The position numbers and the translations under genes are program-made. 64,000 bases of DNA from Chloroflexota bacterium (GTDB taxonomy: Bacteria > Chloroflexota > Anaerolineae > Aggregatilineales > J027), in the NCBI GenBank assembly GCA_013112715.1, contig JABFGB010000006.1:62001-126000 (forward strand), read 5' to 3'. Shown piece after piece: positions 1-64,000 of this stretch. The stretch's first letter is position 1. Each line of letters starts with the position of its first letter. The notes under the pieces were generated by a model. That model was not told the origin of the DNA. It saw nothing but the letters and a program-made list of their open reading frames with translations, and did not search any database.

Positions 1-162
1 GTTGACCGCAGCCCGGATGAGGAGAAACCGATTGATCTGCCCGCTCCTTATGGGTTTGTGATGGCTGCCAGCACCGTCGCAGTCGTCTTGCTTGGCACGT
101 TTCTAATTGGCCCGATTGTCAATTGGGCATCCGAAGCCGGACTCGACTTGTTCCGTCTGTAA
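1..162 (+). CDS. NADH-quinone oxidoreductase subunit N-like, C-terminal end (partial)
   Basis: Only the last 53 codons are inside the window; the reading frame is open from base 1 to a TAA at 160-162. The fragment has a charged stretch (DRSPDEEKPI), then a hydrophobic helix (about residues 17-41) and a short polar tail. A loop, one last membrane helix and a short tail is how NuoN/ND2-type proton-pumping subunits of respiratory complex I end, and that is the best guess. Too little is visible to exclude NuoM, NuoL or an Mrp antiporter subunit. A strong terminator follows at once, so this is the last gene of its operon. Confidence 0.45.
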   Translation, partial: VDRSPDEEKPIDLPAPYGFVMAASTVAVVLLGTFLIGPIVNWASEAGLDLFRL

Positions 163-184
163 ACCCAACGATTACGCTCTCCAC

Positions 185-217
185 GCCCTGCTTCTGACTT
201 AGAGGCGGGGCTTTTTT
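185..217 (+). terminator. Rho-independent terminator
   Basis: Arms at 185-195 and 201-211 form an 11-bp stem with two G-U pairs around a 5-base loop, followed by six T at 212-217. It lies 23 bases after the stop of the partial nuoN-like gene and closes that operon. Confidence 0.85.
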
Positions 218-262
218 GTTTATAATTTAGGGGAGGTGAATCACCAGAGAGGGTTATATGAG

Positions 263-1534
263 ATGGCATATCGAAAAATGATGCTGGTCAGCCTTATATG
301 CTTGATGCTGGGGAGTATCTTTTCCGCTAGAGGGGTTGTGGCGCAATCCGAAGACGAAAATTTACCCCCTGTCGCTTGGCTTGAATTGAATCAAGAGGGC
401 AGCACATTACGGCTTTTCCAATTGGAAACGGGCGTATCAATAGTCGCAAATGAAGAAATTCGATGTGCGGCTTTTTCCCCGCAGCAGACCCATATCACCT
501 ATTTAACCTCCAACGCAGTAGCGGTGATGCGATTAAGTGACCATGCAACCATTATCAACATGCTTGTGGATGGCCTCACGCGGCCCGATTTGCATCTTTT
601 TATTGGTGGTCGGGCCTGTCCCATCTGGCTGGGTGAAACCTCCCTCGTTTTCTCAACTGTAGACTTTGCCGAGCCGTATGGAATGCCCGCCTACAATCTT
701 TTTCATTTGAACATCAATACCACCGAATTGACCGAAGTCCTACCTTTTGGCGAAGGTGGCGCGATTGCCCCAAGCCCGAATCGTCGATACTTAGTCATCT
801 TGAGACCCGGTGAATATTCCGATTCCAATAAACCCGGCGAGATAAGCATTGTGGATTCGACCACCTTCCAACCCGTCAGTGATGGTTTTGAGTTTCCGGC
901 GGTTGCAACCGCCGCCGAATATTTGTGGGTTCCCACGATTTTTTGGAAGGAGGATAGCACTGGTTTTGCATTCGGTCTCCCTGACCCCGATCTAATCTAT
1001 AATCTTGAGCAGACGCCGCCTTCGAGTATTTGTTATATGACCCCAGATGCCCAGCCTGCTCGCTGCCAAGAATACGCTTTTGAGTTTTGGGGGATGCCTG
1101 TTTTTAATGACCAACTGACACGGGTTGCCTATGCTCAACGTTCGGGGTCGGGGGTGAACGAAGAGTCCCATCTGGTCTACGGTGGATTTTCGCTAGAGTC
1201 ACCCCAAGAATTATCAGAAATCCTGTTTTCTACGACAAGTGGGATGCCAATTTTGTGGGTGGACGAGGATAATTTGTTGTTTAAGGAATATGCTTTACCC
1301 GATTTAAACGTTGCCGATTTAACAACAGGCGAAGTACAGCAATGGCCCGGTGAACATTCAGGGGTTGAACAGCCCGTCATCGCATTGCAGCCACTCAGCG
1401 ATGGTTTATATGTGCTGGCGGCGGGTGACTATCGTGAACCCCATACGATTGGCTTCTACAATGCAGCGGATGGGACGTTTACAAAACTGGCGGAGGTGGA
1501 TAGCCTCAGCACGATTGTTTTTGCTGACCGCTGA
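263..1534 (+). CDS. Secreted beta-propeller-like protein of unknown function
   Basis: The product is about 423 residues with an N-terminal signal peptide: basic start, hydrophobic core MLVSLICLMLGSIFSA, likely cleavage near VVAQS. The mature part has no membrane helix. It contains short repeats of the type AAFSPQQTHITYL, IAPSPNRRYLVIL and STGFAFG, which resemble blades of TolB/WD40-like (PD40) propellers, so an exported propeller domain is inferred. No catalytic motif was seen. An in-frame GTG at 236 is possible, but it overlaps the GGAGGTGA sequence; ATG 263 behind GAGAGGG is preferred. It stands alone between a terminator and the CoiA-like gene. Confidence 0.6.
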   Translation: MAYRKMMLVSLICLMLGSIFSARGVVAQSEDENLPPVAWLELNQEGSTLRLFQLETGVSIVANEEIRCAAFSPQQTHITYLTSNAVAVMRLSDHATIINMLVDGLTRPDLHLFIGGRACPIWLGETSLVFSTVDFAEPYGMPAYNLFHLNINTTELTEVLPFGEGGAIAPSPNRRYLVILRPGEYSDSNKPGEISIVDSTTFQPVSDGFEFPAVATAAEYLWVPTIFWKEDSTGFAFGLPDPDLIYNLEQTPPSSICYMTPDAQPARCQEYAFEFWGMPVFNDQLTRVAYAQRSGSGVNEESHLVYGGFSLESPQELSEILFSTTSGMPILWVDEDNLLFKEYALPDLNVADLTTGEVQQWPGEHSGVEQPVIALQPLSDGLYVLAAGDYREPHTIGFYNAADGTFTKLAEVDSLSTIVFADR

Positions 1535-1597
1535 ATACTATGGCAGCATCGTATATCAGCGGTATACTGAGGAGGTAATCAAACGAGACAAATATCT

Positions 1598-2644
1598 ATG
1601 ACCCAACAAACATCCCGCCCTTCCAATCTCCCATCCTTTTCACATCAAGACCAGCCCATGTATGGTTGGGCGCTGGACAGTCACAAACGCCCTGTCCCGA
1701 TTTCGTTGGCGGGGCGTGGCGCACAGGGTTATACCTGCCCGATTTGTAACGGCCCAATGATCGCCAAAAAAGGCGACATCAAACAGCATCATTTTGCCCA
1801 TGAATTCGAGAGCCTGCCGGAATGCACCCCCGAAAATGTCGCCAAAAAAATCGCGGGCACATGGCTGGTATTGGAATTGGGTGAACACATGGCCCGCAAA
1901 AAACCCTTCCCTCTCCAATGGCAGATGTATGGTGAGAGCTACCGTGTCAATCTTTTAAAGGATGTCACTGCCATTCAAGAGCATATCGAGTTTGGCAAAA
2001 CCGAAGCCGATATTGCGCTGATGCAAGGCGAAAAATGGGATCATCCCTATGCGGTGTTTATGCTCAATTTGGACAGCAAGCGCGACCCACTGATTTATAC
2101 TCAATTTACCGCGCAATCCATTCCGGTGATTAGTTTACCCTCCGATCAATTTCGCAGCGGGCAGGTCACGCTGAAATCAGTATTGGAGGCCGCCGAGGTC
2201 TATGGTGGATGGTGGCTGTTGGAAGAAAGCGAGCGCCTGCCAGAACGGTTGGAAAACGACCCTAACACCATTCGCCAAATCTTAGGTCGCTCGGTCATCC
2301 AGTCGCCCTATCGTTTTTGGGGGCCGCTGGTCAGCCTCTATGGACAGCAGCATGTGTTACGGGTCGGCGCAAATTTGGTCTGGTTGCCGCCGGAATTATG
2401 GCAAATCGCCGTTGGGGGGACACGCAACCGCATGAGCGAGGATTTGATTATCACCACGCAAGAGTGGCCGCAAAAAGATGGCAGTGTCATCGCGCTGTAT
2501 TATGTCAATTTGCGTAATACCGACTTCGCGGTTGCCATTCGCCGTTTCCGCTCCGGCGAGGATGTTCACGCCAACCTGCCTGCACAGTATCGGATGCGCC
2601 GAACAACTGCCGAAGAAGTGGCCCGCGCCCTAATCGCAAACTAA
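1598..2644 (+). CDS. CoiA-like competence-family protein
   Basis: A 348-residue cytoplasmic protein. Near the N-terminus it has a CPIC pair (residues 47-50) and a HHFAH motif (64-68) in the context of a short zinc-finger-like module, as in the CoiA family, which is linked to natural transformation in Firmicutes. After a helical stretch, TEADIAL (135-141) and FMLNLD (about 154-159) look like the strand elements of a PD-(D/E)xK nuclease fold. The C-terminal half is not recognised. A good GGAGGT site lies about 22 bases before the ATG, further than usual, but no closer in-frame start exists. No other competence genes are nearby, so the role in DNA uptake is inference only. Confidence 0.6.
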   Translation: MTQQTSRPSNLPSFSHQDQPMYGWALDSHKRPVPISLAGRGAQGYTCPICNGPMIAKKGDIKQHHFAHEFESLPECTPENVAKKIAGTWLVLELGEHMARKKPFPLQWQMYGESYRVNLLKDVTAIQEHIEFGKTEADIALMQGEKWDHPYAVFMLNLDSKRDPLIYTQFTAQSIPVISLPSDQFRSGQVTLKSVLEAAEVYGGWWLLEESERLPERLENDPNTIRQILGRSVIQSPYRFWGPLVSLYGQQHVLRVGANLVWLPPELWQIAVGGTRNRMSEDLIITTQEWPQKDGSVIALYYVNLRNTDFAVAIRRFRSGEDVHANLPAQYRMRRTTAEEVARALIAN

Positions 2645-2736
2645 CATTTTGCCCTCTCTTAACCGAATCGTTTGACCATTCCACAATTTACCTGTACGAT
2701 TTCAGGTGTACCATTTGTACCTCTGGGAGTCGTCTT

Positions 2737-3375
2737 GTGGCGTCATCAGAACATCATCGCTTGCTTGAAGAAGCGATTCAATATATTCAATCTGGCAATC
2801 CAACCGAAGGTCGGCGTCTACTGCAACAAATCGTGGCGGAAGATACCCATTTCGCGGCGGCATGGTTATGGCTGGCTTCGGCGGCGACCACTCGTGATGA
2901 ACGTGTGGCAGCCCTTCGGCGGGTTTTGCAAATTGAACCCAATAATGAGACTGCACGGACCGCCCTCCAACAACTAGGGGAGTCTTTTTATTCTGATGAC
3001 CCATTAGCGGCGGCATTTGCTCCCCGTCAAGCCAAACCGCCATTTTTGTCGCAGCAAGATGTGGTGATCGTGGGCGTTGCGATTGTGCTGATGCTGGTGG
3101 TAGTCTTGGCTGCTGCGGTGATACGCCAGTCACAAAACGACGAGCCAACACCGATCCCTGCTACCAAAACCTTTACTCCCAGCCCAAGTTTTACACCGTC
3201 CATGACGTTTACGCCGCGCCCAACCAGTACGCCGATTATCCAAAACACCCTGCCGCCGACCTGGACACCTGTGCCGACCTTAACGCCTATACCCTCGCGT
3301 ACTCTCTATCCAACCTTTACCCCGCGTCCAACCAGTACACCCAGTTCGACGCGGACAGTGGAATTTCTAGGATAG
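2737..3375 (+). CDS. TPR protein with one membrane helix and a Thr/Pro-rich tail
   Basis: GTG start behind GGGAG (2725-2729). Residues 1-80 form two to three helical hairpins of tetratricopeptide type (LLEEAIQYIQSGNPTEGRRL, then AAALRRVLQIEPNNETA), usually a protein-binding surface. Residues about 108-130 are one membrane helix (VVIVGVAIVLMLVVVLAAAV). The last 75 residues are Thr/Pro/Ser-rich with repeated TPRPTSTP units and should lie outside the cell. The order, a cytoplasmic TPR, a membrane anchor and a flexible external tail, is common in Chloroflexota and gives no specific function. The histidine kinase follows 59 bases downstream on the same strand and may be co-transcribed. Confidence 0.6.
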   Translation: MASSEHHRLLEEAIQYIQSGNPTEGRRLLQQIVAEDTHFAAAWLWLASAATTRDERVAALRRVLQIEPNNETARTALQQLGESFYSDDPLAAAFAPRQAKPPFLSQQDVVIVGVAIVLMLVVVLAAAVIRQSQNDEPTPIPATKTFTPSPSFTPSMTFTPRPTSTPIIQNTLPPTWTPVPTLTPIPSRTLYPTFTPRPTSTPSSTRTVEFLG

Positions 3376-3434
3376 GGCTATAATAAAGGGTGGCGGTCTG
3401 ATTTTTATGAACACATGATGGAGTTAAAAACCGC

Positions 3435-6032
3435 GTGGAACTCGAAGCCTCATCAATCATAGCCGGTATCATCACTCTGCTCTATTTCAGCTTGCTTGCG
3501 ATTGTATGGCGCAATCGACACAAGATCAGTTCAGCAACCATGCCGTGGCTCATGGGGGTTTTGATATTTGCGACCCTTGCCAGCTTGGTTTCGATAGTAT
3601 CGCCAGACAGCGGTGATTTTGTGAAAGACCGCCTGACCCAAACCTCACTGGTCATTTATCTTTTGAGTTTCATGTTGGTCGCCTACACCGTTTTGACCCT
3701 CATTTTTTTTCTGAAAAAGCGCCAGATCGCCTTGATCGCGCTTGTATTAGGGCTTGCTTGGTGTGTGGCGTTGGTCGGACTAGGGGTATTTGGTGATTCA
3801 CCCCTCGGCGCTGAAAATTGGATTGCCGATCTCATTGATGATCCCGACCCGGCTGGCCTCATTACGATTGGTGGCTGGGGGGTGATTGCCGTCATTTTGT
3901 TGGGGCTGTCATTCCAGCGCTTCTATGTCGCCGGATTACCCGAAGTCGCCAACCGTGCCTTGTTTTGGGCGTTGGTTGTGCCATTTGTATTGACCGGGGC
4001 TGTTTTAAACTCTAGCCACACCGAGTTTCTACGTGAGGTTGGGTGGGTCGTTCAATTGCTTGGTGTTGCGGGTGTTGTTTATGGTGTGATCCAATTGCGC
4101 GTCGTAGACATCCGCCAAACGATTCGCCTCAGCACGGTTAATTTAGTCCTGACACTCATCACAGCTGTATTGATCTGGGGAGTGCTGCTCATTGCCGATG
4201 AAATCAAAGCCGACGAGGTGGATAACCGTCGCATCGTGCTGGTCGGTTTAGCACTGATTGCCGCCGCCCTCTATGGCCCACTATATTTGATTTCGCAGGC
4301 ACTCTCCGCCCGTCTGATCCGCCAAGATGTAGATGATGTTGGCTCCGAAGTACGTCGTTTTGTTGAAACCATCACGGGTGTCGTCGAGATTGATGAATTG
4401 GCCCAAGTGGTCATGAATACCCTGCGTGATGTGGTACGGGTACGGCGTGGGGCACTGCTGATTGTTTCGGCAGGGGAACATTCCAACACGCTGCGCATTG
4501 AGCCGCACAAAGTCTCATTGGGTGAAGTTCCCCCAACACAGGGGTGGCTGAGTGTCGAAAGCCCCATCCACAGCCATTTTATTAAACATCATCTTCCTCT
4601 ACTCCAATTCGACCTCGATTACGCCAAAGAATATGGTGAAGTGATTCCAGTCGAGCGTGAATTTTTCCGTCAGCTACGGATGGCTGCCTTTGCCCCGATT
4701 ATGGTGCAAGGACGGCTGATTGGAGTATTGGCATCCGGGCCGAAATCAAACGATGCTCCATTTTCAGCCAGCGATCTTGAACTGCTGACGACCATTGCCA
4801 ATCAAACTGGCATCGCTCTACGCAATTCGCGGTTAGTAGACGATCTGCGCAAGCGGGAACATGATGTCGCCGAAAGCAATAAGCGCCTAGAAGCCGCCAA
4901 ACGTCAACTGGAAGCCCTCGACGCGGTAAAAACGGACTTCATCACCATCGCCAGCCACGAACTGCGTACCCCACTGGCCCAAATTCGAGGACATACCGAT
5001 ATTATTGAAGCTCTTAATGAACAGGGTATCCTTGACCAAGATCAACTGACTGGGTTAACGGCCAATCTGCGCCGTGCCGCTGACCGCCTTGAAACCCTGA
5101 TCGGCGATATGTTGGATGTTAGCCAGCTTGACCTGAGCGCGATGGATTTGCGTTTTGCCCAGACCACTATTGAAAATGTGGTGCGTTTGGCGATTGAACC
5201 CCTACAGGAGAGCATCCGCAATCGCAAGCAGTCTCTTACAGCACGGGGTTTGCGCGGCCTACCCGTTATCGAAGCCGATATGCAGCGTTTGGTGCAGGCT
5301 ATTCGCAATGTGGTCTTAAACGCCGTTAAATTTACCCCCGATGGCGGACGCATTGACATCATTGGCAGCTTGGTCTCGAATACCCAAACAGGCAAAGATG
5401 AAATTCAGATCGCCATCAAAGACTCCGGTATTGGGATTGATCCTAAAAACCATGAGGCCATTTTTGAAAAATTCTTCCGTACCACCGACCCCGGCCTGCA
5501 CTCGACAGGTACGACCAAATTTATGGGGGCTGGCCCCGGTTTAGGCTTAACTATTGCGCGGGGTGTGATTACAGGGCACGGCGGACGGGTTTGGGTTGAA
5601 AGTGAAGGTTTTGACCCCGATAAACTCCCCGGCAGTACCTTCTATATTGTCCTGCCCATCACCCCGCCCGAAGGTGGACGCCGTGTGATGACCTTCTCAG
5701 GTGGCACTCCCACTTCTCGTCCAACACAGCCCAAGCCTCCGGCGGGGTTGGCCGAATTAGCCAGAGAACCAGCTAGACCCGTAGTAGCGGCATCCGTTGC
5801 ACCGCCACCCGAAAAACCTGTTGAGCAGGTGGAAACTGATGAAGTAGAGGACAAAGGTGCCCCCTTCATCGAGCCGAACCCGACCATCATCAATCCGGCG
5901 GCAAGTCGGGTTGGTCTGACATCGGCGGCCAAAGCAGCGGCAGAGGAAGCATTAGCCGAGGTAGAAGCTTCAATGGAGGTAGATTTAGATGAGGCTTTCC
6001 CGGAAAATGACGATGATGACAGCAAATGGTAG
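3435..6032 (+). CDS. Membrane sensor histidine kinase (7TM-type sensor, GAF, HisKA, HATPase_c)
   Basis: An 865-residue sensor kinase starting at GTG 3435. Residues 1-290 contain about eight hydrophobic segments, like the 7TM N-terminal histidine kinase module. Residues about 310-470 are a GAF-like domain, followed by a coiled linker. The HisKA dimerisation helix carries the phosphoacceptor H508 in SHELRTPL. The ATP-binding domain shows NAVKFTPDGG, DSGIGIDP and GPGLGLTIARG. After about residue 745 comes a tail of some 120 residues rich in Pro, Ala and Glu with an acidic end (DDDDSKW), unusual for the family. No response regulator gene is adjacent, so the partner is unknown. The stop lies 3 bases from the convergent mscS-like gene. 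Confidence 0.85.
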   Translation: MELEASSIIAGIITLLYFSLLAIVWRNRHKISSATMPWLMGVLIFATLASLVSIVSPDSGDFVKDRLTQTSLVIYLLSFMLVAYTVLTLIFFLKKRQIALIALVLGLAWCVALVGLGVFGDSPLGAENWIADLIDDPDPAGLITIGGWGVIAVILLGLSFQRFYVAGLPEVANRALFWALVVPFVLTGAVLNSSHTEFLREVGWVVQLLGVAGVVYGVIQLRVVDIRQTIRLSTVNLVLTLITAVLIWGVLLIADEIKADEVDNRRIVLVGLALIAAALYGPLYLISQALSARLIRQDVDDVGSEVRRFVETITGVVEIDELAQVVMNTLRDVVRVRRGALLIVSAGEHSNTLRIEPHKVSLGEVPPTQGWLSVESPIHSHFIKHHLPLLQFDLDYAKEYGEVIPVEREFFRQLRMAAFAPIMVQGRLIGVLASGPKSNDAPFSASDLELLTTIANQTGIALRNSRLVDDLRKREHDVAESNKRLEAAKRQLEALDAVKTDFITIASHELRTPLAQIRGHTDIIEALNEQGILDQDQLTGLTANLRRAADRLETLIGDMLDVSQLDLSAMDLRFAQTTIENVVRLAIEPLQESIRNRKQSLTARGLRGLPVIEADMQRLVQAIRNVVLNAVKFTPDGGRIDIIGSLVSNTQTGKDEIQIAIKDSGIGIDPKNHEAIFEKFFRTTDPGLHSTGTTKFMGAGPGLGLTIARGVITGHGGRVWVESEGFDPDKLPGSTFYIVLPITPPEGGRRVMTFSGGTPTSRPTQPKPPAGLAELAREPARPVVAASVAPPPEKPVEQVETDEVEDKGAPFIEPNPTIINPAASRVGLTSAAKAAAEEALAEVEASMEVDLDEAFPENDDDDSKW

Positions 6033-6035
6033 AAC

Positions 6036-7088
6036 CTAAGCGAATTCGACCCCGTAGTGGCTGAGGATTTTTAGTACCAGCAAATTGATGTCCTGTTGAA
6101 TCGCTTGGAAGGCTTCAGTTTTGGAAACACTGAAATAGGCTGTCACCCGAATTTGGAGGGCGGCCCCTTCAATCGCAACAAATTGGACAACGGGCGAATC
6201 GGCAATGATTCGCTCGTGTGCATTTAACGTGGTGCGGATGCTGTTGATCACCCCCAAGACTTTTTCGGGCGGGGTGTCGCGTTTGATGTTCAGTGTCATC
6301 TCCAAGCGCCGTTTGTTTAAGCGCGACCAATTGATGACACTTGAACTAGCAACATCCCGATTGGGGACAAACACCAATGACTGATCATATTTGCGAATAC
6401 GGGTGGTGCGGAAACCCAAGCCCTCTACGATGCCTTCGCTATCTTTGACGATCACGTGATCCCCCACTTGAAATGGGGAGTCCGCCATAATCACAAAGTA
6501 GCCGATGAGATTTGATAGGGCATCTTGGGCAGCCAGCGCAATTGCCAAGCCCGTAATGCCCAACCCGGCCACTAGCGTACTCAGGTTATAGCCAAACTGT
6601 CCCATCACCAGCACGATACCAAAAATCAGCACTAGTGCCCGCCCAATTTGCCGTAAAAAGCGGGCTACATTGGCATCAATACGTTTGATGCGGTTGCGCT
6701 GTGCCTCTAGTGAATCTACTAGCACATCAATCGAACGATACAATCCCCAAAAGACAATAGCCGTCACAATGGCGATGAAAACTTGGTCAGAAACTGCGCT
6801 GAGTTCCGGCCCAATTTCCAAGACATCCAGCGCAGTCCAAAAGCCAATAATTGTGACCAGCAGTTGAGCGGGCGTATCAAAGGCCATTACCAGGCGATCA
6901 TCAAGGGTAGTTTTGCTGCGCCCCATTAATTTGGCAACCAAGACCAATAGACGGTCAACCACCTGACGCGCCAACAGGGTCAGCAAAAACAACCCGATTG
7001 CCAGCACAATCCGCACTGTATTATCGGAAAGCCCCAAACTGAGGGTGTGATTTAGAAAATATTCAAAATCTTTTTCTATACTGTCCAT
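6036..7088 (-). CDS. MscS-family mechanosensitive ion channel
   Basis: A 350-residue inner-membrane channel with about four to five helices (residues 20-190). The pore-lining TM3 and start of the beta domain are the typical Gly/Ala-rich stretch (LVAGLGITGLAIALAAQDAL), followed by FQVGDHVIV and IRKYDQSLVFVPN, hallmarks of MscS. Channels of this family open under membrane tension to release solutes during hypo-osmotic shock. ATG 7088 lies 6 bases after the stop of the LapA-like gene; no clear ribosome-binding site is seen, which suggests translational coupling. Its 3' end nearly touches the convergent histidine kinase gene. Confidence 0.85.
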   Translation of the reverse strand: MDSIEKDFEYFLNHTLSLGLSDNTVRIVLAIGLFLLTLLARQVVDRLLVLVAKLMGRSKTTLDDRLVMAFDTPAQLLVTIIGFWTALDVLEIGPELSAVSDQVFIAIVTAIVFWGLYRSIDVLVDSLEAQRNRIKRIDANVARFLRQIGRALVLIFGIVLVMGQFGYNLSTLVAGLGITGLAIALAAQDALSNLIGYFVIMADSPFQVGDHVIVKDSEGIVEGLGFRTTRIRKYDQSLVFVPNRDVASSSVINWSRLNKRRLEMTLNIKRDTPPEKVLGVINSIRTTLNAHERIIADSPVVQFVAIEGAALQIRVTAYFSVSKTEAFQAIQQDINLLVLKILSHYGVEFA

Positions 7089-7094
7089 CGGCGC

Positions 7095-7412
7095 TTATTG
7101 GTTTGGGTCGCTGCTCTTGAGATTCGCTTCTTGTAGCACTTCTTCGGCGGTGGTCTTCGCAACCGAAGCGATTTCTTGCTTCAGTTTTTCCTTTTCTTGT
7201 TTTTCTTTGCGGCTCTCATACATAAAGTCCAAAATCTTGGGACCAAAGACACCGAAGAAGATACCAATCAGCGTCGAAATCAGAATCGCAACGGTCTGTG
7301 GAACGGATTCTTCGATAAACAAAAACTTGACAGTCGCATCTTGGGTATTTTGTGCCAAGAAGATGATGAGGAGCAAAAGCAGCAACAAACCAAAAACAGT
7401 TCGACGGTTCAT
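7095..7412 (-). CDS. LapA-domain-like small membrane protein
   Basis: A 105-residue protein with two hydrophobic helices (about residues 6-22 and 38-60) joined by QNTQDATVKFLF, the conserved turn of LapA (YciS) domain proteins, then a charged helical tail (ESRKEKQEKEKLKQEI) predicted to be a cytoplasmic coiled coil. In Proteobacteria LapA acts in lipopolysaccharide assembly; in Gram-positive and Chloroflexota genomes similar proteins have no defined role. It is the first gene of a two-gene unit with the downstream mscS-like gene. Confidence 0.65.
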   Translation of the reverse strand: MNRRTVFGLLLLLLLIIFLAQNTQDATVKFLFIEESVPQTVAILISTLIGIFFGVFGPKILDFMYESRKEKQEKEKLKQEIASVAKTTAEEVLQEANLKSSDPNQ

Positions 7413-7493
7413 AACCCCCGGTTCCTTTCAATGGTTGATAGCACACTCCCAATACTCTACACCATTCATCACAACCTGACTAGCGGTGGCTGT

Positions 7494-7521
7494 TTGACTT
7501 TTGGCGTGAATCGTCTACAAT
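7494..7521 (+). promoter_or_regulatory. Sigma70-type promoter of the Liv-type operon
   Basis: TTGACT (7494-7499), a 16-base spacer, then TACAAT (7516-7521). Transcription should start near 7528, giving an untranslated leader of roughly 37 bases before the livG-like ATG at 7565. Assigned by eye. Confidence 0.6.
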
Positions 7522-7564
7522 GTGGACAACTTAGAGTTTTTGGGTTTAGAGGAACTTATAAAAT

Positions 7565-8416
7565 ATGCCCCCGGCGGAAAATGGCGCTTCCAGCAGCCCT
7601 ATCTTGCATGTTGAAAAAATATCCCTCAGTTTTGGCGGCATCAAAGCCATCCAAAATGTTGATTTTCGGGTAAACCCCGGCGAAATCTTTGCCATTATCG
7701 GCCCCAATGGTGCGGGTAAGACGAGTACCATCAACAGCATTAGCGGTTTTTATCATCCCCAGCAGGGCCGGATTCTCTTTGAAGGTCGAGATATTACCCA
7801 CCTGCCTACCTACCAACGTGCTCCATTGGGGATTGCCCGCACCTTTCAAAATATCGCCCTCTATACCCACATGACTACCCTCGATAACCTGATGGCGGCT
7901 CGGCACATTTTTATGAAATCCGGCCTCATCAGCGGTGCGATCTATTGGGATGTATTTAAATTTTTGCCGCCTAATCTGCGTGATTCCATCGGCAAATATT
8001 GGAAGCCTGCCGTTCAAGAAGATGTTGAAAATCGGGCCATTGTGGAAGAAGTGATTGATTTCCTTGAAATGAATCATGTCCGCAAACGCACGGTTGGAAC
8101 GTTAGCGTATGGCTTGCGTAAACGGGTCGAATTGGGTCGGGCATTGGTGTTACAACCCAAATTATTGCTGCTGGATGAGCCAATGGCGGGCATGAATGTC
8201 GAAGAAAAAGAAGATATGGCCCGCTTTATCCTCGATATTCACGATTACAACGGCACAACGATTGTGTTGATTGAACACGATATGGGTTTGGTAATGGATA
8301 TTGCGGATCGCATTGTGGTGTTGGATTTTGGTCAAAAGATTGCTGAAGGCACACCCGACGAAATCCGCCGTGATCCCAAAGTAATCGAAGCCTATTTGGG
8401 TGAAGAGACCGTTTAA
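7565..8416 (+). CDS. livG: Branched-chain amino acid-type ABC transporter ATPase (LivG-like)
   Basis: A 283-residue ABC ATPase. Walker A is GPNGAGKT (residues 46-53), the signature is the LivG-like variant LAYGLRKRVELGRAL, and Walker B is LLLLDEPMAGM, with the switch His in LIEHDMGLV. LivG proteins pair with LivF to drive import through LivH/LivM permeases. It opens a six-gene operon with a CoA ligase, livH, livM, livK and livF. GAGG lies about 12 bases before ATG 7565, a long spacing, but no better start is seen. The presence of a CoA ligase in the operon suggests the substrate may be a carboxylic acid and not an amino acid. Confidence 0.9.
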   Translation: MPPAENGASSSPILHVEKISLSFGGIKAIQNVDFRVNPGEIFAIIGPNGAGKTSTINSISGFYHPQQGRILFEGRDITHLPTYQRAPLGIARTFQNIALYTHMTTLDNLMAARHIFMKSGLISGAIYWDVFKFLPPNLRDSIGKYWKPAVQEDVENRAIVEEVIDFLEMNHVRKRTVGTLAYGLRKRVELGRALVLQPKLLLLDEPMAGMNVEEKEDMARFILDIHDYNGTTIVLIEHDMGLVMDIADRIVVLDFGQKIAEGTPDEIRRDPKVIEAYLGEETV

Positions 8417-8443
8417 ATAGATTTTTCTTTTTGAGGACTTGTG

Positions 8444-10447
8444 ATGACCAATACTGTAATTCCGAACGACCCAATCGGCCCGTTGGCCCCTGACGGCGAT
8501 ACCGTGCCCAAGAATTTTCTAAAAACCGCGAAAAAACTGGGCGGTCAGGTTGCGATGCGTAAAAAACGCTATGGCATCTGGCAGGAACACACATGGAATG
8601 ACAGTTTCCATCATGTCCATGATTTTTGTTTGGGATTGGTCAGCATGAGCCTTCAGCGCGGCGATAAAGTAGGTATCGTGGGCGATAACGACCTCGAATA
8701 TTATTGGGCCGAACTTGCCGCGCAATCGGCAGGTGCTATCACCATCGGCATTTTCACCGATGCCACTCCCCGCGAACTGGAATATTTGCTGAACAACTCC
8801 GAAGCCTCATTTTTAGTCGCGCAAGATCAGGAACAGGTAGATCACGCCCTTGAGATCCGCGACAAAGTGCCCAATATAAAGCGCGTGATCTATTGGGATG
8901 AAAAGAGCTTGCGTGGCTATCACGACGACTGGCTGATTTCATTTAGCGATGTTGAGGCGTTAGGCCGAGAATATGCCAAAGCACACCCCGGAATTTATGA
9001 GGAATTGGTGTCGCAGGGCAAGGCCGATGATATTGCCATTCTAAGCTATACCAGCGGCACAACCAGTCTGCCCAAAGGCGCGATGATTTTGCACCGCAAC
9101 CTCATCTATGGGTCGCGTCATGTGTTTACGATTATGCCTGTGGATCAAAATGACGATTATGTCTCGTTCAGCCCACTGGCATGGATTACTGAGCAATCAC
9201 TCGGTCTAACCTATCATGTACTGTATGGGACGGTTGTCAATTTCCCAGAGAAAGCCGAGACTGTACAACAGGACATTCGTGAAATTGCCCCTGTGACCCT
9301 GTTATTCCCCAGCCGCCTGTGGGAAAGCTTGGTCAGCATCGTGCAAGCGCGTATGGATGACTCTTTTTGGATTAATCGTTGGCTTTATAAACGTTTTTTG
9401 CCGATTGGCTATAAACTGGCTGAAATTGAGGAACGAGGCAAACGCCCCGGTCCACTGATGCAGCTTTTGCGCTTTATCGGCGAACTTTCTCTCTTTGGCC
9501 CGCTGCGCGATAAATTGGGCCTCTCGCGGATCCGCTATGCTTATACCTCTGGTGCAGCCCTCAGCCCGGATGTGCTGCGGTTCTTCCGCGCCATCAATGT
9601 TGACCTGCATCAACTCTATGGCTCAACGGAGTGCCAAACCCATACCGTCCATTATCCCGGTGATGTGCGAATGGGTACAGTTGGCAAAGCCCCACCGACG
9701 GTTGAGGTCAAACTGGGTGAGGGTGGCGAGATCATGGTCAAAAGCCGCAGCGTCTTTGCGGGCTACTATAAAGATGACGAAAAGACCCAAAAAGCCCTAA
9801 CCCCGGATGGTTGGTTTAAGACAGGGGACGCGGGCTATGTGGATGAAAATGGGCATCTCATTTATCTTGACCGCGTGTCTGACCTAATCACCCTTGCCAG
9901 CGGGGAGCACTTTAGCCCTCAATATATCGAAGGCCGCCTCAAATTTAGCCCGTACATTTATGACACAATGGCGGTTGGTGGCTTCGATATGCCGTATGTG
10001 AGTGCCCTGATTACCCTCGATTTTGAAAACGTGGCACGCTGGGCCGAAAAACGTGGTCTTTCGTTTACGACGATGGTTGACCTCTCCCAACGCGATGAGA
10101 TTGCTGAACTCATCATGGAAGATGTTAACCGTACCAACAAGACCCTGCCGCCGCCTGCCCGTATCCGCCGATTTGTCATTTTGCCACGTGCCTTTGACCC
10201 AGATGAGGAAGAACTCACCCGCACCCGCAAGCTACGCCGTCGGTTTATGGAGCAAAAGCATGGTGAGGTCTTAACGGCGATTTACGGTGGCGAGTCCATG
10301 CTGCTTGTCCGTTCCGAAGTCCGCTATCGGGATGGGCGTGTGGGTCATACCGAAACCGAAGTGCGTGTACGCAACGTTGGCGATACCCAAGACCTGCCTG
10401 TGGTCAAATTGGGCGGTTTTGAAACGCCTCAAATGGCAGGCGATTAG
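8444..10447 (+). CDS. AMP-dependent acyl-CoA synthetase (long-chain type)
   Basis: A 667-residue member of the ANL superfamily, which activates a carboxylic acid to acyl-AMP and transfers it to CoA. The P-loop is TSGTTSLPKG (residues 203-212). Other family signatures are the acceptor-site stretch LHQLYGSTE, GWFKTGDAGYVDENGHLIYLDR and a C-terminal lid. The length and layout fit the FadD15/long-chain group. GAGGA (8433-8437) is better spaced for ATG 8444 than for GTG 8441. It sits between livG and livH with short gaps, so the enzyme is made with the transporter; coupled uptake and CoA activation is the natural inference. The substrate cannot be read from sequence. Confidence 0.88.
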   Translation: MTNTVIPNDPIGPLAPDGDTVPKNFLKTAKKLGGQVAMRKKRYGIWQEHTWNDSFHHVHDFCLGLVSMSLQRGDKVGIVGDNDLEYYWAELAAQSAGAITIGIFTDATPRELEYLLNNSEASFLVAQDQEQVDHALEIRDKVPNIKRVIYWDEKSLRGYHDDWLISFSDVEALGREYAKAHPGIYEELVSQGKADDIAILSYTSGTTSLPKGAMILHRNLIYGSRHVFTIMPVDQNDDYVSFSPLAWITEQSLGLTYHVLYGTVVNFPEKAETVQQDIREIAPVTLLFPSRLWESLVSIVQARMDDSFWINRWLYKRFLPIGYKLAEIEERGKRPGPLMQLLRFIGELSLFGPLRDKLGLSRIRYAYTSGAALSPDVLRFFRAINVDLHQLYGSTECQTHTVHYPGDVRMGTVGKAPPTVEVKLGEGGEIMVKSRSVFAGYYKDDEKTQKALTPDGWFKTGDAGYVDENGHLIYLDRVSDLITLASGEHFSPQYIEGRLKFSPYIYDTMAVGGFDMPYVSALITLDFENVARWAEKRGLSFTTMVDLSQRDEIAELIMEDVNRTNKTLPPPARIRRFVILPRAFDPDEEELTRTRKLRRRFMEQKHGEVLTAIYGGESMLLVRSEVRYRDGRVGHTETEVRVRNVGDTQDLPVVKLGGFETPQMAGD

Positions 10448-10472
10448 AAAATAATTTGGAGAGTTATTCTTT

Positions 10473-11753
10473 ATGTCGGATGTAAATATAATCGGGCAGA
10501 GCCTTTTTAATATCATTCAATTCACGGTCTGGGGTATCCTCAGCGGCGGCATCTACGCGCTGGTGGCCCTCGGCATCGTCATCATCAATAAAGCCTCCGG
10601 GGTATTTAATTTCGCACACGGCTGGTTGATGTTCATTGGTGGCCTCTTTTTCTGGCAAGTCTTTCAAAATGGCGCATCTGACCAAGTGACCGCTGGCCTC
10701 AGTTTGGCAACCGCGTTTTTGGTCATTGGCGGGGTCATGAGTATGGGGATTGGGGCAGTCGCCGTCCGTCCTGAAACAAGCGGTACAACCGAAGGGTGGC
10801 AGGCCCGTCTTGAAAAAATCGGGCGCAAATGGCTGACGACCCTCACCAGTCGCCGTTTTCTAATCGCCCTAATACCTGCGCTGGTTGCCGCTGTGGTGAT
10901 GGCGTTTTTGCTTAATCAAGAGGATTCCAAAATCCTGCGCGGCGCGATGGCTGGCATTGTCGGCAGTATTCTCATCGGCATGTTTGTCGAGCGTTTCACC
11001 ATTCGCCCCCTTCTGGGTCAGCCCTTGTTGACGGCAATTTTGATGACGCTGGCGATTGGGTTCATTATTCAAGGCGCAACCCAACTGATCTGGGGGGCAG
11101 ACGAGCGCCCCATTCCGGTGTTTGTTGAAGAAAGTGAAAAGAAGCCGATTTCCGTGCCGACGGGGATAGATGAGAATGGCAACACCATCTATACCGTGAT
11201 TGGTTATGATATTTTGCCCCCGCGTGCCCTGCCGGATTATCAGGTGGATACCGAGAGCGCATTGGGTGAATCACTGCGTTTCCCGCGCAATCTGACATGG
11301 GGTTTTGCGATTGCCATTGCGACCTTTCTGGCCTTCGTCTGGTTGTTCCAATATACTTCCATCGGTTTGGCAATGCGTGCCACCGCCGAAAATCAGGTTT
11401 TGGCTGAAAGTGTTGGCCTACGAGTTCGCCTGATTCTCGCCATTGTGTGGGGCACGGTCGCGGTTATGGCAGGTATCGCCGGAGTGATTCAAGGCACAGG
11501 TGGTTCAGGTCTAAGTGCGCTCGTCATTCCCGCGCTGGCTCTGCGCGTGTTTCCAGCCGTGTTATTGGGTGGCATGGATTCCGTCACAGGTGCGCTTGTC
11601 GGTGGGGTCATTATCGGGATTGTTGAACAACTGAGCATCTTGTTTATTTCAACGACTGCCGCCCAAGAATTTGCGCCGTTTATCGTGCTGATTACCGTTT
11701 TATACTTTAAGCCCACTGGCCTCTTTGGTCAGAAGCGTATTGATCGTGTGTAG
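10473..11753 (+). CDS. livH: Branched-chain amino acid-type ABC permease (LivH-like), extended
   Basis: A 426-residue permease, clearly longer than the usual LivH of about 290-310 residues. The N-terminal GGIYALVALGIVIINKASGVFNFAHG and the C-terminal GLAMRATAENQVLAESVG, LGGMDSVTGALVGG and GIVEQL are standard LivH elements. The extra length lies in the middle: a charged loop after AVAVRPETSGTTEGW (about residues 95-125) with an additional helix, and a soluble segment (ADERPIPVFVEESEKKPIS..., about 210-265) before the second half. It pairs with livM downstream to form the membrane channel. A GGAGA site precedes ATG 10473. Confidence 0.88.
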   Translation: MSDVNIIGQSLFNIIQFTVWGILSGGIYALVALGIVIINKASGVFNFAHGWLMFIGGLFFWQVFQNGASDQVTAGLSLATAFLVIGGVMSMGIGAVAVRPETSGTTEGWQARLEKIGRKWLTTLTSRRFLIALIPALVAAVVMAFLLNQEDSKILRGAMAGIVGSILIGMFVERFTIRPLLGQPLLTAILMTLAIGFIIQGATQLIWGADERPIPVFVEESEKKPISVPTGIDENGNTIYTVIGYDILPPRALPDYQVDTESALGESLRFPRNLTWGFAIAIATFLAFVWLFQYTSIGLAMRATAENQVLAESVGLRVRLILAIVWGTVAVMAGIAGVIQGTGGSGLSALVIPALALRVFPAVLLGGMDSVTGALVGGVIIGIVEQLSILFISTTAAQEFAPFIVLITVLYFKPTGLFGQKRIDRV

Positions 11754-11767
11754 GAGATTGATACACC

Positions 11768-12925
11768 ATGCGTCCTAGTGGTATCTATGATGTCAACTAC
11801 ATTCAAGATCAGGCGCTTGTCCGCACACGAGTAGACCTGTTTTGGGTGGTTTTTTTCCTAGTATTGCTTATCGCCATGCCTTTGTTATCAAGTCAAGGCG
11901 GGTTGGGAGCAAGCATCGTGCCCCTACGCCTCCTAAGCATTTTGACGACAGGCGGCATCTACCTGATCTCTGTAACTGGCCTCAATATTCTGTTGGGCTA
12001 CAATGGGCAAATCTCATTGGGGCAGGCTGCCTTCATGATGGTCGGGGCGTACACGTCGGCTCTGCTAGTGCGGGATAGTGGTCTCTCAATTGTCTTTGCG
12101 CTACCCATTGCCGCCATAGTTTCGGGCGTGCTGGGAATTCTATTTGGCCTATCCGCCCTGCGGGTCAAAGGATTTTATTTGGCGATGGCGACCCTCGGCG
12201 CACAATTTATGATCCCTTGGGCCTTTACCAGCTATGATGCCGAAAAAATTTCCCGGCCCTTCAAATCCATCGGGTTTCTGCATGACTTTTTCCGCAATTT
12301 GGATTTTGGTGGGTCAGAAATGATCGTGCCGAACGCCCGCATTTTGGGCGAGGAATTTACCACTACCCTCGACAAGTATTACATTGTGTTGTTTTTTGTG
12401 ATTTTTACGTGGATTGCAGCACGCAACCTATTACGCAGTCGGGTTGGGCGAGCGTGGATTTCGATTCGAGATAATGACCTCGCCGCCGAGCAGTTGGGCA
12501 TCAATGTGTTTCAATACAAAATGATGGCCTTTTTTGTCTGCGCGGTCTATGCGGGCATCGCCGGAAGCCTAAAAGCCCATATTGATGGGAATATCACCAA
12601 AGACGCCTACAATATTGAAGTGAGTATCCGCTTGCTAGCGATGTTGGTAATCGGTGGGGCAGGGTTTGCACTTGGCCCAACTTTTGGTGTCGGCTTTTTC
12701 CTATTTATGGATCGCTATATTGTCCATTGGCTGCGCGATTTATTTGAAAGGCGCATTGTCGAAGTGCTAACGTTTATTAATCCGGCCAACGTCCCCGGCG
12801 CATTGCCACCGCTATTGTTGGGGATGCTACTGGCGCTGTTTTTAATTTATCAGCCGAGGGGTATCGCGTATCGCTGGGCGATCTTGCAGGCGGCATGGCG
12901 TCTGAGGCCCTTTACCAAAGTCTAA
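11768..12925 (+). CDS. livM: Branched-chain amino acid-type ABC permease (LivM-like)
   Basis: A 385-residue permease with about ten hydrophobic segments. Family signatures are GLNILLGYNGQISLGQAAFMMVGAY, LRVKGFYLAMATLG, and GRAWISIRDNDLAAEQLGINVFQYK, the loop that contacts the ATPases. LivM forms a heterodimer with LivH. A TAGGAG site lies 10 bases before the ATG, and the gene starts 14 bases after the livH stop. The C-terminus (RGIAYRWAILQAAWRLRPFTKV) is typical in length, with no extra domain. Confidence 0.9.
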   Translation: MRPSGIYDVNYIQDQALVRTRVDLFWVVFFLVLLIAMPLLSSQGGLGASIVPLRLLSILTTGGIYLISVTGLNILLGYNGQISLGQAAFMMVGAYTSALLVRDSGLSIVFALPIAAIVSGVLGILFGLSALRVKGFYLAMATLGAQFMIPWAFTSYDAEKISRPFKSIGFLHDFFRNLDFGGSEMIVPNARILGEEFTTTLDKYYIVLFFVIFTWIAARNLLRSRVGRAWISIRDNDLAAEQLGINVFQYKMMAFFVCAVYAGIAGSLKAHIDGNITKDAYNIEVSIRLLAMLVIGGAGFALGPTFGVGFFLFMDRYIVHWLRDLFERRIVEVLTFINPANVPGALPPLLLGMLLALFLIYQPRGIAYRWAILQAAWRLRPFTKV

Positions 12926-12927
12926 GC

Positions 12928-12942
12928 TATAATCTCTATAAT
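12928..12942 (+). promoter_or_regulatory. Tandem TATAAT boxes upstream of livK (weak candidate promoter)
   Basis: Perfect TATAAT hexamers occur at 12928-12933 and 12937-12942, just after the livM stop and 120-130 bases before livK. No convincing -35 element lies at the right distance, so this is only a possible internal promoter for the binding-protein gene. Confidence 0.3.
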
Positions 12943-13061
12943 CAATCCGATGAGTGAAGAGGTTCCATAGACATGATGGAGGGGTGGAGCATCAAGGAAA
13001 AAAACAGCCTTTGAATTTAGTTTTTGTCCCGTTTAAAACCGAGTTTAGGAGAAAAGTACCC

Positions 13062-14462
13062 ATGAAAAAGCATTTTGTGATTTTGCTTGTGCTGATTGCG
13101 GTGTTGGCGACTGTCGCTCTGCCCTCGGCATTGGCGAATCGTTCAACCAACCCAGATCGCATGGTCAATCAACAGAGCGGACGCGCCGAATGTGCGGTGA
13201 ATCTGGCGGATGAAGGCGTCAGCGAAGTCTCGTTCTTTCACTTTGGCGACCTCAGCGGCCCCTATCGTCCTATCAGTCAGCCGCTGGTAGCCGGGTTGAC
13301 CGACGCGATGGCCTACTTCAATTCTGAAGAGGGCGGTGGTGGTCTGTGCGGCGCTGAAATCACGATGGTCTATGAAGACACCGGCGGTGACGCGGCGAAG
13401 GCCACTGAATATTGGGCGGACTTCACTTCACGTGAAGGCAACGACAAACCGCGCATCATTTTCCTATACTCCAGTACGGATGCGGAAAATCTGCGTGAAC
13501 AAGCCGCCGAACTCAAGATGCCGATTCTGTTGGCAGCGGGCAGCGAAAAATCACTCTATGGTGAAAACCAGACCCCCGGATGGGTGTTTGCCGCAATTCC
13601 TTCCTACGCCGATCAAATGGGCCTGTTCTGTGAATATGTGGCTGAAAATTGGGAAGCAATGGGTATGGAAGGCACACCTACCATTGGGCACCTAAGCTGG
13701 AATATCGCTTTTGGTCAATCTAGTGACACGGCGGAAACTCGTGCCTACTGTGAGAGTCTGGGTGTTGGTTATGCCGGTGCTGAATACTTCCTGCCGATTG
13801 GTACTCCCGACCTGTCCGGTCAATTGAAGATTCTCACGGACGCTGGCGCGAATATCATCTACACGACCACACTGGCAACTGGTTCAAGTCAGGTCATCCG
13901 CGCTATCGTGGGTGCTGGTTTGCAAGGTCAGATACTTGTGGGTGGCCCCAACTGGATTTTGGACACCTCGGTCTATGGTCTAGCGGGTGCGGATTCTGAT
14001 GGGGTCGTTGGTACTTTGCCCTATCTATGGTGGGATCAATTGGATAACCCTGGGGTTCAAATTGTGAACAACGCATGGGTCACCAATCGCCTATCCGTCG
14101 CAACCAACGATGAAGAGCGTACCGCTGCCTTCCTCACCCGTAATATCGCCTATCTGACTTCATGGGCTTTGCTCGATCTATGGATTGATGTGATGACCCG
14201 CGCCATCAACGAAGCTGGCAGTTTTGAGGCTGTAACTGGCGAAACTCTCTACAATCTTCTCAACGCTGGTTATCAATACAGCGCGATGCAGGGGATGGTT
14301 GAATATGCCTTTGATGCCAATACCCGTTCGCAGACCCATGCCTACGTTGGGGCGATTGATTTTGTAGAGCGTGATGGTCAAGTCCAACCCACCATTGGCC
14401 CACTGACCGAACTGCGCGAACTGCCCGATTTGCGCGTCGGTGGTGCGGATGTACCCCAATAA
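13062..14462 (+). CDS. livK: ABC transporter periplasmic-type substrate-binding protein (LivK/LivJ-like)
   Basis: A 466-residue exported binding protein. ATG 13062 has a good TAGGAGA site and is followed at once by a signal peptide (MKKHFVILLVLIAVLATVALPSALA). The longer frame from GTG 12954 would put 36 extra residues before the signal and is rejected. The mature part follows type I periplasmic binding folds: FHFGDLSGPYRPISQPLV, DTGGDAAKATEYW, then GTPDLSGQLKILTDAGANIIYTT. The likely lipobox cysteine is absent. It should bind the operon's substrate outside the membrane. A 136-base gap with two TATAAT boxes precedes it and may hold an extra promoter. Confidence 0.85.
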   Translation: MKKHFVILLVLIAVLATVALPSALANRSTNPDRMVNQQSGRAECAVNLADEGVSEVSFFHFGDLSGPYRPISQPLVAGLTDAMAYFNSEEGGGGLCGAEITMVYEDTGGDAAKATEYWADFTSREGNDKPRIIFLYSSTDAENLREQAAELKMPILLAAGSEKSLYGENQTPGWVFAAIPSYADQMGLFCEYVAENWEAMGMEGTPTIGHLSWNIAFGQSSDTAETRAYCESLGVGYAGAEYFLPIGTPDLSGQLKILTDAGANIIYTTTLATGSSQVIRAIVGAGLQGQILVGGPNWILDTSVYGLAGADSDGVVGTLPYLWWDQLDNPGVQIVNNAWVTNRLSVATNDEERTAAFLTRNIAYLTSWALLDLWIDVMTRAINEAGSFEAVTGETLYNLLNAGYQYSAMQGMVEYAFDANTRSQTHAYVGAIDFVERDGQVQPTIGPLTELRELPDLRVGGADVPQ

Positions 14463-14480
14463 ATAATTGACACTTCTACT

Positions 14481-14522
14481 AAGGGAGGGGTTGGTAACTC
14501 CTCCCTTATGGGACATTTTTTG
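14481..14522 (+). terminator. Terminator-like hairpin between livK and livF
   Basis: Arms 14481-14493 and 14497-14509 pair at 12 of 13 positions around a 3-base loop; a run of six T follows at 14517-14522. Placed after the binding-protein gene and before livF, it probably ends part of the transcripts or protects their 3' ends, so that livK is made in excess. Confidence 0.65.
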
Positions 14523-14534
14523 AGGCAAAAATAG

Positions 14535-15329
14535 ATGTTAGAAGTCAACAATATTGAAGTGATTTATAGTAGCGTGATTCTGGTGCTGCGGGGCATCTCA
14601 TTCAAGGTGCAATCGGGCCAAGCCGTCGCGTTGATGGGGCCGAACGGCGCAGGCAAGAGCACCACCCTTAAAGCCATTAGCGGCCTGCTGCATAGCGAAG
14701 ACGGTGAGGTGACACGCGGTTCGATTACGTGGGAAGGCCAGCGTATTGACGGTCAATCGGCAGAAGAAATTGTGCGCAAGGGCATCTTTCAGGTCATCGA
14801 AGCCCGCCCCCTGTTCCGCCATTTGACGGTTGAGGAAAATTTGCGCGTTGGCGGCATGGTTTATCAAGGTGGGCGTGAAACCAAACGCGATCTAGAAAAA
14901 GTGTATGATTATTTCCCCCGCCTGCGCGATATGCGAGGACGTACCAGTGGCTATTTATCCGGCGGTGAGCAGCAGATGTTGGTGATAGGCCGCGCATTGA
15001 TGGGTCATCCCAAACTCATGATGCTGGATGAGCCGTCACTCGGATTAGCCCCGCTCTTGGTGCAAGAAATTTTTTCAATTGTGAAACAAGTCCGTGCCCA
15101 AGAAGGAATTTCAGTGCTGCTGGTCGAACAAAACGCCCGTGCCGCGCTCGATTTGGTAGATTATGGTTATGTGATGGAAAATGGGCGTATTGTGTTGGAT
15201 GGCACTAAAGATCAGTTGATTTCCAACGAAGACATCAAAGAATTTTATCTGGGCCTCGGTCAAAAAGGTGAGCGCAAGAGCTACCGCGAGGTCAAACATT
15301 ATAAACGACGCAAACGCTGGCTTGGCTGA
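14535..15329 (+). CDS. livF: Branched-chain amino acid-type ABC transporter ATPase (LivF-like)
   Basis: A 264-residue ATPase, the partner of LivG. Walker A GPNGAGKS (residues 35-42), signature LSGGEQ (141-146), Walker B LMMLDEPSLGL (161-171) and VLLVEQNARAAL, the usual LivF switch region. A short basic tail (KSYREVKHYKRRKRWLG) extends the usual end. GAGG precedes the ATG by about 9 bases. It is the last transporter gene, 72 bases after livK and behind a terminator-like hairpin, so its level may be set by read-through. Confidence 0.9.
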   Translation: MLEVNNIEVIYSSVILVLRGISFKVQSGQAVALMGPNGAGKSTTLKAISGLLHSEDGEVTRGSITWEGQRIDGQSAEEIVRKGIFQVIEARPLFRHLTVEENLRVGGMVYQGGRETKRDLEKVYDYFPRLRDMRGRTSGYLSGGEQQMLVIGRALMGHPKLMMLDEPSLGLAPLLVQEIFSIVKQVRAQEGISVLLVEQNARAALDLVDYGYVMENGRIVLDGTKDQLISNEDIKEFYLGLGQKGERKSYREVKHYKRRKRWLG

Positions 15330-15346
15330 TTACCTCCGAAAAATCC

Positions 15347-16501
15347 ATGCGAAATATCCTGTTATTTGATGTAGATGGCGTTCTGATTTATCCAGAGGGC
15401 TATAAGGTGGCCCTGCGCCGCACCATTGGTTATTTTGGGTCGTTGATGGGACATCCTCCCATTCATTTTACCGACGATGAAATTTCGATTTTTGAAGCCT
15501 GTGGACTAACCAATGAGTGGGATTCAGCGGCCTTCGCGGTTGGCTTGATGTTGACACAGGCCCTTGCCGAACATCCAAATTTACAAGCCGATACACTCGA
15601 AGGCACATTCGCCAATATCCGGCAATCTGCCAATCCCTATCCCCGACGCGATTTTGTAAGCCATGTGCGCGAGGTGGCGGCGCGGAATTCTAATGGTGAT
15701 GCCCCGACCTCCCACGCTCTAGCCTATTTGCAGGAATTCGCCAATCATCCCTTTTTGCCACTGTTCTTGGGTGATATTTATTCCCTCGACACACCGACCA
15801 CCCGCATTCAGCAGGTGCATACATTGGGCAGTGATGGTTTTGCCAGAACCTATGGGCTACCTGCCCCCTTCGAGACTGAAAGCACCCTTTTGGTTTATGA
15901 TGTGCCCCTGTTGAGTGAATCCAGCAAAGCTACCCTTTTTAATTGGCGTAACCAGCCCGACCATGATTTTGTGGTGTTTACGGCCCGTCCCAGCTTGCCC
16001 CCCCGCGATGCCGATTCTGATCCGTTGGGATATGCCCCCGAAGGTGATTTCGCAGTAGACCTGCTCGGCTTCCATGATGTGCCCTTGATTGGCGCAGGCC
16101 GGATGCAGTGGATAGCCTCCCATTACAACCGCACTCCCGGCGAATACATCAAACCCTATCCCGTACAGGCATTGGCGGCGATGGGTGCGGCGATTTCTGG
16201 CAAGGAAGCCGAATCCCTCCATGCGGCGGCGATATTATTTGAGCAAAAACGCCTGACTGGGCCATTAGCCGAATTGATCCACCAACCGAATCGCGTGACC
16301 GTGTTTGAAGATTCGACAGGGGGTATCCGTGCCACCCGTCTGGCGGTGGAATTATTGCGCGGGGCAGGCGTCGAAATCGAATTTCAGGCGATTGGCGTTT
16401 CCCCCCATGCTGATAAACAAGCCGCCCTGCGACAAGTGGCGAATCAGGTGGTGGATGATGTCAATAAAGGCTTAAATGCCATCATTAACATGGTAGAATA
16501 G
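15347..16501 (+). CDS. HAD-superfamily-like protein of unknown function
   Basis: A 384-residue protein starting 17 bases after livF, so probably in the same transcript. The N-terminus MRNILLFDVDGVLIYPEG has the DxDG motif of haloacid-dehalogenase-type phosphatases, and VFEDSTGGIRATRLAVELL near residue 320 resembles HAD motif IV with its acidic residues. Between them is a long insert of about 250 residues containing TARPSLPPRD, too long for the common phosphoglycolate phosphatase or beta-phosphoglucomutase types. A phosphatase or glycosyl-phosphate enzyme is plausible, but no substrate can be assigned, nor a clear link to the transporter. Confidence 0.55.
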   Translation: MRNILLFDVDGVLIYPEGYKVALRRTIGYFGSLMGHPPIHFTDDEISIFEACGLTNEWDSAAFAVGLMLTQALAEHPNLQADTLEGTFANIRQSANPYPRRDFVSHVREVAARNSNGDAPTSHALAYLQEFANHPFLPLFLGDIYSLDTPTTRIQQVHTLGSDGFARTYGLPAPFETESTLLVYDVPLLSESSKATLFNWRNQPDHDFVVFTARPSLPPRDADSDPLGYAPEGDFAVDLLGFHDVPLIGAGRMQWIASHYNRTPGEYIKPYPVQALAAMGAAISGKEAESLHAAAILFEQKRLTGPLAELIHQPNRVTVFEDSTGGIRATRLAVELLRGAGVEIEFQAIGVSPHADKQAALRQVANQVVDDVNKGLNAIINMVE

Positions 16502-16527
16502 GTTATAAAAATCAGCCGGAGGTAACC

Positions 16528-16728
16528 ATGCAAATCCAAGTTCAAGAAAATTTGGCTCAGAAACTTGAGGAATTAGCCCAACAGCAACACCGTCCCATTG
16601 ACGAACTTGTGGCAGACGCAATTCAACAATATGTCACGCGCCTAGATGAAGAAGCCCAGTTCAGAGCCGATGTACGAGCCGCTATGAAAGAGCATGAATG
16701 GTTGCTCAATGAGCTTGCAAAACAATGA
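16528..16728 (+). CDS. Antitoxin of a Doc-type toxin-antitoxin pair
   Basis: A 66-residue protein: a short beta start (MQIQVQENL), two helices (AQKLEELAQQQ and PIDELVADAIQQYVTRL) and an acidic helical tail. This is the layout of ribbon-helix-helix-type DNA-binding antitoxins, which bind the toxin through the tail. GGAGGT precedes the ATG well. Its stop overlaps the toxin start by four bases (ATGA at 16725-16728), the usual coupling in these modules. Antitoxins of this kind normally also repress their own operon; no operator was identified. Confidence 0.7.
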   Translation: MQIQVQENLAQKLEELAQQQHRPIDELVADAIQQYVTRLDEEAQFRADVRAAMKEHEWLLNELAKQ

Positions 16729-17114
16729 CCCGATATTTGACGGTAGATGAAGTCCTCGTCATTAACGAAGAAATCTTGGGTGGTGAAGCCCGTCTTCGAG
16801 ATCGAGGATTACTGGAGTCTGCTGTAGCAAGGCCGATGGCAAGCGCCTTTGGTGAGGATGCGTATCCGAGTCTATTTGAAAAAGCAGCGGCACTGCTAGA
16901 TTCGTTAAGCCGCAATCATCCCTTTGTAGATGGCAATAAACGTACCGCAACTATAGCGCTTGACCAATTTCTTAAAAAGAATGGCTGGCGACCCAAATGG
17001 AATCCTGCCGACGCCCTTCAATTTATTTTGGCAGTAGCACAGGGCCAGCGCACCATTGCTGAAATCGCCGAGTGGCTTTCAAATAATACCGAACCGATTA
17101 CCCCGACTGAATAA
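16725..17114 (+). CDS. doc: Death-on-curing (Doc) family toxin, Fic fold
   Basis: A 129-residue Fic/Doc protein. The catalytic loop is HPFVDGNKRT (residues 65-74), matching the Fic/Doc motif HxFx(D/N)GNKR; H65 would be the catalytic His. The N-terminal YLTVDEVLVINEEI is typical of Doc, the P1-type toxin that phosphorylates elongation factor Tu. The small size, the lack of a regulatory helix in the same chain and the preceding antitoxin gene support a type II toxin-antitoxin module. It is convergent with hisE, 4 bases away, and looks like an accessory cassette placed between two metabolic operons. Confidence 0.85.
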   Translation: MTRYLTVDEVLVINEEILGGEARLRDRGLLESAVARPMASAFGEDAYPSLFEKAAALLDSLSRNHPFVDGNKRTATIALDQFLKKNGWRPKWNPADALQFILAVAQGQRTIAEIAEWLSNNTEPITPTE

Positions 17115-17118
17115 AATC

Positions 17119-17406
17119 TCATCGCGGTTTATGCCGCTTATCCAATTCCGCTGCAATATCCTCCGGAGTCAGATTAAATTGGGCCAACAGCACCAAACAG
17201 TGATACGTCAGGTCGGCCATTTCAGAGATCAGTCTTTCTTGGCCTTGACCCTTCGCTGCCAACACCACTTCTACCGCTTCTTCGCCCACTTTTTTGATAA
17301 TTTCGTCCTCCCCCGCTTCAAATAAAGAATTGGTATATGAGCCAAGTTTGGGATTGGCCTTGCGGTCTTGGATAATGCCAAAAACACGTTCTAGGGTATC
17401 GCTCAC
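17119..17406 (-). CDS. hisE: Phosphoribosyl-ATP pyrophosphatase
   Basis: A 95-residue enzyme that hydrolyses phosphoribosyl-ATP to phosphoribosyl-AMP, the second step of histidine synthesis. The MazG-like core [14 protein letters not shown] and [16 protein letters not shown] holds the metal-binding Glu/Asp residues. It starts at GTG 17406, overlapping the hisI stop by four bases behind GGAGGA. HisE and HisI are separate genes here, not a fused HisIE. It is the last gene of the operon. No terminator is visible in the 4 bases before the convergent toxin gene. Confidence 0.93.
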
Positions 17407-17723
17407 GAAAGTTCCTCCAATGCACGGTAAAAACAGCTATACGCCCCCGTATGACAAGCTGGGCCAGCCGGGGCGACTTTAATTAAAAGCGTATCGGCGT
17501 CGCAATCTACCCGAATTTCGACCACCTTTTGTATATTGCCACTCGTCGCGCCCTTGTGCCAAAGTTCTTGGCGACTGCGACTCCAAAAAACGGTTTCGCC
17601 CGTCTCGATGGTTTTTTGTAGTGATTCGCGGCTCATCCATGCCATCATCAACACCTGCCCTGTGCCATCATCTTGCACGACGGCAGGCAGCAGGCCGTTT
17701 TCATCCCATTTCAGGTTGTCCAT
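17403..17723 (-). CDS. hisI: Phosphoribosyl-AMP cyclohydrolase
   Basis: A 106-residue enzyme that opens the adenine ring of phosphoribosyl-AMP, step three of histidine synthesis. [32 protein letters not shown] and the metal-binding cysteines in VDCDADTLL and [13 protein letters not shown] are the family signatures. Its ATG at 17723 lies inside hisF, which it overlaps by 23 bases, with a GGAGG about 9 bases upstream. Tight packing implies translational coupling with hisF and hisE. Confidence 0.95.
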
Positions 17724-18492
17724 CGGTTACGGCCTCCGTCAAGCGCACTGGTACGCCATTTTCATGTAGATAGGTTTTGAGATCATGAATGCTAAGTTCT
17801 TGATAATGGAACAGGCTGGCCGCAAGCACAGCTTCGGCTTTGCCCTCGGTAAAGGCGGGTAGAAAATCCTCTTTTTTGCCTGCCCCTCCCGATGCGATGA
17901 CCGGAATATTGACTGCCTCGGCAATCGCACGGGTCAGCTTCAAATCATAACCGATTTTGGTGCCATCCCGATCCATGCTGGTCAGCAAAATTTCACCCGC
18001 CCCCATCTGTTCGCCGCGCATCGCCCATTCGACGGCGTTAATGCCTGTGGGAGTGCGTCCCCCTGCGACATACACCTCAAAAAAATCGCCATTCCAGCGG
18101 GCATCAATCGCCAAGATGATGCACTGCACGCCGAAACGCTCCGCCCCTTCGCTGATAATTTCGGGGTCACGCACGGCGGCACTATTGACCGATACACGAT
18201 CCGCCCCCGCCAGCAACGTCGCCCGCATATCTTCAACCGTGCGGATACCCCCGCCCACGCTAAAGGGGATAAAAATCGAATCGGCCACGCGGCGCACCAC
18301 ATCCAACATGGTATCGCGTTTTTCGTGGGTGGCGGTGATGTCCAAAAAGACCAGTTCATCCGCCCCGGCAGCATCATAAATCATGGCCTGTTCCACCGGG
18401 TCGCCTGCGTCACGCAGATTCACAAAATTGATACCTTTAACCACCCGCCCATCTTTCACATCAAGGCAGGGAATGATTCGTTTTGCGAGCAT
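17701..18492 (-). CDS. hisF: Imidazole glycerol phosphate synthase, cyclase subunit
   Basis: A 263-residue (beta/alpha)8 barrel. With the glutaminase HisH it converts PRFAR and glutamine to imidazole glycerol phosphate and AICAR. The catalytic aspartates are present as D11 (IPCLDVKDG) and D130 ([11 protein letters not shown]); phosphate-binding turns include SVGGGIRT and [15 protein letters not shown] lies 5 bases before ATG 18492. It is separated from hisA by an unrelated small gene (18502-18948), although hisA and hisF are normally adjacent. Confidence 0.96.
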
Positions 18493-18501
18493 AGAAACAC
18501 C

Positions 18502-18948
18502 TCATTGAATAGCCCCTGATAAGATTGCTATTTCGATAATCGTCGTTGGAAAGGATGCGATAAAGAAAAATGCCAATAGCGCTTTTTTGTTGAATATCAA
18601 AAATTCAGGTATTTGTGGTTTGCCCAATATCGTGCGATCAATTGACCTGTTTCCAATACATCCAGTTAATTCAATCTCGCCGTATTCGTTTAAATCTAGG
18701 CGCGCATTCACTTTTTTGAGTGTAGTTGTAATCATCAAATAATTGATAGGAAACCCTATGATTCCGACATAAGCTAACAGCACTGCTCTAAAGAAGAACA
18801 ATCTTACTGCATTTCCTGTGTCATTAATCGCGTGCCCGGAGAGCTTGAACTCGGTTTGACTATTGCGTGAGATGATCCATCCCCTCTGTTTAAACTCATC
18901 GGCAATTTTCTCAAAGAATATCATTTGAAGGGACACATAATTGGACAT
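18502..18948 (-). CDS. Unknown two-helix membrane protein inserted in the his operon
   Basis: A 148-residue protein with two hydrophobic helices (about residues 50-72, FFFRAVLLAYVGIIGFPI, and about 122-145, ALLAFFFIASFPTTIIEI) flanking a soluble segment. No motif of a histidine enzyme or phosphatase was found. It fits between hisA (1 base away) and hisF (9 bases away) on the same strand. Its base composition is visibly richer in A and T, with more ATA, TTT and AAT codons than the his genes, which suggests a later insertion. It must be co-transcribed with the operon, but a role in histidine synthesis is not supported. Confidence 0.6.
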   Translation of the reverse strand: MSNYVSLQMIFFEKIADEFKQRGWIISRNSQTEFKLSGHAINDTGNAVRLFFFRAVLLAYVGIIGFPINYLMITTTLKKVNARLDLNEYGEIELTGCIGNRSIDRTILGKPQIPEFLIFNKKALLAFFFIASFPTTIIEIAILSGAIQ

Positions 18949-18949
18949 T

Positions 18950-19666
18950 TCACTTCAATGCCTCAAAAACCTCTTCCAACGAGAACACACCCGCATATAA
19001 CGCCCGCCCGATAATCACCCCGGCGATTTTGCCAGTGGCTTTTAAGACGCGAATATCCTCTAACTTGGCAACTCCCCCCGACGCGATGACCTGCAAGCCT
19101 GTGGCATCAGCAAGCGCGGCGGTGGATTCCACATTCACCCCCGATAAATCACCGTCTTTGTCTACATCAGTATAAAGGGCGTGTCGAATCCCATCGGCGG
19201 CAAGTCGCTGACCGAGTTCAATTGGCGACCATGTGGATTTCTCCTGCCAACCATGTGTCGCCACCTGCCCTCCTTTGGCATCCAGCGCGACGACGACCCG
19301 TTCCGCGCCAAATTTTTGCACGGCATCGGCGGCAAGTTCCGGTTGCTTAACCAATAGGGTGCCAAAAACCACTCGTTCTGCCCCGGCATCAATGGCCTGC
19401 TGTGCGGCATCAAAATTACGCAGGCCGCCTGCAAATTGCACCGATAACCCCAAATCGGCAATCTGGCGCACCGTGTCAAAAATAGTGGTTTCCGCGCCGA
19501 GCGTGCCATCCAAATTGACGATATGCACCCACTCTGCCCCGGCAGCCTGCCATTTTTTTGCCATCGCTACTGGGTCATAACCATAGACCGATTCAAGGTT
19601 GGGGTCGCCATAGAGCAACCGTACCACGCGCCCCTGTCGAATATCAATCGCGGGATAGATAATCAA
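18950..19666 (-). CDS. hisA: ProFAR isomerase (phosphoribosylformimino-AICAR-phosphate isomerase)
   Basis: A 238-residue (beta/alpha)8 barrel catalysing the Amadori isomerisation of ProFAR to PRFAR. With a TTG start at 19666 the protein begins [16 protein letters not shown] and places the catalytic aspartates at D8 and D129. This TTG shares four bases with the hisH stop (TTGA) and has a GGAGG 7 bases upstream. The longer frame from 19732 would add 22 basic residues not seen in the family and is rejected. ASGGVAKLEDI is the C-terminal phosphate-binding turn. Confidence 0.94.
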   Translation of the reverse strand: MIIYPAIDIRQGRVVRLLYGDPNLESVYGYDPVAMAKKWQAAGAEWVHIVNLDGTLGAETTIFDTVRQIADLGLSVQFAGGLRNFDAAQQAIDAGAERVVFGTLLVKQPELAADAVQKFGAERVVVALDAKGGQVATHGWQEKSTWSPIELGQRLAADGIRHALYTDVDKDGDLSGVNVESTAALADATGLQVIASGGVAKLEDIRVLKATGKIAGVIIGRALYAGVFSLEEVFEALK

Positions 19667-20271
19667 TGGATGTCCTCCACGAAATTGCGTAGGATGCGTT
19701 GGCCGACGTGCTGGCTTTTTTCGGGATGGCATTGAATTCCAAAAATGTTGCCCCGCCCAACCACACTGGCATAATTCAGGCCATAATCGGTGCTGGCGAG
19801 AATATCATTTGGGTCGGCGGCCTCGACATAATACGAGTGGACAAAATAGGCATAGTCGCCTTCATTTACCCCACGCAATAGTGGATTTTGCTGGCGGATG
19901 TGCAATTGATTCCATCCAATATGGGGGACAAGCGGGCCATTGGGTGGAAATTTGACCACCTGTCCCGGCAATAAACCCAGCCCTTGATGTGTCCCCATTT
20001 CTTCGCTGGTCTCAAATAAATATTGCATCCCCAAACAAATGCCGAGCAATGGCACACCCGCTTTGGCTGCTTGGATAATCGGCTCAACAAAGCCCGACTC
20101 GCGCAACGCTGCCATGCCTGCTCCAAATGCCCCCACTCCCGGCAGGACGATTTTATCTGCGCCGTCGAGTTCACTCGGTTTGCTGACGGTTTTGGTCTCC
20201 GCCCCGACATGCTTTAAGGTATTTTGCACACTCCGTAAATTCCCGGCCCCGTAATCTACAATGGCGATCAT
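19663..20271 (-). CDS. hisH: Imidazole glycerol phosphate synthase, glutamine amidotransferase subunit
   Basis: A 202-residue class I glutaminase that feeds ammonia to HisF. The triad is visible: C79 in [10 protein letters not shown], and H182 and E184 in QCHPEKSQ. The oxyanion-strand motif PGVGAFG is present. ATG 20271 overlaps the hisB stop by four bases, and the stop overlaps the TTG of hisA, so hisB-hisH-hisA are coupled. Confidence 0.95.
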
Positions 20272-20861
20272 TGGGTTAATGTTCCTTTCGTGCTAGGGAT
20301 GATTCCTTGACGGCGGGGGTCGAGTTCAACCGCGACACGCAGCGCCCGGCCCAATGCTTTAAATAATGCTTCGGCTTTGTGATGATCGTCGCGCCCATAA
20401 AATACTTGTGCGTGCAAATTCATCCGGGCATGGGTGGCAATAGATTCCAGTACATGGGCTACCAGTGAAGTCGGCATCTGACCAATGGGGGGAGTATCAA
20501 AATCGGCATGGACGACAGTATAGGGTCGCCCACTGAGATCAATCACCACCTGTGCCAGTGCCTCATCCATCGGAACAAGCGCCGACCCCATTCGCACAAT
20601 GCCTTTACGATCCCCCAGTGCCTCATGCAGCGCCTGCCCCAAACAAATGGCGACATCTTCAATGGTGTGATGGGAATCAATATGCAAATCCCCCTGCGCG
20701 GCGATGGTTAAATCGAATAGGCCGTGTACCGCGACATGATGCAGCATGTGGTCAAAAAAGCCGACACCAGTATGGATAGACGCCTGCCCTGTGCCATCTA
20801 ATTCGAGGCTTAACTCAATTTGGGTTTCTTGCGTGGTACGCTGAATTTTGGCACTACGCAT
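20268..20861 (-). CDS. hisB: Imidazoleglycerol-phosphate dehydratase
   Basis: A 197-residue enzyme that dehydrates imidazole glycerol phosphate to imidazole acetol phosphate. The two metal-binding repeats appear as [14 protein letters not shown] with [14 protein letters not shown], and [31 protein letters not shown] 20861 overlaps the end of hisC by eight bases and has GGAGGA upstream; the longer frame to 20960 only reads antisense of hisC. It is the monofunctional form: there is no N-terminal histidinol-phosphate phosphatase domain, so that activity must be encoded elsewhere. Confidence 0.95.
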
Positions 20862-21972
20862 TAAATTCCTCCCTGATCTGGCGCAGCACAGCCAATAACT
20901 TATCATTTTGGTCGGGCCGCCCGATGCTGATCCGCACATGTCCCGGTACTTTGCCATCATAGTACCGAATCAAGATACCCTCATTTTCCAATCGCGCCTG
21001 CAAATCGGGAATTGGCACAGTGGCAATTTTGCAAAAAACAAAGTTGGCCGCGCTTGGGTAAACATGGATATAGGGAATGGTTTTTAGTTCAGCGATTAGG
21101 CGGCCACGCTCGGCAATGATTTTTTCGATATTAGCCTGCATCGTTGGCATATCGGTCAGCGTGGCCCGTGCAGCAACATCGGCAGCGGCGCTGACATTAA
21201 ACGGCAGCTTGATTTTCCAGAGGTGTTCGATGATTTCTAGTGGATAGATGCCATAGCCAATCCGTAGTCCCGCCAAACCCGCCCATTTGCTGAAGGTGCG
21301 AATCACAATCAGGTTCGGCGTGTCCGGCACCCGCAGCGCGTTGTTTTCGACCCCCGCGAATTCAAAATAGGCTTCATCTAGCACCACAACCAGTGGTAGC
21401 TTTAAAAGTCGCTCCAAAACATCGGGCGGGGTCAGGCTGCCATCGGGATTATTGGGGGAGCAGATAAACAATAATTTCGCGCCCGTTTCATAGGCGGCTT
21501 TTTCAATCGCATCCACGTCCAGCGAAAAATCCGCGCGACGAGGAATATTGACCGTTTTTGCGCCGAGCCAGCCTGCGACCAGCGAATACATGGTAAAAGT
21601 TGGGGGACAGTTCAAAATGATGTCGCCGGGTTCAAGAAATAACTGCTCGGTGACTTTGATGATTTCGTCGCAACCCTGCCCGACCAAAATATGCTCTGGA
21701 TCAACCCCGGTATATTCCGCCAAGCCCGCCCGCAGATACGGCACACGCACATCGGGGTAGATGTGAGCGCGACCATCCATATGGGCTAAGGCTTCTAACG
21801 CTTTGGGAGATGGCCCGAATGGATTTTCATTGGTATCGAGTTTGATGATTTCGCTGGTGGGGCGACCCATGCGTTCGCTCAATAATTCGAGTGTGCCGCT
21901 GGGATACCCATAGCCCTCCATTGCGGCGATGTCTGACCGGATACGTATTTTGGGAATGTCTTGAGTCTGCAT
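20854..21972 (-). CDS. hisC: Histidinol-phosphate aminotransferase
   Basis: A 372-residue fold-type I PLP enzyme that transaminates imidazole acetol phosphate with glutamate. [21 protein letters not shown] (about 172-179), D199 in [10 protein letters not shown] and the PLP lysine K229 in [17 protein letters not shown] are all present, as is the C-terminal [11 protein letters not shown]. It follows hisD by 5 bases and overlaps hisB. Together with the other his genes, the assignment as HisC over a general aromatic aminotransferase is firm. Confidence 0.95.
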
Positions 21973-21977
21973 AGCGA

Positions 21978-23306
21978 TTACTCCTGTATTCGGGCTTCGG
22001 CAGCGGCGGCATGGGCGGTGAGTGATTCGGCATGAGCCAACACTGAAGCGGCTTTGCTAAGTTCGGCGGCGGTGTCATGGTCAAGGCCGATGACGCTGGT
22101 GATTTTGATGAAGTCTAAAATATTGAGCGGAGAGGAAAATCGTGCTGTGCCCCCGGTTGGCATGACATGGCTCGGCCCTGCCACGTAATCCCCCAACACC
22201 TCAAATGACCCCTCTCCCAAGAAAATACCCCCGGCGTTTTTGACTTCGCCAATCCACGCAAAGGGGTCTTCCAGCAGCAGGCAGAGATGTTCGGCGGCAT
22301 ACTCATTGGCAACCTCAAACGCTTCCACGAGGCCATTCACAATGACTACCCCACCTTGATTGCCGAGGGATTGTGCGATGATGCTGTCGCGGCCTAGATG
22401 TTCTAACTGACGGGCCGCTTCAATTTGCACCCGTTTGGCAAGATTGCGACTGGGGGTGACGAGAATCGCCGAGGCCAGCACATCATGTTCGGCTTGGGCC
22501 AATAAATCAGCGGCGGCAAGGGCAGGGTTGGCGGATTCATCGGCGATAATCATGGTCTCAGTCGGCCCCGGCAGACCATCAATGCCCACCACGCCAAAGA
22601 CCTGTCGTTTTGCTAATGTCACAAACAGATTGCCCGGCCCAACGATTTTGTCCACACGCGGAATGGTCTGTGTACCATAGGCCATTGCTGCAATCGCCTG
22701 CGCCCCACCCACCTTAAACACTTTTTTGATGCCACACACCGCTGCCGCCGCTAAGATGACCGGATTAACCGTGCCATCTTTTTGTGGGGGTGTGCAGATA
22801 ATAATTTCTTCAACGCCTGCCACCAATGCTGGAATCGCGCTCATCAACAGCGAGGAAGGCAGCGGCGCTGTCCCCCCCGGCACATACACCCCGACCTTGT
22901 TAATGGGGCGCAGAATTTGACCTAGCCCGTTTTCATACCAATCCGTCAGGCGTTCGGCCTGCATCCGATGGAAATTTTCGATGCGTTCTGCCGCCAATTG
23001 CAGGGCTTCGGCAACTTTTTGGGGGATTCTATCCAGTGCCTCATGAATTTCGATTTCCGGTACATACAGCGCATCAAGTTGCACACCATCAATCTTTTTT
23101 GTCCAATATCCCACCGCGTTGTCCGACCCATCCCGAATCGCCGTCAAAATCCGACGTACCGCTTCTTCGGGGGTCACTGGCCCATCAAACAATTCTTCCA
23201 GCCGTTTACTGATAGCGGGTGTTACTTCTGTTTCGTCAGGCGGACGGCGCAACAAAATCTTGGTTTTGGCATCGGCTAATGAATAAATCGGCAACAAATC
23301 AGTCAT
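21978..23306 (-). CDS. hisD: Histidinol dehydrogenase
   Basis: A 442-residue zinc enzyme that oxidises histidinol to histidine in two NAD-dependent steps, the last reactions of the pathway. Recognisable stretches are RPINKVGVYVPGGTAPLPSSLLM, KVGGAQAIAAMAYGTQTIPRVDKIVGPGN, AEHDVLASAILVT, and the C-terminal AEHLCLLLEDP and GPSHVMPTGGTARFSSPL with zinc-binding His and Asp positions. ATG 23306 overlaps the hisG stop by four bases. Confidence 0.96.
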   Translation of the reverse strand: MTDLLPIYSLADAKTKILLRRPPDETEVTPAISKRLEELFDGPVTPEEAVRRILTAIRDGSDNAVGYWTKKIDGVQLDALYVPEIEIHEALDRIPQKVAEALQLAAERIENFHRMQAERLTDWYENGLGQILRPINKVGVYVPGGTAPLPSSLLMSAIPALVAGVEEIIICTPPQKDGTVNPVILAAAAVCGIKKVFKVGGAQAIAAMAYGTQTIPRVDKIVGPGNLFVTLAKRQVFGVVGIDGLPGPTETMIIADESANPALAAADLLAQAEHDVLASAILVTPSRNLAKRVQIEAARQLEHLGRDSIIAQSLGNQGGVVIVNGLVEAFEVANEYAAEHLCLLLEDPFAWIGEVKNAGGIFLGEGSFEVLGDYVAGPSHVMPTGGTARFSSPLNILDFIKITSVIGLDHDTAAELSKAASVLAHAESLTAHAAAAEARIQE

Positions 23307-24307
23307 GGTTGTACCCCTTGAACAATAGATAATAGGCGGCGGCAGCGTTCGGGCCGTTCTTCAAAAATATAGGAAACCGGGGTCACGACCACGCCGCTCC
23401 CCCCAATGGTACGGAACTGCTGAATCGCGGGATATAGACGCGAATGGGACACTACAATGCTGACCGACCACCAATTGCCATGATGGGCTTGTGTGCCAAG
23501 CGGCGAAATGGTAGGCCATTGCAGGCCACCTAAGTCGGGTTGCCCCAATACTAGATGGGCGACCTCATCCAATGTCTCGCCTCGCATATTGGCGAAAATC
23601 ATGTATTTCCCATGTGCATTCATATAGGCTTCGATAAATTCCAATAGTTGTTCCGTCGCCGCCATGACTGCTGGACGGGTCGCCAATGCAGTGCGGTTGC
23701 CAATCAACACGGCTTGCGAATCTACAATCAGGCCATCTTCCAATGAACGCAGATTATTTTCGCGCAGAGTCGTGCCGCTGCTGGTGATGTCGGCAATAAA
23801 GTCGGCATACCCGATGCTGGGGGCTGCTTCCAGCGCTCCATCGGCGCTGACCACCCGTATGCCCGAAATTCGGCGTTCCTCCAAAAAGCGCTCTACTGAA
23901 TTGCGATATTTGGTAGCGACCCTCAGTTCTTGCTGAGTGGCTTTGACGGTTAAATCTTGGACGGTATGTACCTCTGTCCATTCCATCGGGACAGCCAGCA
24001 CCAGCGCACACTGTCCATAGTCCAGTGCCTCATGCACCAACATCAATTCCTCGGTTTCGCCGCCAAACGCATCATACACCGTGTCATAACCCGTAATGCC
24101 CAAGTCCATATCCCCCGATGACACGCTAACCGGAATATCACGGGGGCGCATGAACATGACCGTTACCCCCGGCAAGGCAGGAATCGTGGCAGTATATTGG
24201 CGCGGATTGGTTTTGTTGACACGCAAGCCGCAGTTGGCAAGGAATTCAAGGGTCTCCCCTTCCATCCGCCCTTTGCTCGGCAGTGCAATTCGTACTTGCT
24301 CATTCAT
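23303..24307 (-). CDS. hisG: ATP phosphoribosyltransferase, long form
   Basis: A 334-residue enzyme that joins ATP and PRPP, the first and feedback-controlled step of histidine synthesis. ALPSKGRMEGETLEFLANCGL is the N-terminal signature, DLGITGYDTVYD and DITSSGTTLRENNLR form the substrate and PRPP sites. The C-terminal about 85 residues, ending VVTPVSYIFEERPERCRRLL, are the PII-like regulatory domain, so this is the long form inhibited directly by histidine; no HisZ is required. ATG 24307 behind GGGAGAG/AAGGG is chosen, because the longer frame would start inside the attenuator terminator. First enzyme gene of the operon. Confidence 0.95.
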   Translation of the reverse strand: MNEQVRIALPSKGRMEGETLEFLANCGLRVNKTNPRQYTATIPALPGVTVMFMRPRDIPVSVSSGDMDLGITGYDTVYDAFGGETEELMLVHEALDYGQCALVLAVPMEWTEVHTVQDLTVKATQQELRVATKYRNSVERFLEERRISGIRVVSADGALEAAPSIGYADFIADITSSGTTLRENNLRSLEDGLIVDSQAVLIGNRTALATRPAVMAATEQLLEFIEAYMNAHGKYMIFANMRGETLDEVAHLVLGQPDLGGLQWPTISPLGTQAHHGNWWSVSIVVSHSRLYPAIQQFRTIGGSGVVVTPVSYIFEERPERCRRLLSIVQGVQP

Positions 24308-24346
24308 TCGACCCTTACTCTCCCTTTTGATGGCTACCCCATAAAC

Positions 24347-24378
24347 AAAAACGCCCCACATCCGGTTGGCGTGGAGCG
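24347..24378 (-). terminator. Attenuator terminator of the his operon
   Basis: On the minus strand CGCTCCAC (24378-24371) pairs with GTGGGGCG (24359-24352) around an 11-base loop, followed by TTTTTG. It ends about 40 bases before hisG. Inside the leader region it acts as the 3:4 hairpin of the attenuator. Confidence 0.8.
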
Positions 24379-24463
24379 CAGATTTGCTGATTTCGGGTGC
24401 GCCCTATCATGAAAATTTTTGCAGGCGCAACACACCATCACCACCGGAAATGAAGCCGGAAGT
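24347..24463 (-). promoter_or_regulatory. Histidine operon transcription attenuator (alternative pairings)
   Basis: Minus-strand segments can pair in exclusive ways. Segment 1 (24463-24456, ACTTCCGG) pairs with segment 2 (24447-24440, CCGGTGGT), with one mismatch. Segment 2 (24449-24441, TTCCGGTGG) can instead pair with the terminator loop (24369-24360, CCAACCGGAT), with one bulge. The loop's hairpin is the terminator. Segment 1 lies in the codons just after the His run and segment 2 in the last leader codons, so a ribosome stalled on His codons would mask segment 1 and free segment 2 to block termination. An additional stem (24429-24423 with 24405-24398) and a pairing of 24404-24398 with 24380-24374 may assist. 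Pairings were found by eye; no folding energy was computed. Confidence 0.7.
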
Positions 24464-24512
24464 TATGATGATGGTGATGATACACAGCGATAGAAAGTTG
24501 ATTTTTTAACAT
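24438..24512 (-). CDS. hisL: Histidine operon leader peptide (five consecutive His codons)
   Basis: A 24-codon frame, beginning MLKNQLSIAVYHHHHHNF and ending at TGA 24440-24438. Codons 12-16 (24479-24465) are CAT CAC CAT CAT CAT, and a sixth His is codon 21. It lies 130 bases upstream of hisG on the same strand, directly after a consensus promoter and before a terminator, the arrangement of the classical his leader of enterobacteria, though unrelated in sequence apart from the His run. No Shine-Dalgarno precedes it: the ATG is 7 bases after the -10 box, so it is predicted to be translated from a leaderless transcript. It is a sensor of charged tRNA-His, not a functional protein. Confidence 0.85.
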   Translation of the reverse strand: MLKNQLSIAVYHHHHHNFRLHFRW

Positions 24513-24519
24513 GGGCGAA

Positions 24520-24548
24520 AGTATAACGTTCGGGTTTTGGGCTGTCAA
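24520..24548 (-). promoter_or_regulatory. Promoter of the his operon
   Basis: On the minus strand a perfect TTGACA (24548-24543), exactly 17 bases, then TATACT (24525-24520). The expected start point is 24513-24512, at or beside the A of the leader-peptide ATG. Its -35 box lies 5 bases from the -35 box of the divergent TIR-protein promoter. Confidence 0.85.
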
Positions 24549-24553
24549 TTAGT

Positions 24554-24582
24554 TTGGACAGAATAGACGAATGTGCTAATCT
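24554..24582 (+). promoter_or_regulatory. Divergent promoter of the TIR/zinc-ribbon gene
   Basis: TTGGAC (24554-24559), 17-base spacer, TAATCT (24577-24582). The start point would be near 24589, giving a leader of about 32 bases to ATG 24621. It is back to back with the his promoter, so the two may interfere. Confidence 0.5.
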
Positions 24583-24620
24583 TGAACGTATACAAAGACA
24601 AACATTAGGGTTGGAATTTT

Positions 24621-25310
24621 ATGACGGACTATGACCGCGATCCCTTTCGGGATGAATTTGAAGATATAGATGAATTGGAACACCTCAGCGATCTTGAAGA
24701 TGAGGCGGTAGAGGCGTTTTGTGTCACCTGCCGTGAAAAAGTTGAGATGCTGAACCCACAGGCGGTTTGGACAAGCAAAGGGCGACCCGGTACACGCGGC
24801 GAATGCCCCACTTGTGGCGGCACGGTCTATCGCATGGGCAAGACCTCCGCGCACGATTTCACCTCCAAACCCAGCGCGGTGAACGTGGCCGATACACGCG
24901 GAATGGGCAAGACCAAAGCCGCGAAAATCAAAATTGAAGCCGCCACTTACATCGCCGCCGCCGCCACCGATGCCGATTTTGCCAAAAAATTAGCCGGCGA
25001 CCTCAAGGCCGTAGGTATTTCCACATGGTTGGATGACGGGGAAACCCCTGAAAATGTCAATTGGGCAGGCGGGGTACATCCGGCACTCGAACAATGCAAA
25101 AAAATGGTGGTTGTGCTGTCCCAATTTGCCATCAAAACAGGCAGCGTCGAACAAGCATGGCAATATTTCCGCAGCCAGCGCAAGACCATCATTTTGGCAT
25201 TGGTCGAACCCGTTGACCCGCCAGATGATCTACGCCGCTGTACCCGTTTTGACTGCTACACCGATTACAAAAAGGGCCTGCGTCAATTGGTTGAGGTGCT
25301 TTCAAGCTAA
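24621..25310 (+). CDS. Zinc-ribbon (DUF5679-like) and TIR-like domain protein
   Basis: A 229-residue cytoplasmic protein. After an acidic start (residues 1-30) comes a zinc ribbon with C34, C37, C62 and C65 (FCVTCREK ... ECPTCGGTVYRMG), as in the DUF5679 family. A short basic linker (GMGKTKAAKIK) leads to a TIR-like domain (about 107-229): TYIAAAATDADFAKKLAGDL, GISTWLDDGE, CKKMVVVLSQFAI, TIILALVEPV. TIR domains act as scaffolds or NAD-cleaving enzymes in immunity. The usual catalytic Glu position, after the Ser/Trp segment, reads SVEQAWQYF here and cannot be aligned with certainty. It is divergent from the his operon and 12 bases before a YtxH gene. Confidence 0.65.
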   Translation: MTDYDRDPFRDEFEDIDELEHLSDLEDEAVEAFCVTCREKVEMLNPQAVWTSKGRPGTRGECPTCGGTVYRMGKTSAHDFTSKPSAVNVADTRGMGKTKAAKIKIEAATYIAAAATDADFAKKLAGDLKAVGISTWLDDGETPENVNWAGGVHPALEQCKKMVVVLSQFAIKTGSVEQAWQYFRSQRKTIILALVEPVDPPDDLRRCTRFDCYTDYKKGLRQLVEVLSS

Positions 25311-25322
25311 TGGGAGGGTATT

Positions 25323-25568
25323 ATGCGTAAAATCTTAGTTTTTGGCGCGGGCTTGCTTGCCGGGGCGATTATCGGCGCGGGAGTGTCATTGTTGTTGACC
25401 CCTGCCTCTGGGGATGATCTGCGCGAGGGGACAAAGGAACGGTATAAGCGGGTGTTGGAAGAAAGTGCCAAAGCCGCCGCCGAACGTCGCGCTCAATTGG
25501 AAGCTGAACTCGCCGAGATGACGCGCCCTAAGAAAACCGAAAAATTGGAAAATGGTGGTAAGGGATAG
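25323..25568 (+). CDS. YtxH-domain small membrane protein
   Basis: An 81-residue protein: one N-terminal hydrophobic helix (ILVFGAGLLAGAIIGAGVSLLL), the turn TPASGDDLREGTKERYKR typical of YtxH proteins, and a charged amphipathic helix ending in Lys/Glu-rich residues. Proteins of this family are small, often stress-linked in Bacillus, and of unknown biochemical role. GGGAGG lies 7 bases before the ATG. It follows the TIR-protein gene by 12 bases and is likely in the same transcript. Confidence 0.75.
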   Translation: MRKILVFGAGLLAGAIIGAGVSLLLTPASGDDLREGTKERYKRVLEESAKAAAERRAQLEAELAEMTRPKKTEKLENGGKG

Positions 25569-25574
25569 AAACTC

Positions 25575-25610
25575 GGCAGCCTGATTTACCCTTCAGCGAA
25601 TCAGACTGCC
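25575..25610. terminator. Hairpin between convergent genes (possible bidirectional terminator)
   Basis: Arms 25575-25586 and 25599-25610 pair at 11 of 12 positions around a 12-base loop. It lies between the YtxH gene and the convergent protease gene, 7 and 11 bases from their stops. There is no long T run on either side, so termination strength is uncertain. Confidence 0.55.
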
Positions 25611-25620
25611 AAACAAAATG

Positions 25621-27504
25621 CTAATCAAGAGGCATCAGCGTCAGCCGATATTTGGCTTCATGCAGGGTAAAGGGTGCTTGGGCGCTTACAATGACTACCG
25701 CCCCACCCTCTGGCACATTAATTTCCATGTCCGATTTGCCCGCCTCAACCGGAATATACTGGGCTTCGTTGGGATCGCTCAACTTCACCACTGCAATTGA
25801 CCAATCTTGCCCAACCGTCTGCTGTGTGCGCAAAAACCCATCAGCCACCCATTCACTATCAAGCGTTTCCACATCATCCATCAGGCCAATTTCAGGGATT
25901 TCAATATCGTCGAGCAAAAATCCCGACCCAGTTAGGGCATTGTTGGTGACATATTCAAAGCGGATTTGGATGACCTGTCCGGCATAACGCGATAGGTCAA
26001 TTTCATCGGATTCCCACCCATCGGAAGCACCCGTGTAATGCAAACCGGGGGCATCGGTGTAGCCATCAGGATATTCCATATGCTGGCCCGACAGCGGATC
26101 CCAACGCTGCCCATCATTGGTAGAGACCAAGACGTGTAGGTAATCAGGTAGCTCGCCTGTCTGCCACCACACGTTGTAACGCAGGGTTGCGCTAGGCACA
26201 TGGGTCAAATCTACAGTACGGGTCAGGCTGCTGGCGGCCCCAATCGCGTTATATGACCACCACATCCAGTCGCCAGATACGGGTGCAACATCCATCAGTG
26301 GGGTTTCAGTTGACCCGCTAAAATTTAGCTGATACTTTCCCGGAAATTCCACCGATAGGTAATCCGCCCCATACTGATTGGCGTTGCTGTTGAACACAAA
26401 CTCACGTTTGACGCTGCCCAAGTCAATCAGCGGCGGCGTTATGGTCAAGTCATAGGTTTGGTAGTAGTAGCGGCCATCGCCCACATAGGGATTATCAATC
26501 AAGCTGGCGATGTACCAATCAATCATCAACTCATTCAAAGTCGTGGTTTGCCCTGTCTGTTGCAGCGTATCATAGACCCCGGCAAGCCCATCATGCGCAT
26601 TTTGCGTAAGCGCCTTGATAAATTCCGATCCGAACCGCTCATAGAGATAGACGGCAAACAGATACCCCGCTCCATAATAAGCCGATTGTTCTTCGTAATC
26701 TAGCGACCACGAATTGAGTGGTATATTGGTATCCGACATGAACTGTTCGACATTAAAATGATTGACCTCGTTATCCACTACCCCGATGAGATGTTCAGCC
26801 AGTTGGGAAAGGCCCTCATCCATCCAGCGGTATTCGTTGCCATCGCGGTTGAACTGAATCAGGTGTTGAAACTCATGGGCCAATGTCGCGTAGTATTGTT
26901 CGCTGTCCAGTGGATTTTCATTCAGCATCATATACACCGCGTCGCGCTGATTGCTGGACGGGCAGATATGTTGGGCGCATTGGTCTTTGGGGCTAAAAAA
27001 ACCCAACAGGCCGGGATAGAACTCATTGACATGCACCAAATGAATCCGGGTGTCACCATCAATGCCGGGGCTGGCGTTTGGGCCAAAAATCTCGCGGTCT
27101 AGCCACCAAACGCGCTTGTCAAAATAGTCCGCCGTCGTCTGCAATTCATCCATGTCTATATCAGTATCCGGCTCAAACCAGAAATAGGCATACTGGCTGC
27201 GATAATAGAGTTCCATGTCATAAATATCATGGGGCGATTCCCCCAGCGCAAAGGTCGTGTGATCGCCAATTTGATAGGGGTCGGTGAAGAATGGGCCATA
27301 TACATCGGCATAGAGTTCCCAACCCCAGCGTGACCGTGCATCTCCTTCGTGGCGGAGTGGCGAGGGCGCAGGCGCGTCGGCCCATGTTAGCCTTTGTTGG
27401 CTGCTGTTAGACTCGGCTTTTGCCATCATTGTTGACGACAAGGCGATAATCAACCCGATGGCTCCCACCCAACGGAGAGATTGACGGGCACGCTGTTGAA
27501 TCAT
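25621..27504 (-). CDS. Secreted zinc metalloprotease, hyicolysin-like, copy 1
   Basis: A 627-residue exported protein with a signal peptide (core WVGAIGLIIALSSTMMAKA). The catalytic part has HEFQH (residues 210-214) followed by WMDEGLSQ, with E230 as a likely third zinc ligand: a gluzincin pattern resembling the M30 (hyicolysin) family. C-terminal modules (about 380-600) are beta-sandwiches with WWSYNAIGAASSLTRTVDL and GFLLDDIEIPEIGL, like the MAM-type domains of immune inhibitor A proteases. It should degrade proteins outside the cell. A paralogue of the same architecture lies directly upstream (27556-29502), so the pair arose by tandem duplication. Confidence 0.75.
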   Translation of the reverse strand: MIQQRARQSLRWVGAIGLIIALSSTMMAKAESNSSQQRLTWADAPAPSPLRHEGDARSRWGWELYADVYGPFFTDPYQIGDHTTFALGESPHDIYDMELYYRSQYAYFWFEPDTDIDMDELQTTADYFDKRVWWLDREIFGPNASPGIDGDTRIHLVHVNEFYPGLLGFFSPKDQCAQHICPSSNQRDAVYMMLNENPLDSEQYYATLAHEFQHLIQFNRDGNEYRWMDEGLSQLAEHLIGVVDNEVNHFNVEQFMSDTNIPLNSWSLDYEEQSAYYGAGYLFAVYLYERFGSEFIKALTQNAHDGLAGVYDTLQQTGQTTTLNELMIDWYIASLIDNPYVGDGRYYYQTYDLTITPPLIDLGSVKREFVFNSNANQYGADYLSVEFPGKYQLNFSGSTETPLMDVAPVSGDWMWWSYNAIGAASSLTRTVDLTHVPSATLRYNVWWQTGELPDYLHVLVSTNDGQRWDPLSGQHMEYPDGYTDAPGLHYTGASDGWESDEIDLSRYAGQVIQIRFEYVTNNALTGSGFLLDDIEIPEIGLMDDVETLDSEWVADGFLRTQQTVGQDWSIAVVKLSDPNEAQYIPVEAGKSDMEINVPEGGAVVIVSAQAPFTLHEAKYRLTLMPLD

Positions 27505-27555
27505 ATTGTTTACTCACTCATCTCGACTGCGGAACCTGTACGCAGTCACGAACAT

Positions 27556-29502
27556 TTACTGGGCTGTAATGGTCAGGTTGAAATTAGCTGGAATGATGGT
27601 GACGGGTGCAAGACCAGAGACAACCAGTGTCCAGTTTTTGACATCGCCACCAAGCGGGAGTGTCCATTCACCGGAGGGGGCATTTTCATCGGTAAGCAGT
27701 AGCTCAACCGTAATCGTGCCATCCGCCATTTCTTGAATCAACTGCAAAGTAAAGGACTGACGCAGCACATTATCAATCTGTGCCCAACCTTCAGTTACCC
27801 AACTGGTATCAATAGGTTGCTCAAAATCATCACTAAAGCCGATTTCGGGGATGCTGACATCATCCAGCAAGAATCCGTCACGCACCACCGCATCATCGGT
27901 GATGTATTCAAAACGTAGCTGGATTTTTTGACCTGCATAGGCCGAGAGGTCAATCGTTTCCTGCACCCAATCGCCCGATGTAGCCGTATAGCCTGCGCCG
28001 TAACCTGTGTTAAACGGATTTTCGGTGGTGGTGCGGTCAGTCGCAATGGGTGTCCATGTTGTGCCGTCGGTGCTGATCATCACATAAGCAAAATCCCATA
28101 GTTCTTCGATGTTGTACCATGCCCAAAAGGTCAGGGTGGCACTGCGGACACTGGTTAAATCTACCTCGCGGGTTAGACGAGCATCGCTGTCATCCACGCG
28201 GTTTGACCACATAGCAAATTGACCACTGTGGGCGCTCGTGGGAATCACAGGTACGGTTTCGTTGCCACTGAATTGAATCGTCACATTTTGCGCGTCTGGC
28301 CCACCTTTGAGGGTATAGTAATTCGTACCCCACTGATTGACCGATTCATGCTCCATTGTCGTTGGGAGGCCGATTTGCTCTACCCCACCAGTAATCTCAA
28401 CAATCTCGGCTAAGTCAGGGTGGGTATAGACATAACGACCGTCTCCTACCTTCGCGTCATTGAGGTAATTGGCGGCTGTCCACTCCGCAAAGACTTGTGA
28501 AGCAGTTATTGGTTCACCCGTCAGTGGGTCGGTAATGGCGAGTGCATCCAACGTATTTTGCACACTTTGCATCCCATTAGCATCGTCAGCCACCATTGTT
28601 TTGATAAATTCGATGCCAAAGCGTTCCAGCAGATAGGCGTTAAACAAAAATGACGCGCCATACACCACGCCTCGGTCATCTTCGGGCCAGTGCGTCAACT
28701 GCGTCGAGGGTTCGTTGAGAAATGAGGGCGTAAAATCGCTTGGCCCATAACCTCCAATGAAAGCTGACAGTTCGCTAAGGCCCTCATTGACCCATGAGGT
28801 TTCATTGGCATCATTGACCCAGTGAATCATGTGTTGAAATTCATGCGCTAGTACGCCGACATAGTAGGGTGAGCCAATATAAGGCAGCATCGTGTCCAAG
28901 TTCACATAGAACATTTCTTTTTCATTCGATGAGGAAACGGCCTCATTGGGGTATTCTTGCTCGCTGTAATAATAGGCTGCGATGTAAGCCCCTAGATTAG
29001 ATACATGGAGAACATGCAGGCGGGGGTCGCCATCAATTCCCGGCGACCATTCGCTCCCAAACACATCTCGCGCTGGCTCATAAACCTGCGTGGCGAATTC
29101 ATCGGCAGCATTCTTCAGGCTATCGTAATCAACTGTGTAGCCATCTTCGACCCACATATAGATGACATCGTTCAGGTAAACCAACGTAGCATCTACTGTG
29201 AATAGGCCCGTCTCATCATTTTGGGCAAAAAACTGCTCAACATCCCCGACCTGATAGGTTTTGGCGGGGGTGGTCGGCGGCGGGGCAATTTCCCCGACTC
29301 CTTTTAGACGTTGGGCAAGATCAAGCCGATCACGCGGCGGAACGACAGCAGCAGCAAGGGCTTGTTCGGTCAAAAATTGTTTATTGTCCTGCGCTCGCAC
29401 AGGTGATTGCAGGGTAACGACGCCAGCGACTATTGCAATGATGAGACCTAAAGCGGGTAGCCGTTGGGTAAATATAGCAATAGGGGTACGGGGAGTTTTC
29501 AA
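27556..29502 (-). CDS. Secreted zinc metalloprotease, hyicolysin-like, copy 2
   Basis: A 648-residue paralogue of the downstream gene. With the TTG start at 29502 (AAAGAGG 5 bases upstream) it begins MKTPRTPIAIFTQRL, followed by a signal peptide ending near SPVRAQD. The GTG at 29532 is an alternative start. HEFQHMIHW (about residues 220-228) and WVNEGLSEL give the zinc site. The C-terminal beta-sandwich has MWSNRVDDSDARLTREVDLTS and GFLLDDVSIPEIGFSDDFE, clearly homologous to copy 1, and it ends in an extra beta-rich segment. The two genes are 51 bases apart on the same strand. Confidence 0.75.
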   Translation of the reverse strand: MKTPRTPIAIFTQRLPALGLIIAIVAGVVTLQSPVRAQDNKQFLTEQALAAAVVPPRDRLDLAQRLKGVGEIAPPPTTPAKTYQVGDVEQFFAQNDETGLFTVDATLVYLNDVIYMWVEDGYTVDYDSLKNAADEFATQVYEPARDVFGSEWSPGIDGDPRLHVLHVSNLGAYIAAYYYSEQEYPNEAVSSSNEKEMFYVNLDTMLPYIGSPYYVGVLAHEFQHMIHWVNDANETSWVNEGLSELSAFIGGYGPSDFTPSFLNEPSTQLTHWPEDDRGVVYGASFLFNAYLLERFGIEFIKTMVADDANGMQSVQNTLDALAITDPLTGEPITASQVFAEWTAANYLNDAKVGDGRYVYTHPDLAEIVEITGGVEQIGLPTTMEHESVNQWGTNYYTLKGGPDAQNVTIQFSGNETVPVIPTSAHSGQFAMWSNRVDDSDARLTREVDLTSVRSATLTFWAWYNIEELWDFAYVMISTDGTTWTPIATDRTTTENPFNTGYGAGYTATSGDWVQETIDLSAYAGQKIQLRFEYITDDAVVRDGFLLDDVSIPEIGFSDDFEQPIDTSWVTEGWAQIDNVLRQSFTLQLIQEMADGTITVELLLTDENAPSGEWTLPLGGDVKNWTLVVSGLAPVTIIPANFNLTITAQ

Positions 29503-29778
29503 GTGAACCTCTTTCTGGCGATTAAAAAACACTATAGCATAATTTCCACTGTCTTCATCAACTCCTCATCAATTTTTCGGAGTTTCTCATGCAAGATGTC
29601 CAACTGCTCTAACATAAAGCCGGGAGTGCCACGCTTGGGTATAATTTCTTAGGATAGAGAACCTTCTGTTTTTAATGGACGACCAACAGGTAATCAATGT
29701 TCCAAAATAGTACACCGACGGAGCGAGACAGGCTCAATAAAATACTATCCGAACTTATTGCTAACAAAGGAATTTCGA

Positions 29779-30567
29779 TTGATTAAATCCATTTTGAAAA
29801 AGGCTCGACTACCTGAACCCTATCTTCCGCCTTGGGGGATGCGATTGGCGTTTGGGACGGTCATTATGTTTGTGGTGGCTTTGTTTTTAGGCCTATTGAT
29901 TACGACCACCATCCGCGAAGATGATCCCACCGATGCCCAAGCACCTTCAATTATCTTGGGAGCGGCAATCGGTAGCGTGATGGCCCTGACACTGGCCTAT
30001 CAATATAGCAGTGGAGTGGTACTCAAAAAACAGGAATCCGCCAAAAATTTCAAGCAGACTGTTGCCCAATCACTCGGTTTGATTCCCAGCCGAAGCCGCC
30101 CTCTTTGGATTACTTCTCTGGCTGCATTGGCAGTGGCGATTGCGCTGGATACGGCCACACTTATTTTAGGCAAATCCGATACCAGTTTGCCGCTTGGTCT
30201 TGACCGGATGGACGGTGCAGATTCCTTGACATGGATCATGGCGGGAGTGCTGTTTGTCGGTCTGCGCCCTGCCGCTGAGGAAGTTATTTTTCGTGGGATA
30301 CTCTATCCGGTCATGGTCAAACGCACCCAAGATAATGTGCAGGCAGTGGGCTGGTCGGCGGTGATATTCGCCTTGTTCTATTTTGTCCAAGTGTTCAATT
30401 GGGAAATTAGCTGGGAAGTCAGTTATTGGAGTCTGGTCTATCCCTTGATTCTTGGACTGACGGCAGGCATTGTTCGCGCTCATACCAAGTCTACGACTGC
30501 GGCGATCCTTGCAAATGCCATGTTTGGTCTATTTTTGATCATGAAAGCCTTACTTACGTTTGCCTAA
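29779..30567 (+). CDS. CPBP-family-like membrane protein, probably lacking catalytic histidines
   Basis: About 262 residues with six to eight hydrophobic helices. The segment EEVIFRGILYPVM (about residues 167-179) is motif 1 (EExxxR) of CPBP/Abi intramembrane proteases. The later motifs appear degenerate: IFALFYF has Tyr where the conserved His of motif 2 is expected, and ILANAMFGLF has Asn and Gly where HxxxN is expected. A non-proteolytic role is therefore possible. TTG 29779 has AAAGGA at 7 bases; TTG 29758 is an alternative start without a good site. The gene ends 16 bases before the enoyl-CoA hydratase start. Confidence 0.65.
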   Translation: MIKSILKKARLPEPYLPPWGMRLAFGTVIMFVVALFLGLLITTTIREDDPTDAQAPSIILGAAIGSVMALTLAYQYSSGVVLKKQESAKNFKQTVAQSLGLIPSRSRPLWITSLAALAVAIALDTATLILGKSDTSLPLGLDRMDGADSLTWIMAGVLFVGLRPAAEEVIFRGILYPVMVKRTQDNVQAVGWSAVIFALFYFVQVFNWEISWEVSYWSLVYPLILGLTAGIVRAHTKSTTAAILANAMFGLFLIMKALLTFA

Positions 30568-30583
30568 AATGGAGAAAACCCCC

Positions 30584-31360
30584 ATGCCCTATGAAAATAT
30601 TTTAGTCGAAAAAGTCGAAGGTGGTGTTGGCCTGATTCGGCTCAATCGCCCCAAAGCCATGAACGCCCTCGACAGCGTTTTGATGTCCGAGTTGGTGCAG
30701 GCGCTCAATGAATTTGAGGCTGACCGCGAAATTGGGTGCATCGTCATCACAGGTAGCGAAAAGGTCTTTGCAGCTGGCGCGGACATTAAAGAAATGGAAA
30801 ACGCCACAACGGTTGAGATGCTTACCCGTGACAGCATCAGCCTGTGGGATAAGGTTGCGAAAATCAATAAACCGGTAATTGCTGCGGTGTCGGGCGTGGC
30901 ACTCGGTGGGGGCTGCGAATTGGCGATGGCCTGTGACATGATTGTGGCCTCCACCTCCGCCAAGTTTGGACAACCCGAAATCAACTTGGGGGTCATTCCC
31001 GGCGCTGGTGGCACCCAACGCTTAACGCGGGCTGTCGGTAAAGCGCTTGCAATGGAGATGGTGCTGAATAATCGCTGGCTCGAAGCACAGGAAGCCTATC
31101 AATTCGGCTTGGTCAATCGGGTGGTCGCGCCGGAAACCTATTTGGACGAGGCGCTGAAGTTGGCGCGGGATATTGCGGCGCGTGCCCCGGTTGCGGTCCG
31201 TTTGGCCCGTGAAAGTGTCAACGCGGCTTTTGAACTGCCCTTGAGCGAAGGGATTCGGCTGGAACGGCGCAATTTCTATTTCCTGTTTAGCACCGAAGAC
31301 CAAAAAGAGGGTATGAACGCTTTTGTCAACAAACGCCCTGCCAAGTGGCAAGGGAAATAG
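30584..31360 (+). CDS. Enoyl-CoA hydratase (crotonase family)
   Basis: A 258-residue crotonase. ATG 30584 has GGAGA at 8 bases. The oxyanion-hole segments are AAGADIKEME and SGVALGGGCELA, and both catalytic glutamates of true hydratases are present, in GGGCELAMACD and FGQPEINLGVIPGAGGTQRL. It should add water to trans-2-enoyl-CoA in beta-oxidation or a related degradation route. A thioesterase gene starts 5 bases downstream, so the two form an acyl-CoA handling unit. The precise chain length cannot be told. Confidence 0.9.
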   Translation: MPYENILVEKVEGGVGLIRLNRPKAMNALDSVLMSELVQALNEFEADREIGCIVITGSEKVFAAGADIKEMENATTVEMLTRDSISLWDKVAKINKPVIAAVSGVALGGGCELAMACDMIVASTSAKFGQPEINLGVIPGAGGTQRLTRAVGKALAMEMVLNNRWLEAQEAYQFGLVNRVVAPETYLDEALKLARDIAARAPVAVRLARESVNAAFELPLSEGIRLERRNFYFLFSTEDQKEGMNAFVNKRPAKWQGK

Positions 31361-31364
31361 ACTA

Positions 31365-31811
31365 ATGGATGATCTATTTAATCCGGACCACTTTCGTCAC
31401 TCGATTTTGATGACCGTCCGTTTTGCGGATTTGGATGCGTTGGCCCATGTCAATCATGCCGCTTATCTAACCTATATGGAACAGGCCCGCATGTCGTATG
31501 CGAAGGACGTGTGGGGATGGGACGGCGACATGAAGAATTTGAGTATCATCGTAGCCCGTGTTGCGGTTGACTATAAAGCGCCGCTGTTCCTCAGTGAGCA
31601 GGTACGGGTGTGGACACGCTGTTCACGTTTGGGTACCAAAAGTTTTGATCTGGCCTATCTGGTGCAGCGCGAGGGCAAAACCGGCCCGGACAGCATTGTG
31701 GCAACCGGGATAACAGGCATGGTGGCGTATGATTATGCCACCAACAAAACCATCGCTTTTCCAACAGACTGGCGCAAACGAACTTTAGCCTATGAACCTG
31801 CGTTATCTTGA
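31365..31811 (+). CDS. Acyl-CoA thioesterase, hotdog fold (4HBT family)
   Basis: A 148-residue hotdog protein. TVRFADLDALAHVNHAAYLTYMEQAR is the 4-hydroxybenzoyl-CoA thioesterase/YbgC signature, with the catalytic Asp in the DLDALAHVNH stretch. Proteins of this class hydrolyse acyl-CoA to free acid and CoA. ATG 31365 is chosen because the longer frame (from 31323) overlaps the hydratase coding end. Co-transcription with the enoyl-CoA hydratase is very likely. Confidence 0.85.
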   Translation: MDDLFNPDHFRHSILMTVRFADLDALAHVNHAAYLTYMEQARMSYAKDVWGWDGDMKNLSIIVARVAVDYKAPLFLSEQVRVWTRCSRLGTKSFDLAYLVQREGKTGPDSIVATGITGMVAYDYATNKTIAFPTDWRKRTLAYEPALS

Positions 31812-31884
31812 CGGGTAAATAAGGGGCAAGTAGACTGACTACATCAATTAAAGGTGCTTGTTCAAAAGGGGGCGTCGTTTTTTG

Positions 31885-32589
31885 ATGACCGATGAAGACC
31901 GAACTATGCGTGAACTGCGCTCGGAGGCCGTTGAGGATTTTGTAAAAGCGGTCTATATGCTGCAACAAGAGCAGGAATTGGTGCCGACCACGCTTTTGGC
32001 GCAGACTCTGGACATCACGCCCCCGTCTGTCACCGACATGGCAAAAAAACTGTCGGATACCGAACGACTGCACGAGCCTTTGTTGGTGGTCAAGCCCTAT
32101 CGTGGGGTGCGCCTGACGCCGTTGGGCGAACAAGTCGCGTTGGAGGTTTTGCGGCATCATCGGCTATTGGAACTATATCTAGTTGAAGCATTAGGGTATA
32201 GCTGGGACGAGGTGCATGAAGAAGCCGACCGCTTGGAACATCACATCTCCGAGCGATTTGAGGCACGTATTGCTGAAGTGCTCGGCAACCCGGTCATTGA
32301 CCCGCACGGCGACCCTATCCCCACCCTCGAAGGCAAATTACCCGGTCAGGAACATTTAGAGCCGCTTGCCAATTGGCCGCAAGATAAACCCGGCGTCGTA
32401 GTGCGTTTTCTTGACCAAGCCCCTGAAAAATTGCAGTATTTGGAAGAAAAAGGCCTAAAACCCGGCGCGATTATTCAGATTACCAAACGTGAGCCGTTTG
32501 ATGGCCTCACCCATGTGTTGATTGATTCCACTCTGCACGTCTTGAGCCAAAGCACCACCCAATCTATCTTGATCGCCGAAGCGCGATAA
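31885..32589 (+). CDS. DtxR/MntR-family metal-dependent transcription regulator
   Basis: About 234 residues. An N-terminal winged helix (VEDFVKAVYMLQQEQELVPTTLLAQTLDITPPSVTDMAKKL), a dimerisation and metal-binding part (HHRLLELYLVEALGYSWDEVHEEADRLEHHIS, with the His and Glu ligands expected), and a C-terminal SH3-like FeoA domain (about 155-234) give the full long DtxR architecture. Such proteins repress iron or manganese uptake genes when metal is bound. ATG 31885 is taken; TTG 31858 is possible. No iron transporter is adjacent, so its regulon lies elsewhere. Confidence 0.88.
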   Translation: MTDEDRTMRELRSEAVEDFVKAVYMLQQEQELVPTTLLAQTLDITPPSVTDMAKKLSDTERLHEPLLVVKPYRGVRLTPLGEQVALEVLRHHRLLELYLVEALGYSWDEVHEEADRLEHHISERFEARIAEVLGNPVIDPHGDPIPTLEGKLPGQEHLEPLANWPQDKPGVVVRFLDQAPEKLQYLEEKGLKPGAIIQITKREPFDGLTHVLIDSTLHVLSQSTTQSILIAEAR

Positions 32590-32612
32590 CTCCATTTGTT
32601 AAGCAATCTGAA

Positions 32613-32640
32613 TTGTTGATTTTTTTGCCATGAGTACAAT
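32613..32640 (+). promoter_or_regulatory. Candidate promoter of the 32686 membrane protein gene
   Basis: TTGTTG (32613-32618), 16 bases, TACAAT (32635-32640). The -35 box is weak, but the spacing is right; the start would fall near 32647. Confidence 0.4.
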
Positions 32641-32685
32641 CATGGACATGAAATTATTGTGTAGTGCAAAAGAAGGGGTGGTTTT

Positions 32686-33348
32686 ATGGGTGGTGTTACG
32701 ATTCAAGATGTTTTGCTCCCACAGGAAGGGCAAGTTATTTGGGATGGGCTGGTTTACGGCTTGCTGTTTTTTTCGCTCATCGCGCTTTTCATGTTGTCAC
32801 AGGGGTCTATGCGGGATACGCTGATGATTTCGGCGGTGGTGATGTTTTGTATTTTGGATAAGACCTATGCGTGGGGCTATATTGTCAAGCCAGATGGGGT
32901 TTATCCGGGGATGCCAACGGACTGCACCGTCTATCCCAAAATCTGTGAACGCGACGTGCGGGTTGAAGCCCATTTGGTGCATCTTGGCACCTATCTAATG
33001 CGGGTGTTGATGTTCTCTTTCCCATTGGTGATCGCAGGCCAGACCCGTGTCGGGAAAGCGCGTGTGTTGGCGGCGCTCTTGGCCGTCTATGCCGGGGTCT
33101 ATTCAGCATCTCGCTGGTATTTTCAACAGCGCAACGCCAGTGGGGCTGTATTCATGATTGATTGGCTGGAGCCTCAGAGTATTTTCCGAAGCTCCATGTT
33201 GGTCGTCGGTTTAGGCGCTTTAGCCCATCGCTGGTACCGCAATCGCTTCCGAAGCATAGACTGGGAGACAGAAATGCTTGTAGGCGGGGTGCTGGCCTCG
33301 GACGACACTGAAATAGAGGTCACGCAGGGCATGGACGTGCGGCCCTAG
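32686..33348 (+). CDS. Multi-pass membrane protein of unknown function
   Basis: A 220-residue protein with about five hydrophobic helices: LVYGLLFFSLIALFML, DTLMISAVVMFCIL, LMRVLMFSFPLVIA, VLAALLAVYAGVYSA and SSMLVVGLGALAHRW. The loop GVYPGMPTDCTVYPKICERDVR carries two cysteines that could form a disulfide outside the membrane. No family was recognised. The last 43 codons (33220-33348) overlap the convergent ilvE gene on the other strand, so the C-terminal WETEMLVGGVLASDDTEIEV is antisense to conserved aminotransferase sequence. The 3' part may therefore be a read-through extension. Confidence 0.6.
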   Translation: MGGVTIQDVLLPQEGQVIWDGLVYGLLFFSLIALFMLSQGSMRDTLMISAVVMFCILDKTYAWGYIVKPDGVYPGMPTDCTVYPKICERDVRVEAHLVHLGTYLMRVLMFSFPLVIAGQTRVGKARVLAALLAVYAGVYSASRWYFQQRNASGAVFMIDWLEPQSIFRSSMLVVGLGALAHRWYRNRFRSIDWETEMLVGGVLASDDTEIEVTQGMDVRP

Positions 33349-34170
33349 CTTGCCATTGCCCACAGGCCGCTGATCTACTTCGGTGATGGCGGCCAATTGA
33401 ACCCCAGTGCCACAGAAGAACGCCTCTTCCGCCACGTAAAATTCAGTGCGGTCAATGGGGCGTTCAATCACTTCTAGCCCTAATTCCTCGCGCACCACCT
33501 GCATAATGGTCATGCGGGTGATGCCTTCCAAAATGTCGGCATTGACGGGCGGAGTGATAACCTTGTTGTTCCGAATAATAAACACATTTTCCGCGCTGCC
33601 CTCGGCGATATGGCCGGATTCATCCAACACAATCGCTTCATCATAACCATTCATCAGGGCTTCGGATTTGATAAAGGCCGAATTGATATATGCCCCAGTG
33701 AATTTGCCGCGTGCCGGAATGGAAACATCGCTGATGCGTCGCCAACTGCTGACTGCGACCTTTGTGCCTTCTTCATCACCCAGATAGCTGCCAAAGGGGA
33801 TGCTAAACATCGTGAAGTCGCCTTTGAGGTCATTCAGACGTACCCCGATGACATTATCGGATTTATAGACCAGTGGACGGATGTAGCAATCTTGACGGAA
33901 GCCTTCCGCTTGCAGCAGATTGAGCAGAATATTCACCATGTCATCAATGGTATAGGGCAGATCAATGAGGAGCATTTTGGCGGAGGCGAGGATACGTTTG
34001 AAATGATCTCTTGGGCGAAACACATACAACTCTTCATCGGCTTCGTTCCAATATCCTCGCAGGCCACCAAAAGCCCCAGTGCCATAATTGAGGGCGTGGG
34101 TCATGACACTGACTTTGGCTTCTTCAATCGGAACAATCCGCCCCTCAAAAAATGCGTAACGGTTCTTCAC
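33220..34170 (-). CDS. ilvE: Branched-chain amino acid aminotransferase
   Basis: A 316-residue fold-type IV PLP enzyme that transaminates leucine, isoleucine and valine with 2-oxoglutarate. GTG 34170 gives the family start MKNRYAFFEGRIVPIEEAKV and has AAGGAGA at 6 bases; ATG 34176 would touch the ribosome site. The PLP lysine is in ARGKFTGAYINS, followed by YDEAIVLDESGHIAEGSAENVF and the PLP-binding LEGITRMTIMQV. The usual end is near FCLPV; about a dozen extra residues follow. It shares the strand with the upstream aspartate kinase but has its own promoter. Confidence 0.93.
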   Translation of the reverse strand: MKNRYAFFEGRIVPIEEAKVSVMTHALNYGTGAFGGLRGYWNEADEELYVFRPRDHFKRILASAKMLLIDLPYTIDDMVNILLNLLQAEGFRQDCYIRPLVYKSDNVIGVRLNDLKGDFTMFSIPFGSYLGDEEGTKVAVSSWRRISDVSIPARGKFTGAYINSAFIKSEALMNGYDEAIVLDESGHIAEGSAENVFIIRNNKVITPPVNADILEGITRMTIMQVVREELGLEVIERPIDRTEFYVAEEAFFCGTGVQLAAITEVDQRPVGNGKLGPHVHALRDLYFSVVRGQHPAYKHFCLPVYASEAIAVPAMG

Positions 34171-34265
34171 GATCATTCTCCTTTTTCACTGCACGATATG
34201 AGAAATCTTAATGCGAATCGGCATTACCCGAAATATTTTTTAAGCAAAAATATAATTCACTTAAA

Positions 34266-34294
34266 AGTATAAGATTCCGGGTCAAATTTTGCAA
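34266..34294 (-). promoter_or_regulatory. Promoter of ilvE
   Basis: On the minus strand TTGCAA (34294-34289), 17 bases, then TATACT (34271-34266). Transcription would start near 34259, leaving about 90 bases of leader, with no leader peptide or terminator seen in it. Confidence 0.65.
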
Positions 34295-34327
34295 CGTGTT
34301 GAAAGTCACGGATTTTTTACCAGAGGA

Positions 34328-34362
34328 TATAAAAGGGGTGATTGTATTTCACAACCACCCCT
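34328..34362 (-). terminator. Terminator of the aspartate kinase gene
   Basis: On the minus strand arms at 34362-34351 and 34345-34334 form a 12-bp stem with one G-U pair and a 5-base loop, followed by TTTTAT. It starts 19 bases after the aspartate kinase stop and separates it from the ilvE promoter. Confidence 0.85.
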
Positions 34363-34380
34363 CTACTAGAACGGATTTAT

Positions 34381-35940
34381 TTACAAGGGAATAACCCGGT
34401 GCGGCGGATTACCCCGTTTATTGGGTCGGGTATTCTTGCGGCGGCGATTGTTGGGAATGGCGGGAATAGCAGCAGGAGCGGCGGGGTCGTTTTCAGCATA
34501 GGGCAGATTGGCTTGGACGGACACGGCGAGGCTGTGCAGGCGCTTGACGACTCGCGGTGCTTGTTCGGGTGGCAGAGCCAGCAAACAACACGCGGGTGAA
34601 CCATGCCCCAACGCCAGCAAATTTGCCCGTACTGATTTCACTGCTGTCAGAACTTGCATGGTTTGTTGGACATCCACCACCCCAATCGCGGCGACAATCG
34701 CAATCGGTTCAACGCGCCACTCGGCAGTAGGATAGGCTTCCGCAAATGCTTCCTGTAATGCGGCAAGGCTTTCTTGATTCGCGGTGCGGCGGGCGGTTGT
34801 TGGGATAACGTAACACAACAAATGTCCCGCATGGGCGTTGACGGTAATCACGGGTGGGGCAGCTTGCAACAGCACTTTTTCAAGCACTTGACTGGTGAGG
34901 TCGGTCATAGAGGGCAGGCCGGGGGTACTGGGCACGGCATTGGAGGGGGCGAACACCAGTAGACCATCAATCGAAGTCACGGCGCTGAGATGTTTGGGTT
35001 TGCCAGCATTGGCGCTGTTGATGCGTGTACCGGGGTGGTCAGGATTAAACGTATTACAGACCCGCAGTGGGATATGTGGCCCCATGAGTGGTTCGACACA
35101 GCGCGGATGCAGCACCTTCGCACCGAAATGGGCAAATTCACTGACCTCTTGATAAGAGATCATATCAATGACTTTGGCCTCTTTGATTTTGCGCGGGTCG
35201 GCGGACATCACCCCATTTACATCCGTCCAAATCCAGACGTCATTAGCATCAATCAAGCTGCCGAGATAGGTCGCCGAATAATCTGACCCCCCTCGCCCCA
35301 ATGTCGTGATCTGGCCTTCAGGCGTCGCGCCGATATAGCCAGTCACGATGGGCACTTGTTTTTGTTCCAACAGCGGGCCGATGATTTTTTTTGCATTGGC
35401 GCGGGAGGGTGCAAAATCTGGTTGGGCATTTTGGAAGCGGCGATCTGTCACAATGACCTTGCTGGCGTCTACGGGTTGGGCGGGGATGCCATTAACCCGC
35501 ATAATCGCGGCTAGAATGCCAACCATTAAACGTTCACCCATTGACATCGCGGCGTCGCTCAAACGGCTGTCTGCCCCACCCGCAGCGGCGATTTCCTCGC
35601 ACGTCCCGTATAATTCTTCGAGCAGGGTGTCAATATGAACATCTACTTTATCCAGTTCGTCGGCATGTTCATTGGCGTTCATAAATTCTTGGGCGGCTTG
35701 TTGATGGCGGGCACGCAGCGCATCGAGTTGATATTTGACCCCATGCGGGCCATTAAAATCATGTTTGGCGGCGTGTTCGACCAATTTAACCAGCGAGTTC
35801 GTAATCCCCCCAATAGCGGAGGTGACGACCACCACATGGTCCCATTTTTGGGTTTCTTTTCGGGTAATTTCCAAGACTTGCCGCACAGCATTGGCGCTGC
35901 CCACCGAAGTGCCGCCGAATTTCATGACCAGTATCGCCAT
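34381..35940 (-). CDS. lysC: Aspartate kinase with ACT domains and a basic C-terminal extension
   Basis: A 519-residue kinase that phosphorylates aspartate, the entry to lysine, threonine and methionine synthesis. The amino-acid kinase core starts MAILVMKFGGTSVGS and contains VVVTSAIGGITNSLV, GRGGSDYSATYLGSLIDANDVWIWTDVNG and VLHPRCVEPL. A C-terminal ACT pair (about 320-475) has VTVNAHAGHL-like strands for feedback control. The last 40 or so residues (IPNNRRRKNTRPNKRGNPPHR) are Pro/Arg/Asn-rich and not part of the usual enzyme. ATG 35940 has GGAGA at 9 bases. A Thr/Met leader peptide and attenuator lie directly upstream. Confidence 0.92.
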   Translation of the reverse strand: MAILVMKFGGTSVGSANAVRQVLEITRKETQKWDHVVVVTSAIGGITNSLVKLVEHAAKHDFNGPHGVKYQLDALRARHQQAAQEFMNANEHADELDKVDVHIDTLLEELYGTCEEIAAAGGADSRLSDAAMSMGERLMVGILAAIMRVNGIPAQPVDASKVIVTDRRFQNAQPDFAPSRANAKKIIGPLLEQKQVPIVTGYIGATPEGQITTLGRGGSDYSATYLGSLIDANDVWIWTDVNGVMSADPRKIKEAKVIDMISYQEVSEFAHFGAKVLHPRCVEPLMGPHIPLRVCNTFNPDHPGTRINSANAGKPKHLSAVTSIDGLLVFAPSNAVPSTPGLPSMTDLTSQVLEKVLLQAAPPVITVNAHAGHLLCYVIPTTARRTANQESLAALQEAFAEAYPTAEWRVEPIAIVAAIGVVDVQQTMQVLTAVKSVRANLLALGHGSPACCLLALPPEQAPRVVKRLHSLAVSVQANLPYAENDPAAPAAIPAIPNNRRRKNTRPNKRGNPPHRVIPL

Positions 35941-35975
35941 CGGATATGTTCTCCTGCGTTTGTATTTTGGTCTAT

Positions 35976-36021
35976 ATAGCAACAAACGCGACGTGGTTGA
36001 GAGTGCTTCACGTCGCGTTTG
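35976..36021 (-). terminator. Attenuator terminator hairpin before aspartate kinase
   Basis: A perfect 13-bp inverted repeat, arms 35983-35995 and 36009-36021, with a 13-base loop. Downstream on the minus strand comes TTGCTATATAG, moderately U-rich and not a classical T run. It ends about 43 bases before the aspartate kinase ATG. Confidence 0.65.
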
Positions 36022-36077
36022 AGGGATTTCGTTTGGTTTAGAGACTTTAGGCTCTCACATCCTGCGACCTGAAGCAC
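36003..36077 (-). promoter_or_regulatory. Antiterminator pairing of the aspartate kinase leader
   Basis: On the minus strand GTGCTTCAGGTCGC (36077-36064, leader codons 13-18) is complementary at 13 of 14 positions to GCGACGTGAAGCAC (36016-36003). The latter is the 5' arm plus loop of the terminator hairpin, so the two structures exclude each other. A ribosome that finishes the leader would cover codons 13-18 and let the terminator form; one stalled on the early Thr/Met codons would leave them free. A third helix inside the leader (36084-36089 with 36094-36099, CCGGTA/TACCGG) may compete. Found by eye; no folding was run. Confidence 0.7.
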
Positions 36078-36115
36078 AACATGCCGGTACCCATACCGGT
36101 AGTCGAAGTCATCAT
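36047..36115 (-). CDS. Thr/Met-rich leader peptide of the aspartate kinase gene
   Basis: A 22-codon frame starting MMTSTTGMGTGM and ending with TAA at 36049-36047. Four Thr (codons 3, 5, 6, 10) and four Met (1, 2, 8, 12) fall in the first twelve codons, and the last ten code for a non-repetitive tail that overlaps the antiterminator sequence. Thr and Met are end products of the aspartate pathway. This is the composition and position expected of a ribosome-mediated attenuator. No Shine-Dalgarno is seen and no strong promoter could be fixed; TATTCT at 36151-36146 and TATCCT further upstream are candidates. It is a sensor, not a functional protein. Confidence 0.7.
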   Translation of the reverse strand: MMTSTTGMGTGMLCFRSQDVRA

Positions 36116-36457
36116 AATCGTACAAGTGAGGCCGAAATTTTTCACAGAATATCAATCTCTGCTGAATATGGATTGGAAACAGGATAGCACAGCTAGTAGA
36201 TGAACACAAGCAATTTGGGCCAATTGGACAAACGTGCATGAAATCGTCTTACGTGACAGTCAGAACTTGCCTGATTTCATTATGACCTATGTTTATTCAT
36301 CGTATCAGTCAGGCGTTACGTGATTGTCACGGCATCGTCACGACCAATAAGCGCCCCAGATCGCAGCGGATTTTGGAAAATATAGGTGCAGGATTTTTCG
36401 GAAACGGGGAGAGGTGTAAAATGACAGTCGGCAATTATTCCGAAGAAGGGACATTTT
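36116..36457. other. 342-base intergenic region between the aspartate kinase leader and corA
   Basis: It must hold the promoters of both divergent units. No gene is supported; frames across it have no recognisable product. The corA-proximal half has CGTGA at 36252-36256, an inverted repeat CGTGA-TTG-TCACG at 36319-36331 and another TCACG at 36338-36342. The octamer TTACGTGA occurs at 36249-36256 and 36316-36323. These may be regulator sites. TATAGG near 36382 is a possible -10 for corA. Confidence 0.5.
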
Positions 36458-37579
36458 ATGACAACCACCGAGACCCCCTCACCCGAAAGCCCAAACCCCC
36501 GTAAGCGGATGACCCAAACGTTGCAGATTCCCACGACGGAAGTAGGGGCACCGCCGGGTATTCCTGATGATTTGCCAAGCACTGGCCCTTCCAATATTCA
36601 GTTAATCGCTTATAACGCGACCAAATTTGAGGAACATCACCTTAACGACCCCGCTAGTATTCGGGATTATTTGGGCAAATGGCCTGTGATTTGGGTCAAT
36701 GTAGATGGCTTGGGCACGCCTGAATTAGTCAAAAAAGTTGGGCAGATTTTTGGGTTGGGCGAATTGGCACTCGAAGACGTGGTACTGGCAAATGAGCAGG
36801 CCAAAGTCGAACGCTACGACCAATATTTGTTTATTGTAGCGCGGATGGTGGCGCACGGCAGTGATCTCACTAATGAACAGTTGAATATCTTTTTGGGCAA
36901 AAATTTTGTTCTCAGCTTCCAAGAATCCCACCCCGGAGATTGCCTCAATCCCGTTCGTAATCGCATCCGCAAAAGTCTTGACCGTCTGCGCCAAAGTGGG
37001 CCAAACTATTTAGTATATGCCCTGCTGGACGCGGTGATTGATGCCTATTTCCCGGTGCTAGAAAGATATGGGGAGCGCTTGGAAGAGATTGAAGATTTGC
37101 TGCTGCTCCGCCCGGATCGGCAGACAATCGCTCAACTTCACTCGATTAAACGCGATTTATTAGTTCTTCGACGTGCGATTTGGCCCTTACGCGATGCAGT
37201 TAACTCCTTATTTCACGATGCGCCAGAATTTGAAGACGAACAAATTCGTCACTACCTGCGGGATTGTTATGACCATGCCATCAAGGTGATTGATTTGGTG
37301 GAAGTCTATCGGGAAGTATGTGCCGATTTGCAGGATGTCTATCTCTCTAGCATCGCCAACCGCACCAACGATGTCATGAAGACCCTGACGCTGATTTCAA
37401 CGATTTTCCTGCCCCTGACCTTTATCGCCGGGGTGTATGGCATGAATTTTGATCCCGATACATCGCCGTTGAATATGCCAGAACTGCGCTGGTATTGGGG
37501 CTATCCATTTGCCTTAACGCTGATGCTGATTGTCGGTGCGTCGCTGGCGTTTTACTTCAAGCGGCGCAATTGGCTATAA
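36458..37579 (+). CDS. corA: CorA-family magnesium/divalent cation transporter
   Basis: A 373-residue transporter. A large N-terminal cytoplasmic domain and a long helix lead to two C-terminal membrane helices. The selectivity motif GMN is at residues 328-330 in YGMNFDPDT, followed by the second helix and the basic end YFKRRNWL. The pentameric channel imports magnesium, sometimes cobalt or nickel. GAAGGG lies 7 bases before the ATG. The first 45 residues are Pro-rich and variable. It is followed within 9 bases by the membrane glycoside hydrolase gene. Confidence 0.92.
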   Translation: MTTTETPSPESPNPRKRMTQTLQIPTTEVGAPPGIPDDLPSTGPSNIQLIAYNATKFEEHHLNDPASIRDYLGKWPVIWVNVDGLGTPELVKKVGQIFGLGELALEDVVLANEQAKVERYDQYLFIVARMVAHGSDLTNEQLNIFLGKNFVLSFQESHPGDCLNPVRNRIRKSLDRLRQSGPNYLVYALLDAVIDAYFPVLERYGERLEEIEDLLLLRPDRQTIAQLHSIKRDLLVLRRAIWPLRDAVNSLFHDAPEFEDEQIRHYLRDCYDHAIKVIDLVEVYREVCADLQDVYLSSIANRTNDVMKTLTLISTIFLPLTFIAGVYGMNFDPDTSPLNMPELRWYWGYPFALTLMLIVGASLAFYFKRRNWL

Positions 37580-37580
37580 T
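37551..37580 (+). promoter_or_regulatory. Candidate promoter giving a leaderless transcript
   Basis: A perfect TATAAT (37575-37580), with TTTACT (37551-37556) 18 bases upstream, lies inside the corA 3' end. Only 8 bases separate the -10 box from ATG 37589 and no ribosome-binding site is present, so the start point should fall next to the ATG. Confidence 0.5.
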
Positions 37581-37588
37581 TTCGCCCC

Positions 37589-39046
37589 ATGCGAACAAAA
37601 CTGACCACTCTTCGACTGTTTGGATCTTCGCTCCGCACATTGGGCGCGGGGTTGATTGCATTCCTCATTGGCGCAGCGGCCCTCTGGCTCGATCTTGAGA
37701 ACGACGGTCTCGTCGCGGATTTGCTGTGGAATGTGACGGGTGAAACGGAACCGGGAGCGCAGTTGCTCGGCGGGTTGCAATATCTCGCCAATGGCACACG
37801 CGAGATGCCCCGTCTCGAAAAAAACGCTTCGATTGAAAATCTGCCGGAGAATCCGTTTGGCATTAATGCTTTCCTTGAACAAGAGGCCGAGCCAGAAAAA
37901 CGCGAACACGCCATGCGATTAATTGCAGAGGCGGGTTTTGGCTGGCTGCGTCAACAATTTGCGTGGGAAGATATTGAGATTGACGCCAAAGGGGATTTTG
38001 TAGATCGGCGCAATGACCGGAATTTTGATGGGGTGGTCAACCAAGCCGACTATATTTCGAGTTGGGATAAATACGACCATATTGTGGATTTGGCTGACCA
38101 ATATAACGTCGAAATCCTTGCCCGCATTAGTAGCCCGACGCCGCCGTGGGCCTTGCCATCACCGACCAGTCAATCACATGGCCCACCTGCCAATATCCAA
38201 GATTTTGTGGATTTTGCGGTGACATTGGCAGAACGGTATCAAGGGCGTATTACCCATTATCAAATTTGGAACGAACCGAACCTCTATCCTGAATGGGGCG
38301 ACCAACTGATTAGCCCAGAAGGATATGCCAATTTACTGTGCCGCACGCATGATGCCCTTAAAACAATTGACCCGAATATCGTCATTTTGACAGGGGCGAT
38401 TGGCCCAACCGTTGACCACACCGGACGGGATGCCTTTGACTTGCTGTTTTTGCAGCGCCTCTATGATTTGGGAGCGGGCCGTTGTTTTGATATTCTCAGC
38501 GCACAGGGTTATGGCCTATTTAGCGGGCCAACGGATCGCCGGATGCGCCCCTTTACGATGAATTTTGCCCGTCACCAATGGCTGCGGGATATTATGGTCG
38601 CCAATGGGGATGCCCATAAACCGATTTGGCTCAGTGAAATCGCGTGGAATCCTGTACCAAATGATCCCACTATTTCCGGTGTGGAGACGTATGGGCAGGT
38701 GACAATGGAACAGGCGGCAGAATGGGCACCACTGGCCTACGAACGTGCCCGTGAAGAATGGCCCTATATCGGCGTGATGAGTTATTGGTTTTTGAAGCGC
38801 CCTAGTGAGAGCGAGGCTAATCAAAGCTGGTATTACTTCCGCATTGTCGAGCCGGATTGGACACCCACGCCGATTTATTACAGTCTGCAAGGCTATATTC
38901 AATCCGGTAAATGGCGGCATCCCGATAAAGCATGGCCGACCAAAGCCCGTGAACACCTGCCACAAGTGCTCATCGCTGGCTTGGCGGTGTTATTTGCGGG
39001 GGCGGTGATGGGTGATGCGGTGATGAAGCGATTGGAGCGCCAATGA
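37589..39046 (+). CDS. Membrane-anchored clan GH-A glycoside hydrolase-like protein
   Basis: A 485-residue protein with hydrophobic helices at both ends (about 20-35 and 460-477) and a (beta/alpha)8-type catalytic domain between them. Strand-4 and strand-7 signatures are visible: HYQIWNEPN with acid/base E229, and IWLSEIAW with nucleophile E350. This fits cellulase- or xylosidase-like members (GH5/GH39-like) of clan GH-A. A stretch DRRNDRNFDGVVNQADYI resembles a calcium-binding loop. Its stop overlaps the start of the next gene, a GT-C glycosyltransferase, by four bases, so the two act together, possibly on a cell-surface glycan. Confidence 0.7.
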   Translation: MRTKLTTLRLFGSSLRTLGAGLIAFLIGAAALWLDLENDGLVADLLWNVTGETEPGAQLLGGLQYLANGTREMPRLEKNASIENLPENPFGINAFLEQEAEPEKREHAMRLIAEAGFGWLRQQFAWEDIEIDAKGDFVDRRNDRNFDGVVNQADYISSWDKYDHIVDLADQYNVEILARISSPTPPWALPSPTSQSHGPPANIQDFVDFAVTLAERYQGRITHYQIWNEPNLYPEWGDQLISPEGYANLLCRTHDALKTIDPNIVILTGAIGPTVDHTGRDAFDLLFLQRLYDLGAGRCFDILSAQGYGLFSGPTDRRMRPFTMNFARHQWLRDIMVANGDAHKPIWLSEIAWNPVPNDPTISGVETYGQVTMEQAAEWAPLAYERAREEWPYIGVMSYWFLKRPSESEANQSWYYFRIVEPDWTPTPIYYSLQGYIQSGKWRHPDKAWPTKAREHLPQVLIAGLAVLFAGAVMGDAVMKRLERQ

Positions 39047-41004
39047 ATCGGGTCATCCGCTGGCTTCCCGTGCTGATTTTGTTAGCGGCGGGTTTCTGGC
39101 GTTTTCATTTACTAGAGGCCCAATCCCTTTGGCATGATGAGGGCAATAGCCTGCGCCTTGCCGAACGCCCGATTCCATCTTTGGTCGAAGCCAGCAGTCG
39201 GGATATTCACCCCCCCGGTTATTATATCGGCTTAAAATGGTGGACGTTTTTCGCGGGCAAAACCGAATTTGGCCTGCGCTCGTTTTCGGCCTTTTGGGGC
39301 TTATTGGCGGTGGCAGGGACGTATGGCTTGGGGCGGCGTCTGTATGGCCCACTGGCAGCCAGTATCGCGGCGGCTTTGGTCGCGGCGAACCCCTTTGCGG
39401 TGTACTACTCTCAAGAGACGCGCATGTATGCCCAGTTGGGTGCCTTGAGCGTGTTAAGTTTCTGGGTGCTGGTCAAGATGCTGCACGCCAGCGACCACCA
39501 CCGCGCCGAAAATCGCCCTAATCAATTTGCCTTCCATATCGCCCCTTGGGCTATCTGGCTCATGATTATTAACACTGTCGGACTATACAACCACTACACC
39601 TATCCCTTTACCATGATTGCACAGGGCGTGGTGTTTTTGTGGTGGTGGATTCCCCGCCGAGATCCGCGTGCCCGGAATGTCTATATCGTCCTCAACGTGA
39701 TTACGCTGATGTTTTTCCAGTCGTGGCTGCCGACAGCCTATAAACAGATTACTTCATGGCCCCAAGCAGGCGACCAAAGCGATTTGATAGACCGCACTGA
39801 TCGAGTTTTTACGCTGTTGATCTATGGGCAGACCGCAACAAATCTCTCGGCATTGGCCTATGTTTTGCCTATAGGATTACTCATTTTGGGGGTGCTGCTG
39901 CCGGATCGCCGTGCTGGGGCGGAACGACCCTCCGTGCTGTGGCGGGTAAGCCTACCGCTGATTTGGAGTGGTCTCAGCATTGGGGCGCTGCTATTATCGG
40001 GGGCCTACCGCGAAGCCAACTTGAAATTTTTAGTCCCTGCTCAGATGGCGGTTGCATTGATGTTGGGTCGCAGTTTGGAACGCATCGGGGCTGTGATGAG
40101 TGGGGCTGTGCATACCCCCTATCGGTTGTGGGTGCGTTGGGGCAGTGCAGTGGCTCTTTCGATGTTGATGATTATCCCCAATATCCAAAATCTCAGCCCG
40201 ATGTATCACGATGATGCCTATGCACGCAGCGATTATCGGCGGATTGCGGAACTGCTGACCGAAAATGCACAGGATGGGGATGCTATTATCTTAAATGCCC
40301 CTAATCAAATCGAAGCGTTTGATTATTATTATCATGGCAATGCCCCGGTATTTGGCTTACCCAAAGGCTTAGGTGGGGATGATGCTGCCACGCGACAGGC
40401 CACCCATGATTTAATCGCCGATTATCAGCGGATTTATGTCGTACTGTGGGGGCAAAATGAACGTGATCCGAATGGCATTGTAGAAGCCACACTGGACGAA
40501 GGGGCATATGTCATCGGACGACAATGGATTACTGATGTCGAATTAGTACAATACGCCGTTTTGGACGCCCCGCCCACCGAACCATCACAAGTGGTGAATA
40601 TGCCCTTTGGCGATCAGATCACGCTGGTCGGTTATGCCCTTTCAACGGATGGGACGGGTCAGCAAATTTTGCCGGGGGATGTCTTGGGGGTGACATTGTT
40701 TTGGCAGACTGACACCCCATTGTCAAAACGTTATAAGGTGACGGTGCAGCTCTTAAACCCCGATGGCACGCTGGCTTCGCAGCATGACAGCGAACCCGCT
40801 AACGGACGCGCCATCACGACCACATGGCAGACGGGACAGACCATCACCGATAATCATGGCATTGTGATCAAACAAGACGCTGTAGCTGGTGTTTACACTC
40901 TAATCGTGGCGGTGTATGAGCTTGACCCACCCCATACCCGCTTGATTCCCGGTCAAGCCGATGCCAACAACGCCTATGTATTGACCACACTGACGCTGCA
41001 ATAA
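39043..41004 (+). CDS. GT-C type membrane glycosyltransferase (GT39-like)
   Basis: A 653-residue protein with about eleven membrane helices in the first 400 residues and a soluble beta-rich C-terminal domain. The first external loop has SLWHDEGNSLRLAE, with the acidic pair expected for polyprenyl-phosphate-sugar-dependent GT-C enzymes, and RDIHPPGYYIGLKWW, followed by NPFAVYYSQETRMYA. Such enzymes transfer a sugar from a lipid carrier to a protein or glycan outside the membrane. It overlaps the glycoside hydrolase gene by ATGA, and its stop touches the convergent lipoprotein gene with no spacer. Confidence 0.8.
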   Translation: MNRVIRWLPVLILLAAGFWRFHLLEAQSLWHDEGNSLRLAERPIPSLVEASSRDIHPPGYYIGLKWWTFFAGKTEFGLRSFSAFWGLLAVAGTYGLGRRLYGPLAASIAAALVAANPFAVYYSQETRMYAQLGALSVLSFWVLVKMLHASDHHRAENRPNQFAFHIAPWAIWLMIINTVGLYNHYTYPFTMIAQGVVFLWWWIPRRDPRARNVYIVLNVITLMFFQSWLPTAYKQITSWPQAGDQSDLIDRTDRVFTLLIYGQTATNLSALAYVLPIGLLILGVLLPDRRAGAERPSVLWRVSLPLIWSGLSIGALLLSGAYREANLKFLVPAQMAVALMLGRSLERIGAVMSGAVHTPYRLWVRWGSAVALSMLMIIPNIQNLSPMYHDDAYARSDYRRIAELLTENAQDGDAIILNAPNQIEAFDYYYHGNAPVFGLPKGLGGDDAATRQATHDLIADYQRIYVVLWGQNERDPNGIVEATLDEGAYVIGRQWITDVELVQYAVLDAPPTEPSQVVNMPFGDQITLVGYALSTDGTGQQILPGDVLGVTLFWQTDTPLSKRYKVTVQLLNPDGTLASQHDSEPANGRAITTTWQTGQTITDNHGIVIKQDAVAGVYTLIVAVYELDPPHTRLIPGQADANNAYVLTTLTLQ

Positions 41005-41421
41005 TCAACCAAATACATCAGTGGCGGGTTCGGGCACGGTGAAGGTAAACGTCTCTTGTTTTTCGTCGTCGAGGTATAGTTCCACTTGATACTTGCCGCC
41101 CTGCCAATCCGTGTCGCTATCAAGGCTAAACGTGACTGTGCCGCTACCCGTCTTGATAATGGTCTCGTCAAGGCGGGTGTTTAAAGTTTCACCGCCGCTT
41201 TCCACTAATGTCCACACGGCTTTCAATTCGGTATCATCATTGGCGTTTTTGACTTCGACGAACAGATAAAAAATGCTTTCGCGTTCAAAGGTATCTGTTC
41301 GATTGGCGCCATTTTGGTCGCTGGCAAGATAGGCACGCTCCACTTTGGCATTGACTAAACCACACGCCGTCAAAATTACCAGCAAAATCATTATTCCGGA
41401 GATGAAAAAATACTTTTTCAC
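41005..41421 (-). CDS. Small lipoprotein of unknown function
   Basis: About 138 residues. GTG 41421 has GAGGAG at 8 bases and gives a typical lipoprotein signal: MKKYFFISGIMILLVILTACG, with the lipobox Cys in LTAC. The mature part is one beta-sandwich-like domain (FYLFVEVKNANDDTELKAVW, QGGKYQVELYLDDEKQETFTF), similar in style to small substrate-free carbohydrate- or cell-surface modules, but no family was recognised. Single gene, with no partner. Confidence 0.65.
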   Translation of the reverse strand: MKKYFFISGIMILLVILTACGLVNAKVERAYLASDQNGANRTDTFERESIFYLFVEVKNANDDTELKAVWTLVESGGETLNTRLDETIIKTGSGTVTFSLDSDTDWQGGKYQVELYLDDEKQETFTFTVPEPATDVFG

Positions 41422-41499
41422 GAAGGGCACTCCTCAGCGCATCAAATTTTCCAGAGTATACTGTAGCGCGTGGATACTGGGTAGCAAGGTTTTCGTTTG

Positions 41500-42645
41500 A
41501 TGACACAACTCGTTTTGCTGACAAATGATGGGCCGCTGGTGATAGATGACCGTCGGGGTATTTTCCTGTCTGAGGCCACAACCCAGCATCGGATTTCAAT
41601 TGATTTGACTGAATATGCCGTCTATCCCGGCTTGATAAATGCCCATGACCATCTTGAACTAAATCATTTTCCACGTACCAAATTCCGCGAGGTGTATCCT
41701 AATGCACGCGAATGGAGCGATGATGTTTCACAGCGCCTCAATTCCTCCCCTTATCTCGAATTACGTACCGCCCCCCTTGCGGATCGCTGCTTTATTGGTG
41801 GCCTAAAAAATCTGCTATCAGGGGTGACGACAGTAGCGCATCATAATCCGCTGCATCCTCCGTTAAAAAGATGGGATTTTCCGGTGCGGGTGGTGAAAAA
41901 ATATAAGTGGTCACATTCGCTCTATTTGACCCCTGTCGAGGAAATTCAGTGGAGTTATCACAAAGCGCGGCGACAAGTTTGGATGATTCACGCGGCAGAG
42001 GGAACAGACGAAATCGCGGCAAGAGAATTTAGTGAGTTAAACGAATTAGGGGTGATTGGGCCAAACACGGTCTTGATTCATGGGGTAGGGTTGAGTGAAG
42101 CCAATACCCAGTTAGCAATTGAACGAGGTGCAAGTTTGGTATGGTGTCCCTCGACCAATCTGTATCTACTGGGCAAAACCACCTCAGTGCAGCAGTGGGT
42201 ACAGGCTGGACGGGCAGCACTTGGTAGCGATTCACGATTGACAGCGGATGGTGATTTGTTGGATGAATTGAGAGCCGCTTACACAACAGGCCAAGTAGAC
42301 GCAGCAACCCTTGTAGCGATGGTGACCGAATACCCCCGACAGATATTGAAATTGAAAGATAGCGGTAGTTTAAAAAAGGGACAATCGGCAGATTTAATCG
42401 TGCTCCCTTACTACGATAATCCTGATGAGACATTGACGAGCGCTAGACGGGCCGATTTGTCGTTGGTGATGCGGCGGGGGCAGGTTATGATTGGTGATCC
42501 CGAATTAGTCCGACAGTTTCCCGGTCAATTTGAACGGGTAATATTAGATGGGCGGGAAAAACTGATGGCGAAAAAATTGGCAGATTGGGTGCGGCACTGC
42601 ACTTTACATGAGCCGGGATTACAATTAGACACAACTTCATCCTGA
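41500..42645 (+). CDS. Amidohydrolase-superfamily protein
   Basis: A 381-residue protein of the metal-dependent amidohydrolase type. YPGLINAHDHLELNHFP is the HxH-like metal motif at the start of the barrel, GVTTVAHHNPLHPP follows, then MIHAAEGTD, TVLIHGVGLSE, LVWCPSTNLYLLGKT and ALGSDSRLTADGDLLDELR, with the Asp of the last strand. The order resembles the ATZ/TRZ and cytosine-deaminase-like group that hydrolyses C-N bonds in heterocycles. The first metal motif reads HDH, normally HxH, so metal binding is plausible. The substrate is unknown. ATG 41500 is preferred over the preceding TTG. Confidence 0.75.
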   Translation: MTQLVLLTNDGPLVIDDRRGIFLSEATTQHRISIDLTEYAVYPGLINAHDHLELNHFPRTKFREVYPNAREWSDDVSQRLNSSPYLELRTAPLADRCFIGGLKNLLSGVTTVAHHNPLHPPLKRWDFPVRVVKKYKWSHSLYLTPVEEIQWSYHKARRQVWMIHAAEGTDEIAAREFSELNELGVIGPNTVLIHGVGLSEANTQLAIERGASLVWCPSTNLYLLGKTTSVQQWVQAGRAALGSDSRLTADGDLLDELRAAYTTGQVDAATLVAMVTEYPRQILKLKDSGSLKKGQSADLIVLPYYDNPDETLTSARRADLSLVMRRGQVMIGDPELVRQFPGQFERVILDGREKLMAKKLADWVRHCTLHEPGLQLDTTSS

Positions 42646-42668
42646 GACACCATTGAAACGAGGACATT

Positions 42669-43559
42669 GTGACCAAGCTACTTCAACGACTAGGCGGTTT
42701 CTCATCCGGTTGGCGTTTGTTGCAAACAGCGATTGGCACGATTATCAGTGCTATCGGGGTGATTGTGTTCCTCATTCCCTCTCAAATTGCGCCGGGGGGT
42801 GTTTCCGGTATCGCCATTATTTTACATGAGGTCATCGGCACGCCTGTCGGGATTATGACTCTGATTTTTAACATCCCCATCCAGATTTTTGCCTATCGCG
42901 TGTTGGGCGGCAGTTGGCTCATTATCAGCACCATTTTTTCAGTCGTCATTTTCAGTGCGTCGGTGGATATTTTGCCCGCTTTTGTTTCGACACATGGCGT
43001 CAGCGAAAATGATTTGCTCAATGCGATTTTTGGCGGAATTGTCGGCGGAATTGGCAGCGGCCTCATTTATGGCGCAGGGGCAACGGCGGGAGGGACGGCA
43101 ACCCTCTCGCGGATTTTGCAGCACAAAATGGGTATCCCCCTGAGTAGCGCCTATCTGTATACCGATACCTTGATTATCGGCATGGCGGGGTTGGTGTTTG
43201 GGTGGGAAGCCGCCATGTATGCCATTGTTTCATTGTTCATCAGCGGCATGGTGGCGGATTACGTGTTGGAAGGGCCAAGCGTGATTCGCACGGTCACGAT
43301 TGTGACGGACTATCCCCAAGAAGTATCGAAAGCGATTTTGGGCCAATTGGGACGTGGTGTCACATCATGGGAGGGCATGGGCATGTTTACCGATCAACCC
43401 CACACCGTTTTGTTCGTCACGATTGCCCGCCCCCAAGTTGCCACATTGCGTCATGTGGTGTTCGCGGTTGATCCGAAGGCGTTTGTGGTTATTGGGCAGG
43501 GGCATGTGGCCTATGGACGCGGATTTAAGACTGCCCCGATTCCCAAAGTTGATGGTTAA
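42669..43559 (+). CDS. YitT-family membrane protein
   Basis: A 296-residue protein with five to six membrane helices and a soluble C-terminal domain. IGTIISAIGVIVFLIPSQIAPGGVSGIAIILHE, NIPIQIFAYRVLGGSW and GAGATAGGTATLSRILQHK are the YitT repeats; the last 85 residues (VIRTVTIVTDYPQEVSKAILGQLGRGVT ... ARPQVATLRHVVFAVDPKAFVVI) are the DUF2179 domain. The role of the family is unknown. GTG start with GAGGA at 5 bases, 23 bases after the amidohydrolase gene. Confidence 0.88.
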   Translation: MTKLLQRLGGFSSGWRLLQTAIGTIISAIGVIVFLIPSQIAPGGVSGIAIILHEVIGTPVGIMTLIFNIPIQIFAYRVLGGSWLIISTIFSVVIFSASVDILPAFVSTHGVSENDLLNAIFGGIVGGIGSGLIYGAGATAGGTATLSRILQHKMGIPLSSAYLYTDTLIIGMAGLVFGWEAAMYAIVSLFISGMVADYVLEGPSVIRTVTIVTDYPQEVSKAILGQLGRGVTSWEGMGMFTDQPHTVLFVTIARPQVATLRHVVFAVDPKAFVVIGQGHVAYGRGFKTAPIPKVDG

Positions 43560-43876
43560 TCGGGTCGAAGTTCGACGATCAGGCCGTCGCTCCACTCATA
43601 TTTGGCGTCCATTTTGGCAGCGACAGCAGCGGCAAGTTCGGGTTCGGTAGCGCGGTCAATCACCCGACCTTTGCCTTGATATGTTTGATTACCCACCCGG
43701 ACGGAAATCGCCGGATTGTGCCGGATGTTCTGTACCCAGTGGGCTTTTTCACGTCCCTCTGCCACGATGTAATACGCTCCGTCATGGCTGACAAACCAAA
43801 TTTCGATTTCGTGCCGTTTGCCACTTTTCCAACCAGTGGTGGTGACATAACAGAAGTCGGGTTCTTTGATGCTCAT
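43556..43876 (-). CDS. Deazaflavin/FMN-dependent nitroreductase-family protein
   Basis: A 106-residue split-barrel protein. FCYVTTTGWKSGKRHEIEIWFVSHDGAYYIVA and HWVQNIRHNPAISVRVG are typical of the Ddn-like and pyridoxamine-5'-phosphate oxidase-like families that bind F420 or FMN. The substrate is unknown. It overlaps the stop of the upstream unknown gene by four bases, so the two are co-expressed, and its 3' end overlaps the YitT gene tail to tail by four bases. Confidence 0.75.
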   Translation of the reverse strand: MSIKEPDFCYVTTTGWKSGKRHEIEIWFVSHDGAYYIVAEGREKAHWVQNIRHNPAISVRVGNQTYQGKGRVIDRATEPELAAAVAAKMDAKYEWSDGLIVELRPD

Positions 43877-44583
43877 AGGGTTTGCTCCAATGGGTACTTG
43901 ATGATGAGCAGCGGCATATAAAAGCCGGGTTCGCCATATATCGCGGGGTCGGTCATGATAAATTCGGTCAAGGTTTTCGCCTCCGCGTAGGTCTCAATGA
44001 AGCCATGCTGATTAGGTCGAATTTGAAACCGTTCCCATCCGTCTTTTTCAAGACCATTGCACAGCCACGAATGGTTTATATCGCCAAAATCGCTGCACAC
44101 CACTTCATAGCCGAGAATTTCCCCCTCTGGAAGAGGTGACCTTTGCCCGATAATATGCGCCAATCCGCGTTGCCCTTCATCTTGGACACCCATCCTTAAA
44201 GTTGGCTCGACCAATAGAAACGGCTCGATAAAATCTTTGTGTAGACCTGCCCCAAGCAGGAATAAATCATCCTTTTGGGGGATAAACCGCGCAATGAAAT
44301 CACGGGCGGTTTGCAGATGGTATATCACGTCGGGAAAGCCGATTGTTTTATCAAATTGGTCACTACACCACTCTTGCAATTCTGGCGTCAGTTCAATGCC
44401 AAAAGTATCGAAGTCTTTTTGCGAATTGGCCCAATAAACAATAGGTGCTATATCGGCTATGCAGTGGGACACACTCAAAAATCTGTCCGACAATAGTTCA
44501 GTAGAGTGCCAATCAGTGCGCGTAATCTGTTTTGTGATGTAGTAGCCTGCCGAGACATAATCATCAAGATGGATTGTCGCCAT
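43873..44583 (-). CDS. Unknown cytoplasmic protein
   Basis: A 236-residue soluble protein with no recognised motif. Segments such as WCSDQFDKTIGFPDVIYHLQTARDFIA, LLGAGLHKDFIEPFLLVEP and SDFGDINHSWLCNGLEKDGWERF are well-formed and the frame is intact, so it is a real gene. AAGGAG lies about 8 bases before ATG 44583. It forms a coupled pair with the nitroreductase-family gene downstream (ATGA overlap at 43873-43876). Confidence 0.6.
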   Translation of the reverse strand: MATIHLDDYVSAGYYITKQITRTDWHSTELLSDRFLSVSHCIADIAPIVYWANSQKDFDTFGIELTPELQEWCSDQFDKTIGFPDVIYHLQTARDFIARFIPQKDDLFLLGAGLHKDFIEPFLLVEPTLRMGVQDEGQRGLAHIIGQRSPLPEGEILGYEVVCSDFGDINHSWLCNGLEKDGWERFQIRPNQHGFIETYAEAKTLTEFIMTDPAIYGEPGFYMPLLIIKYPLEQTL

Positions 44584-44628
44584 ACCACCGACTCCTTTTC
44601 AACCCTAATGATACCGGAGGCCAAGCCG

Positions 44629-45099
44629 ATGCGAAAACTTAATTTCCCAGAGCCATTCAAACACACCCATGCACCTGTACGAAATGTGAACGAGCTATTT
44701 GATGAGCAGGCAAGTGTTGGGGCAAGAGCGGCGGATCAAGTCGCGGCGGTGGTGGGGTCGTGGAGGTTCATCATTATCCAGTCATTTTTGCTGATGATTT
44801 GGATTATTCTCAATAGCATTGCATGGATGTATCATTGGGATCCGTATCCGTTCATTTTGATGAACTTGGTGCTTTCGACACAGGCCGCTTTTACCGCGCC
44901 AATTATTATGATGAGTCAAAATCGGCAGGCCGCGAAAGATCGCATTGAAGCCCATAATGATTTTATTGTCAATCAAAAAGCCGAGGCTGAAATTCGGGCC
45001 ATTTTGGAACATCTCGCCGCCCAAGATGAGGCACTCACGGTGATTTATCATTATGTCACTAGCACCCATCAACATATTGGCGCTCAATCACCAGAATGA
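44629..45099 (+). CDS. DUF1003-like two-helix membrane protein
   Basis: About 156 residues, starting at ATG 44629 with GGAGG at 8 bases. The frame stays open upstream to 44506, but that part overlaps the divergent gene. ADQVAAVVGSWRFIIIQSFLLMIWIILN and PYPFILMNLVLSTQAAFTAPIIMMSQNRQA are the two membrane helices of the DUF1003 family; the C-terminal part is a soluble helical tail. The function of the family is unknown. Its end overlaps the convergent methyltransferase by 16 bases. Confidence 0.8.
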   Translation: MRKLNFPEPFKHTHAPVRNVNELFDEQASVGARAADQVAAVVGSWRFIIIQSFLLMIWIILNSIAWMYHWDPYPFILMNLVLSTQAAFTAPIIMMSQNRQAAKDRIEAHNDFIVNQKAEAEIRAILEHLAAQDEALTVIYHYVTSTHQHIGAQSPE

Positions 45100-45890
45100 C
45101 TGGATGTTCGTGTGAACTCAATCCAATAGTGATCCGTCCATGTGCGGAAGGGCCAGTAATCAGCCAGATGGGTTTCGGCGGCGATTAAAGGCTTCATGAT
45201 ACGGGGTCGCTTATCCACGACTCCAAACGCATCGCTAGGGGGCAAAAATACCCCTAACCCGCGTACTCGCTCAAATTGAAAATAGGGCTGGAAAGCACGG
45301 ACAAATTGGCGGGGCGAGGGATAATAAATCGGTAGCGTTCCCCCACCCGGCAATGTCGCAATCGTTTCGCGTTTGAACCGACGAAAGGCGGTGCGGAAAT
45401 CCAGATGGAGGCCATGCCAGAGTGTCTCCCACATGCAAAATGGCGAGATGACGCCTAACCCGACATAGCCCCCCGGTTTGACAGCCCTTGCCAAAAATCT
45501 CCCTAACCCGGTCCAATCGCGGGTGCAATTGACCGGGCCAAAATTGCTATATACCCCATCTACGGGTTCGCTATCCCATTCCGGCAAATGATTGAGATCA
45601 AACAGCAGAGGTGTCACTAGATGGCCGAGATTAGCGGCTTCGGCTTTGGCCTTTGTCTGGTCCAGCATGAAGGGACTGATGTCGGCAGCGATGACCTTGA
45701 CGCCGCGTTGGGCCATCCAGAGTGCGTCTATCCCGCCAGCACACCCGATTTCAAAAGCGGTGCTGCCCTCTGGAAAATGCGGCTCTAGCCAACCCCAGAC
45801 CCGTTCTCGCAGCCAACGGGAGACCGGACTTTCGGCAAAGTCACGGTCATACACGGCGGCAAGAGTATCAAAGGCGGCGTTATTCGACAT
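45084..45890 (-). CDS. SAM-dependent methyltransferase, class I
   Basis: A 268-residue enzyme. ATG 45890 lies one base after the stop of the beta-glucosidase gene; the longer frame, to 46025, would be antisense-free but overlaps that gene and is rejected. FEIGCAGGIDALWMAQRGVKVIAADISPFML holds motif I (GCAGG) and the acidic end of strand two (D in AADIS), typical of Rossmann methyltransferases. The acceptor is unknown. Its DTLAAVYDRDFAESP start resembles ubiquinone/menaquinone-type and small-molecule methyltransferases. Confidence 0.78.
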   Translation of the reverse strand: MSNNAAFDTLAAVYDRDFAESPVSRWLRERVWGWLEPHFPEGSTAFEIGCAGGIDALWMAQRGVKVIAADISPFMLDQTKAKAEAANLGHLVTPLLFDLNHLPEWDSEPVDGVYSNFGPVNCTRDWTGLGRFLARAVKPGGYVGLGVISPFCMWETLWHGLHLDFRTAFRRFKRETIATLPGGGTLPIYYPSPRQFVRAFQPYFQFERVRGLGVFLPPSDAFGVVDKRPRIMKPLIAAETHLADYWPFRTWTDHYWIEFTRTSSHSGD

Positions 45891-45891
45891 C

Positions 45892-47229
45892 TTAGACGGC
45901 ACGGGCCTTTTCGGTGACGATTTTGCGTTTGTAGTATTGGGCGCTGCGCTTGGGGATACGGGCCTGATTTTCGTAATTGACGTAATACAAGCCAAACCGT
46001 TTGCTAAATCCTTCGGCCCATTCAAAATTATCCATTAGGCTCCACACAAAAAAGCCTTTAAGTGGCACGCCCTGATCTATCGCGTTTTCGGCGGCAGCAA
46101 AGTGATCAATCAGATAATTCTCGCGCAGCGGGTCGTCCACAATTAGGCCATCTGGCGGCGGGTCATCAAAGGCCGCGCCATTTTCAGTAATGTAAATCGC
46201 TTTGGGATGATACTCCTGATGGATGCGTACCAGTAATTTTGTCAGGCCCTCTGGATAAATTTCCCAGCCCATTGCAGTCGTTTCGACATTGCCCAGCGAC
46301 GCGGGTAAAAATTGCAGAGGCAACAAATCCGGCATCCATGAAACCTTATTGCGGGTGTAATAGTTCATGCCGAGGAAGTCAATCGGTTCGGAGGCTTCTT
46401 TCACCGCATCAAGATTGATGTCCTTGAGATTTTCACCCAATGCCTCAACCATGTCCGCTGGATACTGACCCTTAAAAATCGGGTCAAGGAACCAGCGATT
46501 GATAAAGCCGTCGTTCCGCAGAGCCGCTTTTTGGTCATTCTCGCTATCAGTAGCCGCCTCCGAATACAGGGTATAGAGCGTAATTCCGGCTTGGCAATCC
46601 TCCGAATTTTCACGGATGATGGGCATCGCTTCCCCATGCGCCAACAGCAAATGATGGGCGGTTTTGTAGGCAGTGGGGATGTCCGTAATTCCCGGCGCGT
46701 GCTGTCCATAAAAATGCCCGATCATGGAATAGACCCAAGGTTCATTGTGGGTAATCCAATTTTTGACACGATTCCCCAGTCGGCGGGTCACGACATCCAC
46801 ATAATCGGCGAACCATTTCACACTATCGGGATTGGCCCACCCACCCTCATCTTGCAAGGCTTGGGGATAATCCCAATGAAAGAGGGTGACGAATGGCTTG
46901 ATATTCGCTTTCAGCAGTTCATCCACTAGGCGATCATAAAAATCGAGGCCAAGCGGGTTGACATCGCCTTTGCCCTGCGGAATGACACGCGGCCATGAGA
47001 TGGAAAAACGGTAGCCATCTAAACCCATTTCGCTCATTAACTGCACGTCTTCAAGGTAGCGGTGATAATGGTCGCAAGCAATGTCGCCGTTATCCCCATT
47101 GCGGGTTTTGCCGGGGGTATGCGAAAACCGATGCCAGATAGATTCACCGCAACCTTCGCTGGTCGTAACGCCCTCGATTTGATAACTGGCGGTGGCGACC
47201 CCCCATACAAAATCTTTCGGAAAAGGCAT
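45892..47229 (-). CDS. Beta-glucosidase, glycoside hydrolase family 1
   Basis: A 445-residue GH1 enzyme that releases terminal beta-linked glucose or galactose. FPKDFVWGVATASYQIEG is the family start, acid/base E163 sits in ITHNEPW and nucleophile E349 in IYITENG. No signal peptide is seen, so it acts in the cytoplasm on imported oligosaccharides. GGAGCAGGAAA precedes the ATG. The gene is full length and coupled to the downstream methyltransferase. No sugar transporter is adjacent. Confidence 0.93.
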   Translation of the reverse strand: MPFPKDFVWGVATASYQIEGVTTSEGCGESIWHRFSHTPGKTRNGDNGDIACDHYHRYLEDVQLMSEMGLDGYRFSISWPRVIPQGKGDVNPLGLDFYDRLVDELLKANIKPFVTLFHWDYPQALQDEGGWANPDSVKWFADYVDVVTRRLGNRVKNWITHNEPWVYSMIGHFYGQHAPGITDIPTAYKTAHHLLLAHGEAMPIIRENSEDCQAGITLYTLYSEAATDSENDQKAALRNDGFINRWFLDPIFKGQYPADMVEALGENLKDINLDAVKEASEPIDFLGMNYYTRNKVSWMPDLLPLQFLPASLGNVETTAMGWEIYPEGLTKLLVRIHQEYHPKAIYITENGAAFDDPPPDGLIVDDPLRENYLIDHFAAAENAIDQGVPLKGFFVWSLMDNFEWAEGFSKRFGLYYVNYENQARIPKRSAQYYKRKIVTEKARAV

Positions 47230-47264
47230 ATCGTTTCCTGCTCCTTAATTAGCCATCAGTTTCT

Positions 47265-48710
47265 TTAGTGGTCATGAACATCCAAATCACCCGCGCCGAA
47301 AATCTGTCCCGGTTGAATGACAATTGGCCCGCCTAAATCTACCGTCCCCACAAGGTCATAGGTCATTGCCCCGGTGATGCGGACAGGCACAATTTCGCCT
47401 TCGGGGACTTCTCCTTGCACCATGATATAGCCGTCAATTTCGGGGGCGTCTCGATAGGAACGGCCTAGCGAAATGGTCTCACCAGTTGGGCCGTCATCAT
47501 CTTCGACCTCGGCATGACCCTCAACCAAAACAGGCAAAATCTTACCGACTTGGGCTTGATTACGCTGCAAGCTAATCGGCTGTTGAATTTCCATCAGCTT
47601 ATCCCGACGGGCAATTTTTACGGCATCATCCACTTGATCGGACAGGGTGGCGCTGGGTGTGCCGATTTCATAGCTATAGGTAAACGCCCCCACACGATCA
47701 AATTGCATGTCTTTGACAAACTGCACCAGCGTATCAAATTCTTCGTCGGTTTCGCCGGGGTAGCCGACAATAAAGGTGGTGCGGATGGCTAAATCGGGCA
47801 TAGCGGAGCGCATTTTACCAATGGTTTCATATACCCATTCCACATTGGCAGGGCGACGCATCCGCAGCAGAGTTTTGCGATGGGCATGTTGCAGCGGGAT
47901 ATCCAGATAATGCACGATTTGGGGGTGGGTCGCCATCGTTTCAATCAATTCATCTGTGACATACCCCGGATAGGCGTACATCACACGCATCCAAGGAACA
48001 TCCGGCACAGCCTTGACCAATTCTTTGAGTAGAACCGCCAAGCCATTTTTCAGGCCCACATCGTAGCCATAGTCAGTGCTGTCTTGGGCAATCAAGATAA
48101 TTTCTTGCACGCCGTTATCGCGCAGCAGACGGGCTTCATTCACAATCGCTTCGATAGGACGACTGACGGCGGTGCCTTTGATGGCGGGGATGGCACAAAA
48201 TGCACAGGGGCGGCGGCAGCCATCCGCAATTTTCAAATAGGCACTTGCCCCCTGAATGCTGATACGGGCCGCGCCACGTTCATCTTTACCAACAGTTTCG
48301 GCATCACTGGGCAGATGATACAGGGGTTCGGGATGCTTGCGAGTACGGATGCGCTGCACCAGATCCACAATGTCCATCCAACGTCGTGTGCCGATAATGC
48401 CATCCAACCCCGGCACTTCTTGGGCAAGGGTGTCGCCATAACGCTGCGAAAGACAACCTGCTGCAATCAGATATTGATTTGGTTGCTTGAGAGCGGCTAA
48501 CTCATTTAGACTGTTGATGCTTTCTTCTTTGGCGGGGCCAATAAAGCCACAGGTATTGACGATGAGAACTTCGGCGCGGGCAGGGTCATCGGCGGCCCTC
48601 ATCCCGGCGTTTTCGAGTAGTTGCGCCATTGATTCGGAATCTACGGTGTTTTTGGAACAGCCTAGACTCATCAAATAATAACGGTCTTTGAGACGACCTG
48701 TTTTTGCCAT
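47265..48710 (-). CDS. rimO: Ribosomal protein S12 methylthiotransferase
   Basis: A 481-residue radical SAM enzyme that adds a methylthio group to a conserved Asp of ribosomal protein S12. The N-terminal cluster cysteines are C18, C54 and C86 (SLGCSKN, VNTCGFI, AAGCLSQR), and the radical SAM motif CxxxCxxC is C165, C169, C172 in GCRRPCAFC. A TRAM domain (about 400-470) ends the protein. SLGCSKNTVDSE distinguishes RimO from MiaB. The next gene is divergent. Confidence 0.93.
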   Translation of the reverse strand: MAKTGRLKDRYYLMSLGCSKNTVDSESMAQLLENAGMRAADDPARAEVLIVNTCGFIGPAKEESINSLNELAALKQPNQYLIAAGCLSQRYGDTLAQEVPGLDGIIGTRRWMDIVDLVQRIRTRKHPEPLYHLPSDAETVGKDERGAARISIQGASAYLKIADGCRRPCAFCAIPAIKGTAVSRPIEAIVNEARLLRDNGVQEIILIAQDSTDYGYDVGLKNGLAVLLKELVKAVPDVPWMRVMYAYPGYVTDELIETMATHPQIVHYLDIPLQHAHRKTLLRMRRPANVEWVYETIGKMRSAMPDLAIRTTFIVGYPGETDEEFDTLVQFVKDMQFDRVGAFTYSYEIGTPSATLSDQVDDAVKIARRDKLMEIQQPISLQRNQAQVGKILPVLVEGHAEVEDDDGPTGETISLGRSYRDAPEIDGYIMVQGEVPEGEIVPVRITGAMTYDLVGTVDLGGPIVIQPGQIFGAGDLDVHDH

Positions 48711-48804
48711 AGGGATTCGATTGGATTGCCTTCAACTCTTGAGATACAATGCGGATAGCGCAATCATAGCGGATTCCCTTTTTAAATTAAAGTGATGGTT
48801 CAAA

Positions 48805-49320
48805 ATGAGCAAAGTTTATGTTGGAGAATCTCCCATTCAAGGCAAAGGGGTTTTTGCAAAGGTCAATATTGCCAAAGGGGAGCCAATCTTAAAGGCGGAT
48901 GATTCACGTATTGTGGATGAAACCCATCCACTTCGGCCTGAACTCGGGGAATATGAATATCACACCGATTTTATTGCAAACAATGTTACCGTTTTGTGGC
49001 AGGACCCCGAAAAATATACCAACCATTCTTGTGATCCCAATACGTTCGTTAAGACGATTAACGGCGCTCGTTATGTCATTGCCCTTCGTCCCATTACGGC
49101 GGGTGAGGAAATTACCTTTGATTACCGCATCAATGGACGTGGGGAATATGTTTGGGAATGCGGCTGTGGCAGCCCGCGATGCCTCAAAATGCTAGATTCC
49201 GATTTTTTCAAGATGCCACTCAATCTGCAATTAGAATATCTGTCGCTCTTAGATGACTGGTTTATGGCTGAGGAAGCTCCCAAGATTGAACAGCTTTTGC
49301 AGCAGGCCCTCAATCGTTGA
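48805..49320 (+). CDS. SET-domain protein (lysine methyltransferase-like)
   Basis: A 171-residue protein with a compact SET domain: GKGVFAKVNIAKGEPI, NHSCDPN (residues 73-79), GEEITFDYRI (100-109) and a post-SET cysteine set (C119, C121, C126 in ECGCGSPRC). All are the motifs for SAM and lysine binding in eukaryotic-type SET enzymes, so protein lysine methylation is the expected activity; the target is unknown. An alpha-helical tail follows. Bacterial SET genes are patchily distributed and likely acquired by transfer. A -10-like TACAAT at 48748-48753 may serve it. Confidence 0.85.
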   Translation: MSKVYVGESPIQGKGVFAKVNIAKGEPILKADDSRIVDETHPLRPELGEYEYHTDFIANNVTVLWQDPEKYTNHSCDPNTFVKTINGARYVIALRPITAGEEITFDYRINGRGEYVWECGCGSPRCLKMLDSDFFKMPLNLQLEYLSLLDDWFMAEEAPKIEQLLQQALNR

Positions 49321-49407
49321 TTTGTCAGGCACGCGAACTTGCTATAGTATTTCAAGTATTCGTCATTATCTCTGTACAAGCAGGAGGGTAGCGCTATTAA
49401 CCGCAAC

Positions 49408-50451
49408 GTGCGCCATATCTCAGCACTTTTCAGCATCGGGCTGATACTCTCAATTGTGTTGGTGGCCTGTGGTGGAGAAGAAACTCCTCCGCCACCCACC
49501 CGAACCCCTTTGCCACAGCCAACCGCCACGCCGCGTTCGACTCCCTTGCCAGAAGTGGAACTGCCTGTGATTTTGGGTAGCCCGGACAAACCGATCAACC
49601 TATTGTTTGTCATTGCCAGCCCATCCAGTGGGCAAGTGGATGCCCAAGATACCTTGCAGACTCAATTGAATGACCAATTGGGCGAAGCGCTCGCCGTCGA
49701 GGTAGGTATATTGGCAACGCCCCGCGAGGCACTAGATGCGTTGTGTAAGGGTGAGGCCGCTTTGATGTGGGTAGATGTATTCACCTATGTTGCGGCGGAA
49801 CGTGCCTGTGGCGCTTCACCCTTGTTGGGGGTTCGTCAGACGCAGCGGGTCGGCGCAAATGGCATTGGATTCGATTTTGTTTATGACCGTCGGGTATTGG
49901 GGAATGCCGCTACCCCGGAAATGTTGGCAAACCGCAAAATTTGTCGGATTGAAGGGGACGAATCACCAGTGAATTGGGTTTATCCAAGTTTGGCCTTACG
50001 TGCTGCGGGGGTTGATCCAGTCACTGGGTTGCAGGGAGTGATTGAAGTTGCCGATGCTCAATCGCTAGTGAAGGCGATTTTTGATGAAGAATGTGTGGCG
50101 GGGGCAATTCCGAACGACCAGTTGGATACATTGGTACGCCGATTGCAGCAAGCTAATCCGCCCGTTCAAATCAACTTGCAAGCCACTGCACTACAGGTGG
50201 TGGTCATGCAAGAAGGCAATGAATCATGGCTTGAAATACCGCATTCAGTGTTAATTGCCTCACCTGATTTTATATTGCCCGCCTCATTCCGTGATCTGGT
50301 TGTAGAAGCTATCCAAGAATTGGTTGAGACAGAAGAAGATGACGCACTAAAAGAGCTTGTTCCCTATGCGCAACTGGTCGAACGCACTTCAGCCGACTAT
50401 GCCGATTTTCGGGCATGGTTAGAAGCGGCGCGGTGGGGCATGGATAACTGA
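49408..50451 (+). CDS. PhnD-like substrate-binding lipoprotein
   Basis: A 347-residue lipoprotein: signal SIGLILSIVLVACGG with the lipobox Cys in LVAC, a Thr/Pro linker (PPPPTRTPLPQPTATPRS), then a domain like phosphonate/phosphite-type binding proteins (PhnD, PF12974): INLLFVIASPSSGQ, LGEALAVEVGILATPREALDALCKGEAALMWVDVFTYV, VASPDFILPASFRDLV. GTG 49408 is the listed start, but AGGAGGG lies 7 bases before an in-frame ATT at 49396, a rare possible start. No ABC permease or ATPase is adjacent, so it is an orphan, and its ligand is unknown. Confidence 0.7.
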   Translation: MRHISALFSIGLILSIVLVACGGEETPPPPTRTPLPQPTATPRSTPLPEVELPVILGSPDKPINLLFVIASPSSGQVDAQDTLQTQLNDQLGEALAVEVGILATPREALDALCKGEAALMWVDVFTYVAAERACGASPLLGVRQTQRVGANGIGFDFVYDRRVLGNAATPEMLANRKICRIEGDESPVNWVYPSLALRAAGVDPVTGLQGVIEVADAQSLVKAIFDEECVAGAIPNDQLDTLVRRLQQANPPVQINLQATALQVVVMQEGNESWLEIPHSVLIASPDFILPASFRDLVVEAIQELVETEEDDALKELVPYAQLVERTSADYADFRAWLEAARWGMDN

Positions 50452-50481
50452 ACTGAAAATTTGGACAGAGTATGTTATTAT

Positions 50482-50506
50482 AGCCGGGGTCAAATCCGGC
50501 TTTTTT
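50482..50506 (+). terminator. Rho-independent terminator
   Basis: AGCCGG (50482-50487) pairs with CCGGCT (50496-50501) around an 8-base loop and runs into six T (50501-50506). It lies 30 bases after the PhnD-like gene and separates it from the glycosyltransferase pair. Confidence 0.85.
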
Positions 50507-50542
50507 GTGCCTACCCTAGCCAGTATACCTATTTAAGGGACT

Positions 50543-51502
50543 ATGTCTGATCTTGCAGTGGTGATCGTTAGTTGGAATACTCGTGCCCTCACTTTAGAGG
50601 CCATTCGTACCCTATTGGATGATGTTCAGCGCGGCGGCCCCTATGATACCGAAATCTGGGTGGTGGATAATGCGTCCAGTGACGACAGCCCTGCCGCTAT
50701 TCAAGCTGAGTTCCCCCATGTCAAAATTATCGAAAATACTAAGAACATTGGTTTTGGGGCGGCCAACAATGTTGCGATGCGTGCGATGGGCTTTGGCGAG
50801 AGCGGAATAGATGAAAATACCCTCCCACGTGCTGTCTACTTGCTCAATTCCGACACCCAGACCCGCCCCAACGCGACTAGTATTCTTTTTAATGCCCTGT
50901 TTTCGCTGCCGGAAGCTGGTGTTGTTGGGGCACGGTTGACATATGAAGATGGTGGTTTTCAACACAGTGCTTTTGGCTTTCCCGGCCTTTCGCAGTTATG
51001 GATTGACCTGATGCCTGCCCCCGGTACGCTTTACAACCGTCGTTTGAATGGTCGTTATCCGCGCAGACTTTATGAGCATCCTAGGCCATTTCGCGTGGGG
51101 CATACACTCGGTGCGACCATGATGATCCGGCGCGAAGTCATCCAAAAAACGGGTATGTTTGATGAGCAATTTTTTATGTATGCCGAAGAAGTGGATTGGA
51201 GTTGGCGTATCCAAAAAGCGGGATGGAAAATTTATTGTGTGCCACAAGCCCATGTGATTCATCTGGAGGGGCAGAGTACCCGCCAAGTGCGCCCGGACAG
51301 TATTATCAATTTATGGCAGAGTCGCTTACGACTCTATCGTAAACACTATCCTATGCTCAAGCGACAAGCGGCTCGCTGGTTGATTGGGGTAGGGATGCGC
51401 CGCAAAATTCGCCAAGCCCGTCGCGCTTATGCCCTACGTCAAATATCAGCCAAAGAGCGCGATACCCTGATTAGCGCCTACGAACAGGTGATGGGCCTAT
51501 GA
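50543..51502 (+). CDS. Glycosyltransferase family 2 (rhamnosyltransferase-like)
   Basis: A 319-residue GT-A enzyme. VVIVSWNTRALTLEAI, WVVDNASSDDS, NIGFGAANN, VYLLNSDTQTRP (the DxD-like metal site) and MFDEQFFMYAEEVDWSWRIQKAGW are characteristic of bacterial cell-surface GT2 enzymes close to rhamnosyl- and galactofuranosyltransferases. Donor and acceptor are unknown. AAGGGA lies 6 bases before the ATG. The stop overlaps the next GT2 gene by four bases. Confidence 0.88.
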   Translation: MSDLAVVIVSWNTRALTLEAIRTLLDDVQRGGPYDTEIWVVDNASSDDSPAAIQAEFPHVKIIENTKNIGFGAANNVAMRAMGFGESGIDENTLPRAVYLLNSDTQTRPNATSILFNALFSLPEAGVVGARLTYEDGGFQHSAFGFPGLSQLWIDLMPAPGTLYNRRLNGRYPRRLYEHPRPFRVGHTLGATMMIRREVIQKTGMFDEQFFMYAEEVDWSWRIQKAGWKIYCVPQAHVIHLEGQSTRQVRPDSIINLWQSRLRLYRKHYPMLKRQAARWLIGVGMRRKIRQARRAYALRQISAKERDTLISAYEQVMGL

Positions 51503-52263
51503 CCGTTCAGTTGGCGGGGGTGATTTTGGCTCGTAACGAAGCGGCGCATATTCAGGCGTGTATTGAATCTCTCCAATGGACAGACCATGTGGTGGTATTT
51601 GAATCTGCCAGCAGCACCGATAACACCATTGAACTTGCCCAAGCAGCCGGAGCAGAGGTGATTAGCCATCCCTTCGAAAATTATTCTAAACAACGCAGTG
51701 CGGCCCTTGCCGCGGTGGATGCCGAATGGGTCTTGTTTGTGGATGCCGATGAACGTGCCACGCCCGAAGTCGAAGCGGAAGTGCGTCGGATCATTGCGAA
51801 TCCTCAGCATATGGGTTACTGGATTCCGCGCCACAATTATATCTTTGGCAAACTGACCCGCTTTACTGGCTGGTATCCTGATTATCAAATGCGCTTATTA
51901 AAACGCGACCAAGCTACCTATGACCCCGAACGCCGGGTACATGAAGTCCCCATTTTAAAGACGGGTGAACCCGGCCACCTTGAAAATCCACTCATCCATT
52001 ACAATTATCGAGATATAGGCCAATTTATCGAAAAACAACGGCTTTATGCTCGATATGATGCCGAAATTATGAAATCCGAAGGGCAGCAGGTCAGATTTCG
52101 CAATTTTATTTTGCAGCCGCTTCGCCAATTTCGCTGGCGCTTTTTAACGCTCAAGGGCTACCGCGACGGCCTGCATGGATTACGCCTGAGTCTGTTGATG
52201 GCATGGAATGAATTTGACAAATATTGGCAACTGCGGCGGCTTTGGCGAGAGGCACCACGATAA
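51499..52263 (+). CDS. Glycosyltransferase family 2 (WaaE/KdtX-like)
   Basis: A 254-residue GT2 protein. GVILARNEAAHIQACIESL, VVFESASSTDNTIELAQAAGA, HPFENYSKQRSAAL and WVLFVDADERATPE resemble WaaE/KdtX lipopolysaccharide core glucosyltransferases; the latter has the DxD motif. In a Chloroflexota context the acceptor may be a surface polysaccharide and not lipopolysaccharide. ATGA overlap with the preceding GT2 gene couples the two. Confidence 0.88.
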   Translation: MTVQLAGVILARNEAAHIQACIESLQWTDHVVVFESASSTDNTIELAQAAGAEVISHPFENYSKQRSAALAAVDAEWVLFVDADERATPEVEAEVRRIIANPQHMGYWIPRHNYIFGKLTRFTGWYPDYQMRLLKRDQATYDPERRVHEVPILKTGEPGHLENPLIHYNYRDIGQFIEKQRLYARYDAEIMKSEGQQVRFRNFILQPLRQFRWRFLTLKGYRDGLHGLRLSLLMAWNEFDKYWQLRRLWREAPR

Positions 52264-52284
52264 ATGGAACAAAATAGTCCTGTG

Positions 52285-52313
52285 TTGCCCTCAAAAGGTG
52301 GGACGGCTACAAT
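52285..52313 (+). promoter_or_regulatory. Candidate promoter within the start region of the SAM hydrolase gene
   Basis: TTGCCC (52285-52290), exactly 17 bases, TACAAT (52308-52313), then 7 bases to ATG 52321. The same geometry as the his leader; a leaderless transcript from 52321 is predicted. Confidence 0.5.
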
Positions 52314-52320
52314 TCCAGTT

Positions 52321-53202
52321 ATGACCGATCAAGTGCTGCCCCGTACTGTTCCAGTAATTGCCCTCCTGACCGATTTTGGCCTGCAAGATGGTTATGTCGG
52401 TGTGATGAAAGGGGTGATTCTCTCGATTTGCCCCACCGCGCAAATTATTGATATTTCACACCATATCGCCCCGCAAGATATTCGACAGGGGGCATATGTG
52501 CTGATGACGGCTTATCGTTATATGCCCGCTGGCACGATTTTTGCAGGCGTGGTTGACCCCGGTGTGGGTACATCCCGCAAGCCTATCGCCGTACAAACGA
52601 ATCAAGGCATCTTTATTGGCCCGGACAACGGTTTATTTAGCTATGTGTTCGGTCAAGTCGAGGTGCAACAGGCGGTAGCCCTACAAAATCGCCAATACCA
52701 TTTGCAGGGCATTAGCACGACCTTTCATGGTCGGGATATTTTCAGCCCAGTCGCGGCACATCTCGCCAATGGAGTACCGCTCGATCAAATCGGCCCTGCC
52801 TTGAACAAATCCTTTGAAAAACTACCCTTGCCCCTTCTGCAAATTGAAGATGACCATGTGCGTGGTGAGGTGTTGTATATTGACCATTTTGGCAATGTCG
52901 TCACCAGCATTGGGCGGTTGGTATGGGGGTCAGACGATATGCTGCAACTGCATCCCCAGTTTGGTGGCACGGCTTTTTCGGAGCGTGTGACGGTTGCCCC
53001 ATTTTTCGCCGAAGCCGCCACCGTTGAAATCGCTGGTCAGTCCTTTGCGCCGCTGGGGTTAAGTTATATGGGGACGCAAAAAGGGAGCATCCTGCCGCTC
53101 ATTAACAGTGCGGGTCAGCTTGAATTAGCCGTGAATCAAGGGAGCGCCGCCGAAAAATTGGGGGTGCATATTGGCGACCCGGTGATTTTGCGTACTGGTT
53201 GA
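52321..53202 (+). CDS. SAM hydroxide adenosyltransferase / SAM hydrolase (DUF62 family)
   Basis: A 293-residue protein (312 if ATG 52264 is used). VIALLTDFGLQDGYVGVMKGVI, DISHHIAPQDIRQGAYVL, GVVDPGVGTSRKPIAV and IGPDNGLFSY are the DUF62 signatures; the family hydrolyses S-adenosylmethionine to adenosine and methionine and is related to fluorinase and chlorinase. The family usually begins at the TDFG strand, and ATG 52321 matches this and lies 7 bases after a -10 box. The 52264 start would only add a Ser/Gly-rich stretch. No halogenase-specific loop is apparent. Confidence 0.82.
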   Translation: MTDQVLPRTVPVIALLTDFGLQDGYVGVMKGVILSICPTAQIIDISHHIAPQDIRQGAYVLMTAYRYMPAGTIFAGVVDPGVGTSRKPIAVQTNQGIFIGPDNGLFSYVFGQVEVQQAVALQNRQYHLQGISTTFHGRDIFSPVAAHLANGVPLDQIGPALNKSFEKLPLPLLQIEDDHVRGEVLYIDHFGNVVTSIGRLVWGSDDMLQLHPQFGGTAFSERVTVAPFFAEAATVEIAGQSFAPLGLSYMGTQKGSILPLINSAGQLELAVNQGSAAEKLGVHIGDPVILRTG

Positions 53203-53218
53203 ACCAAAGGAACCTATT

Positions 53219-54526
53219 TTGACAATTCCTGAGCAATTTCTAATTGAAGGTGGCTTTCCGTTGCAAGGCCAAATCAAAGCCAGCGGGAATAAAAACGCAG
53301 CCTTGCCCTTGCTGCCTGCCTGCTTATTGACCGATCAGCCCGTTATCTTGCGGAATATGCCCGACATTGGGGATGTGCGGATTATGGGCCAACTGCTGCA
53401 AAGTGTGGGGGCAGAGGTCGAATGGCTAGATTCCAGCACCGTGCGTGTCCATGCTAAAGAGATCAAAACGCATAAGGCCTCCCCTGAACTCGCCAAAAAA
53501 ATTCGTCCCAGCACCCTCTTGGCTGGAGCCATGCTGGGACGGACGGGCCAGTTGGATATTGCAGCCCCCGGTGGAGATGTGATTGGACGGCGGCGGTTGG
53601 ATGCCCACTTGACGGCGTTAGAAAAACTTGGCGCTCATATCGAATTTGATGGCTCGTTCAAAATGAATGCCGATGGACTGCGTGGCGCGACTATTTTGCT
53701 GGATGAAGCGAGTGTCACTGCGACGGAAAACGCAGTATTAGCAGCGTGTTACGCCAAAGGGACAACTGTGTTACGCAATGCCGCCTCTGAGCCGCATGTT
53801 CAGCAGTTATGCCTGTTTCTAAACCAGCTTGGCGCAAAAATTGATGGAATTGGTACGAACCAAATCACCATTGAGGGCGTCGAAAGACTAGATGGCGGTG
53901 AATTCCGCGTTGGGGCTGATTACATTGAGGTCGGGAGTCTGATTGGCGCGGCTGTCGTGACAGGCGGTGAATTGCTAATTACCGATGCCGATCCCCAATA
54001 TTTGGACATGATCGCTCTTGTCTTTGGTAAATTGGGTGTGACATGGGAGGTGCGTGGCAACGATATTTTTGTCCCGCGTGACCAGCATCTGAACATTCAG
54101 CGTGATTTTGGTGGCAATATTCCCGAAATTAAACCGCAGATTTGGCCCGGTTTCCCCACCGATTTGATGAGTATCGCTATTTTGGTAGCGACCCAGTGTG
54201 CAGGGGCGGTGTTATTCCACGAATGGATGTTTGAAGGTCGCCTCTTTTTCACGGATCGTTTGGTAAATATGGGGGCGCGGATTATTTTGTGTGACCCGCA
54301 TCGCGTATTGGTGCAAGGGCCAACGGCTTTACGTGGCGACCAGACCATTAGCAGCCCGGATATTCGAGCAGGTATGGCGATGGTTTTGGCGGCGTTGTGT
54401 GCGCGGGGTACGACAGTCATCCGCAATATCGTGCAAATTGATCGCGGCTATTCACAATTGGAAGAAAAATTAGGAGCGCTGGGTGCTCATATTCAGCGCG
54501 TACCGATTGGAGCAGCGGTATCTTGA
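53219..54526 (+). CDS. murA: UDP-N-acetylglucosamine 1-carboxyvinyltransferase (Asp at the catalytic Cys site)
   Basis: A 435-residue enzyme of the EPSP-synthase fold that joins PEP to UDP-GlcNAc, the first committed step of peptidoglycan synthesis. KASGNKNAALPLLPA (residues 20-33) and the catalytic loop PGGDVIGRRRLDAHL (117-131) identify it. D120 occupies the position of the E. coli catalytic Cys115, a change known from fosfomycin-resistant MurA of mycobacteria and chlamydiae. The start is TTG 53219 with AAAGGA at 7 bases. The stop overlaps a TTG start of the next gene. Confidence 0.93.
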   Translation: MTIPEQFLIEGGFPLQGQIKASGNKNAALPLLPACLLTDQPVILRNMPDIGDVRIMGQLLQSVGAEVEWLDSSTVRVHAKEIKTHKASPELAKKIRPSTLLAGAMLGRTGQLDIAAPGGDVIGRRRLDAHLTALEKLGAHIEFDGSFKMNADGLRGATILLDEASVTATENAVLAACYAKGTTVLRNAASEPHVQQLCLFLNQLGAKIDGIGTNQITIEGVERLDGGEFRVGADYIEVGSLIGAAVVTGGELLITDADPQYLDMIALVFGKLGVTWEVRGNDIFVPRDQHLNIQRDFGGNIPEIKPQIWPGFPTDLMSIAILVATQCAGAVLFHEWMFEGRLFFTDRLVNMGARIILCDPHRVLVQGPTALRGDQTISSPDIRAGMAMVLAALCARGTTVIRNIVQIDRGYSQLEEKLGALGAHIQRVPIGAAVS

Positions 54527-55038
54527 CCACTGAAATACCAGCCACCGAAAAAAAAGAACGGGTTTACCGCCCACTCGGATTAACTATTGGCCTGTTGAGT
54601 ATCATCCCACTGTTTGGGATTGAGCCGATCATATGGTTGTATATTGCCCATCGGTTGAATGTAGATGCCAATGGCATTATCAGCGGTGGTCTTGCGCTGG
54701 ATTTTTGGCGTTGGGCCGGAGGCATTGCAGGCGGCATTGTCTTGATTACCGCGATTATGGCATGGATCGGCAAACCCCGTAGTTCGCAATATCTTGTACA
54801 AGCATCGGTCATTGCCAGTTTTCTGTTGATTATGGTCGCGGCTTGGGTACGCGCTTTTGGCGACTGCACCGGCTGTTTAATGGATGGTGCCACCCAAACT
54901 TTTAATGATATTTTTCAATGCAAAATCCCGATTCAAATTATCGCCTTTGTTTATTTCATTTTTTATATCAATCGTGCTCCGGCCCGCGCTTTTTATACAC
55001 AAGTACCGTTACCTCCTTGGAACCCCGATGAAGAGTAA
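54523..55038 (+). CDS. Unknown four-helix membrane protein
   Basis: A 171-residue protein starting at TTG 54523, which overlaps the murA stop (TTGA). Four hydrophobic segments are visible: LTIGLLSIIPLFGIEPIIWLYI, GIAGGIVLITAIMAWI, YLVQASVIASFLLIMVAAWV and IPIQIIAFVYFIFYI. A cysteine-rich external loop, FGDCTGCLMDGATQ, lies between helices three and four. No family was recognised. The overlap with murA suggests a cell-envelope context but does not prove it. Confidence 0.6.
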   Translation: MTTEIPATEKKERVYRPLGLTIGLLSIIPLFGIEPIIWLYIAHRLNVDANGIISGGLALDFWRWAGGIAGGIVLITAIMAWIGKPRSSQYLVQASVIASFLLIMVAAWVRAFGDCTGCLMDGATQTFNDIFQCKIPIQIIAFVYFIFYINRAPARAFYTQVPLPPWNPDEE

Positions 55039-55053
55039 CCCAGAAAGGAACTC

Positions 55054-55473
55054 ATGATGAGTCGCGTTATTAACACTGATGGCCCTGCCAAAATCCGGAA
55101 TCAACATATGCGAACGTGTGCGGAGATATTGCGCCATCTGAGCAAGAAAAAAGAGTTTGACGCCGAAACCAAAGATATGATTGCCCAGATTGTGTTTTCG
55201 CTACGTGAGGTGAACGACACGATTGAACAATCATCGGAGGCATGGGAAAAGCGCAACTATTGGATGAAGGCCGAAGAATTTCGCCAGCGGTGGACATGGA
55301 CGGGCAAGATGGCCGATCAAGTGGAAGACCTTGTTCGTCGTAGCAATTGGGAAGACTTCCCCTCACTCATGGTCAGTTTATTTCAGCATTTTGGCGAAAT
55401 TAAGGTCAACAAATTCACGCGCGACGCTGAGACATGGCAAGGCGCATATGACCGCCTGATGAGTGAACGTTAG
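55054..55473 (+). CDS. Unknown helical protein
   Basis: A 139-residue soluble protein, almost entirely alpha-helical by pattern (ETKDMIAQIVFSLREVNDTIEQSSEAWEKRNYWMKAEEF). No catalytic motif or family is recognised. The ATG is preceded by AAAGGAAC at a suitable distance. It starts 15 bases after the membrane protein gene. Its stop overlaps the convergent cyclase/ATPase gene by four bases. Confidence 0.6.
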   Translation: MMSRVINTDGPAKIRNQHMRTCAEILRHLSKKKEFDAETKDMIAQIVFSLREVNDTIEQSSEAWEKRNYWMKAEEFRQRWTWTGKMADQVEDLVRRSNWEDFPSLMVSLFQHFGEIKVNKFTRDAETWQGAYDRLMSER

Positions 55474-58034
55474 GACTGTGATTCGCTTTTCATAGGCTGA
55501 TTTTCAAACTGCTGCCTCAAAGTGCGGATTGCTTCATTAGTGAGGGCCTGCCCGTAGGATGCAGTAGCAGCTTTTTCAGGTTGGGATGGCTTTTGGCGTA
55601 ACTTACCAAGCGTTTTGAGCCAAAGTGTATGATAATGTTCGGCTGTCGCTTTGTCATGATGTTCCTGTGCGACCACCGCAAGGCCGCTATAGGCTTCGGA
55701 CATCACCAAATAATTTTCTAGCTCCTCGGCCAGCCCCAATTCTAGCTGAAGAATCTCATTCGCAGAATCGTATTTTTGTGAGGTCAAGTAGAGACTTGCG
55801 AGTGGTCGGATGATTTCTAATTGCAGTCGCTTAATTTCCGCTTCCGGTAAATGTAGGGCGAGTTCAACTTTTTGGGTGGTGGTTAAAGCCAGCGCCTGTT
55901 GATAAAATCTGATTACCTCGTTTGGCTTTAACCATACTGTTTTTCGGGCGTGTTCACCTGCCTCAAATAAATAGTTGATGGCAGAGATGATTTCACCTGC
56001 TAGGCGATAATGCTCGGCAACCAGCGAGGCGTATTCAACCACACGATCCCCACAGGCATTAATCAACCACTCCGCGATTTGGTGATGATAAGAACGCCGC
56101 GTCTTTTTCAGCACGCTTTCATAGGTGACATCGCGCAAAATGGCATGTTTAAAAACATATTCCTGTGTCTCGGCAAATGATGATTTCTCACGGCTAAAGA
56201 TCATCCCATGTTGACGTAATGAAGCGAGTGTCCCGGTGAGATCAGTGATGGACACAGCACTTTTAATGGTCTGGCCTGTTACCCGCAGCGTTTGCAGTGC
56301 TCCATCCCAAAAAGTGGTGCCAATCACGGATGCCTGTTGAATGATGGCGCGTTCTTCAGCGGTTAGCGCATCCAAGCGGGCCTGTAAAACCCCTGTTAAG
56401 GTCGGTGGAACTCGCATCTTGGCTAATTTATCTAACGCGACTGACCAGTGCTCGGCATCAGGAAGAATAATCCCATCGGCGATCATGACTTGAATCAGTT
56501 CTTCCAGATAAAACGGATTGCCCTCGGCGTTGCTCACAATCAGGTCACGTAGAGTATCCGGTAGCGATTCAACCTTACGCAAAATTTCTGTCACCAGTTG
56601 GCGGCTGTCCCGCGTTGAAAGAGGCCGTAAATCAATCAAAGTGTGACATTCTTGGCCTTCTCCCCAATAGGGGCGTTTTTCATAGAGAGTTGGGCGGGCG
56701 AGACATAAAATCAGCAGGGGCAATTGTAAATGGGTATAGGCGAACTGGCTCACAAAATCGAGCGAAATATCATCGGCCCAATGCACATCCTCCAAAAAAA
56801 TGACGGTGGGTTGTTGGCACGCAATACGCTCAAAAAGTTGGGTCAAATAATTTGGGACATCTTTGGATTTTTGCTGGGGAGTCGCTTTGAGGTTGGCAAA
56901 TGCAAAGCCGACCATCTGACCGATGCCCTGCGTCACATCGGGGATTTCATCTGAGGGCCAAAAACTCCCAATCCCCGCCTCCATTTTTTCACGGGCTTGT
57001 TCGGCACTGTCGGTATCTTGAATACTGAAATAGAACTGAAGGAAATCGCGGATTAGGGCATACGGTTGTTTTTCGCTGCTGGGGAAAGCGCGACCTTTGA
57101 TGCGGAGCACGGAATTGGCCTGTTGGGTAATCCAGCCACCAAACTCGCGCAGTAACCGTGATTTGCCCACTCCGGCATCCCCACGAATCGTAATGATCTG
57201 GGCTTCGCCATCTTCAATTGCCAATTGATAGGCTTTTTGCAGATGCAGCATTTCAACATCCCGCCCAATCATACGGGTTTGAATCCCCTCGATTCCACGC
57301 TGGCCTGTTTCAAAACTGCGGGCGATTTCACGTAACACGACATACACTTGAATGGGAGCTAACGCGCCTTTAACCATAATCGGCTCAAGGGCCTGCACCT
57401 CGAAAAATCCACGCACGTGCAGGTAGGTTTCGTGGGATATCAACACACCACCTGCTGGGGCATGGCTTTCCATGCGGGCGGCCATGTTGATGGCATCCCC
57501 CATCGCGGTATATTCCGAACCTGCCTCACCACCAACCTCCCCGACCGCCACCAAGCCTGTATTGAGGCCAACCCGCACATTAAAACTATCAATCCCCCAG
57601 CGTGCCGTGACTTCTTGGGCATATTGTCGGGCGGCTTGAATAATAGCGAGGGCAGCCCGAACGGCTCGAACTGCGTCATCTTCACGGGCGATGGGTGCGC
57701 CAAAAAAGGCTAACATGCCATCACCCATCAGACGGGCCACATAGCCTTGATGTTGTTTCACTACCTTACCAAAACGAGCTAAGGCGGTGCTGAGGATTTC
57801 AAGAGTATCTTCAGGGTCAAGGTGTCCAAAAGTTTTGGAGGAGGACACCACATCGGTAAACAGAAAAGTGACCAGCTTGCGTTGCTGATCACTTTCGGAT
57901 TGTCGTTTTAGGGTGGCGAGCTTTTCACGGGCAGGGGCCAACATCGTCTCAACGACGCTATCCCCAAGCGCATCCCGCTGTGTTTCTAGGGTGGCGATGG
58001 CCTGTTCTAACTGATGGATTTCATCATTATCCAT
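55470..58034 (-). CDS. Class III adenylate/guanylate cyclase fused to an AAA-type ATPase and TPR-like region
   Basis: An 854-residue soluble regulator. Residues 1-48 form a coiled-coil start. The cyclase domain (about 52-235) has the metal-binding aspartates D61 (FTDVVSS) and D105 (MGDGMLAFFG), and NTGLVAVGEVGGE. A P-loop ATPase follows, with Walker A GDAGVGKS (285-292) and PTVIFLEDVHWADD as Walker B; then a helical TPR-like region (about 560-854). This matches the family of cyclase-ATPase proteins related to STAND/MalT-like regulators. The class III purine specificity was not determined. It runs minus strand, ahead of no obvious partner other than the coiled-coil gene. Confidence 0.85.
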   Translation of the reverse strand: MDNDEIHQLEQAIATLETQRDALGDSVVETMLAPAREKLATLKRQSESDQQRKLVTFLFTDVVSSSKTFGHLDPEDTLEILSTALARFGKVVKQHQGYVARLMGDGMLAFFGAPIAREDDAVRAVRAALAIIQAARQYAQEVTARWGIDSFNVRVGLNTGLVAVGEVGGEAGSEYTAMGDAINMAARMESHAPAGGVLISHETYLHVRGFFEVQALEPIMVKGALAPIQVYVVLREIARSFETGQRGIEGIQTRMIGRDVEMLHLQKAYQLAIEDGEAQIITIRGDAGVGKSRLLREFGGWITQQANSVLRIKGRAFPSSEKQPYALIRDFLQFYFSIQDTDSAEQAREKMEAGIGSFWPSDEIPDVTQGIGQMVGFAFANLKATPQQKSKDVPNYLTQLFERIACQQPTVIFLEDVHWADDISLDFVSQFAYTHLQLPLLILCLARPTLYEKRPYWGEGQECHTLIDLRPLSTRDSRQLVTEILRKVESLPDTLRDLIVSNAEGNPFYLEELIQVMIADGIILPDAEHWSVALDKLAKMRVPPTLTGVLQARLDALTAEERAIIQQASVIGTTFWDGALQTLRVTGQTIKSAVSITDLTGTLASLRQHGMIFSREKSSFAETQEYVFKHAILRDVTYESVLKKTRRSYHHQIAEWLINACGDRVVEYASLVAEHYRLAGEIISAINYLFEAGEHARKTVWLKPNEVIRFYQQALALTTTQKVELALHLPEAEIKRLQLEIIRPLASLYLTSQKYDSANEILQLELGLAEELENYLVMSEAYSGLAVVAQEHHDKATAEHYHTLWLKTLGKLRQKPSQPEKAATASYGQALTNEAIRTLRQQFENQPMKSESQS

Positions 58035-58050
58035 ACGCTGTTAATTGACC

Positions 58051-59295
58051 CTATCCATTATCCCCATTAGTAGGTAAGGATACAACAGGCATCGTTCCGG
58101 TTGAGGTCGAGAAGTTGGCACTACCAGTAACACCTGTAACGTTATATTCCATCATGAGGGACTTGTAGCCTTCGATATACATCCGCGCACGGGCCTGTTC
58201 CAAACGCCACAGCCGATCAATTGAGCTTTGCAACGGCGTCAGATCGCCCCGCGTATCTTCAATGGTCTTGCGATAATCCGCCATATCTTTTTCGTGTTTG
58301 CGCCAAGCCTCGTCATTGGTCAAGGTGAACTGCTTCCAACGGCGCTGGTCGTCTTTTACCCAGTCGTTCCACTCTTCACGGAAGCGCTCCTCCGAAAGAC
58401 GCTGCATTTCTGAGACTTCATTGATGCGTCGCTCCAAACGCTCCCCGATGCGCTCAAAATCTTCGACAATCTTCTTCATCTGCCGATAAGTTTCGGCCCA
58501 TGATTCAAAGCGTTCCAAGTTGCGGCGGATGTCTTCATCATAAGCACCGATATTGCGCGTCAGGTCTTTGATTTGCTGGTCGCGCTGCTGGCTGATGAGA
58601 TTTTGTTGGTCAAGGAAATTTTGCATTTCTTCGCGGCGCATCCGTTCACCCGCTTGGCTTTCGGTAATGCGCTTTTCGGCGGTCAGGGCTAGATTTTCCA
58701 CCCGCTCAATTTTGAGTTTGACGCCATCAATTAACTTCTGCATTTCTGGCAGTCCGGCCTGAATATCGGAAATGCGACGGTTGTCTTGACGGCGCTGTTC
58801 CTCCAAAAAGGCGATGCGGCGTTCCGGCTCTTCAATTTTCTTAGCCATATCTTCAAGGCGCTGCTGCACGGCGGAAAGACTGGCGGCCATACGATCCCGT
58901 TCGGCACGGGCAGCCCCCATATCGTCTTGTTGATGTTCGATGCGATCCAGCCGTTCATTGAGTTCGCGGATGGGGCGGGAGGTCATTTCACGAGCGAATT
59001 CGTTGCGACGCTCGGTTTCCCGTTCGGCGGCAAGACGTTTGGCCTCAATGCCCTCAATCATTTGGCGCATTTCCAGCCGCAGTTGTTCCATCATTTCGGC
59101 GTCGCGTTCCGCCGGAATAAATTGGGTGCGGCTGGTGACCAAATCGTTTTCTAGCCCGTTCATCTGACGGGTAAGTTGTTCGATTGTTTCCTGTTGCAAG
59201 ACCAAGCGTTCTTCTAGCTTGGCAATGATGTTTTTGTCGCGGCGGCGTTCTTCGTCCAGCCACTCGATCATACGCATTGCTTGTTGAATATCCAT
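58051..59295 (-). CDS. Long coiled-coil protein of unknown function
   Basis: A 414-residue protein that is nearly continuous heptad-type coiled coil (EERRRDKNIIAKLEERLVLQQETIEQLTRQ ... RNIGAYDEDIRRNLERFE ... LERRINEVSEMQRLSEERFREEW) to about residue 370, then a short Ser/Thr tail. No membrane segment, no ATPase motif. GAGGCGTG precedes ATG 59295. The gene is 17 bases upstream of the cyclase-ATPase on the same strand, and they probably form an operon. A structural or scaffolding role is possible but not shown. Confidence 0.65.
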   Translation of the reverse strand: MDIQQAMRMIEWLDEERRRDKNIIAKLEERLVLQQETIEQLTRQMNGLENDLVTSRTQFIPAERDAEMMEQLRLEMRQMIEGIEAKRLAAERETERRNEFAREMTSRPIRELNERLDRIEHQQDDMGAARAERDRMAASLSAVQQRLEDMAKKIEEPERRIAFLEEQRRQDNRRISDIQAGLPEMQKLIDGVKLKIERVENLALTAEKRITESQAGERMRREEMQNFLDQQNLISQQRDQQIKDLTRNIGAYDEDIRRNLERFESWAETYRQMKKIVEDFERIGERLERRINEVSEMQRLSEERFREEWNDWVKDDQRRWKQFTLTNDEAWRKHEKDMADYRKTIEDTRGDLTPLQSSIDRLWRLEQARARMYIEGYKSLMMEYNVTGVTGSANFSTSTGTMPVVSLPTNGDNG

Positions 59296-59408
59296 ACATC
59301 ACGCCTCTACAACTAAATTTTGCTTTCCATTAGGACTGGCGTAAAACGCAAAAATTTGAACGGGTATTATACCACCGCTTGCAACAGCCATTGTGTTTTT
59401 ACTCTGCG

Positions 59409-60377
59409 TTAGCCCCACAGCTTGGCAAGGAACCTCATTTTTTCGATGGTTTGGAAGGATTCGCCACCCTCATGATTGTTATAGTGCCAAACACGGATGT
59501 CTTTGGGGCCAGCATAGTGGTTATAGGCCGCAAAAACCGTGCGTGGAGGGCAAATGTCATCCATAAGAGCCACCGAGAATAAGGCTTTGGCTTGGGCACG
59601 CGGCGCTAAATTGACCCCATCAAAATAGTTTAGGGTGGTAAAAACCGTCTCAATTTTTTCACGGTGGGTTTTGCAGAAACGTGCAATTTCGGCGTAAGGA
59701 TGGGTGTCGGTGATTTCGGTTGCTTTACGATAATGGCATAGGAACGGCACGTCGGGCATCGTGGCTTCAATGGTCGGCTCCAAGCCTGCTACCGCCAGCG
59801 CGATGCCTCCACCCTGACTGCCGCCTGTAACCGCGATATGTTCTTTATCAACGGCGGAGTGAGTTCGGGCCGCTTCCACCGCACGCACGGCATCGGTGAA
59901 CACCCGGCGATAGTAGTAAGTTTTGGGATTCAAGATGCCGCGTGTCATAAAACCGGGGAAATGCGGATTCGCGCCATCGGGTTCGGGGTCGGGCGTGTCG
60001 CCTTGACGCCATGTGGTGCCTTGCCCGCGTGTATCCATGACAAAATGGGCATAGCCCACGCTGGCCCACAGCAGCCAATCAATCGGCAGGCCGCGTCCAC
60101 CCCCATACCCGATAAATTCGACCACACAGGGCAGCGGTTCGGTGCGTTGGCGGGGCAAAATGAACCACCCCTTAATCGGCTGTCCGCCATACCCGTTATA
60201 TGTTACGTCAAAGACATCCACCGTTTGATAACCCGCTTCAACGGGCGTGAAGATGGCATTAATGGGAAATTTGCGGCTTTCGGCAAGGGTATCGGCCCAA
60301 AAACTATCAAAATCGGGTGATTCGTGACGTGATGGATAATATTGTTGAAGTTCTTCAAGTGGTAGGTCTACAAACAT
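59409..60377 (-). CDS. Acetyl xylan esterase / cephalosporin-C deacetylase family hydrolase
   Basis: A 322-residue alpha/beta hydrolase of carbohydrate esterase family 7 type. The nucleophile S187 sits in GGSQGGG, the catalytic Asp in [11 protein letters not shown] and the His in [21 protein letters not shown] and the RGQG segment, [10 protein letters not shown], are also typical. It deacetylates sugars or antibiotics; without a signal peptide it acts in the cytoplasm on imported oligosaccharides. ATG 60377 has GGAGG at 8 bases; the ATG at 60383 would be too close. Confidence 0.9.
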
Positions 60378-60433
60378 GAGCATCTCCTCCCTATGGAGAT
60401 TGGGGAAAGGAAAATAGAAAATGGGAAAATGAA

Positions 60434-60844
60434 TTAGCTCCCAAGTGTAATATAGACTTCATCCTCTTGCACAGTCACAGGAAAACTCTGGATGGGCAAG
60501 GTTTCAATCGCCTCCATCAATTCGCCAAACAATCGGATGCGTGGGTTTTCACTTTGGCTATATTCGGACATCGGCGGTGGCAAAATGGCTTCCCATTCGA
60601 CCTCTCCGGACTCCACCCGATAAGCCGCCCCATGCAGAGCACAGACAATTAAGCCATCGGTGTATTCGCCACGATGTAAAGGCGCACCGGCATGACCACA
60701 GCGATTTTCTAGCGCATAGATGTTGGCCCAATGCCGCACGATAAAAATATCCATGTTTTCGACCCGATAGCAGCGGGGTTGGTTATGTTCCAGTTCTTCA
60801 ACGTGGCAAACCCGAACCAGTTTTTCCAAAATTGACCTCATCAT
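60434..60844 (-). CDS. Rieske [2Fe-2S] domain protein
   Basis: A 136-residue protein with one Rieske domain: the cluster ligands C49, H51, C68 and H71 appear in CGHAGAPL and CALHGAAY, with the standard 16-residue spacing. It is of the ferredoxin type (like small NirD or dioxygenase ferredoxins), so it probably passes electrons to an oxygenase or reductase not found nearby. ATG 60844 overlaps the stop of the preceding unknown gene (ATGA), so the two are coupled. Confidence 0.85.
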
Positions 60845-61209
60845 TCTTTATTATCATCTGGATTGTCGAGATGTGCGGGCCATGAGCCATCAGCTACTTT
60901 TCTTAACTTGAAATATTCGACAGCCGCATCGAACATAATCCTTATAATTCTGGTACTAGACAGAACACTATTCACGACATACTCAACGGATAAATCGGAG
61001 GCAGGAAATTTATCAGTATAAGATACTTTACTTGCCATAAGGCTAGAATCTCTTTCTATCAGTTCCATCCATAATTTAATGGCGTGGTTTTCCTGTAAAA
61101 CTGTATTCCGAATCGCTAAAATAAATTCTTCAGGTGGGCCTTTTCCCCAATCCTCTATATTTTCAACGCTCCAAAACTTGCGGATGGCATCTTCCTTATC
61201 TGTGCTCAT
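60841..61209 (-). CDS. Unknown small protein coupled to the Rieske gene
   Basis: A 122-residue soluble protein (MSTDKEDAIRKFWSVENIEDWG at the start) with no recognised motif. AAGGA lies well upstream of the ATG. The codons are more AT-rich than those of neighbours, which hints at later acquisition. The stop overlaps the Rieske start by four bases. The start lies in the region used by the divergent glycosyltransferase's overlong frame; that frame is not used here. Confidence 0.6.
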   Translation of the reverse strand: MSTDKEDAIRKFWSVENIEDWGKGPPEEFILAIRNTVLQENHAIKLWMELIERDSSLMASKVSYTDKFPASDLSVEYVVNSVLSSTRIIRIMFDAAVEYFKLRKVADGSWPAHLDNPDDNKE

Positions 61210-61315
61210 TGAAAAATCCTTTTATGCAGGGAATAAGAATACAGATGACAAGCGGCGATGTGCCCATTATTATAATGCCCATACTTTAACCTTGATTTAT
61301 TGCGATTTGATGAAC

Positions 61316-62428
61316 ATGCCCAAGATCGGAATTGATGCCCGCCTGCTCTATTATCGGAAAGGCGGCATTTCGGAATATACCCGCCAATTGATACTGGCCC
61401 TCGCGGAACTGGACACGACCAGCGATTATGCCATCCTGCACAATTTTCGGGATGCAGAAAGTTATGTGCCTGCTGCCAATTTTCGGCGGGTCAATCTATT
61501 TACGCCTTGCCATCATCGTCTGGAACGAACCTCCCTATCAGTAGAATTGGCCTGTCATCGGTTGGATGTGCTGCACAGCCCCGATTTTATTCCGCCGCGT
61601 CGAGGGGCACGCCGCCATATCATCACCATTCACGACCTGCACTTTTTGCATTATCCCCAATTCCAAACCGCCGAAAGCCTGCGTTATTATCGTGACCAAA
61701 TTCGGTGGGCCGTTCGCCACGCTGATCATATTTTTGCCCAGACCGAGACGACCAAACGCGAAATTGTGGAAATGCTGGATGTGCCGCCGGAAAAAATCAC
61801 CGTGCATCTGTTGGGTGTCAATCCGAAATTTCGTGTTTTGCCAGAATCTGAGATTCAAGCGACCCTTGCCCCCTATCATTTGCCGACTCAATATCTGTTG
61901 TTTGTCAGCACGATTGAACCGCGCAAAAATATTCCCGGTTTGCTGCGGGCCTATGCCCAGTTAAGAACGACCCATCCCGATGTGCTGCCATTGGTCATTG
62001 GCGGTCAGCGGGGGTGGTTTGCCGATCAGGAATTGGCCCCCATTGCGGAACTTGGCCTGACCGAGCATGTGCGGCTGTTTGAGGATGTACCTTTCGGGGT
62101 TTTGCCTGCCCTGTATAATGGGGCACGTTTGTTGGTGATGCCGTCGTTTTACGAGGGTTTTGGGATGCCCGCCATTGAAGCGATGGCCTGTGGGACGCCA
62201 GTGGTCGTGACCGAACGCGGCGCATTACCAGAGGTCGTTGGCGAACACGGTGTCTATGTCAATCCTGATGAGCCGGAAAGTATCATGCAGGGGATCACCC
62301 GGCTGTTGGAGGACACCGCCCTTTATGACCGACTGCGCGAAAGTGGTCTGCGACACGCGGCTACTTTTTCGTGGCGTCGGACGGCGGAAATTGCATTGGA
62401 TGTTTATCGTAAAATAATCGAGTCATAA
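61316..62428 (+). CDS. Glycosyltransferase family 1/4
   Basis: A 370-residue GT-B enzyme. MPKIGIDARLLYYRKGGISEYTRQL is the usual start, with the Gly-rich donor/acceptor loop GGISEY. HIITIHDLHFLHYPQF, then YLLFVSTIEPRKNIPGLLRAY and MPSFYEGFGMPAIEAMACGTPVV, with the EGFGMPAIE motif (nucleotide-sugar binding), identify family GT4 enzymes. Donor and acceptor are unknown. ATG 61310 is an alternative, and the frame upstream to 61079 overlaps the divergent gene. TATAAT at 61271-61276 may be its promoter. Confidence 0.88.
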   Translation: MPKIGIDARLLYYRKGGISEYTRQLILALAELDTTSDYAILHNFRDAESYVPAANFRRVNLFTPCHHRLERTSLSVELACHRLDVLHSPDFIPPRRGARRHIITIHDLHFLHYPQFQTAESLRYYRDQIRWAVRHADHIFAQTETTKREIVEMLDVPPEKITVHLLGVNPKFRVLPESEIQATLAPYHLPTQYLLFVSTIEPRKNIPGLLRAYAQLRTTHPDVLPLVIGGQRGWFADQELAPIAELGLTEHVRLFEDVPFGVLPALYNGARLLVMPSFYEGFGMPAIEAMACGTPVVVTERGALPEVVGEHGVYVNPDEPESIMQGITRLLEDTALYDRLRESGLRHAATFSWRRTAEIALDVYRKIIES

Positions 62429-62435
62429 AATCGTC

Positions 62436-64000
62436 ATGAAAAAATCGGCGCTGCTTGCTCTGCTGCTTTGTTACTGCGCGATGGTGGGGTCGGTGTGGGT
62501 TGCCCATTCGGTATTTGAGAAACTGCCTCATCTGGAAGACGAGATGGCCTATTTGTATCAGGCCAAGATTTTTGCACGGGGGGACGCCTATGTGGATGTC
62601 CCGCAGCCGCTGCGTTCCTATTGGCAGCCATTTGTGCTTTCGGAAGAGGGCAAACGTTTTGGCAAATATCCCCCCGGTTGGCCTTTGCTGTTGGCGATAG
62701 GCGTCAAACTCAATATGACGTGGGCCATCAACGCTTGGATCGGCATGTTAAGTGTCGCCCTGACCTATCGGCTGGCCCGCGAGGTTTTTAATGAACAGAC
62801 CGGGGTCGTCGCGGCGGCCTTATTCACCATCAGCCCGATTGCCCTGCTGATTAATGGCACCTTGATGGGTCACACCTCCGCCCAATTTTTTACCCTCTTA
62901 TTCCTATATGGGTCGTGGCGGGTCGAAAAAGGCAAACATCCTTTTGGGTGGGCCGCAGTGAGCGGCATGTCGCTGGGGATGCTGGTCGCCAATCGGCCCT
63001 TAACCGCCGCCGGGGTTGCCGTGCCATTAGTGGCATATAGCGGTCTGCGGGTGCTCGTTGCCCTGATTCGCACAATTCAACAAGGGTGGTCAGAGCGAGA
63101 AGACCGTGAAGTGGTATCTCGTCAGTGGTTGACTGATGAAAACGGTCAGGTAATCTGGTGGGCACGCCTAGCCATTCTCTATGTTCCCCTCATTATTATG
63201 ACAGGGGCGGCGTATTGGGCCGTTAGTGAATTGGCGCTGAAAAAAGGGGATGATCCATTTTGGCCCAAATGGCCCGTTTTGGCAATGGGTGGGGCGATTG
63301 GATTGGCAATCATGGCGTGGGTGGTCTTGCGTGAACCGCCTGCCGAACCTGAATTAAATCCGCGCTGGCCTGCTCAATTTGGCAAAACGTTGCGTCCTCT
63401 GCTGATTTTGGCGGTGTTTACAGTGGCCTACGGCGCGTTATATCCAGCCTTTAATTATGCGGTAGTTGGCGACCCCTCGAAAAATCTATATGAATACGTT
63501 TGGAATTATGACAAAATCGGCTTTGGCGAGGGGCATGGTCGCAATACGGGTGGTCATAGCTGGTATTGGGCCAAATATTATTTGCGAAAAGACACCGTTT
63601 GTTATAGCCGCGATTTGTTTGGATGGGTGAAGCAGCCCGATAATCCGCCAGATTCGCCTACAGCGGTTAGTCGGAATGACTGCATGGTAGATAAAGCCGG
63701 ATTGAGTTGGGTGCTGCTGCCCCTCGGCCTATTTTTCGGCTGGCGGCGGCGTTGGATGTGGCTGATTGCGCTGACGGCAGGTTCGATCATTTTTGTCACC
63801 CTATTTTATTGGATAGGAGCGGGCGTTTACAGTGCCCGCTACTATTACGAGGCGACAGCGCTTCTAGCTATTATTTCGGCGGCAGGCATTACCGGTGTGG
63901 CGGATATGCTGAAAGGGCTGCATTTGCGGAGCGGGGTCTATATGTTGGCGGCCTTAGCGATTGGCATGTCGCTGATTGGATATACGCCGGAACGCCTTGA
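62436..64000 (+). CDS. GT-C type membrane glycosyltransferase (GT39-like), 3' end cut by the window
   Basis: The frame is open from ATG 62436 to the window end (521 residues and more). It starts 7 bases after the GT4 gene, so they are one operon. The N-terminal helix is followed by a loop with HLEDEMAYLYQAKIFARG, the acidic pair at the position of the catalytic loop in GT-C enzymes such as ArnT. FGKYPPGWPLLLAIG, then about ten hydrophobic helices to the end. It should transfer a sugar from a polyprenyl-phosphate donor, in keeping with the neighbouring GT. Only the first part is visible; the family is not certain. Confidence 0.75.
   Translation, partial: MKKSALLALLLCYCAMVGSVWVAHSVFEKLPHLEDEMAYLYQAKIFARGDAYVDVPQPLRSYWQPFVLSEEGKRFGKYPPGWPLLLAIGVKLNMTWAINAWIGMLSVALTYRLAREVFNEQTGVVAAALFTISPIALLINGTLMGHTSAQFFTLLFLYGSWRVEKGKHPFGWAAVSGMSLGMLVANRPLTAAGVAVPLVAYSGLRVLVALIRTIQQGWSEREDREVVSRQWLTDENGQVIWWARLAILYVPLIIMTGAAYWAVSELALKKGDDPFWPKWPVLAMGGAIGLAIMAWVVLREPPAEPELNPRWPAQFGKTLRPLLILAVFTVAYGALYPAFNYAVVGDPSKNLYEYVWNYDKIGFGEGHGRNTGGHSWYWAKYYLRKDTVCYSRDLFGWVKQPDNPPDSPTAVSRNDCMVDKAGLSWVLLPLGLFFGWRRRWMWLIALTAGSIIFVTLFYWIGAGVYSARYYYEATALLAIISAAGITGVADMLKGLHLRSGVYMLAALAIGMSLIGYTPERL

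What the first reader, a model, noticed from the sequence alone, without database searches (positions are those of the whole stretch)
24347..24548. A complete his transcription attenuator with a leaderless leader peptide
Seen: a perfect-spacing promoter (TTGACA-17-TATACT), a 24-codon frame with five consecutive His codons beginning 7 bases after the -10 box and with no ribosome-binding site, exclusive pairings between leader codons 17-20, codons 22-25 and the terminator loop, and a terminator 40 bases before hisG. Known: ribosome-mediated attenuation by a His-codon leader is classical in enterobacteria; leaderless genes are known in several phyla. Inferred: the same control logic operates here, in what looks like a Chloroflexota genome, with translation starting from a leaderless transcript. 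I do not know whether this has been described in that phylum.
Basis: partly seen in the sequence, partly recalled or inferred. Interest (0 to 1): 0.85.

Follow-up and report, generated by a model that had tools for sequence, protein, structure and literature searches.

The report
Leaderless histidine attenuator of the his operon
Upstream of the histidine-synthesis operon lies a short RNA switch whose leader peptide, rich in histidine codons, appears to be translated from the very first base of the transcript; it is conserved across much of the bacterial class Anaerolineae (Chloroflexota), where I found no earlier description of it.

Summary
Confirmed and extended. The minus strand carries TTGACA-17-TATACT, 7 nt, then ATG (24512), encoding MLKNQLSIAVYHHHHHNFRLHFRW*. 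A terminator (24379-24343) follows, then hisG (ATG 24307), which has a strong Shine-Dalgarno, and a complete his operon. Modelling a ribosome as an RNA block gives a codon-specific switch: the antiterminator forms when the A site is on codons 12-16, the five His codons (P 0.53-0.94). Elsewhere the terminator forms (P about 0.99; 0.79 at codon 17). The same arrangement (promoter, AUG with a predicted 0-3 nt 5' UTR, in-frame His run, alternative pairings, terminator, hisG) recurs throughout hisG-first his operons of Anaerolineae: 58 of 80 scanned GTDB contigs, including Ornatilinea apprima. Among 49 loci chosen only for a promoter 7-10 nt before an ATG, 47 have a His cluster in that frame, against 1 and 0 in the other frames. 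Leader starts lack Shine-Dalgarno sequences (8/61 against 59/61 for hisG). Best explanation: classical ribosome-mediated his attenuation with leaderless or near-leaderless initiation. Both halves are known elsewhere; the combination in Chloroflexota appears undescribed in the held library. A new variant of a known kind. All evidence is computational: no 5' ends mapped, no read-through measured.

The parts
24520..24548 (-). sigma-70-type promoter: TTGACA (24548-24543), 17-nt spacer, TATACT (24525-24520); predicted transcript start at 24512, the A of the leader ATG
   Evidence: sequence, scan; the A at -10+8 is present in 20/20 non-redundant relatives of this spacing class, preceded by a pyrimidine in 19/20
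24438..24512 (-). leader peptide ORF MLKNQLSIAVYHHHHHNFRLHFRW*, predicted leaderless
   Evidence: near-identical in four other genomes of the genus; His-run leader conserved in relatives
24465..24479 (-). His codons 12-16 (CAT CAC CAT CAT CAT): control codons; 24476-24466 also form the 5' arm of the anti-antiterminator hairpin
   Evidence: duplex with the downstream region better than 100/100 shuffles
24433..24448 (-). competing strand: UGGUGAUGGUG pairs with the His codons when no ribosome covers them; UCCGGU-GGUG pairs with the terminator 5' arm and loop when a ribosome is stalled on His codons
24343..24379 (-). intrinsic terminator: GCGCUCCACGCC-AACC-GG(A)UGUGGGGCGU then UUUUGUUU; loop and 5' arm also form the antiterminator
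23303..24307 (-). hisG, first gene of the operon, with its own Shine-Dalgarno (GGGAGA/AAGGG)
   Evidence: PF01634 and PF08029; Shine-Dalgarno energy -9.0
17119..23306 (-). rest of the his operon: hisD, hisC, hisB, hisH, hisA, an unknown ORF (18502-18948), hisF, hisI, hisE
   Evidence: Pfam

Best explanation
Ribosome-mediated transcription attenuation of the hisGDCBHA-x-FIE operon by charged tRNA-His. Transcription starts at the A of the leader AUG (24512), and a ribosome loads on this 5'-terminal AUG without a Shine-Dalgarno. With enough charged tRNA-His, the ribosome runs through five His codons to the stop, which lies inside the competing strand. It masks that strand, the terminator forms, and transcription ends before hisG. 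With scarce charged tRNA-His, the ribosome stalls on codons 12-16. It hides the His-codon arm, and the freed strand (24448-24433) pairs with the terminator's 5' arm and loop, so RNA polymerase reads through. With no translation, the His codons pair with the competing strand (11 bp) and the terminator forms by default. Shown by sequence and computation: the parts, their conservation, the frame-specific His codons and the codon-specific structural switch. Inferred: the exact transcript start, leaderless initiation, and the response to histidine.
For: Window switch: with the A site on codons 12-16 the antiterminator probability is 0.53-0.94; at codons 1-11 and 18-25 the terminator is 0.96-0.99; codon 17 is intermediate (0.79). 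The pattern shifts by only about one codon for footprints of +9 to +15. Across 52 non-redundant leaders, stalling raises pairing of the terminator 5' arm from 0.42 (no ribosome) to 0.69 and the stop position lowers it to 0.26; shuffled spacers give a stall-minus-none gain of 0.06 (largest set mean 0.11) against 0.27 observed. His-blind test: 47 of 49 loci with a promoter 7-10 nt before an ATG have at least 3 His codons within 8 in frame 0, 1 in frame +1, 0 in frame +2. Promoter placement: 48/56 leader starts, 1/56 hisG starts, 4/2079 other ATGs (leader starts among in-frame candidates were picked with the -10 box, but a promoter-blind rule gave gaps of 7-11 in 52/61). Shine-Dalgarno of -5 kcal/mol or better: 8/61 leaders against 59/61 hisG. 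Terminator found in 57/61 and with compensatory changes in one family. 58/80 loci from GTDB genomes carry the arrangement.
Against: No transcript 5' end, no ribosome profiling and no histidine-starvation data. Three relatives look leadered or atypical: L008 and L009 (AUG 47 and 26 nt after the best -10 box) and L032 (GAGGAAG before a GTG), so leaderlessness is not universal. In full-length equilibrium folds the terminator wins even with a stalled ribosome in many relatives, so a kinetic (co-transcriptional) switch must be assumed there. In f34, f42, f28 and f55 the His codons mostly do not themselves pair downstream. The codon-specificity peak across all relatives is broader than in the window (26/52 peaks in the His cluster against 17.9 expected).
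Confidence: 0.9

Rival explanations
1. Classical his attenuator with a normal, leadered transcript: transcription starts further upstream, and the leader ORF is translated by weak or SD-less internal initiation.
For: A few relatives (L008, L009, L032) have longer predicted 5' UTRs, L032 with a Shine-Dalgarno. Alternative upstream starts were not tested experimentally.
Against: The consensus -35/-10 sits 7-10 nt before the AUG in 48/56 non-redundant relatives, with the expected initiating purine at -10+7 or +8. Leaders lack Shine-Dalgarno sequences. No other promoter was found in 24250-24700.
Confidence: 0.06
2. The CAT/CAC repeat is only an RNA arm or protein/tRNA-binding element (riboswitch, T-box or RNA-binding protein); the ORF is incidental.
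For: The His codons do form an 11-bp RNA arm in the window.
Against: The His run is in frame with the AUG in 47 loci and out of frame in 1. Outside the own order the run often does not pair downstream yet is kept. There are no Rfam hits, T-box included, at the his leaders searched, whereas trpE in the same genomes does give T-box hits.
Confidence: 0.03
3. Chance: an ordinary promoter and terminator with a coincidental His-rich short ORF.
For: Short ORFs and terminators are common; the promoter scan alone expects 0.8 hits in this stretch.
Against: Class-wide conservation with variable sequence but fixed anatomy and the frame test.
Confidence: 0.01

Closest known systems
Enterobacterial his attenuator (hisL of E. 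coli/Salmonella; Rfam His_leader)
   Same: His-run leader peptide, mutually exclusive hairpins, intrinsic terminator just before hisG, complete his operon controlled
   Different: hisL has a 5' UTR with a ribosome-binding site (from general knowledge); no Rfam match here; leader predicted to start at +1
Leaderless leader-peptide attenuators of Actinobacteria (S. lividans leuL/trpL/ilvL/metL/thrL, PMC8079986; mycobacterial polycysteine leaderless ORFs, Canestrari 2020, cited in PMC9031893)
   Same: leader peptide ORF beginning at the transcript 5' end, control codons for the product amino acid
   Different: other amino acids and phyla; several lack a clear terminator; no his example in that list
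Sinorhizobium meliloti trpL (rnTrpL starts with the trpL ATG; PMC7298713)
   Same: leaderless attenuator leader peptide with transcription attenuation
   Different: Trp, Alphaproteobacteria
Candidate his attenuators in Firmicutes (PMC9413887; hisS/hisZ leader in bacilli, PMC2965389)
   Same: His-codon leader peptide with terminator/antiterminator upstream of his genes
   Different: different phylum; leaderlessness is not mentioned in the passages read
T-box leaders
   Same: sense uncharged tRNA to control terminator formation
   Different: no leader peptide; found at trpE, not his, in these genomes

Membership tests
ribosome-mediated (leader peptide) transcription attenuator of his | short ORF with a run of codons for the pathway's amino acid upstream of the first gene | tested here: met
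   five His codons; frame-specific in 47/49 loci
ribosome-mediated (leader peptide) transcription attenuator of his | intrinsic terminator between leader and first structural gene | tested here: met
   24379-24343; found in 57/61 relatives
ribosome-mediated (leader peptide) transcription attenuator of his | mutually exclusive antiterminator that forms when the ribosome stalls on the control codons | tested here: met
   computed per codon and against a null over 52 leaders; computational only
ribosome-mediated (leader peptide) transcription attenuator of his | read-through rises when charged tRNA-His is limiting | not testable with these tools
   needs an experiment
Rfam His_leader | match to the covariance model | tested here: not met
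   no his-leader match at E up to 10 or at gathering threshold over the window
leaderless mRNA | transcript start at, or within about 5 nt of, the start codon | tested here: inconclusive
   promoter geometry predicts 0 nt; 5' end not mapped
leaderless mRNA | no Shine-Dalgarno before the start codon | tested here: met
   +0.1 kcal/mol against -9.0 for hisG
T-box | T-box covariance model match | tested here: not met
   no match at the window or the other his leaders searched; matches at trpE

The most novel reading that the evidence does not exclude
Starting at (or within 3 nt of) the transcript end is a selected, working part of the his attenuator across a whole bacterial class, in a phylum predicted to use leaderless genes sparingly: a 70S ribosome loads on the AUG as soon as it leaves RNA polymerase, setting ribosome and polymerase in step without the usual initiation region.
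Probability: 0.45. Interest if true: 0.72.

Novelty: new variant of a known kind. Interest (0 to 1): 0.6.

Why it matters
It extends peptide-based attenuation to Chloroflexota, beyond the groups named in the papers read (Proteobacteria, Actinobacteria, Firmicutes), and pairs it with predicted leaderless initiation conserved across the class. A 2011 computational survey found few leaderless genes in Chloroflexi (4.7% on average, in 4 of 12 genomes; PMC3160421). The system gives dozens of natural variants for asking why attenuator leaders in distant phyla so often start at +1, and how a ribosome that binds a bare 5' AUG keeps pace with RNA polymerase. It also shows his (leader peptide) and trp (T-box) sensing the same kind of signal by different RNA devices in one genome.

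Tried and rejected
Rfam at loose thresholds: nothing. Looking for the same device at trpE and ilvB of the family: trpE has a T-box instead, ilvB has no leader ORF. Looking in 6 kb upstream of hisG in lineages where hisG is not first or has no leader (families f3, f6, f7, f11, f18, f23, f52, f73): none found. hisG upstreams outside the class: none in 20. Strict rule of '0 or exactly 3 nt' 5' UTR suggested: softened to 0-3 nt after one search showed gaps of 6 and 8. Own-genome pattern search for other leaderless leader peptides: 40 promoter-ATG sites against 15 in the reversed control, several starting long genes, no other amino-acid leader recognised among the 30 read.

Full report
Observation. 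hisG heads a complete his operon, hisG-D-C-B-H-A-x-F-I-E (Pfam). The leader folds better than all 200 shuffles.

Mechanism in the window. I treated the ribosome as a block on the RNA from the 5' end to 12 nt beyond the first base of the A-site codon and computed pairing probabilities. With no ribosome, or with the A site at codons 1-11, the terminator has probability 0.96-0.99. At codons 12, 13, 14, 15 and 16, the five His codons, the antiterminator rises to 0.53, 0.62, 0.91, 0.94 and 0.91 and the terminator falls to 0.43, 0.34, 0.04, 0.00 and 0.03. Codon 17 is intermediate (terminator 0.79). From codon 18 to the stop the terminator is back to 0.99. Footprints of 9 or 15 nt move the window by about one codon. 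The permissive window therefore coincides with the His run.

Comparative evidence. hisG searches in the family, order, class and phylum, with upstream regions fetched, gave 61 loci with a His-rich leader ORF upstream of hisG. They are near-identical in the genus and strongly diverged elsewhere, for example MKPSLPHVHAHHHANRTPGTRPGGDGCVRA, MPVLKTAVHHHHHPYTYREPIWWWCCMQG and MKYALKHHHHHIQPPHGREVYVRVPVTK. A separate scan of GTDB genomes with a HisG alignment found the arrangement at 58 of 80 loci. Nearly all carry Chloroflexota/Anaerolineae titles, including Ornatilinea apprima P3M-1 and MAGs labelled Anaerolinea, Thermoflexus, Brevefilum and Promineifilum. This scan partly overlaps the first set of genomes. 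No His leader was found at 20 hisG loci outside the class, nor in lineages of the class where hisG is internal to another operon layout or lies behind a short upstream region.

Two tests avoid circularity. First, I selected hisG upstream regions only for a promoter 7-10 nt before an ATG, blind to His: 49 loci. At least 3 His codons in 8 occurred in frame 0 in 47, in frame +1 in 1 and in frame +2 in 0; the two exceptions still have two His. The repeat is therefore read as codons from that AUG. Second, with the start chosen without regard to the promoter, the best promoter lay 7-11 nt upstream in 52 of 61.

Leaderlessness. Counting bases after the -10 box, the 7-nt class has the A of AUG at position 8 in 20/20, preceded by a pyrimidine in 19/20. 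The 9-nt class has a purine at position 7 in 12/12. The 10-nt class has a purine at position 8 in 16/16. Predicted 5' UTRs are thus about 0 or 3 nt in these classes; a few loci with gaps of 6 or 8 make 0-3 nt the safer statement. Shine-Dalgarno pairing is weak at leaders and strong at hisG in the same loci (8/61 against 59/61 at -5 kcal/mol or better). The own genome also has long genes with the same promoter-ATG geometry (L149, L153, L157, L165). Exceptions are L008 and L009 (longer predicted UTR) and L032 (GTG with a Shine-Dalgarno).

Structure across relatives. A terminator was found in 57/61. In one family its stem keeps 99.3% of cells paired with changes on both sides at two pairs (1/500 shuffles as high for pairing and for covariation score). 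For 52 non-redundant leaders, stalling on the His codons raises sequestration of the terminator 5' arm above the no-ribosome state by 0.27 and above the ribosome-at-stop state by 0.42, against 0.06 and 0.14 for shuffled spacers. In the own order the His codons themselves usually pair downstream; in several other families they do not, so the first hairpin has been rebuilt differently. In many relatives the full-length terminator wins at equilibrium even with a stalled ribosome, so a co-transcriptional decision is assumed there.

Placement against known systems. It works like the enterobacterial his attenuator and meets the sequence-level definition of a leader-peptide attenuator, but it does not match any Rfam model. 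Leaderless leader peptides are documented in Streptomyces (PMC8079986), mycobacteria (cited in PMC9031893) and Sinorhizobium (PMC7298713). His attenuators are documented in Proteobacteria and Firmicutes (PMC9413887; PMC2965389). Searches of the held library found no description in Chloroflexota; subscription journals and preprints are not held, so this is not proof of novelty. A 2011 computational survey found leaderless genes in 4 of 12 Chloroflexi genomes, at 4.7% on average (PMC3160421).

Verdict. A real his attenuator whose leader peptide is most likely translated from a leaderless transcript, conserved across much of Anaerolineae. It is a new variant of a known kind. Untested: 5' end, translation, and response to histidine.

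Noticed in passing
L179 1049-1334 (own genome, G000:C24, upstream of trpE); L174 1146-1377: T-box leader (Rfam RF00230, 94.5 and 127.6 bits) upstream of trpE in the own genome and a family member: trp uses direct tRNA sensing while his uses a leader peptide.
   Followed up: partly
leader promoters of about 60 Anaerolineae loci: Predicted 5' UTRs cluster at 0 or 3 nt (AUG at +1 or +4), rarely 1-2 nt; the 3-nt class starts with codons such as ACC, ACU, AUU, AAU or AAC. Reason unknown.
   Followed up: partly
L032 (locus, minus-strand match): A relative in the same order with the same attenuator layout but an apparently leadered GTG start with a GAGGAAG Shine-Dalgarno: a natural switch between the two initiation modes.
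   Followed up: no
24621-25310 (+): Divergently transcribed protein with a DUF5679 domain and a TIR domain next to the his promoter.
   Followed up: no
16725-17114 (+): Fic/DOC-family protein convergent with the end of the his operon.
   Followed up: no
18502-18948 (-): 148-aa protein without Pfam match, with hydrophobic stretches by eye, between hisA and hisF in the his operon.
   Followed up: no
25621-27504 and 27556-29532 (-): Two tandem proteins of about 630-660 aa with an InhA-like MAM domain; both contain an HEFQH motif, so likely secreted metalloproteases.
   Followed up: no
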